DNA from: Cloeon dipterum
Lineage: Eukaryota > Arthropoda > Insecta > Ephemeroptera > Baetidae
Reading direction: 5' to 3'
Assembly: GCF_949628265.1 (NCBI RefSeq)
Contig: NC_088789.1
Span: 19,585,883 to 19,649,882 of the forward strand
DNA length: 64,000 nt
Shown here one piece after another: positions 1 through 64,000 of this stretch (its first letter is position 1; every line of letters begins with the position of its first letter). The notes beneath the pieces were generated by a model. That model saw only the letters and a program-made list of their open reading frames with translations, was not told the DNA's origin and did no database searches. The position numbers were made by a program, and so were the translations under genes.

Positions 1-378
1 ATTTTACAATTTCATCTAAAATATTGGGTTTCTATGTACTATATTAAAATATTATTTATTAATTTTGTCATATTATTTAAAAGCTTTTTCCGACGTGAGA
101 GGATAATATTTTTATTTTATGGGCCAGAGCATTTTACGAAGTTTATGTGCAAATAGATATATTCGATTCCCCTCCCTTGGCCTGTATCCTCCCCTTTTTC
201 CTCTCTTGTCGCACAGAGACAGATCCAAAAGTTGTTTTGGTTTGACAGTAGTGAACAGCGAACGAAATTTGGTCCGCTCTCTGGAGCGTAGATCTGTAGA
301 TGAAAACAGGCATTTAGAACATTGTTTATTTTGTTACCTTTCCACCTAGAAGTGCAGGCAAGATAATTTGCAGCAAAA
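1..378. other. Upstream region of the double-BTB gene
   Basis: This AT-rich stretch holds no convincing coding region. The open frame at 119-349 has no recognisable motif and is probably 5' UTR or promoter sequence. A possible 3' splice site (TTTGCAG, ending at 373) lies just before the start codon at 379, so a non-coding first exon may lie upstream. Confidence 0.4.
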
Positions 379-3300
379 ATGGCAGGCGAATCGTTCTATC
401 CAGGCACCTGGGAGGTACGTCGTATGTTTTAAATTGCAGAATTTTTTTATTCTGTCCTAAGCATGTTATTTAATGCACTACCTTGTATCTTGTTAACCTC
501 TTATAAGACATCTCGGAAATTTTGTTTTGATCACTATTTAAAATTTTCAATTTTTGCAGATTGTAAAAGTGGAACTATTAAGTGGTTCAGCTGAAACAAC
601 AGGAATTGAAGGGTATAATGTTAGTCAGGTGCTCATAATTTTTACTTCATCAAGTAAATCCTTTCAGAACAAAACTGTCTCTAAGTGAAACTGGTGATGT
701 AACGTGGACAACCCCGGAGGGTGCCAACCTGCTGCCACTCTTTGGTTGTGATGCCTATGAAGTCATTTCAACATCTCTTGGTGGTGTTTTTATACGGTTC
801 GGAACCTACGCTGGGCACATATTCGAGTTTAGAGTTATCAGCCAGGTAGCTATATTCCCATTTTCTTAATTCATATAATTCTAACATAAATTTCAGGTCT
901 CTTCGAACGATTCTGAAAATTGCTTGTACCTCGCTTGCGAAGACTGGTGCAGTTTTCACTGCCTAAAGGTGATTTCTTGCCAGCAAAAATCACCTGCCGA
1001 CGTCCCCTTCTCGCTGCTATCGGCTCTGAATGAGGGTTTCTTTTCTGACGTTTCTATTGATGCTGCGAACGGCAAAACGGTAATCCACCACCCCCACCCC
1101 CAATTTAAAAATTTACTACTTGTGAACTTGTATTTTCCTAGTTCCAAGCTCACAGCTGTATTTTGCTCACGGGCTCACCACAGCTGGGATGGCAGTCTTG
1201 GCTTGAAGAGGTGGAAAAGTCGTCAAAGAATGCGGACAGCGCAGCGGTGCCTCCCTCGCCCTTGTCCGGTCTGCCGGAGGACGTGCTCGCCACTGTTCTC
1301 CACTACATTTACAGCCTGAGTTTGCCGTCAGACCTTCCAGAGGAGACTGCCTTAAAATGCATTAAGTCTGTACGCGATCTCCCAGGATTCAGTACCCTTG
1401 CCACCAAGTGCCAAGCTTATCTCAACAACATGAGTTTGAGGAACAGTGAGTTTTTGTTTGTTTCAAGCACAATTTCTACTAATTTAAAAAAAAAACAGGA
1501 ATCATGGCCTTGATCGGAGAAATGCACTCTAGTCTAGATACAGTGATAAACTACTTCAGTACTAAAGCCCCCAACGGAAATTTCAGCGGGTTAGAAGGAT
1601 TAGGGAGCAATCCAGCTAGACTTTGTAATACTGTGAAGCAAGCTTTTCGAGAATTCTTTGTCGGTACGTTACTTCGGTTCAGGTTTTGCTCAATATCGAT
1701 TTTTGCGGGATTTCTTATGTTAAGGTTGGTGCATATCAATGGTTAGTCATGCACAACAAGGAAAATTCTCCAACTAAATATGTGATTTGGATTGGCATCT
1801 GTACAACTTAAAATGTTTAATGAATGTAAAAAAGAAGGATTTAATTTTGAATTAGATAAAATTAGTGTCTTCAAAAAACCCGCAAAAATTTGGGTGTTTT
1901 ACAAACCCTGCATCAGTTCTTGAAATAAAACACGCAGTCCACTCATTCAATTCTGATTGACAGTTGGAATCAAACTGGTTGCGTTTTGCGAACTTTTCAA
2001 CAAAGAGAAGGCTGAACTTTCTAAAGACGAGCAGCATGAAATTATCACCTACGCGAAGTCCTACCTTCCAATATTTTTAAGCCAACTTAGCCAAATGCTT
2101 CAAGGACTGAAAGCAATCTTCAATTCCATGTCCTCTTCCCAGCGTAATGAGCTAGCAACGTACTTAGTCCCTGAGGTAATCTGATCTTTATTTGAAAAGC
2201 GAGCGTTTTGGTAAAATGCTGCTCCATTTTAATTGCAGATAGAGAATAATTTTGAGTTTATCTTCACGCTGGCAGAAGAATCAAAAAGTGCAATTGAGCA
2301 GATAATTATTACCTTGATGTCGCCAACTGAGCCTGTCCAGAAGGGCAACCAGGAGAAAAAGGAATTGATTGGAGAAATTTATCAGAAAACTTTGAATCAG
2401 CGTGAGCTTTCCCGCATTCGCAGTGTGCACCAAGAATTGAATTGCAGCCTTATCCACTTTGACCAGAATAGGTTTGAACCAAATTGAGAGTTTCAGCTCA
2501 AATTGTTTACCCATTTTCGCGCCCAGGCAATATTTCCTGAACACGCCGACAGAATACAAAATCAGATCTGTCCTTCGGCACGTTGATCAAATTGTGGGAG
2601 AGCTGCCGATTTTTCTTTTGCGGCTCGAGGAAGTGATGGCAGCTCTAGAGGACAAATTTGAGTGGAAGGATTTCAAGTTCTGTTTCAAAGTTGGAACATC
2701 TAAAGTGGTAAGTTGAGCTAATAAACAAATCAAGCAGGGGCAGCAACACGATCTGGTCCTTTTCTGGGCTGTGTTTCCTCTCATGAAGCGTGTGCGCCCC
2801 TGCTATTGGGACACATATTGTTTGCTATCAGTCTGCCCATCTCCACCAAAATGAAATCAATAAAAAATAATGCGTGAAATTTTTACTCTTCCAGTCTGGA
2901 GTTTTGCACACCATGCTGAATCACAGAGCAGCTGTTTACAAAAATATTGAGCATTTAAGTGAAATGGTGCAGCGAGACACGTTCACTCAGACACTGGTGT
3001 CTCTTGGCCTGCTGGATCCCCCCAACCAAACCCTAGACTCCAGCAGCCAGGCTTCAGCTTACGGAATCACCAACGCAGCCCACACCCAGAATGAGATAAA
3101 TGTAAGAAAATAACAAAATTAATGAAAATTTAATTAAATAATTAATTTCTGCAGCTAAACCTAGTCAAAGATTTCCGTGTGCCTCCGACTGCAATGAACA
3201 GTAAGCTCTCGGAAAGTGTTTTGGAGCTGCTGACATCTGAGAGTGGCACTGACATGCTCTTTGAAGTAGTTAACAGTTCCTCAGGTAAGCTAGACAAACA

Positions 3301-5138
3301 ATTTCGAATTTGAAAATTTAGAAACGAGAAACACCCAGGAGAAGACATGATTAGGGTTGAGAATTAATTTTTATTTCTGCGTCTGATTTACTCTCAGACA
3401 CCAAACCAGCACGAATCACGCAATTTCAGGATTTATCAGCCATACTTTTACTAATCCAAAACGATGAGAATAATCTGTAGAAAAAAATTGGAAAAACGGA
3501 CTTTTTTGCTGGAAACTCCATCTGAAATTCCAAACCTGATAACTCAAGCTAAAATTGTTAAGGATTTTTGTTTGTGTCCTATGTCATCTTTTAGTATTAA
3601 AATGATAAACAATCAAACGTCAAAATTAACCAAAATAATTCAGATTCCAGGGATGCACCTACAGACGCGCCAGAATCTGCAGAAGTGGCGACGCCAGAGG
3701 TGCATACATTCAAGGCGCACAGAGTGATAGTGGCCGCGCGGTGCGATTGGTTCCGACGAGCTCTCCTGTCGGGCATGCGAGAGTCGATCGACAAGAAAAT
3801 CCTTGTGCATGACATGAGCCACGTTCTGTTCAGGCACTTCCTTAAGTACTTGTACTGCGGCCGACTGGACACAAGCAGCCTGTCGTTTGAGCAACTCACT
3901 GATCTGATGCTCCTGGCTGACAGATACGAACTCGACTCTCTGAAGCACGCTTGCGAAATTTGCTTGCAAGGATTCATTGACGAGGAGACGGCACTTTGTT
4001 TGCTCAGCATGTCAGAACAGATCAACGCGAGGTAACAACGCTACTTGATTTTATTTTCAAATCTATCTATCCTGAGAAGGAAACAAGGGATATAGATTTA
4101 AGTGGCATCATAGATATAATGTTCTGCGTAAAGGTTCAGTGTTAAGTGGCACTGATTTATTTATTTATTTTTTAATGCGTGTCTAAATTTAAATTGTTTC
4201 ATTCAGACCTGCGTAAGATATTGAGAATCATTTATATAACGTTGTTAATTTTAATTTTTTTAGAATGTTGAGGGAATCTTGCATTTTCTTCATTTCCACC
4301 CATCCTGACGTAATGGAAACTGAGCTTTTTGAGGAGCTGCCGCACTGTTTGCAAGCTGAAGTTTACAAAGCAAGAAGTATGTGGGCCAAGCCCAAGAGAC
4401 CCAAAAAACAGAACTCTTCGGAACGGCTACTTGAATTCCGCAGTCATAGCTCGTCTCCGAATTCGGCAGATTCCAGCGTTGCAGATCTCGATGAGTTTGC
4501 CTACCAATTACAGCTGGACCCAGAGGTGCGTTAAATTGGTCCGTTTTCAATTATTATCGCTGCTATTTTTTAAATATCGTTGATAGTTTTTAAATGTTGG
4601 TTTAGACTGTTATTTATGCTACCAATACTGGTGAATCATAAGCAGATTTTTCTAGATAACTTTTAAAATGTAACGGTTGAGAAGTACATTCCAAATTAGT
4701 GTTCAAAATTTTTTGTTACAATTTTTTTACATTTTTCATATTTTTCCTAAATTCAAAATCTACGAGTTTTTTGACCGAGTTTTTGTGACATTTTCTCTGT
4801 TAAATTCTTACATCAGGAAATTAAAATTAAAAATATTCGTAATAAAATCAAATTTTATTGCTTAATAGTATCTCTGACCTGAACGCAATCATTAAATTTT
4901 ACAGCTTTAATTACGATGCTAAGAAAATTTTGGATCACAGGAGTCAGCTCGTCAAATCTCGGAGGGTCTCTTGCCGAACGGTTCCAGACTGAATAGCTGC
5001 CTTGAGCAGTTGCAAGACATTGTCGGCCCCGTCATCCCTCGAGAGCGGCTCATCCAGGTGGTCTTGGCTGCTGACTTCAACGTCAACAGAGCCCTCAATT
5101 TCATTTTTTCCTTGCCAAACGAGTCTTCCCCTCTTTGA
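379..5138 (+). CDS. Double BTB/POZ-domain protein with C-terminal UBA/CUE-like tail
   Basis: Fourteen exons join in frame to give about 909 residues: 379-414, 560-612, 668-845, 897-1079, 1142-1445, 1499-1663, 1964-2175, 2239-2471, 2527-2707, 2895-3101, 3155-3284, 3644-4031, 4264-4525, 4941-5138. The N-terminal ~130 residues are a beta-rich region I do not recognise. A first BTB-like fold follows at about 130-260 (FFSDVSIDAANGKT, then FQAHSCILLTGSPQLGW). A helical middle of about 330 residues leads to a clear second BTB at about 600-740 (FKAHRVIVAARCDWFRRAL, LKYLYCGRLDT, LMLLADRYELDSLKHAC) and a BACK-like helical part to about 790. A serine-rich linker precedes a final helix pair (LIQVVLAADFNVNRALNFIF), which resembles UBA/CUE or Hbs1 N-terminal helices. 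BTB proteins of this type are often Cullin-3 adaptors; that role is inferred. I could not name an ortholog. The start is the first ATG in frame, followed by MAGESFYPGTWE. Confidence 0.85.
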
Positions 5139-5767
5139 GTTCCTCCCGAACATTTGCTTCATTAGATTGTGCAAGAAAAAAAAATAATTTGATCTGGAGC
5201 ATTTGAACCGTTGCAGAATTTTCCAAACTATTCCAGCATTCCACAAGCGTTGTGTGTTGCAGTTTAAGAAAAAAACTTTCAATTTAACTGGTCATTAGAT
5301 TTTGCTTGTCACTGAAAAAAGAGCAATTTTGCCTCAAATGGACTGATTTTTCAATGTCAGGCGCAGAAAAATGGGGTATATCCTTGGAGTCGCAAACTTT
5401 GTAATTTTAGACTGCTTGCTTGCAAAGCGCGCGAGTTTTTCCAATTTTCCTGATGTTATACACCTCCCTTGTATGTAAATTTTGAATCTATTGGACATCG
5501 CACTGAACTTATACAGTCTTGCTTACAATTAATCGTAAAAAAATTGAGTGTGCGCCGTATAGGCCGGTTTACTATTCAGTTATTTGTGCAGATTTCAAGT
5601 GATCCTGTAATATCTTAGGGGCAATAGACATGTCATGATATTTAATTGAAATCTTTGTGAATTGTATTATTAGATTTGTATATTATCAGCTCATTGTGTC
5701 AATGTCTCTTGTTGATTAATTAAAGACTATGATAGACGCAAGATAAAAAAATTTGTTTCATTTACAG
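5139..5767. other. Convergent 3' region between the BTB gene and MPHOSPH6
   Basis: No gene is seen here. The stretch should hold the 3' UTR of the plus-strand BTB gene and the end of the minus-strand MPHOSPH6 transcript. An ATTAAA variant polyadenylation signal lies near 5715 on the plus strand. The open frame at 4944-5282 on the minus strand is antisense to the last BTB exon and looks spurious. Confidence 0.5.
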
Positions 5768-6424
5768 CTAATTATTTTTATTTTCCACTTTCCGAACCTT
5801 TTTGTACGGATTGTCTTGTGACAAAGCCTCACTTCTCTGTCTCTTATTCATAAACCGGAGACCGACAGACTTTGAGAGCGAGGCCATCCTCAGGGCCATG
5901 TCCTCGTCCATCACACACTTCTCTTCTTGCTCCTGCTTCATGGCGTCGAGCCGCATTTGCTCTGCGTCGCGCTTTGCACTCTCCTCTGCCTGCATAATCT
6001 GCTCAATCTCCTTGTTGAAGCCGTGATACGAAAATCGACCTTCACGCAGATTGAGTAGTGGAACAAGACTGGGTTCTTCTACATATCTCTGTCTGAAGTT
6101 AAATTAACTTGTATTAGGAAATGAAGAAAAAGGTAAAAAGAAATTATTTATATTATACCCTTCCGAAACCATCAAATCTGTGATTTCACTTGAAAACATT
6201 TCTTTCCTGTCCTCATCCTCTCGTCTTTTTTCCTCCTGTTCTTTGGTTTTCTTCATAAACTGGAATGACAAGAATTAGAATCATTATAGAGCGGATACAA
6301 ATATATAAGAAAAGTGGCTTATGTATGTATCTGTGTATAATTAACACGTGCACAACAGAATCCTTACTTTCATTTCTAGGAGCGACTTAGGAAGCTGGAA
6401 TTTCTTCTTCTTTACAGGTCCCAT
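5768..6424 (-). CDS. MPHOSPH6: M-phase phosphoprotein 6 (nuclear exosome cofactor)
   Basis: Three exons (6368-6424, 6159-6259, 5768-6092, read on the minus strand) join in frame into 160 residues, the same length I recall for the human protein. Recognisable blocks are LPKSLLEMKFM near the N-terminus, LREGRFSYHGFNKEIEQIM in the middle (human GRMSFRGFNPEVEKLM) and DEDMALRMASL with FMNKRQRSE near the C-terminus. The protein is lysine-rich and largely helical or disordered. Known MPHOSPH6/Mpp6 proteins bind the nuclear RNA exosome, help recruit the MTR4 helicase and take part in 5.8S rRNA 3' processing. The last codons contain an AATAAA-like string, so the polyadenylation signal may overlap the coding end. 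The gene runs towards the BTB gene and away from the aminotransferase gene. Confidence 0.85.
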
Positions 6425-6960
6425 GGTTGAACAGCTTATTTCTAATTGAGACCGTATTAACTTAAATGATGGGTTGAAATTGTTTACAACGCACGTCGCA
6501 CGGCCTGTTATTCGAAGCACGATGGTTTGTTTTGGTTGTAGAATAGAATGTAGATTTCAAGTTTTTGTGAAAGGAGAAAACGAGGAGGAGCTTTGCATCA
6601 TGCGTATTAACCGAATTTAGTTTAAAAAATTCTAAAAGTTAATAAAATACACCTTAAGTTTATTATTTTAATATTATTTTAGACTAGAAGCAACTATTTT
6701 ATGGAATAAGGGAAAAAATGACCAACAAATCTTTATTTTGGTTAAGCTCCTTTCCTAACTCCACTTTGTTCACGCCCACATTGCTCCCAGATGCCGAATA
6801 AATTATTGACAGAGATAGCGGAGGAAGCTGAGGCAGGTCAATCAGGCAGTTTTGGTTGGCCAAATTCATTTGGCGTTGGTGACAAGTGGCAGCGTTCGGA
6901 GAGCAAATCTTACATTAGTTTAGCGGCTCGTCAAGCCACAGAAAACCAATTTATTCCGAT
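6425..6960. other. Divergent promoter region between MPHOSPH6 and the aminotransferase
   Basis: About 540 bases separate two start codons that face away from each other, so this is probably a shared promoter plus both 5' UTRs. No TATA box is obvious. The open frame at 6791-6994 overlaps the aminotransferase start in another frame and has no recognisable motif. Confidence 0.5.
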
Positions 6961-9143
<2,183 letters not shown>

Positions 9144-10334
9144 TGTTCAAAAGAGTACAACTTGCTGTGTGAGACCCCATTTCATGACTGATATATTTTT
9201 GATATGAAGATAAATATGCACAAAATATTTTTTACTTCCTCTTTTAAAGGGCGTTGTTTCCGTTTCAATATTAATGTCCTGTTATTTTATTTAGCTTTCT
9301 TTTGTTAGTTGGCAAGTCAACAATGAAAATTTTCAATTTATTTAGTCATATTGACTTGGCCAATAGTTTTGTGAGCCTATTGTTCAAATATGTTCTTTTA
9401 TTTGCCATTCTGGTGTATCTAGAGACAGGACGGGTGACATTTCTGAACCTTTTGATGTCTAGAATTTTATGACCTCGCTAAGTTTGTAATTAAAATTTGC
9501 CTTCATGATCAACTGCAACCAAATTACAGAACTAAATATAAGAAGTCAAGAGACTAATTGCGAGATGCCATATTTTGAACTTATATACATATTTTTATGG
9601 GAAAACATTTCGTTATCAAAACCAGTATGGTTTAAGTGTGGGATACTTGTCTATAAATAAAAAAGTTTAAAAGTAAACAGCACACATTTTATTACTTAAG
9701 CTCTACATCAAACAAAACAAGCTAGAGACAGGCAAAACTGAGTTGATGCAGTAGCAAAATGCTGAGTGACAAGATAACTTTTGTGTGTGTGTGATAATTT
9801 GCAATCACCATGGATTGCAGGAAACAGGTCAAATAATTCATGAACTGGTCGAGGCACACAACTTATTTCGAACACTAGCATCATTACACACCTTTCATAT
9901 ATCCAGAATAAGTTAGATAAGAAACACGAATTCACAGTTAAATTTAGATCATTTTGGAGCCACCTCACATCATGGCCAACACAACAGTTGTTGTGTTACT
10001 TGATTATCGTAGTGTATTTCGCGGATACTTTGAAGTGCTGCGTGTCATTCATGGAAATTCGGGTTTAAAAAATGCGTTGAGATAAAAATGAGAGTAATAC
10101 GTATTTCAGACTGATGGTTTTTGGTTGGTTCCTTTTTCTAGAGTGCAACAAACGGACAGCAGCCAGCTGAGATTATTGCTGATTAATGCTTTTTCGAAGA
10201 CTTGGTCCATTCCAAGACAATGCAATGGGATATTGAATCGAGTGTGTGTGTGTGTGTACATCGCAAACTTAAACATGTAAAAGGTAACAACAAAACAATC
10301 AAGCCAGAAGGAACCAAGTTAGTCTGGAATGGTA
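9144..10334. other. Tail-to-tail 3' UTRs of AADAT (+) and calnexin (-)
   Basis: No coding region is supported. A plus-strand AATAAA lies at 9657-9662 and a minus-strand AATAAA at 9688-9693, about 30 bases apart, so the two transcripts probably end close together or overlap. Calnexin would then have a 3' UTR of about 650 bases. A short (GT)n run lies at about 10241-10258. Confidence 0.6.
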
Positions 10335-13300
10335 CTACTCCTTCCTAGGCCGCCTTTGTCTGGCTGTCGAGGGCACTTTGGCATCAACTTTCTCTTCAGA
10401 TTCCTGCAAACCGAAAAATTATTTCCGAAATTTAACGTGCCTGTTAACACATACCTCTACTTCCTCCTCGTCTCCTTCTTCCTCCTCCTCCTCCTCCTCC
10501 TCCTCCTCTTCATCTCCACTCTCCTCCTCCGCGTTATCTTCACCCGCGTTATCATCACCCACGTTATCTTCACCCGCGTCTCCTTCCCCGTTTTCTGGGG
10601 TTTCTAGCTGCCCCTTAGACGCAGGCTTCTTTGGCTCCTCCTCGTCGTCGGGAACTGGAGCGTCGGTTTTTTTGGCATCAGCTTGAGCATCCTGGGAATT
10701 TTCAATAATGAGCAATAAGAAAAAAATTAACATTAATATTAATTAGATATAATATTTGATCGCTAGTAAAAAATAATTTTGTTAAGAACTATTAATCAAA
10801 TAGCATTTTAAAATCAGTCTAACTTACTAGTGACAGCAACTGGATTTTTTAATGGTAGAGAAGAATAAAATAATTTATTGGCTAAAAACACAATTTTTTA
10901 AGATCTATGTTAATGGAAAGATGGAATGAGAATTTTTTATCCCAGATTTTGCTTCCTGTCAAGTACAAAAAAAACTTAATATCAATGGCAATAAACATTT
11001 GTCACTTTAACAAAAGATTATTTTTTCAGACTTAATATGTTAAAAACATAGGAAAAGATGCACACTTTTGCATGTGCTTAGCCTCTTAAAGCGGTTTGAA
11101 AAAGATAAAATATTTAAACAAGTCAAAATTATTTCCAGTCTTTAGCATTAGATAAAATTAATAATTTGTGCTTACGACTTTTCTGCCTGTATCTCCACAA
11201 CAGAAGTAAAAGAAGGCAACAACAGGCAAGCCGAAGATTACGATGAAGACAACCCACAGCCAAGGATACTCGGCGGTGTAGGCCAGCAGTCTGGTCACCA
11301 GAGAGTCCTACAAAAGCATCAAGCGCAACGCTAAAACTATACATTCTAGCTTACAAAACCGGATGTGAGCACGCTTTTTCAAGGGGGGGATAGGGTCGCG
11401 GCCAGAAAATAATGAATACTCCCAATGCTACCAAAGTACCTCTTGGGTCCTTCGGTAGAGATACCAAATGTAGGCGCAGATGGGGATCAGACAGTAGATG
11501 AAGTATATTCCCCAATAGCCTGGCTTGTAGTTCATTTTACGCATCATTTTTCCCCACCAAGTTTGCTGGATGATTACAATTATTGAAAAAATTGTGCATC
11601 GACTTTTCCAAGAGGAGATTAGGGGGGTCGAAAACAATGCTCACAAAAATAGTAATTAAATATATCAAACAATTTTCACCAAAGTTCAATTGTTTGAGTC
11701 AAAAGACACAACTTACATCATCAACCTGGAGAAAATTATTTCATGAAGTTTAATCAAATGTGGGAAATTTAAGGTACTACTTACGGCTTGCTTGTCGAGT
11801 TTAAGGCGTTTGATATCAAAAGAGTCGGCTGCGTACTGCTCTGCCACGATAAGACTGTCAGTGATGATGATATTGTCGAAAAGGATGTTGTCGCTCATGG
11901 ACCAAAGCTCAAAACCGACGGCGCCCTGACAAAACAATTCAATTTCACCAAAGGTCTTTGGAAATGAAATAAGAAAACTCACAATAGGAGTCATCAGGAA
12001 GGGCTGGAGATCTTCAAAGAAGTCTGGGTTGGGAATCCTGCGAGGATGCCACTTGCCCTTATAGTTAGGATTGTCGATCAGGGGCGGGCGCCACTTGCCC
12101 TTGAAGGCAGGGTTGTTGATCAGGGGACGGCTCCAGGGGCCACAGCCAGGGGCACTATCGCACAGGGGGTTCGGGATCAACGGTGGCTCCCATTCGCCAT
12201 CCATGTCGTTATCCCTGGGATTGGAAAGAAGATGTTATTTACTTACAATCCACGCAACAATAAATCCTATCCGTTTTAACAGGAGGAAAAGTTTATACCA
12301 GACAGTTTTAAACAACAACAAAAAAAGGCCGATTTTACTAACATTATTCAGTTTTGGAATAAAAAAGAACAATATCAAAAAGCTTAGGATGCTAGAAGAT
12401 ATTAGAAAAAGCCAAAAAATGTATTTCTGATAAGTTTTTAATCTTAAAGAGTCAAAATGAAAGTTCAGAGGATGTCAGTAAAATTAATAAAGGTTGCTGG
12501 ATGGAGTAAAATATTTAAAATACTATTCACTTTCAAAACATCACTGACGTTTAATTGTTCATTAATCTAAATATTATGACTGGTGCGAATAGGGATAAAG
12601 CCGATAAAACAACATTTAAATAGTGACCTCTCGATAATTTTACTTTCTAATTTTTCTGACGTCTTAAACGTGCAACGCATTGCACTCCCCTCAGGCGCCT
12701 GCGCTCAATACAACGTTATAAACGTGTGCAAGAAATATTAAATTTCAAGGAAATGATAATGCTTTCTAGATTTTCCAACCGTGGAAAAGTGGGATTCCTG
12801 CTAAAATTATTTTGAAAATTGCTGCGATTAAGCCTGGTTATTTAAAAAAGCAGTCCATTTCCTAGAAAGGTAATATGCAACCCTAGATAAAAGGACTCAT
12901 TCATTAACATGTTATCACATATTGTTCAAATAAACTTCCATGATAAGATAAATTAGGCAGACCGTAATAATAAAGATAGTATATTTATCACATGACAGTA
13001 AATTTCAAGAATGGAACTTTATCTTGGTTTTGAAATTGCAAACATCGCCTGATCAATTTCATAAATTTAAAAATTCATTCAACGTGTCAACGAAATTGTT
13101 TAAAATTAAATTAATTATTTCATTTACCAATCCTCGGGCTTCTCTGCATTCGGGTCAGGAACATTCTCTGGCTCGTCGTCGAGCCAGCCAGACGGTTTCT
13201 CAGCGCTTTCATCAGCAATCTGCGCAGGTGCATCCTCATCCCAGTCATCAGGCTTGGTGGCCTCTGGGTCAGGAATCTTTTCCCTCTCGTCCCAATCGTT

Positions 13301-15114
13301 GGGTTTGAAATCGCGCGGGTCATCGATTTCCGCGGGTGGGTTCACCGGGGGGCTGAAGTCCTCCAAGAGGCTGCCTTTGCTCACAATCTGGCGATGAGAG
13401 AGTATTAGTTTGTGTGCAGGAGGGGCAGAATGAGGCTTACTTTGTGGTCCACGCTGACGGAGTATGAGTTGTCAGGGTTGACAACGAGGGTGTACAGATG
13501 CGGACGCTTGTCCTTGAAGGGCTCTTCGATCCTCTCTTTCGATTTCTTGGCGTGTTTCTCTTCAAAGGAATTGTTCAGAGGGTTTTTGTGACGGAAAATG
13601 AAGTGAAGCTGAGGGGAGAAAGAGGTTTTAATTTAAAATAGGAATATCATTTCACTAATCGTGAAATTTGAAAATTTATTTAACAAAACAAAAAGCGGAA
13701 TAATTGTTGAAATTGTTTTTTGGAAAAAGTAAAAAAGTGTAGGACGGTTTTTGCAGTAAATTGATTTCTATATTTCTTGTACCCAAAAATATTTTTAATG
13801 CATTTATCATTTGACGAATTTAAAACCAATGAATTTTGTGGCTGTATCAGATACTTTGTGGATCTTATTAATCAATGTTTTGTTCATTTCTATGTAGAAA
13901 GAGCTGGATTTTTTCTGAATACAAAATTAAAAGAACTGGCTTTGAAAATTGGTTTTTGTGACATTTTCATTGCTGAAATTTAGAATTAAGGAACAAAATA
14001 TTGTCTAAATATTTACTATACAATGGATTGTTTACCAACTAAAAATATTTTGAACTAAAAACAATTTTTTGGTAAATCTCAATTAGATTCTAACCTCTTG
14101 AGCGTAAACAATCTCATTTAAAATCCAATGTGGATGATTTTGGTACTTTTAAACAATCCTTAGTTCAAATGGCTTAAAATAGCATGATTTCTGCTCATAT
14201 GTTATAGTTTCCTAACAATAGAAAGCTCAGAAAAACGTTACTATACTGTCTTAATTTGTTAGCATTAAAAAATAATTTGGAAAATAGTTATTTTAGACAC
14301 AAACAATAATATTTTTCTGAAACAAACTGACCTTGTGATCGTTTCCACACTTGTCAGGTCCAAACATGATAGTGTATGGCGATTTATCATGGAACTTTTT
14401 CAGGTCGAGTGGCGCCTTATTTTTTGGATTGGTGTCCAGGGACAGCAGCTTGAGGTAAGCACCGCCACACTCCTGACCATTCTGGAAGTTGACCTCGTAC
14501 TGCACCACCAAGGGACGGTCGCTGAAGTAGAACGGCTTGTCGAGCAGGGTCGAGATGGCAGCGTGCTTGGCCTTGGACTTGAGCACCAGGCCTTCGTCGC
14601 CCTTGATTGGGTCACGCTGCGGCTCCTCCAGCTTCCAGACGCCATCGTACTTGGCTATCAGGTCGTCGGTGTCGTCCTTCTTCGTTTCAGACTTGACCCA
14701 GCGCTGTTTGAAGAGGTCTGGGTCGTCAAAGTTCTCGTGCAAGTAATACTCGCCCTGGGGAAGTGGGCTGAAGTACTCATCTTCCTCGGTAGGAACACCC
14801 GACTGACTCGCTGCGGGCTGAAATATATATTATGTAAATATAGGAATTCAAAAGTAGAAATTTTTCAAGAATCTGATTATAAAAAGTTACAGTTTTTACC
14901 AGTTCTTTTGAGAATCCCATATATGAAAATATGGGTGGCGAAAACTGTAACTTTACCATAAATTATGTATTACCGCATCTTCCTCTTCTTCTACTGAAAC
15001 ATATTCATCTTCTTCAAGATCGTTTTCTTCCTCTATTTGATCATCTCCATTAATGACGTGGATGCAAGAGATCAAAAGCAGGCCCACGAATATCCAGCTT
15101 ATCCGTGTTTTCAT
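10335..15114 (-). CDS. CNX: Calnexin (ER lectin chaperone) with alternative membrane exons
   Basis: Coding exons on the minus strand: 14974-15114, 14332-14817, 13441-13608, 13128-13387, 11983-12214, 11785-11925, 11717-11725 (9 bases), then 11440-11565 and/or 11176-11307, then 10455-10691 and 10335-10403. With the second membrane exon alone the protein is 624 residues. It has a signal peptide ([20 protein letters not shown]), a glucan-binding lectin domain, the proline-rich P-domain arm with its repeats ([43 protein letters not shown]), one membrane span, an acidic cytosolic tail with a run of 12 or more Glu, and a C-terminus RQRRPRKE like ER-retention ends of calnexins. It binds monoglucosylated N-glycans and helps glycoproteins fold in the ER. 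A 5' UTR intron is likely, with an acceptor ending at about 15149. Confidence 0.95.
11176..11307 (-). other. Calnexin membrane exon, form 1
   Basis: This 132-base, phase-0 exon is bounded by TAG and GTAAGC. It encodes a segment starting [18 protein letters not shown], which runs into a hydrophobic span ([17 protein letters not shown]) and a di-cysteine before GDTGRKV. The EYPWLW pattern is the one I recall from fly and vertebrate calnexins, so this is taken as the standard form. Confidence 0.85.
11440..11565 (-). other. Calnexin membrane exon, form 2 (alternative)
   Basis: This 126-base, phase-0 exon is bounded by CCAG and GTACTT. It encodes [19 protein letters not shown] followed by a different hydrophobic span ([18 protein letters not shown]) and RRTQE. 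It lies between the microexon and form 1 and is the same size class. It may be mutually exclusive with form 1; because both are phase 0, joint inclusion or skipping would also keep the frame. Confidence 0.7.
11717..11725 (-). other. Nine-base calnexin microexon
   Basis: Nine bases encoding Val-Asp-Asp sit between a good acceptor (CTCCAG) and a strong donor (GTAAGT). The microexon is phase 0 on both sides, so including or skipping it would not change the frame. It lies just before the two alternative membrane exons. Confidence 0.65.
12590..12820. repeat. Dispersed repeat, copy 1 (in calnexin intron)
   Basis: This stretch shares two blocks with 22115-22345: ACATTTAAATAG-GACCTCT-GATAA near its left edge, and TTTCTA-GATTTTCC, then AAAGTG-GATTCCTG and AAAATTGCTG, near its right edge, in the same order and orientation. 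The centre is diverged. No coding capacity or terminal repeats could be seen. It may be an old non-autonomous element (MITE or SINE-like). Confidence 0.5.
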
Positions 15115-17440
15115 TTTGTGTGTGGCACGTCTAAAGCTCTATCCAAATCTGAAAGGAAATATATTATGTACTTATTATGAATCAGTGATTGCGTGGAACG
15201 AAAATATTTTGAAATTCAAATAAATAGTTTTGTAACAATTTTTTAAGCAAACAAAAGAGCTAGGAAACTTTCAACATTCCTCAACAAAACGATAAAGTTG
15301 AGTTGTTGAGTGTTAATTTGTTTATTTAAAAGTTCGTTTTCAACTCCTCCTACTATAATCTTAAATTTGCAAAATATGCACGTGGTTTTTACTAAAACGA
15401 CACTCACAATCAGAATTCTAGGGGATCTGGCTGGCAAACAAAATGACGAGATATATATTTATGTATGTTTGTTCGTTCGGCGCTACACTAATAGAGGAGA
15501 GCAAAATTGGACATTGCAAAGTAATTTTTAAAGATAATGGGAGCTCGGAAACTAAATTCTTACTTACCAAAAGAGACAGGCTAGTTGGAACACAAGTTTC
15601 TGTTGCAATTCGGGCTCTAATTACACATTTGTGCCGAGAATAATTTAATTAAATTACCGGCGAATCGTGGACTTCCACGGTGACAGGAGTGTTGTCAGCC
15701 GATATCGGATAGAATGGTAGCTACTTAAAATCCTCTGAGGATACGATGGTATGTGGTCAACAATATGGATGTTTGTCTATCAATTCCATTCAACATTGAG
15801 AAATAAACTGAACCGATGGAGTTTGTCGTACCCTCTTTCAAAATGGCTAAAATCTAGGGAGGAAATTGGTGCAGCCAACATGACAATGTTGTAATTTCAT
15901 ACCAACATAACCCCGGGAAAATGAATGGCCAGCATTGTTTCCAATGTCTCTATTCATTAAATCAAAAAAATAAAACTAGAAAATTAGATCAACGATATAG
16001 TTATATAGCACTAACATTGCAATTTTACGTTTCCATCTTAAATTATGTACAGCATAGCTCATGCAAAGGACAGAAACTACGAAAAAGTTAATATTTTTTG
16101 CCTTTTTAAAATTGAGTTTAAATGAATTTGTAAAAACTCATTTCAATCCAATTCCCATAAATTATTTAATTCAAATTTAAATTTTCAAGCTCTGATCACT
16201 TTTCAAAATGGAACAGGATTTGCAAAATACATTCAAACGTCCAAAAAAATGCAGCGATTTTTATAAATATGGTGTTTTTTATGTTGTGCAGCGGATGAAT
16301 ACAAAAATTTGATACTCCTGAAAATTCGCATTTTACAGCTAATAATTGTTGAGAAAGGTTTTTGGAGAACCAAAATAATGACAACATCATGTACAAAATT
16401 GACCAAACATGATGAAATCGATGAGATGAAGAAATGCTCGTGCTGATGAACTCGCTGCGTTGCAACTGCTCCCTTGGAGTTAGGATCACCGATTTTACAC
16501 CATTATTATAATACATCTTTCGTACTGTCCAATTCAATAACTGATGCAAGTGATGCATCAATACCTGAAAAAATGGGTAAAAACTATTTTGACTTCAATA
16601 TTTGGTGCTGAAAATGTTGTATTTTGATTTCAGATTCAGATGATTATTCAAATTGCGCAAATAACTCCAGATCTAGAGGAGCTGGTGTGTTAAATATGAG
16701 CAGCAAAACACTTTGGGATTTTACAATTTACGATTCCATCTGAAGTGAATTGCTTTAGGCGCTTGGGAAACCTAAAGCCAAAAGTACTGCAGTAAGACAA
16801 AAGGAGTGGTTCCAAACTTAAGAGAAAATCTCCCTAAATTACGTTACCTGCAAAGAAATAACTTTGAGGAAGATTTTGGTGATTTTTGTTGAAGATGTGA
16901 CTGCAAGTTTTAATAGTCATGCCAAATTATACGAGTTCATTTAATTACAATTGTCTCCTAAGAAAATTGTGTTTCACGGAGTTTGCAAATCTGCAAGCCT
17001 TTGATCAATACTCTGAAGCCCCACAGCCGCTTGCTCGCATTCATATTCATAGAGATAAATGCGAGACTTTATTGCTGGACATAATCAGTCCTGGAGCTTT
17101 AAGTCTGCGTCACCTAGTGATGGAGTTTATCTTAGATTTTGCATCATCTGAAACATCCTCACATCATTCTTAATTTACAATTTATCCATATCAGTCTCTC
17201 ATCATATATGCTCAAAATCTGAGCAAATAGATTTCACTTTCGATTCACCTCATTTATTTAATTTTAATTAAGACATAGGGAGAAATAAAGAGATAAAAAC
17301 ATGCTTTAAGGTTGCACTTGCGTAGTGTATTCATTATAATAATAGTTAAATCAAGGTATAAAAATGCTATTACAAAAAGAAAAGGCAGTGTGGAATAGAA
17401 ATTGTAAAAATTGAATCATTCAGCTAGCCGCAGTTAATTT
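15115..17440. other. Calnexin upstream region and spacer to the fusion gene
   Basis: The first part should hold calnexin 5' UTR and promoter. A likely acceptor ends near 15149 and a possible donor (CCG|GTAATT on the minus strand) lies near 15656. Two CCACG motifs close to 15670-15680 recall ER-stress elements but do not match a full ERSE. The minus-strand AATAAA at 17253-17258 fits the end of the fusion-gene transcript. The open frames at 16196-16561 (-) and 16919-17173 (+) show no recognisable domain. Confidence 0.45.
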
Positions 17441-20400
17441 TCAGCTTGTCTCGTCTTCAGAGTCAACACTATCTGTGCTGACACTAAATGTTTTCTTCAG
17501 GGACCTAGAAAACATCTTACTCTCAATACCAGTGTGATGAACACTCATCAGCGGCATCATTGCTGACCTCAAGCTCCATATGAGACGGGGAAATAGAATT
17601 TCCTGTTGGGCAAGCAGCTGCTTTGTTCTGTGCCTCTCCTAGAAAAATTTAATTAGTTGCGACAATTTAAACTGAATTGCAGTCATACCTTTGGTGCTTC
17701 AAAACAAGCTGGACAATTTTCTTTGATGACGGGCAGATTTTTACTTTCGGCAAACTGTCGCAGATTCTTCTCCCTCACAAACACAAATGGACGAATCACC
17801 CTCAAATCTTTCTCTCTGCATTGAAAAGACGTTTTAGTTTCTATATTGCAGTTTTAGGTTACTAACTTACTTCACGTTGTAATGGGCCTTCATGGTTCTC
17901 AAGCGTCCGTTGTGGAAGGCAGACATCAAAAAGCTTTCACTCAAATCGTCCAAGTGCTGTCCCAAGGCTAATACGTTGTAGCCCTCCCTTCTTGCTGCTG
18001 CGTAGATGCGGCCTCGCTTCATTCTGCTACAAAAGCTGCAGATTGACTTGCACGCATCTTTTTCCTTCAGGTCGGTGGCTTTGTCCAAGATTCCTTTAAA
18101 CAATTTCCATGATTATTTATATTTTTCAGTGTTACGAATTATTACTCTGCTCCTCGTAAAAGTACGGAACGCCCAGCGACTCAAGGTAAGGGATCAGTGG
18201 TCTCGGGTCATAAGAGGAGGTCTGTGGATCGACAGTGACAGCTCCAAACTCAAAATCCATATTCTTCGAGCGGGCGTAAAACTGGTATTGATGGATTGTG
18301 TGCAGCAGACTGAGCGAATCCTTCCCTCCAGAGAGACAAACGAGCACTTTGTCCCCTTGCTTGATCATTCCAAACTCACGAATGGCCTGTTAAAGTTATT
18401 AAATTAGCATAATAATGGAAAACGAATATAATGAAATTGATTACCTCAACAGTTGGTTTCCAAATTTGTTTTGGGGGGCAAAACCAGCGCCCTTTGCCCA
18501 CGATCGAGGGCTTTCTGTACGAGGCCAGCATGCAGGAGGTGGCGGTCGGGTCAAACGCTTGATTCGATGATTCAGCGCTGTCAGACGTCGCATCCTCGGA
18601 ACTGTTTGCTTCTGCCTGGTTGGTCGCAACTGCAGGCCCATTTAAAAGAGGATTTGTGTCACAACTGGGCTCAAAACCTACAAATTTAGACCTTAATCAT
18701 TAAATTCTGAGGGGGCAAAATAGACTGAAAATTAAATTAACAGAAGCCGAAATTTCTGTCCTAGGATAAATTTAGTGTAGTCTGTTGCATGATTTGTGCT
18801 CATTAGATTGTCCCGCAACAATTAAAAGCTCAGAAATACTGTAATCATCTAGATTTCACAGCCTTTGGTAATATTAGCAAGTCTTCCAGAAAAGACCAAA
18901 CTCGCATGTTTATTTAGAAAAGAAAAATTTAGAAAAGATTTTCTTTTTTAAATCCTAATGAAATTATAGAAAACTACAAGCAAAACTTACAGTCATCAAT
19001 TATAGTTGGAGAGTTGCACAAAGGGCTGCGAGGGGCTGGGGAGCTGAAAGTCCTGGGTTTCCTCATTCTCAAGAGGGGTGACTCAGGCTTGATGCAATTA
19101 TTCAGCGAGTTGAGTGACTGGGAATTAGACTTCTTCATCTCCCCTGTCTCTTCCGCTATGAGGAGATCAACGGCACTGACCACCTCTCGCAGTTCTGATT
19201 TCATTTCAGACGCGAGCTTGTGGGACGCTTCCACCAGGTACTCGGCCACGTCTTCGGCCGATTTGAGCGACAGGGAACCTGCCCTGGGCCTGAATTCGGG
19301 GAGACACTCGCTCGACTCGGAGTCGTGCAGCACGTCCTGGACCTGTGAGATCACCTCGCGGATTTCAAATTGGATTTCCTTAGTGATTTCGTTCGTCATC
19401 TCCTGGACATATGTCTGGATGTCCTCGGTGCTGCGCATGTGCGCGTCCGAGTTGTCGTCAGCGCCGCCAAAGTCCTGCAGATCGGTCTGACTGCAGCAGC
19501 TGCGTTGGCTTTGCAGCAGGTAGGAGGGTAACGGGCTAGCGCACGACGAGTCCAGCGAGGAGCAGTTGTTGTTGAAGCTGTGGTTTTGATCAATGTTCAA
19601 CAGTCTGTTGTTCAGGGTCAAATTGGTCGGGTCAACACTGCCGCCCAAGTCGAAGACCACGCCGCTGCCACTACCGTTGCTTTCGACTGAGTCTTGCGGC
19701 TCTATTATTCTTGGTGGAGGAATGGGACTAGACCGAGATCCTTCGTAATTTACGGGGTTGAATGGCACTAGGTGCTTAACCTTCTGCGAGTGGCCTAGCT
19801 GCAAGTCCTGCGCCTCGCACGGCAACATGAACCATCTCAGCTGCTCGGCGTGTTCGTCAAACAACACTGTTTGATCTGCTATTGTGTACCTCTGGGCCAT
19901 CTAAAAAAGTAATTTATGATTAAATAATCTCACCAAATGTTCCAAACAGATTTAAATTTGAGGATGTGGACAAAGTATTTTGTGTGTGTGTTCTTTTAAT
20001 TATTTTTATGTTTTAGCCCCCAAAGAAATAAGAACTGACATTAAATTATGACAAAAATTAACAAATATGTCTTTCACTAGTGAACACTATTAAACTCTAA
20101 CACTGATAAAAATTAAATTTTGGTGTGAAAATTCAACTAAAAATTCAAATTGAGAAAAATTTATTGATTATACACTTTTTTATTTACTTTTAAGCAGATT
20201 TATACGCTTTTGAACGGTTTTTGAGTGTGGTTAAAACAGCTTCTACTGCAAAAAATAGTTGTAGTCATAAGAAAAACAACACTTGCCTTCCTGGCCTTGC
20301 TGAAAATATTTCTAGCAGTTTGAAGTACAAGAGCATAATTCTCAGGCACAGTTGAAGCTGCGTTGGTCGTCTTGGAGTCATTGAAATTCATTTTACCACC

Positions 20401-23400
20401 AGCGTAGTTAATGCTGCCCAGCCAGCGGCGGTCTTTGAACACCAAATTGGACCTGTGTCGCCACTCGCCAGTCTCAGGATTGAGAATGTACTGCGGCAAG
20501 AGCTTCCAACCCTCTAATGCTACCATCTTCAAGGCTTCCAGGACAAAGGCCACTTCTTCATCACTCATAAAGTACGGAAGACTGATTCGAGAAAATCCTG
20601 GACGCAGCATTTCAAAGTTTGAATGCTCTTCGTGTCTTCTCAGATGAGTTCTATCCAAGCGGCTGAAATGTAGAAGAAATTTAAGACTCACATTTAAAAA
20701 AAAACTGCATCGCAAACATTTTAGCGGATTTTTCAACAATTTCCGAAAACACGTGTTTGTGGAGTGAATCATAAATATTTCAAAATTATTATCCTTAAAA
20801 ATCCTTTAATCCAGCTCAAAATATTAGAATCTAAAATTAAGTAAATATGCTAAAACCCCATTTTTTTAATTCAGTGGCGTAAAATTGCTGAACCCTATTC
20901 AAGAAGCATCATTGAAAGGAAAAAATGATAACTTACCCATCCTCTAAGAGTATGTCTTCATATTCTTTGGCGAGATTCTCGTTTATGCCCAGCAAATCTT
21001 GGGCATAAGGTCCTGCGCAGGCACAGCCGCCACGTGCTTGGATTCCAAATACATCATTAAGAATGGTGCAAACGAAATTGTGGTGCAAAAAAGTCCCTCT
21101 TGGATGGCGAACCATGAAAGAAAACACTGCAAGGCGTTGCTTGCACGAGTGGTTTAATGGCCCCAAAAGAAGAAGCTCGGGGACGGTTTTTATGTGAGCC
21201 AGGACGTTCCTGATTAATTTTAATTAGTATTTAGTAGTAATTTGTACTGAAATCAAACATACTTGACAATCTGCTCCTCTCTTGACATAATGGCCTGTAT
21301 TCCAACGCTTTCTTTTAGCTGCATCGCTAGACCTGCTCGAACCGATTCTACGATGGCAGCTGTGCCTCCTTCTTCCCTTAATTCTATGTCCTGTAAATCA
21401 GTATATATTATTGGTAGCATATTTAAAATTTTAAAATTACTTACTTTTAAATATTTGTGGTCGTCTCTGGACACAAAGAACACCGAGCCTCCTCCGCAGC
21501 CATTGGGAGTGCTGTTTTTGAAAAGCGCCTTTTTTGCAATAAGCACTCCTAAAAAAATCAAAATTTGAAACCCTCAATTCAGCAATATTATGCTCTGTCA
21601 TTACCAGGCGTTTGTACTCCGCCGACAAATTTGTGTACTGAGAAGAACACGGCATCTTTGTATACTGAGCTCTCTCCAGCTCCGTGTAGAAGAGGGTTCA
21701 TGTCAATTTTCACATAAGGCGCTGAAAAAAAGGACGAAAATTAACACCTTGAAACAGAGTTTGCAGTTTTATCAGCCCAGCTATTGCCACAGGTGATTTT
21801 TTTCCACACACAAAACACAAACAGTCAGGTTTCTGCTGAACACTACAAATTTTCATAGAAATTATCTCTAAACACCACGCGTAAACGTGACGCGTAAATT
21901 GAAATGTTGGTGACAAATAGGTTATATTTATATAAATCTAAAATATTATTTCAGTTAAAAGTTAAGCGATAGAAAGCCAAAATTAAAGTTTTAATAAAAA
22001 ATTTTAGCGACAGAAAATACTGTCAGTAAATCTTTCGAAAAGTTGCTATCAAAATAAAAACATAATTTATAAAAAATACGTCACTTACGCAACAATTTTG
22101 CAATGGTCAAAAATTTGACTGATGAAAAATGGGACAAAAAACACATTTAAATAGAGACCTCTTGATAAAATGCTCTGTATAGGTTATTTTAATTTTAGGA
22201 TAATTTTTAGTCTTACATTTTTGCGAAAATATACTCGATCTATAAAAACCAGCGATACAAAAATGTTTCTAAGATTTTCCAAACGAGCTAAAGTGAGATT
22301 CCTGTTTCCAACTATTCCAAAAATTGCTGTAAAAAGATATGTAAATTTTGAAAATCGTTTTATCTGCCCTTCAATCTAATCCTGCTTTGAACATTTTCAT
22401 ATAGCGACTTTTCATTCGCACCTGCGGTGGCGTAGTCCCAAAAGGCAAGAGCTCCGAACTGGTGGAGCAGGAGCGTGGTGGCGACGTCGTCCGCCAAGAT
22501 GCCGGTGATATTGGACGCCGCCGAAAAGCAGCCGATCATTTGCTGATTGAGCGATGAGTGCGCCTCCAGCTGGCATTTGAGGTTGTCTAAATCCAAAAAT
22601 CCGTCCTTCGTCTCCGGGATCCGGATGATTTTTGCGCCGATCTCGCGCCATGGCAGCAGGTTTGAATGGTGTTCGCACGGGCCGACAAAGACGATCGGCG
22701 GCTCCAGAAGGTTCAGTGCGTGGATGAGCTTGTGGACGGCGCCGGTGCAGCCGTTGCCAGCGAAAATCACTGCGTCATGCTCAGAGGCATTAACTGCGTT
22801 GCGGAAAATGTCTCGCGCCTCGTGTCTGCAAAATAGAGCAGTGTTTAAAACAAAAAGCAGTGGTGTAAATATTTTTTCTATATTAAATCAGATATTATTT
22901 AATTTAGAAGAGCTAAAACAAATTTCTGCAGGTGCCTTTCAAATTTCTAAGGACAACGACTCCAAAGTTTGCATGCTAATCAAGCGGCGAGCACTTTATC
23001 CTTACTCGGAATCGTGAATTATTTCCACGAGAGTTAAATGCACCTCTTAATTTGCGCGCGACGAATATGGATCCGAAATCAAGCAAATATTCAGTGACTA
23101 ACCTTTTACTTTTCGACAAATTTAGTAAAATGTAACAGTTACTTTGTCTTGATTAGTCCTGATCTTAGTATTGCACATATTGTTAAGGATATTATTCGGA
23201 CAACCTAACATTTTGAGCAATTGCTAATTGTATAGAAATCAACTCAGATTGATGCCCGATATCAAAATCCACTTTAAATCATAAGACCAAGATCTACGAT
23301 AGCGAAATTTATGAATCCAAAATAGCTAATGAATAATAATTTCTAGTAACTTTTTTCAGCATCGCGTTATTTTAATGTGTTACTCCAAAAAATGGGGTTT

Positions 23401-26400
23401 GGGCATTAAAAATTTCATTTTAATTCAAAAAGACGTTTTATGAGAATTTCATAAAAACACGATCTCGCAAATTTAATTGAGGGTGAAACTTTGAAAAATA
23501 TATTTTACTTGCTGCACAAATATCACTATTTCTGCCGAAGTTTATTTTTTTTAGCTATTTGAAGGGCAAATCGAGTGGCAACACTGAAATATCAATGAGG
23601 CAAATTGAGTTTATTCAAAAGGGTGGTGTGTTTATTCAGACACCACAGCCGCATTATTTATCATTTTTATCTCGAGAGTCCCTCTGTCAAGGTTCCGTGA
23701 TGCCTTATCATGTGGAATGAGGATGTGGGCTTTATTGAATAAGTTAATAATATTTATAATATTATTTCTACCCAGTGCAACCAACGATTTGATGATTTCA
23801 GCCACTTAAAATCCTATATTAGATATTGAGAAACACGCCTTGCAAGAAAGGGACGGATTCATTAAGGACAGAAAGCTGGCAATGAGCAATCAATACATCA
23901 TCACAGCTGTCTGCAAATAATCAAATATAGCTCGAGCTGCTGATATGGCAACTGGCATCTCCAGCCATTTGTTTTGTCTCTTAATGAAAACAAAGGCGTT
24001 GTATCATAAAATAAAGGGCAGAAATCAATAGGCCTAGACCTTGAATTCAATTATTCCGATAAAGAAGCATTTAATTAAACAACAAAGGGCCTCTTGCAGA
24101 CATAACAGACATTCGGATTGAGTTTCAGTTCGACAACACTCATTAAAAACGGGTCGTGTCAGTCTCGTGACAAGCAAGCAAGCGTTTATTGTCTGCCAAT
24201 GATGCCTCGCGCGCGCGGGCCATGACTTCTATCAGATGCGAGCAAAAGGAGTTCAATGCCGCTGATGGTCGCACCTGAAGAGAGTGGACTGCAGCGAGGT
24301 GGTAGAGGTCGTCGTGTGGGTGTTGCCGTAGCACGGCAGAACCTCGCGCAAGATGAACTGTTCGATGAAGCTGAGCGAGCGTCCGGAGGCTGTGTAGTCG
24401 CAGTACACCACTGAAACAGAGCAAACACACGCAAATTACACACTTCATTAGGGCTATATGCACATAAATAATTGCCTCGTCCCTGAGGTGGACGCTGAAA
24501 ATTATTTACGGCTTCGGCCGTAATTTATTTCTAATTTGCTTAAACGCCCAGGGGCACCATGCATAGCTTGAAATTATTCTCATTTTTCTCGTTTCGCACG
24601 CTGCTTTGCGTGGAAAATGTCTGTCTCGCTCCGAGGTTCATGCTCTGATTGCCACGCAGCTGGTCGGCACGCGGGCTGTTTCGGCATTGCAAACGGAGAA
24701 AAGCATTTTGACGTTTCGACAGCTGCAAAAAAATTCCTCGTCGCAGCATCATCACTCTTAGCCTTGTCGCTTAAGGTCAATTATGGCGGCGTTTAGAGCT
24801 ATTATTTCAATGGGTAATCGGCTTATTTAGCAGAGGTCGGAACCGGAATAATTCTGCAGCACAAACGCAGACAATTCGAATGCCATGAATTTCCTTGACC
24901 TCGTTCGGCTTGACGAAATTGTATGGCAACGAAAATAGGTTTTTCCAACGCAGCCGCAGCAGCTCTTATAATTGATTGAGTTGTTTTTAAAATCTTTCCT
25001 TTTAGAAATAAAATACAAACATGCAGCCAGCCAAAATAGCAACTAGCAGCGTTTTCTGGAAGCCCTAAGATGCATTTTAAAGTTATACTACTGTCAGAAA
25101 CTGCAAAGGAATAAATTAAAATACAAGATTTTTTTAATTAACAAGGATCCTCTTGAGGAATCAAAGATAAAAAATTTGGAAAAATGCTAAATTAACAAGA
25201 AATATGGAGGTTTTGATCTAAAGACATTGTCGGTTAAACTGTTTATGAACCGTACAAATCTGAAAAATGGTCCGTACCTTTTACCTTATATAATATCTGC
25301 AAATTGGCCATTGGAAAAGAGCTAAAAAATCCCAGTATGCTCTTAAAATTTCTGATAAAATTCGCTCCAAAATTTGCACGCTTATTAATGTAAATTAGTA
25401 TATTTAACTGTTATTATTCCAAATTTGATTTTTGCACATTGTAGACAGCAAAATATAAAGCTGCTCTATATCAACATTAAAAAATTCCGCAAAAAAATTT
25501 AAAAAAATATTTCTGTGATATTTTCATTTTTACTCAAATTAAATAACAGAGAATAGAAATATTTAAAATTCCTAACAGTATGGGAATACGAACTCCGAAA
25601 TGATTTTGCGCCTTCAAAACAGACAGTGAGCAGTGAGTTCTCCTCAGGAACAAAACATTAATTCTAAATAGTCGTAAAAATTATAGCTCAAAATAATTTT
25701 AAAAAAAATGTGAATTAAGACGCATCTCTGAAAATAATAAAAAATGAACTCTTCATCGATCCAAATTGATCCTAGGTTAATAGAAAAGTCAAGAAGAATG
25801 CCGAAGAATCTAATTTATTTTAGAATTTTGCCAAAGATTTAAATTGAGACAAACTCCACTAACGTAATTTGAGGCCTGAGGAATCAAATGGAACCGCTTG
25901 ATGTCTTCCTGACAACCCGTTAACCCATGTCTAAAATTAGTGCTTTGTTTTGTCCCAAAAACAAAGCTGCACGGCCCTAAAAATAAAATATAGAGCACGC
26001 ACGAGGGACGAGTGCGAAGGAGCGGCCTTGAAAAGCACTCGCAAGGGAACGAACGAGATGGAATAAGAGAATATAAAAAAGCGATGCACGCCTCGACAGC
26101 TCGACTTATCTGGCGTGTTGCGCCTATAAACCATTAATGCAACTCACTGCACAGCACATAGAAACACACATTCGCAATGCATTTTTCCGCCAGTTATTAT
26201 TGATTCGATTTGCGTTTTTCTCGGCGCAAGCAACCTGTTCGTCCGGATCGATGGATCGAAGTATTCACACCATTTCCTACATTATGCAATTTAATAATTA
26301 TTATTTGTATACTGCTGCCGTCTTTCTTCACACCGACTTCACAGTCTGCGTGGCGAGCTGCGTGTGGTGGAAAATTCCGCAATCGCCAGTGAACAGTGAA

Positions 26401-28351
26401 TCACTTCTTCTTCTATCTGCCGCGTGCGAAACTCGAGTGAAAAGGGAAGTCAATTTTCACGAATAGCATTGAGCGCGTGCCAGCCAGCACTTGCTTTCGA
26501 TTGTTGACATTTATTCTCGACGACGCGCTTTAGCACAAATGACAATATATTCTCGCTGCGAATATGCACCGCAGCGCACTTCTTGTGCCGTAATTCGATT
26601 TTAAAATTCCTCTCGGTTTGCTGAGTCAGTGGAATGAAAAAAATATTTACATCGAGTTGAAAGAACCGCCTTTTTTCGTCGAAAAGTAATTATTTGTATT
26701 ATTTTGAATAGACTCGATAGAAAATATGAAAAACCTCTTAAAAGCGCCGCTAGCTATAATGATTATCTGTTATCGGGATCCACAAACATTTGACCGGAGT
26801 CCTAACAAATGTCATAAAACAAATAGAAAAGAAAAAAATCCTCTCTCTCATACAAGAAAAAGCTTACGCGTGCTTTCAAAAATTGTGCAAATTAAGCTGA
26901 ACTTTTGATTACCACGCAATTGATGCCTATTTTTCTTACTTCTACGTCGAAAAATTTTTCTTGGTAGTTAAAAAGTGCCGCCCCATAAAACAGTCAATTT
27001 TTTCACTAAAAGCCCCATTATTAACGAATAACGAAGGATAAAAATCACTACATCATTGCAATATAAAAAGTTAGGTAAAACTTCAAATTTCAGGACGAAA
27101 TTAAAGTAAAAAATTAATAATTAAATAATAATTTTATCCAGTGTAAATATGAAGTTCTGTACTCATTATATATTTTAATATGAAATAGTGCTTCAGATGT
27201 TAAGCTGAAGCTAGTCGGAAAAAAAATTGACGCTCTAGGGACTCGGGAGGAAACACATTGTCCGGGTCGTACGGGTTTTATGTTTTATTTCCATTATGGA
27301 ACGTCCATCGAGTGGCTTCTTAGGTAGAAGAGAAAATTTAATATTATATGGACTTAGCATCGATTGATACTAAAATTATAAAAATATGACCTTAAGTAAT
27401 GAATAATGAAGCACACAGAGCCATTGGAAATGCATTTTGGTAGTTGAATTGTTTTAATTTCTTAAATTTTAATAATTCCGTTACAATTAGGCTTGAAAAA
27501 CAAAGTTTACAATGCGACGTTTCAATTGATTTTTATCTTTATTTCCTACATATTTTTTTGAGTTTTTTAAAGTTCTGAATTAAAATATATGCCACGTATG
27601 CCACAAATTTTTAATTTCAATCAAGAGTAATATTGCATGATAACTTCAAAATCAATAATCAATATCCAATATCATTGATAGAAAATCTAGCTGGCAAAAT
27701 ATTACGAAATTCAAGGTGTAATAATATCTACTTGAATCAATTAAAATTTCTTATATATTTAATTATTATTCATAATAATATAACAGGGTATTTTTTTCAA
27801 TCTAAATGATGAATCGTTTCAACCCGCAGGTGCAGGGTGGAAACAAACAGGTTGTATTGGTTAAAAACACACGAGGCGATGAGAAATTACCACACACATT
27901 ACGGCAAAATCATGTGGGCGGATACTGAAGCCATGCAAACAGTTCTAACGAACATTCCAAAGGTTTATGAAACTATTTCTGATTTATTCCAGGCAGCTTG
28001 TCTTCATCTACTCATCAGCAGATTTTAAATCAGTTTATGTAGATTATCATACATGAAGTTAACTTTAAGTTATAATCATAGAAGGATAGAAGTTCCAGCC
28101 CTACTTCGTAAGCATGACTCGATTTCTAGTCTTTAGTTGATATATTAACGTTAATTAGATCAATTATTTAATGCGTCCTTACCCTTTCGCCCTCCGAAGG
28201 GTCCGCTGAAGATCGTGTCTTTCCCGATGACATTGTGGTCGATGTACTGCATCAACTTGGTCGTGTCATGGCACTTTTTTTGTCGGGACTCGCCTCCCTT
28301 GTAATTTTCGGGCAGAGAGTAAAATTTGCGTGGCCCGAACTCGCTAGACAT
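17441..28351 (-). CDS. Cysteine desulfurase-like (class V aminotransferase) / TtcA-like tRNA thiolase fusion
   Basis: Fourteen minus-strand exons join in frame into 1,212 residues: 28183-28351, 24275-24410, 22422-22825, 21605-21721, 21445-21548, 21263-21390, 20937-21209, 20287-20662, 18991-19900, 18445-18677, 18146-18386, 17871-18093, 17689-17815, 17441-17638. Residues ~60-560 form a class V PLP enzyme: DYTASGR, NTHTTT, GNGCTGA (125-131), EHHSNLLPW (153-161), Asp232, PLP lysine Lys267 in SVHKFVGG, and RGGCACAGPY (412-421), in which Cys417 aligns with the SufS catalytic cysteine. Residues ~570-920 are a serine-rich linker with a coiled-coil-like stretch. Residues ~930-1170 are a TtcA-type PP-loop domain: SGGKDS (969-974), CSFCSRMKRG (C1049/C1052), GQHLDD and CPAC (1139-1142). 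Bacterial TtcA makes 2-thiocytidine in tRNA using a [4Fe-4S] cluster held by three cysteines; cysteine desulfurases supply persulfide sulfur. A single-chain sulfur relay is inferred. The GTG-led upstream frame gives no earlier ATG. Confidence 0.88.
20281..20286 (-). other. GC-type 5' splice site at the seam of the fusion gene
   Basis: The exon ending at 20287 is followed on the minus strand by GCAAGT, the usual form of a GC-AG intron donor (AAG|GCAAGT). With this donor the frame joins in phase 0 to the 910-base linker exon, which begins ATGGCCCAG. The nearest GT, two bases inside the motif region, would break the frame. Confidence 0.7.
22115..22345. repeat. Dispersed repeat, copy 2 (in fusion-gene intron)
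   Basis: This shares flanking blocks with 12590-12820 (see that entry), again inside an intron. The inner part is shorter by about 25 bases and diverged. No terminal inverted repeats were seen by eye. Confidence 0.5.
24411..28182. other. Large first intron of the fusion gene
   Basis: This intron of about 3.8 kb lies between the first coding exon and the DYTASGR exon, while most other introns of the gene are under 1.5 kb. The junction is in frame (AAG G|TG GTG). Parts near 24540-25050 and 25990-26620 are richer in CpG than the surroundings, and 26124 has a TATAAA-like string, so enhancers or an alternative promoter are possible. I see no nested protein-coding gene. Confidence 0.5.
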
Positions 28352-29440
28352 GAGGAATATGACTAATTTTTCACTGTGAGCACTCTCGTAGAAAACCACG
28401 ACGGGCTCTTACGAACTGCTGGCAGCGACTGTCGCGGTCGTGCGAACGCCAACCCAGCGCATTGCCCGTGCTACCGCTACCACGACCACGCTGCTCGCGG
28501 ATCCCGCTGCCAACCCAGCTGACATACAAACAAGATGGACCGACCCACTTTCTGATGCGACTGCTGCACCTCTCACAAAAGTGAATTTAAAGGAGGCGGA
28601 TAAAGTGAAAAATCAAAGCTCAAATTTGAAAATAAAATTAAATGAGAGCATGAGACTCATGAGAGCAGAAGCTTGCGTGCTCAAATTTCGTCAGCTTGTT
28701 AGTTACTTGTTATTTACACGTAATTTTCGTTCGTGAATTTCGTTCAACAGGCATTAAACGCACTCAACAGCTGATGTGTAGGGGGTAGAGGCGGGGCTTA
28801 CGCAGAGGAGGAGACGAATGAGTTTGGTACTACAAAATAAGGTCATTGTGCCATTAATTTGATTGGCAAAGATCGTTTTATTGCTATTCGCTCGACTATT
28901 AAGAGCACTTTGAGTTGGTTTTTAAATGTGCGCGGTTAGGGTTTATGAAGAATGTTACAGAAAGTTCATTCCTTTCATGCTTCAGATCAGCTAAAATCGT
29001 TCAATGCGCATGCTTGTGTCCAATCCATCACTCATATTAAGAAATCGGGCCATGCTTTTGGCCAGGACTTGGAGTAATTTTTGTTAATTAACGAGTGTTG
29101 CAAGCTAAACAACAGGTTAACATCTAATGCAGCTGCGGCATTTTTTCTCGACTAAAGCCTGCGTAAGTCTGGTGTCTGCTGTTCGTGTCAATAGTCACAA
29201 CGTAGAAGCGTGTTATTAGTTTATGCTGTTGAGCACCAATCATTAGCGCTTGAACCACCACCGCATCCTTCGCGAGTCGCGTGTGTGCAGTGTGTGCACA
29301 TTTGGCGCCGATTGAGGTTTGAGCAGCTTCGAGGCCGAGTTGCAGTCGCTTTTTCGCTTTGCCAGTGCCAGCAATTGCGTTCGGGGTGAATATTTTCTGA
29401 TTGACCGCAGAACTTGCTAATCCGGCACCTAAACAAGAAA
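28352..29440. promoter_or_regulatory. Divergent promoter region: fusion gene (-) and CTP synthase (+)
   Basis: About 1.1 kb separates the two start codons. It has CpG-rich patches next to both genes (around 28400-28530 and 29220-29400) that fit 5' UTRs and core promoters without a clear TATA box. The 28440-28736 open frame overlaps this zone and shows no domain. Confidence 0.55.
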
Positions 29441-32817
<3,377 letters not shown>

Positions 32818-34073
32818 TTTTTTCCAAGAAGACGGGAATTCAAATTTCATGCGGCCTATTGGCTTAATTTTATGTCCATATTCATGCGTATAGTATTGGT
32901 TTAAAAGTATAAACTCTGTTCACAACTTTTAAGCTAAACAATTTTATTTTATTGAGAAGAAGTAATGAATGTCTATTGTATTCTTGAACGTTGGGAAAAA
33001 TAAAGTTATTCATCTGAGAGTCCTCGTTTTTTCATGACTTCTAGATAAGAATGTTTCAGCATTTTATATATTCCTAAATAGAGTTGAGTGGTCAAGGTCA
33101 CGTTTTAGGTGATTGCCTTTGCATTTTTTGGTGATTTGACAAATTCAAATGGTTTTATAGAAGAATTCTGATAATATTTAACTATTTGATTATTAATATT
33201 GTGAATATGAACATGAGTTTAATGAAATATTAAGACTCAAGGAAATTATACAGCCCATGCTAATTAGCTTTAATTCTGAACAACCCTAAAACTGACTTGA
33301 CGAGACCATTAAAATTTTAGTCCCTTAAAATCAACTATTCAGTTTATCTTCCAATTATTTTATTGAACTTGACTAAAAAATCATCATTTTCACAGTTAAA
33401 TAGTGATATTATGATCGTGTTAATACGTGACAAAATATTAGTAATTAATTTATCCTAACAGATACAAGGTAATAAATTTTCTAAAAATTCAAGTTTATTT
33501 TACAATGAACAATAAAAGCAACTCAAAGATTTTAAATACGGTACCGAATTTTTCTTTTAAAGAATTAACAGGTGCCAAAATAAATTGAAAATCGGTAAAC
33601 ATCATCTTTACAATTGGATTTCGTAAGATAGAAAATATAATATCAGAAATGTAACCCATTTGCAGTGTATCTTATTATAATGCGAGTTAAAGAGCGATTC
33701 AGACGGTTTTAGGCTCTATAAGATGGTTCGAGAATCTGGAATATCTTTAACATGCAGAATTAGTGCTCATTTAATGCCAAATAGGAAATCAGATGCAAAA
33801 AAAATATGAACCGTCTTATATTCCTAGCCCTATTCTGAATCCTCAAGATGTGATAGCGAATCAAATTAAGATTCAAATGTCAAGATCAAAATGATCGTAA
33901 TTTATTAATCTTCGTTTCATTCTGTTTGATGAAGTCAATCAAATTGCAGAATATGCATAGCCCGGTCTTCCCTTTTTCGTTCATTTATCAAAACTAAACC
34001 CCTGGGTTTTGACGCGGCGTTTAGAAATAAATAAGTTAATATTGCTTCACATCGCTGGTTGGATGCAGCTGGT
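32818..34073. other. 3' UTRs of CTP synthase (+) and the ING gene (-)
   Basis: The region is AT-rich and has no supported gene. A plus-strand AATAAA lies at 32999-33004, about 180 bases after the CTP synthase stop. A minus-strand AATAAA lies at 33901-33906, about 170 bases after the ING stop. The 900 bases between them show nothing I can name. Confidence 0.55.
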
Positions 34074-35744
34074 TCACTTTTTCTTCCTCTCCTCCAAGCA
34101 CTTGGGACAGTACCACTTGCCTTTTGGCTTTGTCGTGAGATTGACGCAAGCAAAGTGGAACCACTCAATGGGGCACTGAAACGGGAATTTTAAATAAGTT
34201 ACAAGGGTCCAGAGAGAGCAGGTAATGGAATGGGGCTCTTACGTCTGGGACCTCGCACGCAATCATCTCCCCATAGGACACTTGATGACACAAGCAATAT
34301 GTCGGCTCGTTGGGGTCCACAGGCATGTCCAGCACATCAGAAGGATGTGTGAGCGGCGCCGCAATGGCCACCTCAGCGGCTTTGGCTGTTTGGGCTTTGC
34401 TGCCGCCCCGCTTTTGCTTCTTCTTGGTTTTGGCAGCAACAGACTCGTCTTCAGAGCTGTCACGGGATCGCTTCTTGTCCTTTTCTTTTGTCTTCTTACT
34501 CCGATCTGCAAAAAAAAATTAAAAGTGTGTCAAAATCCATTGTCCAGGGATTAGCCGAAGTGCAGGAAAATAGAAAGATAAAATTACAGAATTTTTTTGT
34601 AATATAGTATTTGTTTGAATGACAAATTACTTATAAATAGTTTAGTTAGAACATTTCTAGACTAGTTTCGGTTTTTTCCTGGTGAAAAACCCCCATTTTT
34701 ATAATATTTTAAGGGTTATCACATGTTAATCATTGCAATAAGTAATATTTTTCCAGCTGAAGAATTTGTAACCAGTATTACCATATTTTAAATAATCCAA
34801 TTACAAATATTAATCACTTTAATTTTGGTTCAAATACGTTATTAGTTACCTTTTTTAAGGTTTAAATGAGTATTTTCCTTGTTCAGGGAGTACACGAACA
34901 AATAATTTAGCTTCATTAATTAAAGGTTCCACATCTTGAGATTAGGCCTTGAAAATGTTTGGCAATCATCTAAGAATGTAAATAAAAATACAGAAAACCC
35001 CCATCTTCTCGAAATAACGGAAATTTTCTGGTTTTTACCAAATAAAAACACAGTTGTGGAAATAAAACAGACTATCAGTAGAGCGAATCCAGCAAATTTT
35101 CTCTCTGCTGAGTTAAAACAAGAAATTACTTGAGTGGATATCTTCCATTTTCCTTTAATATGCCTACTTTTACTTTTATTTCCAGGCGTTTCTTCCACAG
35201 ACCGCGAGCTGCTAGCGGCTGCTTTCTCCTGAATTTCCGCCTCAAATCGGGCCAAATCGTTGTCCAGTCTTCGGATGTGCTTGTCCACCTAATAACAAAT
35301 ATGTTTAATATCAACAAAATAGAGGACAAAACGAAGCATACTAGCTCATAAGTTTGGATTGCCAGCTGAACTTTGTCATCTCCATACTCTTTCGATTTGT
35401 TGAACATTTTCTGGATGTTGGAGATGAGTTCTTTCTTTTTGTCACTGCTCATGCTGCTTGATTTGTTTGTGGGGTAGGCAAGTCCTTCCAAATACTCGGT
35501 CGCATATTTGTCAATGGTCTGCATTAAATTCTGGGCTCTAGCGTCTAAATCCCTGAGTAAGGTGAAGTTTCTCTGCAGCTCTATGGGCAGGTGCTCTAAA
35601 CCTGTTGTTAGATCATTATAGTCGTGTATCATGTCGTTTTAATCATAAATATATTTTTTGATTATCTTCTAAGCAATAAATGATAGGTTAAACATGAGAG
35701 AACTTACTGTCCAAATAATGCTCTAAATACAGAGCCGTCGTCAT
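34074..35744 (-). CDS. ING5: Inhibitor of growth family protein (ING4/ING5-like)
   Basis: Five minus-strand exons (35708-35744, 35342-35601, 35168-35288, 34243-34505, 34074-34175) join in frame into about 260 residues. The N-terminal ING domain begins [20 protein letters not shown] and continues with helices that dimerise in this family. A basic, serine-rich linker with nuclear-localisation-like Lys/Arg runs follows, then a C-terminal PHD finger with the full C4HC3 ligand set ([34 protein letters not shown]). Such fingers read histone H3 trimethyl-Lys4, and ING4/5 proteins belong to HBO1 or MOZ/MORF acetyltransferase complexes. I cannot separate ING4 from ING5. The third exon has two possible donors 6 bases apart, both in phase. 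Confidence 0.92.
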
Positions 35745-37146
35745 TTTTCCCGAGTTTTCTTGCGTCTCGGTTTGAATAGATAATTATCCACTTTGTTTAC
35801 AGCTCATAACAAATAATAATCCACTGTGCACTAGAGTGTAAATGTTTAGCTTGTTGTGAAAAGTAAAAAAAAGGGAGATGCGAGGCCAAGTCAACGACAA
35901 CAATCAGGGGTCGGGGCGAAAGCAATAATAATAAGCAACGGCGAAGGCGTACCGCGAGAACAAGAGGCGCTTAAAAGAAAATGACGTCAATGTTTTCACG
36001 TTTCACGCGCAGCCGCGCAACGGTAGGAAAGGCGCGAAAAGTTCATAGCTCTGCTAGGATCGCCTCGCAATTGGCCAACGAGATAACAAATTGGATTGAT
36101 GAGAATCAAAAATGAAGGAAATAGGCAAATAGGAAACTCGCATTATATCCAACAACTTTTAGCTAGGGGTGCCAGACAACCGAACAACTAAACACCGGAG
36201 ATTTTCCATAAGCCTGTTAAATTTTAGGACCGAAAACCGGACATCTCCAGTCGAAACCCGGAGGTTGGCGGCTCTGCTTTGAGCTGAGGGAACAAAAAAT
36301 ACAAGGCTAACGATTATTAGAAAAACCCAATTAATGAATATGTTTCTATAATTATATTTATATCTAATAAATTAAACGCTTATACTGAGAAAAAGCTGTT
36401 TTTTATTATTATTTTAATTAATTGGTATTTTATTATAAATAAAATGAATTTGTTAGAGGTAAAACAAGCGTATTAGGAAAAAGCAAATTCTGTAACTCAC
36501 TAAACGATTTGAACCTGGAAGAAGAGCAGAGTGAGACAGGCGGAGAAAGGTTGACGCGTGTTTATATCATTATAGGATCCGGATTCCGGAATGAAGCCCA
36601 AAATTGCTGCTAACATTTTTATTGAATAGATATGTATGTACTAACAATTTCAGTTGCCATTGCAAGAATGTAAAAAATTACTTAAGGGTGGGGGGGGGTA
36701 TTTTCGTGAAACAGAGGACACGTTAGTGTGATTAATTTTAATTTTTTTCTTTGAAAAAGGAAAATTAGTTTCTAATTAGTTTCTATTTTTTTTGGTAAAT
36801 GCCGCTTTGATGAATATTATGTGCATGACTTCATAATATAAAATATTTACCTTCAGTTTATGCTGTGATTGAAAATGAATTTTACAATACACAATAGAAG
36901 AAATTTTTTTAATATTCATATATAAGATGGAGATTAAAAATATTATATTGGTGTGCATGGTGAAATTATTTTATTTCATATTTTAAATCACAAAACAAAG
37001 GCAGCACTAACAAGGCAAAACAAAAATGGCAAAAATGCCGAGCAAATTAACAATTAAATCGCTTAGTTGACTGGAGACGAACAGGAACAAACAAATTTAA
37101 AAATGATTTAAATAATAATATATGTACAAAATTACTAATGACGAAT
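35745..37146. other. ING upstream region and 3' flank of cuticle-like gene A
   Basis: The ING promoter should lie at about 35750-36060, which is CpG-richer than its flanks. At about 36170-36285 several copies of a CCGGA-type word occur, which looks like a small repeat fragment. A run of nine G lies near 36690. The minus-strand AATAAA near 36971-36976 fits gene A's polyadenylation. No other gene is seen. Confidence 0.45.
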
Positions 37147-39152
37147 TTAGTGTCCGCCTACGAAGCCTCCGTAGCCGCCGTCCTCGTGCTCATATCCAGA
37201 GCTGCTGTGGCCGCTCTGGCCGCCCTTCTTGCCGAACTCGTCGTGATGGCCGCTGTACTCCTCGTGGCCGTGCTCGCCCTTGTGGCCGCTCTCGTCGTTG
37301 TGGTGGTGGCCCTTGGCGAACTGGCCCTTTTTACCGTGGTTGGCCTGCTGGTGGCCGCTTGCGTGGTGGCCACCCTTCTCATGTCCACCTTTTGCCTCCT
37401 GGAAGTGCTCCTCCTCGGCTCCGTGCTTCTTGTTGAAACCCTCCTTGTGCTCCTCGTCGTAGAACTTGTGCTCCTTCTTGTACTCGTCCTTGTGGTACGT
37501 GTTGTGGAAGCCCTTGGTGCTCGAGCCCTTCTTGTGGTAGCCCTTTGAGCCGTGGGAGGAGCCCTGCTCGCCTTTGCTGCCAGAATCTCCACCTATGGTG
37601 AAAGGATCATTTTTATTTATCACAGATTTTGAAAGAAATTAATTACATGCATGCGGCTTTTAACGTGTCCTAAATACAATTTTAAAATTTTAGGATTTTA
37701 ACTGAGTCATGGGTTCTCATTTCATTTGCAATGTCCTCAATTTTATCCTCCAAAATAGCATAAATATTGTGACGATCCAATTTCAAATCTGAAAATAAGT
37801 GGAAATGTGTTGAAACACAAAAATAGAAGCATCATTATTTACTTTAAAATAAATCTCGATTTTTTTTCTCGATGAAAAGAAGCTGTCAATTAATTTGAAT
37901 TAAAAGTATCTTTAAGTCCGAAATGCTTCTACTTTTGGTCCTCATATTTAACCCTCGCTAAGTTTTAACTCTTAATGCAATCTGCAATAAAAAAAACCGA
38001 CCTAGCCCGGCAATTCCAGCTTTAAATCAATTTAGTTTTGTTGGCCCATTAACTTATCTTCTTATTTCTGGCTCAGTTATGATGGCAAATCATTATTTTT
38101 TAAGTTTATATAAATAATTTTCTGCTATGTATGGGTTATTTTTAGAGATTAATACTCTCGGCTTGAGAGAAACAGGGAAAAGTAAAATAGAAAGCAGCGA
38201 GTGGATTAACTAAAAAAGCCCCAAATTAGTGAAAATCGAGCATATCTCTCCTCGAACTGAAAGCCAATATTGTACTAATATAGGCTTCTGTTTATTAAGT
38301 ATACAATCTTTTTAACTTAAAATGCTCATTTTGATGATACAGACTAAGTTTAAAAATCAATCTATTTCTTATTTTCCTGATTTTGAAACAAATAAATGAA
38401 TATTTTATTTAACAATTATTTTCTGACAAATAATGTTTCATCCATAGACTAGTTTTCATTATTTTTTCTCTAAATATCCACTTAGAAAATAAAGTCTGGC
38501 TCAATTACCTTTAATTTTACAAACATAATTTTGGTGAGGGAACAGTCGGAAGAGTCTTACCTGCGTAGTACGCCTTTTCCTCAAATTGTCCCTTCTTGTT
38601 GGCACCGTCCTCTTCAAAGTGTCCACTCTGTCCGCCCTTGTCGAACTTGCCACTCTGGCCCTTGTGGAAGCCACTGCTGCCCTTGTGCCCCTTGGCGCCC
38701 TTTGAGCCCCCAGCATTGTAGTGTTCAGCGTGGTGCTGACCGCCGCCGCCCTTCTTGAACTCGCCTCCGCTGCCGCCACCGTGCGCCGCGTACAGGTTGC
38801 CGTGCTGCTGGTAGCCGTCAGCGAGGCCGTGGCCGCCGCCGTAGCCGCGTCCGAAGTTGAAGTACGTGCCCAAGGCAGCCGGCTGCGCCGAGAAGTGGCC
38901 GCCAGAGGCCGCGGCCGCCGGGCCGCTGACCACGTGACTGTAGCTGACGCCGTCGCCGTTGTGGTACACTTGGTAGGTGGAGGGCGCCGGCTCTGCGTCC
39001 ACCTGCACCAGCGGCCCGTCCAGCACCGGCAGCAGCTGGTTGATGTGGGCCCCCGGGGGCAGCAGCATCATCGGCGCTAGGTGGGCCGCGTGGGCCGCCG
39101 CCCAGACCGCCGCAACAAACACTACGAGAGGGACACCGGCACTTGTGCTCAT
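37147..39152 (-). CDS. Secreted Gly/His/Lys-rich protein A (cuticle-like)
   Basis: Two exons (38561-39152 and 37147-37592, minus strand) join in frame into about 345 residues. The ATG at 39152 is used because the frame upstream has only a TTG. A signal peptide (MSTSAGVPLVVFVAAVWAAA) is followed by a non-repetitive, proline/alanine-rich part to about residue 110, then glycine-, lysine- and histidine-rich low-complexity sequence. The second exon has the family block FHNTYHKDEYKKEHKFYDEE, then GHEKGGHH and GEHGHEEYSGHHDEFGKKGG. Similar proteins in insects are generally called cuticle or histidine-rich glycoprotein-like; the exact role is unknown. A TATA box (TATAAAAA, 39201-39208 on the minus strand) lies about 50 bases before the ATG. 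It is a paralogue of B and C. Confidence 0.82.
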
Positions 39153-39200
39153 TCTTGGTCGACGTTCAAGCAAACTCTGCGGACGCTCGGCCCGTTTGTC

Positions 39201-39208
39201 TTTTTATA
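39201..39208 (-). promoter_or_regulatory. TATA box of gene A
   Basis: TATAAAAA on the minus strand, about 50 bases upstream of the gene A start codon. This fits a short 5' UTR and tissue-specific, TATA-driven transcription typical of cuticle genes. Confidence 0.6.
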
Positions 39209-42200
39209 ATAGCACCCTAATTGTTGGGAAATACTCCTAAGCGGCGGCAGCGGCGGCAGGAGTGGGTCTGTGTCTCATTTTCTCGGTCGATTTCCGCGGT
39301 CAGTGTCGTTCTGCATGATGGCCAGGCGCTGGTTGTATAATTGTTTTTGTGTGTCGCGTGCTTATGCAATTTCAGCCGATCTGATAACTCACGGAGGTCA
39401 TTTGACGGGGGTATTTTGAATGAAAAGCAAACTTTCATACTGCGCTCTTAACTCTCTCATGTGAGCTCATTCAATTGGCTGTATGGAAATAGGTAAGCTA
39501 GATCATAGTAAGCTTATTTGGGCTGACTAAAAATTATAAAGCTTAATTTTTTAGTTAACATGAGGAATTATTTAATTTTATTTATTTTACCGAATCATAT
39601 TAATGGTAGTAAAAAAGTGAACAAATACACAACGTACAAAGCGATCAAGTTTCTGAAGCGTCGGCCAATCAAAAGTTACTCGAGTCGTACACGGCCTATT
39701 ATGCTAAATCACATTCACACACGCGCTGAAATTTGGTATTGAATTAATTATTTTCAGGGTTTGAAATTTGAGTCAGTTGTATGGATGAAAAATTCACATT
39801 TTAAACATTACTGGAGTATTATATTCTGGTTTATTCTGCCTTGTGATAGATACATAACATAATTGGAAATATATAATCACATAACAATTTTGGACAGAAT
39901 TGGCGAACAGTGCTGGCAAAACGATTAATTACAGGGTGTAAAATCTCTCGCCGCGCTGAGCCACAGTAGAAACGTATCTAATCACTGTTCACTTTCCACA
40001 CATGCTTTTTGCAAAGGGAGGGGTATTTTTTTATTAAATCTGCTTTATGGAATGTTTGGAAATTTTGGTCCAAAACTTTTCCATAGCTCAACGGGATGAA
40101 AAAATCAGTGAATATGTAGTAAATTTACTTTTAAATTTGAAATAATTTTTGTAGCACAAAATTTATTGGTCAGATTTAAACTTAACCATTGCCATCTAGT
40201 ATTGATTGCAAAACCAACAAAATTAAAGGTTTAAAAAAATTTGCAATCAAGACACCACATGAAAATTTAAATGTAGAAAAATTTACGTTTCAACTCAATT
40301 TGGTTAGTTTGCTTTTTGGTTCATCCTTTTTGCAAACGATTTTGATGGTTTTCAGCTACTCCTTTTAGGGCTCCAAAAACGATTTTGATCAATCAAAAGT
40401 GTGGCTCAAACGTCTATTAATTGCGAGATTTGAACTCTGTCTAAAAACATGTCAGTCCTTGCAAACAAAATAACAGTCTATCGTATTGAGTTCTCAATCC
40501 AAACATTAGTTGTTTACTGCACGTTCTTTTGGAGAGTCCCACGAAATGACTTTTGTGCAAACTCGAATATATATGACTTAAATAAAGGAATTTCAATTAA
40601 GAACTTCAATAATTCTAAAAAAAAGTATGTGGAAGATTTTCAGGATTTAGTAACAAAAATGTCAAAAATCATTCATCGATCAAAATGTTCCAAAGAATCA
40701 TCAAAAAAATTATTTACATAAAAATGTATCAACAGCTATTTTACTCATAGCAATAACATCTTTTCCTCGTAGAAACAATAATTTGAGCTCTCAACTGACA
40801 AAGGGAAGCTAATGCAAAAAGGCAACAAGGAAGTTCATAATTTTTGTAGCTAATATTTTCCTATTTATCTTACATAAAATTTTGGATGCAAAAAATCTTC
40901 CAACAGTATTTCTTTTTCTTCAATGTTTACCAATTTTTAGCAGTTAAGATTGACATAACATTATCATTGCACTCCGCCGTTGCTGTGAAATTGGTAAGTG
41001 TTATGAGGTTTTAAAAAATATCAATTGTGTGAAGCTGCAATTACTTTCGTGATTTCCTGTTCCGTGCGGCATAAAATTTGCTTTTTCATCCCATCTTAGA
41101 ACGTGCTTCTATGAAAGCAACAGGAGAAATCAATGTGGACTTGGATGGTCGTGTTAATGACTTCCTTGCCTGTGAAAAGCCACAAAATAATCTCTGCAGC
41201 AACAAAGTCTCATTGCGCTTTCGTGTAGGAAATTGGGTTTTTTACCTGAACGCGCACGGTGACACTATTTTGCCTGTCAAATTAGTTTCTGTTGCGCAAA
41301 TTCTCATACATTTTAGGCAAAGTTTAATTTGTGGCGAAAGCGGCTTCTTATTTAATTTCCCAATTCGCCCACGCCGCGCGGTTTTTGTGTCGATTATTGT
41401 ATTCACTTGCAACGCTAAAGAGCAGAACATCAAACCCAACCTGTTGATTACGCGACTCTCGGTGGATCTAATCGGCGTCAAAGTCATATTTTGCAGACCT
41501 TTGTTTCGCGTCACCAGTCGCCGCTCTCACCTCTCGACGCGTGTTGCGTGCGCTCGAGCGTGCCCACCACAGATTGGGATCGCGTCCATTATTTTCTGCA
41601 CTTAATAACGTCGTGGGAAATTAAACATTGTAAATCTATCTTGAACTCAAGAAACTTGATATCGTGCTGGGCTGGGCTTGGCTTGGATGAAAAATAAAGA
41701 ACCTGGAAGCTTATCTGGAATATCTCTCCACGCATCAACACAATTACAGCAAACTCGGTGCATCGCGTTGATAATTAATTTTGCCATTATAATGTCTAGA
41801 AGATTTATAGGCTCTTGGCTTCTCTGTCCAATGGTATTAAGTTTGTAATAAATAACAAAGCTGTAACAAAGCTACCTTGCCATCGCGTCACTGTAATAAT
41901 AAAAGAGTATTAATAATAAAATGAGGGAAGAGGGAATGAACTAACAACTACTTGAACCTTATTTGAGGTTACAATCTAAAATGAGGATAGTGCAATTTGA
42001 AAACCTTTTTACAAAAATGATTGTTACATGGGGAGTGAATTTTTATTCCGAAAATTAAATATTTTTTGTTCCCATTCGACGGTGTTTGATAGAAGACAAA
42101 AATTTGCAAAGTAAATTTGTGCCGTTATCTATATGGTTTGGATAAATCCACTCCTCTCTGCAATTCAAATGTCTAAATAGCCACAAGATTTACCATTATT

Positions 42201-43957
42201 TCTTGACAAGTGGCCGGATTTCGATAAGCTTTAAATTTTTTGAATCTGCTCAGCAAGTTGAACCGAATGATGTGCCGTTTTCATACTTTGAGGTTTTTCC
42301 AAAATTTTCTAAAAGAAAGCTTAGCGTTCTAAAAAAAATCATGTACAGAAATATGTAAAGATATTTTTCCATTAAATAATGGAGCTTTATTTTGGCTATT
42401 TCAAATTTTTCCAGATTTCCCTGGCAAAATGCTCAGAATTGCTACAGCACAACTTAACAATATCGATATCTTTTTGTTAAATATGTAATCTAGTTCAGAC
42501 TCATAAAAGTCGCTTTTAACAAGAAAATTGTTTTGTTTACATAAATCCTTTAGAAAATGATACGCTTTGAATAGCTCCATAGCCAGCAGTGATGTTTACC
42601 CATTAAACGAGCTGCATTAAAGAAAATAAGTTTCCCGCACCGCCTCAAGTGTCAGCGCAAACGTGTAATCTCTTCTCAAGGATTTTTACGGTTATTTTTC
42701 TTCTATTAAATGAGTCTTTTAAAAGAAAGTTGCTGTATATTTTATTTGCTCATGGGCACTGTCGTTACATTGTTCTTACAAGGAAACTCTTCGGATGCCA
42801 CGTTTTAGTTGGTTGAGACGAATTAGAATTAGTAAATAATAGCATTCATTGTATTAGACCTATGTCCAATAAGATCACCAGGTTAAACTTTTTTATCCAA
42901 GTTAAAAGCGATTTATGGAGCTCCAAAGAACTAAAACCCTTTAGTTTCAAAATTTAAGTTTATTATGGGCTGACAGGGCAACTTTAGGATAAAACATTTT
43001 TGGGTCACGTTAACATTTGATCCAGGAAAGTCCCCTGTATTTGTTTATAGACTTTTATTGGCCAGATATATTGCTAAAAGCTTGTAAATGGCTTGAAATA
43101 ATTTCTCGTAATTAAAATTTCCCATCAATCGATTGTTCTCGGTTCTCATTAAAAATTGCACTACTTTGTACATTTCTAAATTATGCATTTTTAGATGATT
43201 TTTCTCAGCCTCCGTAAATAACTAAAATTGCTAAAATTGAATAATAAATAATGTTTTCGACCGAACAACATTGTTCATGTTACACGAATAAAATTTTACC
43301 TCTAATTAACTTAAACATATCCAGTGTTCTCTAGAAATTTCTATAAATTGCTTTTTAGAGACGAAATCGAGCAGAAAACATTTTTTCCCAGTAATTAAAA
43401 TAAACACTTGAGTGAACAAGTTCAAATAGTACATTATGATCCGCAGAATCAGATTTTTAAGCGAGTACTTTAAAATATTTTAGGTTCTTCAAACCTCAAG
43501 TAAGAGTGCAATTGCCGCTAAAAGCGCGAACAATCTGATTTTGCGTGATGATATCACTTCTTTTGTCACTAATTTAGCATTATATCCCCAATTTTCCGCT
43601 TTGACGCTCGATTTAATGCTCATTTTATGAAAACTCTCACCTGTTGCGAGAAGAGCCAGTGAATGGAAAATGAGTGATGCAATTTTGAAATTGAGAGCAA
43701 GCCCGGAAAGTTCATTAACCCTATTGACAAAAAGTTTTCGAATCAACTGTGCTAATTATTTTAATTATTTTTTGCAACCTGATTGCGTCTCAAATTTGTG
43801 GGAGTTGAATTTAGAGGAAGTGAAACTCATTGGTTATTGTCTAAATAATTTACTCGCACTACATTCATACAGCAAAACAACAGAAAACATCAACAATGGT
43901 AACAGGCGTGTGGTTTGATAATCGCAACAAGTGGGATGAGGTTGAGAGTTTGGGGGA
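39209..43957. other. Intergenic region between genes A and B
   Basis: About 4.7 kb, mostly AT-rich. The longest open frame, 41078-41605 (+), begins with TTG, has no recognisable domain and reads like chance sequence over a CpG-richer patch (about 41200-41590). The patch could be a regulatory element. No RNA gene or transposon ends were seen. Confidence 0.4.
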
Positions 43958-45738
43958 TTAGTGGTGGCCGCCACCGCCTCCGCCGCCACCTCCCTTCTTG
44001 GACTCGTGGCCGTGCTCCTCGTGGCCCTCGTCGCCGCCCTTCTTGCCCCAGTGGTCCTCGTGGTCGTGGTGGCTGCTGTCGCCGTGTTCGCCCTTCCAGC
44101 CCTTGTGGCTGCTGTCGTGGTGTCCCTTGCCCCAGTGGCCCTTCTTGCCGTACTTGTCCTCGTGGTGGCCGCCCTTGTGGTGTCCGCCCTTCTCGTGGCC
44201 GCCCTTCTTGTCAGAGTGGTGCTCGTGATGCGAGCCCTTCTTCTCGTGGTGTCCCTCATCGTAGTGCTCGTCGAAGAACTTCTTTTCCTTCTTGTGCTCG
44301 TCCAGCTTGTGGATGTCGTGCGAGCCGTGCGTGCTGTGTCCCTTCTTGTAGCTATCCTCGTCGCCGAACTTGTGCCCTTTGTGGCCCTTGCTACCCTTGT
44401 GGTGCTCACCGTAGTGGCCGCCCTCCTCGTGGTGGCCCTTCTTGTGCCCGCCGTCCTCGGAGAAGTGGCCCTCCTTGCCCTCCTTGTCGTGGTGTCCCTT
44501 CTCGCCCTTGTGCCACCCGTGGTCAGATTTGTGGCCCTTGCCGCCCTTCTTGCCACCCTTCGAGAAGTGCGACGAGTGGTGTTCCCCGCCGCCGCCCTTC
44601 TTTGACGAGTGGCCCGAGGCCGCCGGCACCAGGTCGTCGCCGGCGAACGACCACACGTCAACTACGCGCGAGCCATCCACAAACTGGTCTGTTGATGCCG
44701 AGATTGCTGTTTCCTGCAACAAAATTAAAAATTGTTTATTTAGGATAAATCTTTCAAACTAAATGCGTACTGAAATATTTCCAAAATTAAATTTAATGCT
44801 TCGTGTGATGAAAATCAGGAAGGTAATGTTTTAGCTAACCTATATTTGAATTACACTTTGTTTCCAATTGAAATTATGTTATTTTTACGTTTTAATTGGA
44901 TGCGGGAATTTAAAAAGGAAAAACTACCCTGCTGATCTGCAATAAACTTAATTTTGAATTTGAAAATATAAAAGTTTATTCTTGAATTTTTTTTCTCAGA
45001 TTTGGATTTTCTTTGTACAGTGTTTATGCTTGCTGAAATTGATCTCCAACTGCTGTATTTTATGATTCCAATAAGTCCTACCTTTTACCATTTGTAACTT
45101 TAATTTTTCGAGACACAGAGGGTCAAAGGTTGAAAAACGGGTATTTTTAGTTCGGTTAATAGTGATAAAATCAAAATTGCGCGATTGGTTGATTTTTACC
45201 CTCAGAACATGGCCCTGAGGTCAGATAAGACCATTAAGAATAGACAAAATATCGAACCCTTGCGTCAGGGTATAGCCCACAAGCGATCGATATTATTAAT
45301 TTGCACATGTAGCCACTTTAACGACGCCTGACGGGCTCTGTATTGGCTCAATCTGAAAGATCTGCACTCAGTTAAAACTGCTAAAAGTAAAGAGCTTTAA
45401 GAATAGGTGCAATTCGACCAGTTTGAAGACATCAAGGTGCTCAAAAAATGTCCTAAATGTGCCCAAAGTTTTGTTCCTGAGCACCATGATGGTTATTTTA
45501 TCTTTTTTAACATCAAAACTATTTAATTTTTAAATTGAATATTCTTTGAGGAAGTTTGCCTTTGATTTTACTGATTAATAAAATCCTAAAAAATCTTTAA
45601 ACCTTCAACTAAACAAAAATTAGAATGAATGAAATTTACCGATGCCGGCCATCCACCGACGCTGAAGATCTCCCTAGCGAATCCGGTTGCCTGAAGAAGG
45701 CCGAGCACCGCGACCAAGCACCACGTAGGAGCACCCAT
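43958..45738 (-). CDS. Secreted His/Lys/Gly-rich protein B (cuticle-like)
   Basis: Two exons (45640-45738 and 43958-44713, minus strand) join in phase 0 into about 284 residues. Exon 1 encodes only the signal peptide and the first mature residues (MGAPTWCLVAVLGLLQATGF, then AREIFSVGGWPAS). The intron is about 0.9 kb. Exon 2 has a short unique stretch ending AASGHSS, then histidine/lysine/glycine-rich sequence with the family blocks SEDGGHKKGHHEEGGH, HSDKKGGHEKGGHHKGGHH and DHKGW-like SHKGWKGEHG, ending in a glycine run and HH. It is the closest relative of gene C over the middle part. A TATA-like GATAAATAAG lies at 45791-45800 on the minus strand, about 55 bases before the ATG. It is probably extracellular; histidine and lysine could take part in metal binding or cross-linking, but that is inference. 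Confidence 0.8.
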
Positions 45739-47854
45739 CTCGGCTTGTGTCCTGCTGGTCTCTTGTGTGGTGCAGACGACGCCACTCAGTCTTATTTATC
45801 GGCGCGTGGGGATGCCCACGAGTGCTTTTCGCGGCGTGGTTGGTTATGCGACGGTGGCAGTCGAGTGCATCCTCCTGTTTCTGCGCTCACACTTGAATGG
45901 GCACCGCTGCCTGATGAATCGCGCGAGCGGCCGCCTTTCGCTTTCACCGCGCGCCCGGGGTGCATTTCGCCACCGAAGAACCGTTGCATCGCCGCCTGGC
46001 ACCGATCGCGACGCGTTTTTCTTCGTCTCATTTTTTGCGGAAGGCGCTGGCTGATCTTTTCCCGATTCGACACCTCTCACGCTGGCGGTGCGACAAAAAG
46101 CGGAGTGCAGTAATCAATTGTAATGGAAACACAGCTACGGCTCGCTCATGCGCTGCGTCATGTATAGACAAAAAATGCTCCATTCGTTGATTGCGCGTTG
46201 CAGTTTTAAAGAGGTGAATGCTTTTCCAAGAATAAAATGAATGGGAAGATATTGCAAAATGTTTATAAATAGAAAAGTAGCTCCTTTATGCGCCAGGAAA
46301 ACATAATTGTGCCTTGTGACACATTTACAACAGCGTGATGATGAAGTGCTCGGCAGGTTGCATACATCTCAAGGAGTCTGTACACAGTACCAAGTACTAA
46401 ATTATTATATAAACAAACAACTTAAAAATAAAAAGTATTTTTACAAATCTTATTTGCTTCATTCGCTCATTACATATTATATTTTCTCTCTGCCCATTTC
46501 AGTTTATTTTTCAGTAGTGTACGTGAGCCTTGAAATATCTTAGAGGAAAACTAAATGAGGTAAAATATATAGCTTTTTATTCTTTTATTAGATCCACAGG
46601 GTCATATTAAACATTTTGACAAAAAGGGGCACACAGTAACATTCCTGGTAAGCAACATACTAAAACTAAGACTCAATTTATATTGCTGCTTTTATTGTTC
46701 ATGATTCATGCGCATTACTTAAGAAAAATGCAATAATAAAATTACATGAACAAGTGCATAAAATAACAAGCAGGATGATCTGCATAAACGCGTGAAACAA
46801 AAAGTTGGTTCAACGTTGTCACGTGCCGTTGAAAAACCGAGCACACTTTATTCAATTCATTAAAACTAAAAATACCGTACTCCTTCATTCCATTGCTTGA
46901 AAAAATATGACGTGTTCTAATATTCATGTGCTATATATTAACCTTTAATTTTTGTTACTTGAAATATTACTACACATGAGAGATTTTCTTGGAAAAAGTA
47001 TTTTTCAGCATGAATTTTGTATTAAAATGGTCACTTCTCAATACCTAATAGCGAAACATATCGTTTCGGACCAAATACATTCAAAAATAATTAGATATAA
47101 AAGGCATGCGAAGCGTTTTTGTTCGATTGGAGGTTTACACACCAAAGGTCTAATAATGATGATTAGGGTTCAGTACCTAATACAAAAATACTATTTTAAT
47201 CAAGTGTTTTCAACCGTAACATTTTTTAATATTAAATATTTTCATTCCGCTACGTTTGAATAGTGATTTGCCATAATTTTGGTGATAAATAAAAATGTAA
47301 TAGTAATAAAAATCTTCACAAATAAAAATTATGCGGAAAAATCTTATCTGAAGACAATTGTTGGTATGGCGGGAAACATTACAATTTTTAACAAAAGTGT
47401 GCTTTGTGTGGGGAAAACGCAAAAATTTAATTCATAACCTGACACAAAGAGTTTTTTTACTTTATTGACTTTATTAAAGAATAAGTAATTTTGATTAGAC
47501 ACTTGCAAATTTAGTTCTAAATAAATCAAACGATGATTATTTCAGTTGAATATATTGGGGGGTTTTATTTTGCAGTCATAACAAGCATTTTTTCTCGGAA
47601 ACATGCAAATATTCTACACATTAATCAACAAGTAGTCAACAACAACATCAACAACGAGATCTCAAAAACAAAAACAGCATTCACGGTCAAAACGATTTCG
47701 GGGGTTCCTCAGGGGGGAGGGATGATAGGATGGGTAAGGGATGGCAAGGAGAGGGGGGTGCCCACCTCGGTTGGCCGCTTATTTCGATTCATGATGAAAC
47801 TTTTAAAATAAATTAAAGCAGACCAAGTTTGGCAGCAGGAAAAGGGAGAGGATT
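45739..47854. other. Intergenic region between genes B and C
   Basis: Just upstream of gene B (about 45740-46190) the sequence is CpG-rich and open in several frames. That openness reflects composition, and this part is taken as promoter and 5' flank. From 46200 to 47850 it is AT-rich with no supported gene. The short G-rich stretch near 47690-47770 belongs to the 3' flank of gene C. Confidence 0.45.
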
Positions 47855-48829
47855 TTAATGGTGACCACCGCCGCCGCCGCCGCCTCCGTGACCGCCTCCG
47901 CCGCCACCGCCTCCGTGTCCGCCACCGCCGCCTCCGCCAGAGCTGAAGCCGTGCGAGCTGTGTCCCTCGTCGCCGCCCTTCTTGCCGTAGTCGTAGTGGT
48001 GGCCGCTGTACTCTTCGTGGCCGTGCTCGCCCTTCCAGCCCTTGTGGTCGCTGTCGTGGTGTCCCTTGTCGTGATGACCCTTCTTGTTGTACTTGTCCTC
48101 GTGGTGGCCGCCCTTGTGGTGTCCGCCCTTCTCGTGGCCTCCCTTCTTGTCCGAGTGGTGCTCGTCGAAGTCACCGTACTTCTTGGAGTGGCCGCCCTTG
48201 TGGAAGTCGTCGTAGAACTTGTGCTCCTTCTTGTACTCGTCCTTGTGGTACGTGTTGTGGTAACCCTTGGTCGAATCTCCCTTCTTGTGTCCACCCTTCT
48301 CGCCGAAGCTGGAGCCCTTCTCGCCCTTGCTGCCCTTGTCGTGGTGGCTGTGGTGGCCGCCCTCCTCGTGGTGGCCCTTCTTGTGGCCGCCGTCCTCGCT
48401 GTGGTGTCCGGACTTGTCCTCCTTGTCGTGGTGGCCCTTCTCTCCCTTGTCATAGCCGCTGCTGCCCTTGTGCCCCTTGGAGCCCTTGCTGCCCTTGGAG
48501 CCGTGGTGCGACGAGTGGTGTTTCTTGCCGCCGCCCTTCTTGCTGCTGCTCTCGCTGCCGCCTCCGTGGCCTCCACCACCGCCGCCGCCGCCTCCACCTC
48601 CGTGTCCTCCACTAGCGGCCACGGCCAGGTCGCCGCCCCAGAAGTAGTGGTGCGAGGGTGCCGGCGCCAAGTCTCCGGGGATGTACTCCCTGACGGGCCG
48701 CACGGACATGACCAGGCCTCTGGCGTCCAGTTGCGGTGCCGCCTGTTGGCGGAAAAGCGGGAGTTCGCGGGCCAACGCCGCCGTGCAGAGGACTGCGAGA
48801 GCGACCAGACACGGCCGCGGGTACCACAT
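47855..48829 (-). CDS. Secreted Gly/His-rich protein C (cuticle-like), single exon
   Basis: One uninterrupted frame of 324 residues starts at an ATG. A signal peptide (MWYPRPCLVALAVLCTAALA) leads to a unique segment (PVREYIPGDLAPAPSHHYFW), a glycine-histidine run, then the family blocks EDGGHKKGHHEEGGHHSHHD, YHNTYHKDEYKKEHKFYDD, HSDKKGGHEKGGHHKGGHH, DHKGWKGEHGHEEYSGHHYD and a C-terminal series of GGGGGGGHGG repeats ending HH. The HNTYHKDEYKKEHKFYD block matches gene A almost exactly, also at the nucleotide level. A TATA box (TATAAAT, 48898-48904, minus strand) lies about 70 bases before the ATG. The frame open on the other strand over the same bases is an effect of codon choice. Confidence 0.85.
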   Translation of the reverse strand: MWYPRPCLVALAVLCTAALARELPLFRQQAAPQLDARGLVMSVRPVREYIPGDLAPAPSHHYFWGGDLAVAASGGHGGGGGGGGGGGHGGGSESSSKKGGGKKHHSSHHGSKGSKGSKGHKGSSGYDKGEKGHHDKEDKSGHHSEDGGHKKGHHEEGGHHSHHDKGSKGEKGSSFGEKGGHKKGDSTKGYHNTYHKDEYKKEHKFYDDFHKGGHSKKYGDFDEHHSDKKGGHEKGGHHKGGHHEDKYNKKGHHDKGHHDSDHKGWKGEHGHEEYSGHHYDYGKKGGDEGHSSHGFSSGGGGGGGHGGGGGGGGHGGGGGGGGHH

Positions 48830-48897
48830 GGCTAGAGCTGATCTGAGCCCCTCAAGCCTTGGATAACTTGTGTGCTGTCTGCGGTCGCGGATGCCTC

Positions 48898-48904
48898 ATT
48901 TATA
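48898..48904 (-). promoter_or_regulatory. TATA box of gene C
   Basis: TATAAAT on the minus strand, about 70 bases upstream of the gene C start codon, comparable in position to the TATA-like boxes of genes A, B and D. Confidence 0.55.
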
Positions 48905-51900
48905 GAGATCAACGCTCGACTAGTTCGCCGCTTTTTGTCAGCCTGGCACAGCAAGAGCCGCGCGCTGACCATTCGAGCGTGTCACCGCCTCCGACGGCCG
49001 CATTGTGTGCGAGCGCAGGCCTCCGAGTCACGCTTTCTTTGCCAAATCACTTGCTGCCGCTTCTGCCCGCGCCTCGCATTGAGGATCCCTCGCCTGCTGA
49101 TCGATACGACCAAGCTGGTAACAAGCATAAATTAAAGCGGACGAGGACGAGGCGTTCGGTGAAATTCAACGTGAAGTTGTCTGCTGATCTGGAAATTTCC
49201 ATAGTTATTTTTAGCTCTGCTCTACATTTCCATCAACAATGACTTGTGTTTTTAAAGAATCATCGAACATCCTATACCACTACCAAAGAATTAGCGGCTA
49301 GTGCGGCAACACAAGGGATTTACTCTTATTACGATTAAATTTGTTTTCAGTTTGAACAGCTGGCTAATTTCGACCAAGAGTAGCAAATGTTTTAAAATGA
49401 TCCCGTTTTTTCTTAATTTTTTCAATCTGTTGAAAACTTAAAACGCAAGTTAATCGCAAGATTATGAAAAGCCAAATTTTTTTAAAAGGATTTGTGTTGC
49501 GTCAGTGGCCGTGGTAAATATTTTATCTTATTAATTTGAGATCACCAGAATGACTATCTCCGTTAGATTAATGAAAGAAAAAAATTATTGAAAAACAGCA
49601 CATGATATTTACATATGTTGTATAAAAACGAGTGACGAGATAATTTTAATTTCAGATTTCAATGGTTGGCATATAGCATGAAACAGAGAGATGCTTTCAT
49701 TTATACAATTAAGTAAATTTTACTCATATCCATACACAATGACAAAATTTACATTTGCAATGGACAGAAATGAACAAATGGAATTGATTGACTTTTCATA
49801 TCAGAAAGTGTAACCATGAAAGTAGTGTATCATTAAAAGTTTGTAGGGGCCGCCGCAGAGCAAGGTGAAGCCGTATCGACGAAGATCAAAATGCGCTTGG
49901 TCGTCGACACTTCAATATAAACGATCTATACTGTATAATGAGCACTAGTTCTTAATTATCATTACTAGCGTATTATAAAAAATTGGCTCAAGGTTTTTTT
50001 TTAAATCACATATTTTTTAGAAGTATCGGAAAGATCATACTTGGCTTTAAGGCTATTAACAAAAAGTAATCAGCCACTCAATTAAATAAAGGAAAAAAGG
50101 TTGTGAAATTTAAAAAAAGGTTCACGTTTTGGCTAGCAGAATTTTGAAAAATATTTACTTATTAACATTTACATTTATTAACATCAACAGTCGAGGCATG
50201 AATAATTTGTTCGCGACGGTGATTGAACTTTTACTGTTGCAAATCGCGGGCCGCTCTCTTGCATATTACAGCACTTATCTGCGTGCCTTCTGCAACTGTA
50301 GACGTAGGCACCAAGACCATTTTTGAATAAATACGCAATTTATTTAAAAAGTTCTATAAGTTTAATATAAAGATGATCCAGAGTTTGTTAAACATTATTT
50401 GATTCTCATTCAGATAAAAACTTAAAAAGCCTTCCGTTTTATGGAAGTCCAACCAGAGTTTAGCGAATATATAGTTATAAAACGGTTGCCACGCTCAAAC
50501 AGGAAGGAGAATTATTTTTCAATTAGTATAGTTAATGAGAGTCCTATAAAGATTAATACAACCAAACACTAAAATTTTGTAAAAATAATACTTTAATAAG
50601 ATTATATATAATATATTAAAATGTTTAACCACACGTATATGTTTTAATATCAGACAATTTTTATTTATTTCATGTTCTAATAAAGTTATAACTGCAGTTT
50701 TCTACGATTGTCCGCACGAATGAGGCTTAGCTGTAGAGATCAATGCTTTTTTTTAATTACAATTGATCTCCGTTATCTGTTTCCATTATTTCCAAATAGC
50801 GCTTGAGAAACAAGCAGTCTATTTTCCTTATTCAGCAAGCTTTCCTGTGTAAATTCTATTTATTTGTTTTGCTCCAGTGGCATTTCATTAGAAAGGAAGG
50901 ATCCTATATATACATTTACTAGACGTGGTCACCTTTTATTGGTTTTTGCGTCCTCTCGGTCCACTTGCGGTCGATACTCTTTAGCAAAAAGTCTGTGAAA
51001 TCTTGCCGCAATATCCGATCATTGACGAGAGGCTTCATTCCTGTCTCCAACCTTCACTTTTGTGGTTCTTCGTCATGTGCGGTCACATTTCATTTATATC
51101 ACAAATAATTAGAGATCAAAAATTAAAAAATTTCAATGCTGTTTAACCGGTTATTATTAAAATCACATAGATTTGTAATTGAAATAGTGGTTATATTATA
51201 TTTTTGATGTATTAATTACTGAAGAGTATATTTTCAAGACAGATAGGTTGATCATTAAGAGTTTTCTTCTTTAATATTTCGAGAAGCTTTCAGTGGAGTA
51301 CGACTACAAATTAGCTTTAAAGTGGATCTTTATAGGCCACACCAATAAAGAAATTCTTCAAGTTGGTTATTGTAAGTGAATCAATGAATATATTTATTGT
51401 AGAATTGAGCAACAGTTTATTCCTAAAATCTGCAAATGAAATGAGGAATAATTGTAAGAAAAAAATATATTTCAGAATGTTTCCAAATTTCTCGAAAAAA
51501 TTAAACGTTTTGTCAATGACTTTTTCGCTTCATTTAATTCCTCTTGTCATGATCAATCGACAATTAAGCCAATTATGAGGTAAACTCACCTTCTGGTGAA
51601 ATAAATCATGATTTTTTTTATAAGGAGACAGTGCTCAACGCTTGGTTAGTGTATAAACTCAGCAACCGAATTTTGTCAGAAAACCTGTAAATAAAGCTTT
51701 ATTTTAATTTATGTGATTTAGTTCGTTGATCGTTTTTCAATTTATAGTTAAAAAATAAAATAGCCAAAAATATTAAAAAAAAAGAGTAAACGATAGTGTA
51801 AGACACGAATTGAAGGTTTAATTTTTTTTATCAGCAATGAAATTGAATGGAAAATGAAAAGACCTCAAATTACCTCTATTATTCCGGCCTTTTTTGGATT

Positions 51901-53101
51901 AAATCGTTTTTGTGTCGAGAATTGGTGTGTGTTATATAACACTTAGATGCTAAAACGCGTGGAATCTTCCTGTGAGTTAAAAGCTTCTCGCTTGATTACG
52001 CATTCTGCAATTCGACATGCTCGATATTCAGCGCTCCACTTTTCGCCTGCGGCACAGTGTGATGTAATTAGAATTTTCCAGGCGAGTTCAGTGAACCATC
52101 TCGTTGCATTTCGTTTTCGTGTTCATATAACTTTCGCTTCGGCTAGGTTTTGTCACTATTTATAATCGGAGTGAGTGCGTACGCTGGGGAAAAAGTGTGA
52201 CAATTGCATTTCAAAAGAGCTTTTGATTTTGCTGACAGGTGAAGCAAACCGGCAGCGATCTTTTGCAAATGTTTTGTTTGCCAATTTCTTGCCAATCATG
52301 GATGGGAGGTGGTGCAAAATTACAAAATGCATGACATGTACAACTAGTTATGTAACTTTATTTCTAAATTATTGACTCATTCACACATACATACATTAGC
52401 TAATTAATTTGATATTTATTTTCCTGCAGAATGGAAACGTAGGAGGAAATAGTTAGTTGCTTTGGTACTGCAAGCTTAAAATTATCAGAGTGCGGTGAAG
52501 AGGTGACAGGTTTTTGTTTCTGCCCCAGTTGACCGTTCATATACCCGTTTAGCGTGGCATCTCACGCTTTGTCACTCTTCCGCGCGTTTTTACAGCCACG
52601 TAAATAGGGTTGGGATTTTAGACGGTTTGTTCGAATAAAAAGATGAATTTTTAGTTCAACGAGAACATTAAAATTTTCTTTACTAAAAGTTATTTTAAAG
52701 TGACGAAATCATCCATTTTCTGGTAAAAATGAATACTACTATCGTGGAAAAATCTGTCGAAAAATAAATGAGAGAATTACGTAAATTTGCTTTAAATCTG
52801 GTTCAATTTAACACTAAAAATACTAAATTTACCAAGACGTTAATCAATCTTTGACTTTTTTATATTAAGAATTTACAGCTACGAAACAAAACCAAAAAAT
52901 TGATCAAAAACAATTTGAAAAATTGCATACCGGAAGCAAATAAAATTTATCATGATTTTGAAGCGAGTTCAAGAGCAATTAAGTATTAAAATTGTGTAAT
53001 TTCCTACTAATTTGGTGTCTTCAAGTAAATCAGACACCGTGAAAAATTCATCCGTCTTAAAATCCCGACCCTAGACATAAAAGTGCACTAAAACACACAG
53101 T
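48905..53101. other. Intergenic region between genes C and D
   Basis: The first ~250 bases are CpG-rich promoter flank. The rest is AT-rich. Short open frames at 50129-50326, 51363-51578, 51947-52165 and 52175-52375 have no recognisable motif or good splice context. Nothing else could be supported. Confidence 0.4.
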
Positions 53102-54684
53102 TCATTCGTCATCCTCGCTTTTGCTGCTCTCATCGTCGTCGAACTTTGCCAAGTACGAATCGTACATGTGGCTGAAGCTGCCCTCGCCTTCACCCTCGTC
53201 CTCGCCGCTCTCGGAGGCCTCGCTGCCGCCGTCGTCGTCCGACTCGTACGAAAAGAGTCCTTTGCCCTGGCCGATCTTGTGGCTGTGCGCCCCGTACCCG
53301 CCAAAATCGCCACCCCCACCCTTGTGGCCCTCGTCGTCGTCGTCTGAAGAGTGGCTGCTGGAGTAGCTGCCGCTGTCGTGCCACGAGTCGCTGTCCTCAC
53401 CGCCCGATTTTTTGCCGTGCCCGCTAGACGACTCGTGACCCCAAGTGTCGCCGTCCTTCTTATCGAAGCTGTCGCTCTTCTTGTAGCCGTTGTCGCCCTT
53501 GTATGACTTGGAGTCGTGGTAGCTCGACTCCTTCTTGCCCCCTTTGTTGCCGCTACCGCCGCCGCTTGAACTGCCGCTGGCCGCCTCGTAAAGGTCACTT
53601 GGGGGACGAACTTGCACCTCTCTCACCACCGACTCGACTACGGCAGTGTCTTCCATGTCTTCACTGAAAAAATGATGCGAGCAGAGCAATGTGCCTTTAA
53701 CATATTATTATGAAATTATATGCAACATATTACTAATAACCCGAAAATTGTAATAGGTTTAAAAATAATTATTTTAGGATCATTTTAAGGTTACTGTTTT
53801 GTTGCTTAATTATTTAATTACTGAGAGTTATCTTAATGTGCAGCTTTTTTTAAATAGGTGCTCTTATAATAATTTAATTTTTAACAAAATTTAGGTAAAT
53901 AAATTGTCAATGCGAAAATAATTGAATATTGTAATAAATACTAAGTATAAAAATAATAAATACGCATAGTCCGGAAATAGTAGTTTCTTTTAAGTGTTTT
54001 AATTTATGATTTTTACCAATTAAAAAATAAAATGCCATTAAAAACGGCAAATTCCTTTTCCAATACCAAAAAACTCGTAGAAATATAGTATTTTGAAGGT
54101 GACCAAAACTTATTCATTAAATATGAATAAGTTGAACACTGAATACGCTAGAACTGGCCGAGCCATAAAATCCCTAATTAAATCGTTGAGGCTGAAGTCT
54201 AGTAATTAATTTTCCAGTCCAGAACTATCAGTATTTTGGTGAGCTTGAATTTGAGCTTTCAATAATTTCAGTAGTCACCTGGGGATATTTTTTTGTTTTA
54301 CTTCCCCGTCGTTTGCGAGCAAAAGAGGTAAAAAGGAACCAAAATCTCTATGGTTTATTGATTGAAAATTTTAATTTGCGAACGTCAAAAACTATGCAAG
54401 CATCGATTTATTTCACCTAAAATTGTCACTTAAACAAATTTCCCTTGAAAATATCAATAACTTCCTTTTTGAAATTTTTACAATTTTTTAACCTGAGTGA
54501 ATTCAACCAAATTGAAAGAGTTGCGTTGTTTGAATTGAACAAAAATGTATTTACTCTAGCAAACGTTTTGTCTATCGATTACATAGAACAAAATCACTCA
54601 CATGTGCGCTACCCCTGCGAGAGCAAGCGCCGCGCAGAGGAGCAGCCCCGCGGCGGCCGTCCTGATGCAGTGTCCACCGATCAT
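53102..54684 (-). CDS. Secreted acidic Ser/Gly/Asp-rich protein D
   Basis: Two exons (54602-54684 and 53102-53663, minus strand) join in phase 2 into about 214 residues. Exon 1 encodes a signal peptide (MIGGHCIRTAAAGLLLCAAL, ending near LAGVAH). Exon 2 has a short conserved-looking part (DTAVVESVVREVQVRPPSDL, then YEAASG), a glycine/serine/lysine stretch with SYKGDNGYKKSDSFDKK and SGHGKKSGG, then an acidic serine-rich C-terminus (SYESDDDGG, ending SKSEDDE). It has the same general plan as A-C (signal exon, ASG motif, low-complexity tail) but is acidic and serine-rich, with far fewer histidines. It could be a diverged paralogue or an unrelated matrix protein; binding of calcium or mineral is speculation. 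A TATA box lies at 54726-54733. Confidence 0.78.
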
Positions 54685-54725
54685 GTCAATTCGTGACTGA
54701 TGCCGTCCGATCAGGGGCCTACCAC

Positions 54726-54733
54726 TATATATA
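54726..54733 (-). promoter_or_regulatory. TATA box of gene D
   Basis: TATATATA about 42-49 bases upstream of the gene D start codon on the minus strand. Confidence 0.6.
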
Positions 54734-57700
54734 ACACAGCAAGTTTAGTGGCAAAACTGTCCACCGGGAGTTGCAGAAGGAAGCCAGAGTGCTGCGGCAC
54801 TTTTTTCCTCGCCCGCTGCTTTCTCCTTCCGCAGATAAGACGCGAACCTTCCGGGTAACGGCTCATCTATTATTTTTTCATGCACCGATAGCGCCAAACA
54901 TGCCAATTAGCCAGAAAATGTCGTGTTTTGCAAAAGAATCGGTCTCCTTGCTTTGAACAGGAAGATATTGTTGTCAATTGAATTTCTCAATGAGCCGACG
55001 ACTCCCTGGACAGACAGAATTTCTTTTGTTATTTCCTCTTTTGATACCCATTGCATAACTGAATTCACTCGACAGATGCCATTCAAACTTCAAACAAACA
55101 GTTAAATGAAAAATATAATTATTAAAAAAGTTTTGAACATAAAAGGTTTGACGAACAAAAAAAAAATAACAAAATTAATTCTAGAGTATGCCGCATACAA
55201 AAATTTGTATTTTTGAAACACAATACTAAATAGAATTTTTCAAACTCTATGTGATATATGAAGCAAAATATGACTTTTTCGAGATTGAATTAAAAACTAA
55301 AACGTGGACACTCGGAAATAGGTGTTTTTCTGGTTTAATATTTTGCACACAAATATTTTGGCCAATATTTTGGGCGATTGTTTCTTTGGCTCAGTGCCGC
55401 GTGATTTTATATATGTATCTGATCGTTTTTGCAGACTTCTGCTAGCATTGTATGCCATTTCTTGCTGTAATTTGTTCTTGATTGTATGGCAAGAATAAAC
55501 AATAATAATTATAAGGGACAACTAGAACCCTAGATTAAATCGACACTCAGTATTTTTATTAAAACTTCCTCTGAAGAAAAGAAAATTTTGGCGTATAAGC
55601 AACAGACGGTAACTCGTTATCACCTTCTCCAGAAAGCCAAGGAAGTTTTAGGGCCATCAATCCTTTTTCTACCTGTAAAATATGTTTTTTACGCAGGTTG
55701 GAAGTAATTGATCGCGTGCAAACATTCAAAACCATTCAAATTCAATCTGAACAATCCATCCCTCTTTTTAAATCCTAGAATGCAAGGGATTATTAGAAAC
55801 TAATGCCTTGTTAATTAATTATATATTATATTAATACCCACGATAAGCATAGCTGACTATTAAACGTAACAACCGCTAGGATTCATGTTCAAGGGCAATT
55901 ATTATTCTCGTCAATAAATATAATCGTGCGCTTCGATTTTAAATATGAGTTCTGCCGGCTATTTCATACAGAATACAGATATTTTTCACTTCCAATTGAC
56001 TTTTAAAACAAATTTACGAGATATCCAAAAGCACCTGTGCTGACTGATTAGCTGAGTGGAACGTGTTCATTCACTCCTGACATCTCGAGGCGCCTCGCGG
56101 AATTCCTCTCGAGGCAATCGCTACTTCGATGGCTTTCTATCAGATGACACTATCATATTAACCTCAAGAGGTATTGGCGTCGGCACTTGGCTATAGTCAA
56201 TATTTAGAAATAATAACGAGTTGGTCTCGTAAATGGCATCAATTTAGTTTTCAATCAATCAATACTATGCATGGTCATACGCACGGACGCGGCCACAAAA
56301 TTCCAACTCTAGTGAAAAAACCAGCCCGGAGCTAGAGCGAAAAAAGTAAAGGGTTGACGAGGGTTGCGGATCAATCACAAACATCAACCGCGGCAGGATG
56401 CTGTGCGACAAACTTGGTGATTGATCTGGACAGGTGTGCATAATACCAACGCGCGAAAAACTTTTTTGTTCCGCTGCTCATCCATAATATGTACTTGTGG
56501 CCGTGCTGTTTCCAAGGCAAAGAAATAAAATTTGGGAAGAAACACTCGTGACGATCGTGTAAATTAAAGAGGAATGTTACTGTCAACAGCAAAAAGTTGT
56601 TTTCGTAAACTTTAATTAGTCTGTTAGAATAACTTGAAGGTTAGGGACCCAAGAATTGCCTATTTTACAGGGAGTCAAAGTTTGCGATTTTTCGAGATTT
56701 TAGAAAACATTATCAGGTGCGTGTAATTGTAGCTTTTGGTTTGGTTTCTGGTTAAACAAATAATTGAAAATTTGGTGTCTTTTAATTTGCGGTGCGGTTT
56801 CGGTTTTGAACCTCGTGGCTTTGGTGCGGTTGTGGTACCAGAATAAGCAGCATCACCCTCACATAAATTTGAAAAGAGTTTTCAACTGGATTGACAAAAA
56901 GCCATTTTTAATATTATTTATGTCTTGAGTCTTGATAGGTTTTTTGTTAGGATTTTTTTATCATAATAGTGTCCAGCTCATTCAGACAAAAAACGAAAAC
57001 AGATTAATCGAATGAGACTTTTTTAATAATCCTTTTCTCTTGATTTTATCTCTTTGTACTTCTAAATCTCGATGAAGCTGCCTCCCTAGTCTTGGAATTA
57101 GAAGTACGAATAAAATATTTAATATTCTTCATCATTGCTTTCTTTCAGTTCCAAAATTACAATCAATAAGCTTGATCCAAAAATGTTATACCCAAATTTA
57201 ACACTCTAAAATTTTAAAGAAATTTCTCACAATCAGTACGTTTATGCTTTTTAGAACACATTTATTGAGGTGTCTCTAAAACGACCTTTCCCTGAGGTCA
57301 GCAGTGTTCAACGCACTATAATGTTGTCCAGTATCACTCCTCTTTAAAGCAGCACGACCGAAAGCAGCGTTTAGTGTGAGGCCCTCTTCTCGTCTCTCTA
57401 CTCGGATAAAAAGCCCCATCCATCATGAAGCGACGCGTCCCTTTCTCCAGACAATTTCCACCAGTCTGGAATCGATCTCAGATACGTTACTCTCACACAC
57501 TGTCCGCTCGCTACATTTTAATGACTACATTTTGTCAGCAGAAAGCTTTCCCGAAATCGTTGAACATTCCGTGCTTTGTTCCAACGACAGACACGTGTTT
57601 ATCACTTGCGCGCGAGAGGGAAAAAGCTGTGATTCGCAGGCAATAATCATCGGAATGGGCACTTAATAATAAGCGGTGGCGAAAGAAATGGTCAACGCGA

Positions 57701-60700
57701 TGATCTGGTAAAAACACTCTCTCATTACACTGCGGCCGCGTGTGCACATTGCTCGCGTTTAATGTGTGTGCATGTGTGGTGAGTGGCTTTTATTGCTGTG
57801 CGCCGGTTCCGGGGCCGCCGCCAGAGAGCACACTGCCCATATTTAGAATTCCGAACGGCGGCTGCGGGGTGTGCTGGAAATAGCTGCCAACCAGATATTT
57901 ATGCTCATAATGAAGGTTGGGACTTAAAGACGATCCATTTTTTTCTATACGTTTGATTTTACACGTCGGCATCAAATGTTAACTATTTGAACCATATAAA
58001 AATCGCGTAAATCGTCTTTTAATTCTTCTCAAAACCTAATATTCGCTAGAAATCGATTACTATTATGGTGTTAATTTCTTTCCTGTAAAATTTTATCGAG
58101 AAATCTGCATGAACTTGAAAAATGAAATTGAATAAAATAACTAGATGTTAGGAAATCACTTGAAATGCGGTTTTTCGGTCAGCAACCAATCGGAAAGACG
58201 GTAAAATAAGGTCTAAAACAATCTAATTGAAGTCCAAAATCGTTTTTACCATGAAAGATCGGTCGAACCCTTCTCATAAAAACAGCACTCACGAAACTCC
58301 CTTGGTGCTCCCCGAGCGGAATTGGCTGCTAATTAGTTTACGCGATCGAGTGCCGATTGCCTGCTTTCTTGAGTGGCCGGTTGGCACAGCAACACAATAT
58401 GAATTGAGCAAGGGCGCCTTGCTTCCGCTCGGGGGATGCTGTTTGCTGAAAGAGCGCCGAGAACAGGGAATTTGTTTTACAATTAGTGCAGGACGGACTG
58501 CACATTAGAGCCGAGGATATAACTGACAATGAGTCGTATGTCGGCTTTGCTGTTTGTGTTGAGCAGAGTCATGTGTGTGCGATGACGCCTGCCTGAACAC
58601 ACTGCACATTATAATGTTTCTGGTGAGTTCCCTCTCTCTCTCTCACTCTGGCTGATGCCATCGGGGGACTTATACTTTGCCTTCTCACGCTGGATTATGC
58701 CACTTTAATTGTGTTTCCGTGTTTGCTCGAACTCTGCAGCTGACTTGTATGTAATTAATTTTAAATTCCTTGCGGAGTGGCTAAAATAATCATTTGTGCG
58801 AACAATGTCGTCACTTACGGGCTTAACTTCGGTGTATTATACTCTGACTTTGGTTAATTTACAGAGCATTGGAATTAAAGTTTTAGACAAAATTATCGCA
58901 GAAATAAAACTTATTTTTTAATTATCACCAGGGAGGTTGAGTGACTGGGTTGACGAGATTTTGTAACTCGTTTTCTCTTTTGGAGCATTGCTTAGCAAAA
59001 AGCTGAACGTTTTCGATGGTCGCTGATTTTTTAATTTTGCTCAAAGGGTGAATTACTGCTGATATGAGGCTTGCCGACCAAAACAGCCGATGTGCAGTAC
59101 AAGATCGTGTAGTTTAATTTTTCCCTCTAAAAATCGCACTAAAAGCAATTCATCCTAAATTATTCCGCGCAAAGTTGAGAGCCATTCGATACAATTATGT
59201 ATTAAATTTCATTTTTAAAACACATTCTTACTAAGCAACAAAAACCAGTCCAAGAAATAATATTAAATGGTATAGAACAATATATTTCCAGGAAGTCCGA
59301 AAATGATCAAGAAAAATTATTCTGTACATAAAAATAAACTTTTTTATGTAGCTCTTTGTCCGAAAAAATCTTGTCATATAGAGATAACGCATTCTGCGCA
59401 TTCCCAAAAGTTTGACAACTGATTGATGACAAAATTTGTTTTGTAGCGTGTAATGTAGATTTTATCTTACTGTCAATTTTGTTTTAAATGAATACTTGAC
59501 TTGCAATTTCAAATTCAGTCCCTGATAAAATCAGCACAATATTGAACGTACCCGAAAAATGTCTGTAAATATTATTTGATTTAATGAAATAAATTATCTT
59601 ATCTTAATCTACTCTAATGTCAGCATAGCACCCTGGCTAAAACAGTCTGTTTCGGGTATTCACTTCTAGATAATCTAGAAATGTGTGTTAACAAATAAAG
59701 GTGGTTCAGATAAGCTAAAACATTTCCCAGAAGCGCAAAGTGATATATGGCATAATTTCCTTCAGATTTCTGCTAGCCTTGCAATCTTCCTTAAATTCTG
59801 TAATTTTAAAATGAATAAATAATATATTTCCTCCTTTAAAGCGATAATCTATATGCATTCGAAATCTTAAAACTACAGCAGATATCGAAGGACCGAAATA
59901 TTTTAAACTCAAACCTCATTCCATATTTAATATTACGTTGACGGGAAAGTTTTTTCTACAGGCATATTTTTTCAAGATGTTTGCGGTGAGAGTTGGAAAA
60001 GCGTGTTTTTCGGACATAAAAAACATTTGGTAATTTTCAAACGAATTTTTTACCTGGTAGCGTGCAAATATAACTACATACCGATTGTAAATAATTATTA
60101 ATGACTACACTTGGGGGTTGGGAAAATTGATTATATACCTCTCAGGGGGTCTTCGAACGTGTTTTTGGGCTACTGTAAACTTTGGCCAAAATCAGCACTC
60201 TCAGTGACGTTTGCTATTGTTTTTTGTCAACAGAAAACCGATTCTGAGGTCATTTATAAGTTTATTTCGAGTGTTTCACCAAAAATTTCAATTTTACACC
60301 TTACGTTTCTGTTCTAACCTGATAATTTTCCAATTCTGCCCGACGCAAATTGTAAATTTACAATTATTTTATTTATTGGCAAACCACTTTAATCTCAAGA
60401 CTGGGTAAAAAGACAGATATTCCTCGAAATTTGTAGGATTTAAACAAATATCAGACAATTTTAGATATGATAAATATGATAAATTTTGGTGAGAAATCTC
60501 TTAACTTTACAAATCAGTAACAGAAGAACTTTAAGAGAAGTTAAATGTATACATTAGAGTATGTGAAAACGTGTGTCCTTTGTAAAAATTTCTTAAAATT
60601 TACTTACAATACAAAAGTTAAAAAATTATTTCGTTTCAATTTAATTGCAGTTAGAAGAATTTTTATTACGTTGATAAGCTAACTAACACGTTGATAAGGT

Positions 60701-61259
60701 ACAATACATTCCTTCAGGAATATTCCAATTATAAGTAAATTGATAACGAAAAATGGCATGATCTTTTTTCGATCAGTGCAATCAGCCCAGATAACATTGT
60801 AAATTCGTCAAATAAAAAAAGCAGGTCGCAGGCTGTCAATTAGCGTCTCGCAAGAGGGTTCATTAAAAATCTAATTGCACGACCGATAAGAAATCAAAAC
60901 GTTATCTCGGCCGGCGGCGTTCTGCGACAGCAAAGAAAATATGCAGTGCTGATATCAGAGGCGCAGTTGGTGTCTCCGCACAATCTGATTTTGTCATGCA
61001 AACCGTGCGGCGTCCCGCGGAAGTGTTTAATTGTGGGTGTTGCACTTCCCTCTGCAAGGGCGGAGCTGCCAAATTAAATGGACCAATTTGATATGATTTT
61101 ACACAATAAAATAGGCGTTTAGAGATTCTCCATTGTTCGGTGGCAATTTCGAATTTTAAACGCGCCGATGACGTACGCCGCGCGGTAGCTTAGCAACAAA
61201 GCCGCACGCCAGAAATGATAATATTCTCGAATTTGATTGTAAAAGTCGCGAGTCTTGTC
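54734..61259. other. Long non-coding stretch downstream of the cluster
   Basis: About 6.5 kb with no gene I can support. AT-rich sequence alternates with CpG-richer islands near 56040-56580, 57280-57830, 58230-58720 and 60830-61060. These islands lack conserved protein motifs and splice-linked frames, so enhancers or non-coding exons are more likely than protein exons. A short (TC)n run lies at about 58629-58648. Confidence 0.4.
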
Positions 61260-61531
61260 GAACACACGGGAGACAACTTTATTTTTCGCTGCTCTCTTCG
61301 GAGGTCCATCATCCATCACGGGTTCATCTGTCCGCGGCCGGGCCCCCCGCTCTCCCTTCCCCTTCGCCTCTTGTTTTAACTTTTCACGCCTGTTTGTGTC
61401 TGTCGGTGCTTCCAGGCAGCGAGGACGGCGACGGCGCTTAGACTCTTTCGTGTAAATTCAGTGTCTCGTGTGTGTTTGTTTTTTTGTCTGCAAGACTTTT
61501 CGAAGAAGGAAAGTGGATTGATTTTCGTCAC
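61260..61531 (+). promoter_or_regulatory. Candidate promoter and non-coding first exon
   Basis: A CpG-rich, pyrimidine-rich stretch ends in a strong donor (CACG|GTGAGT at 61532). It resembles a 5' UTR exon of a plus-strand gene whose coding exons lie beyond the window. No coding exon that would accept this donor was recognised downstream. Similar CpG-rich sequence continues at 62880-63400, with a TATA-like CATAAATA near 63358. Confidence 0.25.
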
Positions 61532-64000
61532 GGTGAGTCTGAATTTTTGCACTCTCGATTTCGGCGGTATTTTATTTATTAATGGACACTGATGTGTGTC
61601 AAGTTTGCTGATTAAAGGAGTAGTGTGGGCCGAGATAGGAATCGTGAACGGCTTGTGACGTGAATGAACGGCAAAGTGCACGTGGGCGACGCCGACAAGC
61701 GTTAGAAATGGAAATCATTCACAAAAATTAATTGAGTAAATGACACCTCGCTGGAGCTCGAGTTGAAAGTTGTATCAAGGCGAGAGTGTGTGCAGATTAA
61801 CAAGCTGCGCGTGACGCAACAAAGGGCGAAGGTGTTTAATAAAGTGGAATGACACTGCCGAATTGAGAGATTTTTTTAGCTTTGCTTTAATCAGTCTCAA
61901 AGGGAAAATTAAATTTATCTGGGCAGCTGCAAAATTTTACGGTCTCACATTAAGGCTGTTAATTGCATACACGATCGTCTGTTTTTTTTTTTTGCTTCCA
62001 ATCGTAATAGGACCATCAAAAGAGCTCGAATCGTGCAATTTAAAACCATTTCAATCACACTAAAAATCGCAAAGTGGTGTAAAATAGACAAAATTGTACA
62101 AATATTGAGCCTGTGTGAGAGAATATTTATGTTTGTTTTTCTTTCACGCAAAATTTTCAAATATTTAGTCTCTAAACAAAGCAAAATTTTTCGTGTTTAT
62201 TGAAACTCGGTTTCGGGGCAGTTTTTAAATTTATTTTTGAACCTTTTTATTTCTTTATGGGGAAGAAATGAAAACACAAACATTAACATCAATAAAATTT
62301 GAACCTCCTAATTATCAATAAAATTTGAACCTCCTAATTATCAATAAAAACACACCTGCCCTCTTTTAATTGCAAAAGTAAAAAACACGAATTTTGAACA
62401 TAATATCAAAGGTCAGAAACCTATTTATCTGAACGTAATTCACTTGCTAATACAGGTAGTTCGATCATACTCAATCAAAGCGAATTTATCAACAACATAT
62501 GTGAAAATCAGAATGGCAACTTTTCGGTGACAATTTTTTAAAATATTTACTGAAATAAACTTTCTTGATTCTCTTACATCAAGAACTAAAAATTTTAACT
62601 AGAATTTGAAGTGGTAATATATTTTCTAATAAGGATATACAAATACGCCAATTCTTCGAAATGCATTTGTCCTGTTAGAGCCAAAAATACAACAGATGGT
62701 TTTTTTTGTCCGCAGTATCATTCGACTTGGCTCAAAGTGGGGAGAGCGATTTTGACGCTCACCGAATTACACACTCGGCTCGCAATCAAAGCACGTACGT
62801 ATAAAAGCTTTCATTGATTTACGGTTAATCGCTCGGCTTTTATTACTCTCTTTACTCTGCCCGTTTTTGGAGTTTGAAAGTAGTAAAAAGTCATGTCGAA
62901 CAGGGGAAACCGCTCGTTTTTCAACAATGTTCCGCCGATTTGGCGCTTTTTATTTACGCCGCGTGCGCGCGCGACTGGTTCTCTTTCGCCCACACGATCG
63001 ACACACGGACGAAATAATCCCACACACCGGTGACGCATTAGCATATTGCGACCAACCGACGGACCGACCGGCCAGACAACATTATTTTCATTCATGCCGA
63101 CGCGAGGGCAGGGAAAAGTGAGTTTCGCCTTGGCAGCTGCGCGTCCCTGCGCTGCCTTCACAGTTGTTGACCACCGTGCGTCTCGTGGGCCCGCTAAACC
63201 TGCCGCGGGCGTACCGTATGTTGACGTATTGCGAATTAACAAGGGGATCTCGTCTACCTCGGTCGACGTAATTGCCCAAAGCGTGCAATAACTCAAGTCA
63301 CGCCCTTTGAACCTGCTGCAGCGCGCTCAAAGTGCACGTTCAGCGTTCAGCGGACTGCATAAATACTCGATCTCCAGGGGGTCTGCTCTCCGTCTAACAC
63401 AATATTGATGTTTGATTGACGACACTAGCCAAGAATTTAATAGCTATCGCTTCGAGGAAACGTTGAATTGGATATTATCTTCATTGTTTGTAGTTTTATG
63501 GCTTGTGTAGAACGGAGTCTCTTTCCTTATTTAAATATATGTGCAGCGTTGGAAAATTGCGACGTGTCAAATGAATATCACGAAGTAGCGGCTCAAGATG
63601 ATGAAGATTGATAGAGTTGAAATAGAAACCGTACTGTAAAGCGAATAAAAGGTTTAAGATGAAAGTTAATTAGCAATACCAATTAAGGCCAACAATTAAT
63701 GATTTCTTCAATAATTATTTGGTCCCTGCCAAAGTCGGATGAAAGAATGATTTCAATAAATATGTTCTAACATAAATATATAGAGTAAAAATACGGGCAG
63801 CTAAAGGGCTCAGACCAAAGAGACAATTTTGTTTGCTAATACAATAAAGGAAAAATAAAAAATACTGTTTTTAAGATGTTCAAAAATTACATTTAAAAAG
63901 TACTGAATTTTATTAAAAAATAGAACGAATTTAAAAGTGTTTGGCCATTTAAAGGGGAATCTTTAAGCACAAATTTTGGTCTTCTAGCTTAATTATAAAT
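61532..64000. other. Right end of the window
   Basis: No coding gene is supported. The stretch contains a 26-base tandem repeat (62288-62349), a CpG-rich island at about 62880-63300, and AT-rich sequence to the end. It may be intron of a gene that starts near 61300. Confidence 0.35.
62288..62349. repeat. Tandem repeat of 26 bases, about 2.4 copies
   Basis: Two perfect copies of a 26-base unit (starting ATCAATAAAATTTGAACC) at 62288-62313 and 62314-62339 are followed by ten bases of a third. Perfect identity points to a recent duplication, so copy number may vary between individuals. Confidence 0.9.

Follow-up and report, generated by a model that had tools for sequence, protein, structure and literature searches.

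A predicted mayfly gene joining a SufS-like class-V PLP domain to a TtcA-like thiolase domain, a candidate self-contained sulfur relay

The locus examined here raises the question of whether a single insect polypeptide can unite a sulfur donor with a sulfur-inserting RNA thiolase and, if so, which reaction it might serve. Within the window, the whole 64,000-nucleotide stretch of Cloeon dipterum DNA that was analysed, 14 minus-strand exons between 28351 and 17441 give, once joined, a frame of 1,212 codons closed by a single terminal stop, and re-splicing recovered the coordinates, exon number, codon number and uninterrupted frame proposed in the initial annotation. Twelve of the 13 introns are GT-AG and one (20287/19900) is GC-AG; both junctions highlighted earlier (20287/19900 and 18991/18677) match, the GC-AG nature of the 20287 donor being an added detail. 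The motifs reported before were also found at their residues, namely EHHSNLLPW at 153, Lys267 within HKFVGG, RGGCACAGP at 412 with Cys417, SGGKDS at 969, CSFCSRMKRG at 1049 and CPAC at 1139.

The first half of the protein is a class-V PLP enzyme of predicted SufS-like fold. It begins in exon 1 (28183..28351; residues 1-56), which carries the start codon and the N-terminal arm of the domain (GPFGGRK), and continues through exon 2 (24275..24410; residues 57-101; VVYCDYTASGRSL), exon 3 (22422..22825; residues 102-236) with EHHSNLLPW (His154) and Asp232, exon 4 (21605..21721; residues 237-275) with the PLP lysine Lys267, exons 5 (21445..21548; residues 276-310) and 6 (21263..21390; residues 311-352), and exon 7 (20937..21209; residues 353-443) with R412-G-G-C415-A-C417-A-G-P. 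The Pfam domain Aminotran_5 was detected at 59-423 (E 3e-35), and the score against PF00266, the class-V aminotransferase superfamily, was far above the gathering threshold (122.3 vs 21.5 bits). Lys267 and Cys417 align with the PLP lysine and the persulfide cysteine of SufS-type chains, and the placement of Cys417 on the catalytic cysteine, as originally suggested, was seen in all four phmmer alignments listed. The description of this half as SufS-like thus holds for its fold and catalytic residues, but not for SufS proper, since it scored 125.3 bits against a curated cut-off of 475.1 for the SufS family TIGR01979 and groups with a distinct family of bacterial class-V enzymes. Membership in that family, named here after its RGGC(S/A)CAGP motif, is indicated by full-length homology that includes the LRWFxLP tail and the C-x-C motif; identity to the PLP half is 38-47% across 86 bacterial loci, with the GCxC motif in 85/86 and an [L/R]RWF tail in 82/86. 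An alignment of seven rows (this protein and six plasmid relatives) showed Lys267, His154, Asp232, Arg412, Cys415 and Cys417 to be invariant. Plasmid-borne members of the family carry the annotation aminotransferase class V-fold PLP-dependent enzyme, and 2 of the 27 bacterial family frames inspected have N-terminal cNMP-binding domains. The fold was tested with a bacterial proxy of the PLP half (46% identity), and the structural matches listed were all (50/50) SufS/CsdB-type cysteine desulfurases or selenocysteine lyase, at 20-23% identity; because an active-site loop of its model (residues 147-151) has pLDDT below 50, the proxy informs the fold only. Compared with SufS-type (group II class-V) desulfurases, the fold of the proxy, the PLP lysine, the histidine, the arginine and the position of the nucleophilic cysteine are common to both, whereas the insect protein has the extra invariant Cys415, a replaced pocket glutamine, the LRWFxLP C-terminal tail and a fused thiolase.

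The second half starts in exon 10 (18445..18677; residues 873-950), which contains the end of the linker and a TtcA-like N-terminal arm (CPPKQIWKP), and extends over exon 11 (18146..18386; residues 951-1030) with the PP-loop SGGKDS at 969-974, exon 12 (17871..18093; residues 1031-1104) with the first CxxC (Cys1049/Cys1052) and HLDD, exon 13 (17689..17815; residues 1105-1147) with the second CxxC (Cys1139/Cys1142), and exon 14 (17441..17638; residues 1148-1212 and the stop). Pfam places ATP_bind_3 at 963-1136 (E 3.1e-13). The motifs expected of the TtcA equivalog NF007972 are present, and a [4Fe-4S] cluster is predicted from them; SGGKDS and the two CxxC pairs are shared with canonical TtcA and co-linear over the domain. 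Nonetheless, the score was below the NF007972 cut-off (189.3 vs 272 bits), as were those of two bacterial TtcA-like relatives (218.4 and 196.9). Identity is 30-38% to canonical TtcA versus 47-62% to a bacterial TtcA-like subfamily, and the phylogenetic tree joined the fusion and 26 TtcA-like rows at 100/98, with 19 other TtcA-family rows on the opposite side of the branch. These sequence comparisons assign the second half to a separate TtcA-like subfamily, for which we coin the name CPAC, and not to canonical TtcA, in line with the earlier wording "TtcA-like". With the starts assigned in this analysis, most bacterial members have about 240-300 residues.

Whether the two halves form one product depends on the joins and on the linker of about 340 residues between the domains. 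Exon 8 (20287..20662; residues 444-569) ends at the GC-AG donor (AAG|GCAAGT), and exon 9 (18991..19900; residues 570-872) encodes the C-terminal tail typical of the PLP family (LRWFMLP, to 598) followed by most of the linker. Bacterial PLP-family relatives align over residues 30-598, and since this homology runs across 20287/19900 the exon 8/9 join is supported. Past the PLP homology, exon 9 is coding: its linker (residues 600-872) stayed open in none of 5,000 shuffles, and its codon log-odds came to +130 in frame; the other two forward frames gave -46 and -14, and the reverse frames, with 8, 4 and 16 stops, gave +51, +70 and -74. The linker part of exon 10 gave a weak coding signal (+22.8), a value that one reverse frame also reached (+24.3), and the predicted exon 9/10 join is drawn from frame and splice signals only.

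Two separate products from the one locus in place of a fusion protein, with a PLP-only transcript that stops within intron 8 or 9 and a second, TtcA-like one that starts in intron 9 or exon 10, are quite improbable in our judgment. The GC type of the exon 8 donor is the rarer one, and its read-through adds 28 codons before an in-frame stop, so that a short PLP-only transcript might be made; retention of intron 9 would likewise lead to a stop, at 18974, and Met922 lies just ahead of the TtcA-like domain, where the linker signal is weak. Against this reading, the PLP-family homology spans the exon 8/9 join, exon 9 is coding up to its donor, and upstream of the exon 10 acceptor the frame stays open for just six codons, Met922 being the first methionine of the exon. 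An assembly or contamination artefact is far less probable still: although the nearest relatives of both halves are bacterial, the collections searched were bacterial, plasmid and viral, and the gene has 13 introns, a third-codon-position GC of 0.54-0.69 along the coding sequence vs a GC of 0.345 in four introns, and neighbouring frames in the window for a calreticulin family protein, CTP synthase, ING and DUF4779.

The bacterial relatives provide no parallel for the fusion. The genes of the RGGC(S/A)CAGP family share the catalytic Lys, His, Arg and Cys with the insect protein but stand without an adjacent TtcA half, since searches around the 86 PLP loci returned no significant match to it (best E 3.2); the reciprocal search for the PLP half around 22 TtcA-like loci (10.7-19.5 kb) was also negative (best E 2.0). 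In one bacterial class the two families did not co-occur in any of the six PLP-bearing genomes, and with families neither adjacent nor co-occurring the relay has no bacterial genetic link in its support. Draws from the phyla of G014 (by locus title Nannocystis) and G003 (an Acidobacteria bacterium) gave 0/140 and 0/99 at E 1e-45, empty counts that carry no weight without a known positive. Viral contigs yielded no relative of the TtcA half searched alone; a profile search detected 45 TtcA loci, with long matches 29-36% identical, and one distant PLP relative (28%). Among the 229 genomes of the bacterial class, TtcA-like genes were found in 77 and canonical-type TtcA in 102, and both occurred together in 1 genome versus 34 expected, a comparison uncorrected for shared ancestry. 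This near-exclusion suggests that the TtcA-like subfamily probably replaces TtcA functionally, and this makes a tRNA C32-type role more likely than a reaction not yet described. The neighbours of the TtcA-like genes at the 22 loci look housekeeping (D-Tyr-tRNA deacylase, lipid A acyltransferase, his operon and Trk), as recognised by eye from the sequence letters and not by family search.

Taken together, we give about even chances to a fused donor-acceptor enzyme that by itself relays sulfur from cysteine to RNA, with s2C32 in tRNA as a plausible product. The fused donor-acceptor architecture of the relay put forward in the initial annotation is upheld by gene structure, domain kinship and intact catalytic motifs, while the persulfide chemistry, the cluster, the interdomain transfer and the RNA target are steps that we infer. 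The PLP domain would take sulfur from L-cysteine through a Lys267 aldimine, leaving a persulfide on Cys417, and the linker would let it reach the C-terminal domain. There, the two CxxC pairs would bind a [4Fe-4S] cluster, the PP-loop and ATP would activate a tRNA cytidine, most likely C32, and sulfur would be inserted bypassing separate carriers of the NFS1/URM1 type.

A different target for a real relay (a tRNA position other than C32, a different RNA or a small molecule) is a less likely reading. The TtcA half falls under the equivalog cut-off and in its own subfamily, its PDB matches comprise thiolases of U34 and U54 (NcsA-type and TtuA), and s2C32 in animals is absent from the passages of a review (PMC5372739), but the near-exclusion of TtcA-like and canonical-type genes argues for the same job. 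It is rather unlikely that the PLP half is some class-V C-S lyase or amino-acid enzyme other than a cysteine desulfurase, with sulfur reaching the TtcA half from elsewhere and the fusion serving regulation or channelling of something else. Such a role would be consistent with the score far under the SufS cut-off and with the pocket, where the PLP-contacting Gln of SufS is Thr235 here and Ala or Gly in the six plasmid relatives, so that the substrate may differ. Two plasmid relatives lie in an uptake/catabolic gene row with L-2-amino-thiazoline-4-carboxylic acid hydrolase and an M20 aminoacylase, and one adjoins an MBL hydrolase and a TauE/SafE sulfite exporter. The wider locus set held no recurrent informative neighbour: the recurrent clusters listed consisted largely of frames that overlap the PLP gene, an ABC-type ATPase family occurred in 10 loci at scattered distances, and other families in 4 or 5. 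However, the insect protein retains the four desulfurase-site residues (Lys, His, Arg and Cys), which do not vary among its relatives, the listed proxy matches were uniformly desulfurases or selenocysteine lyase, and fusion to a thiolase suits a sulfur donor.

No desulfurase–TtcA fusion was found in a literature search of titles and abstract openings. The PANTHER family PTHR43686 ("sulfurtransferase-related") presumably includes a subfamily named for aminotransferase class V, and similar animal fusions may already sit unremarked in databases; no paper was found under the family name in the literature search. According to passages of the same review, TtcA forms s2C32 using a [4Fe-4S] cluster that three cysteines of its two CxxC motifs coordinate, IscS is listed as the desulfurase paired with it, and s2C32 is attributed to bacteria and archaea (PMC5372739), which agrees with the earlier mention of an RNA thiolation not described in animals. 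Review passages assign animal cytosolic tRNA thiolation to NFS1, MOCS3, URM1 and CTU1 acting on U34 (PMC5372717; PMC5372739), and MOCS3 is described as a fused protein too, one part being a rhodanese domain that carries sulfur (PMC5372717). That s2U34 route follows the same logic of desulfurase to PP-loop thiolase, but with a separate NFS1 and carrier proteins, whereas the insect fusion places donor and acceptor in one chain. It is a tentative and somewhat doubtful proposal that the insect makes tRNA s2C32 by one enzyme with its own desulfurase, independent of NFS1 and URM1, through an animal pathway built from two families for which the bacteria examined showed neither fusion nor linkage. Irrespective of the fusion, the rarity with which TtcA and its TtcA-like counterpart share a genome suggests a second TtcA in bacteria. 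The fusion would also offer a single-chain model for the passage of persulfide sulfur to a [4Fe-4S] PP-loop thiolase, a mechanism called unclear in the review passages, and with donor and acceptor joined in an insect, a new animal thionucleoside becomes directly testable.

Resplicing of the fusion gene between 28351 and 17441 on the minus strand yielded 14 exons, 3,639 bases and 1,212 residues with a single terminal stop, reproducing the 14 exons and 1,212 codons in one frame that the initial annotation had proposed. Twelve introns are GT-AG, and the exon 8/9 intron has GC-AG ends and the full consensus AAG|GCAAGT. Pfam placed Aminotran_5 at residues 59-423 (E 3e-35) and ATP_bind_3 at residues 963-1136 (E 3.1e-13), and the motifs claimed for both halves were found at the residues assigned to them. 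Homology supports the 20287/19900 join: alignments with bacterial PLP-half relatives cover residues 30-598 and so cross it, and the C-terminal LRWFxLP motif of the family is encoded past it by exon 9. An [L/R]RWF tail was present in 82 of 86 bacterial PLP loci; the contig of one of the remaining four stops 144 bases on. The remainder of exon 9, residues 600-872, is coding sequence: none of 5,000 shuffles remained open, and the codon log-odds were +130 in frame versus -46 and -14 in the two alternative forward frames, with +51, +70 and -74 in reverse frames carrying 8, 4 and 16 stops, respectively. The predicted exon 9/10 join, 18991/18677, draws on splice signals and frame only, and the coding signal of the linker part in exon 10 was weak, its +22.8 not exceeding the +24.3 of one reverse frame; a separate translation start at Met922, directly before the TtcA-like domain, is a possible alternative.

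Across the collections searched, the PLP half is closest to bacterial proteins, which are annotated, where they carry an annotation, as aminotransferase class V-fold enzymes. The plasmid search matched 212 records (best 40.5% identity over 95% of the query), while the best 80 of 589 confirmed loci were taken from the genome search (top-scoring 46% identity), and identity to the 86 bacterial loci ranged from 38 to 47%. His154, Asp232, Lys267, Arg412, Cys415 and Cys417 were invariant in a seven-row alignment. In phmmer alignments Cys417 falls on the SufS catalytic cysteine, bearing out the nucleophile position proposed earlier, and Thr235 occupies the position of a SufS Gln, which is Ala or Gly in the six plasmid relatives. 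The SufS-like label stands in part: the desulfurase residues are kept and the fold of a bacterial proxy matches, but the half scored 125 bits against a SufS cut-off of 475. The structure model was built for this proxy (L011, a 46% relative) rather than for the insect protein, with a mean pLDDT of 81.4 and values <50 at residues 147-151, an active-site loop. The best 50 of its 1,436 PDB matches (E up to 0.001) were all SufS/CsdB-type cysteine desulfurases or selenocysteine lyase, at 20-23% identity (E 3.5e-20 to 4.5e-18).

In two bacterial relatives of the PLP half (L017:9083-11749 and L069:8654-11707), the open frame also encodes cyclic-nucleotide-binding domains on the N-terminal side. On plasmids, L003 and L004 neighbor ABC transporter genes, an L-2-amino-thiazoline-4-carboxylic acid hydrolase and an M20 aminoacylase, and L006 adjoins an MBL hydrolase and a TauE/SafE sulfite exporter, neighborhoods that hint at sulfur-compound catabolism.

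The TtcA-like label also held with qualification, as the second half retains the PP-loop together with both CxxC motifs and groups with TtcA-like rows, but it scored 189 bits against the equivalog cut-off of 272 and shares only about 30-38% identity with canonical-type TtcA. In a maximum-likelihood tree of 46 rows, the fusion grouped with 26 TtcA-like rows (support 100/98) opposite 19 other TtcA-family rows; among these 19, the TtcA model was applied to L010 alone, which reached 495 bits. L008 and L205 were long-branched, and the tree does not resolve the position of the fusion inside the TtcA-like group. Among 398 genomes drawn from the phylum of an alphaproteobacterial genome, three had a match at E <=1e-40 (54, 51 and 36% identity), and in the class of the first of these (G237) a relative at E <=1e-45 occurred in 77 of 229 genomes (47-62% identical). 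Canonical-type TtcA, searched with the L010 product at E <=1e-60, occurred in 102/229; of the 104 matches to this query, five had internal stops and a few were only 38-44% identical. Both genes co-occurred in a single genome (G445) versus 34 expected (Fisher p 7.5e-25, computed as if genomes shared no ancestry), and 51/229 had neither at these thresholds. A smaller check agreed: the sole canonical-TtcA match at E 1e-25 in 25 genomes with the TtcA-like subfamily was the TtcA-like gene itself, and six of seven genomes lacking the subfamily had canonical-type TtcA. We read this near-exclusive distribution as one tRNA C32 thiolase replacing another, and we infer that the TtcA-like 'CPAC' subfamily replaces canonical TtcA in this role; near mutual exclusion across 229 genomes suggests a second tRNA C32 thiolase family.

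A bacterial contaminant is a very unlikely source of the locus, given the animal-type flanking frames, with matches to the calreticulin family and DUF4779 (two frames each), CTP synthase and ING, and introns at 34.5% GC (four introns). DUF4779 and the Gly/His-rich proteins make an insect the probable source. The N-terminal coding piece of CTP synthase (29405-29647, plus strand) lies about 1 kb from the fusion gene, in head-to-head orientation. On the minus strand, the DUF4779-matching Gly/His-rich frames (37147-37638 and 47855-48895) and two frames resembling them (43958-44758 and 53102-53704) suggest a tandem array of genes for secreted or cuticle-like proteins.

Published work describes TtcA as forming s2C32 by means of a [4Fe-4S] cluster with three cysteines of two CxxC motifs as ligands, notes that an iron of this cluster may transiently hold donated sulfide, and lists IscS together with TtcA (PMC5372739). 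The animal cytosolic route for U34, as described in PMC5372717, uses separate NFS1, MOCS3, URM1 and CTU1/2, whereas the fusion protein holds desulfurase-like and TtcA-like domains in a single chain. Because catalytic residues are present in each domain, the simplest reading is a self-contained relay, in which the desulfurase-like domain would pass sulfur to the TtcA-like domain of the same chain. We give delivery to tRNA C32 an even chance, and a relay to some other target would be rather improbable. Against a relay, the PLP pocket is altered and bacteria showed no link between the halves: no significant match to the TtcA half was found near the PLP genes of 86 loci (6 plasmid, 80 genomic; best E 3.2), the genomic loci spanning 3.5-21.7 kb each (32/80 at least 20 kb), nor to the PLP half around TtcA-like genes at 22 loci (best E 2.0). 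Any TtcA-half match at E 0.001 occurred in 7 of 18 records with a PLP relative, one of them viral. In the class of G237, a PLP relative was present in 6/229 genomes (E 1e-60, 39-43% identity), none of which had the TtcA-like gene and five of which had canonical-type TtcA. The fusion therefore joins two families that bacteria in this sample keep apart. Database entries for such fusions may already exist; the desulfurase-like and TtcA-like parts are of known kinds, and the joining of the two would be new.
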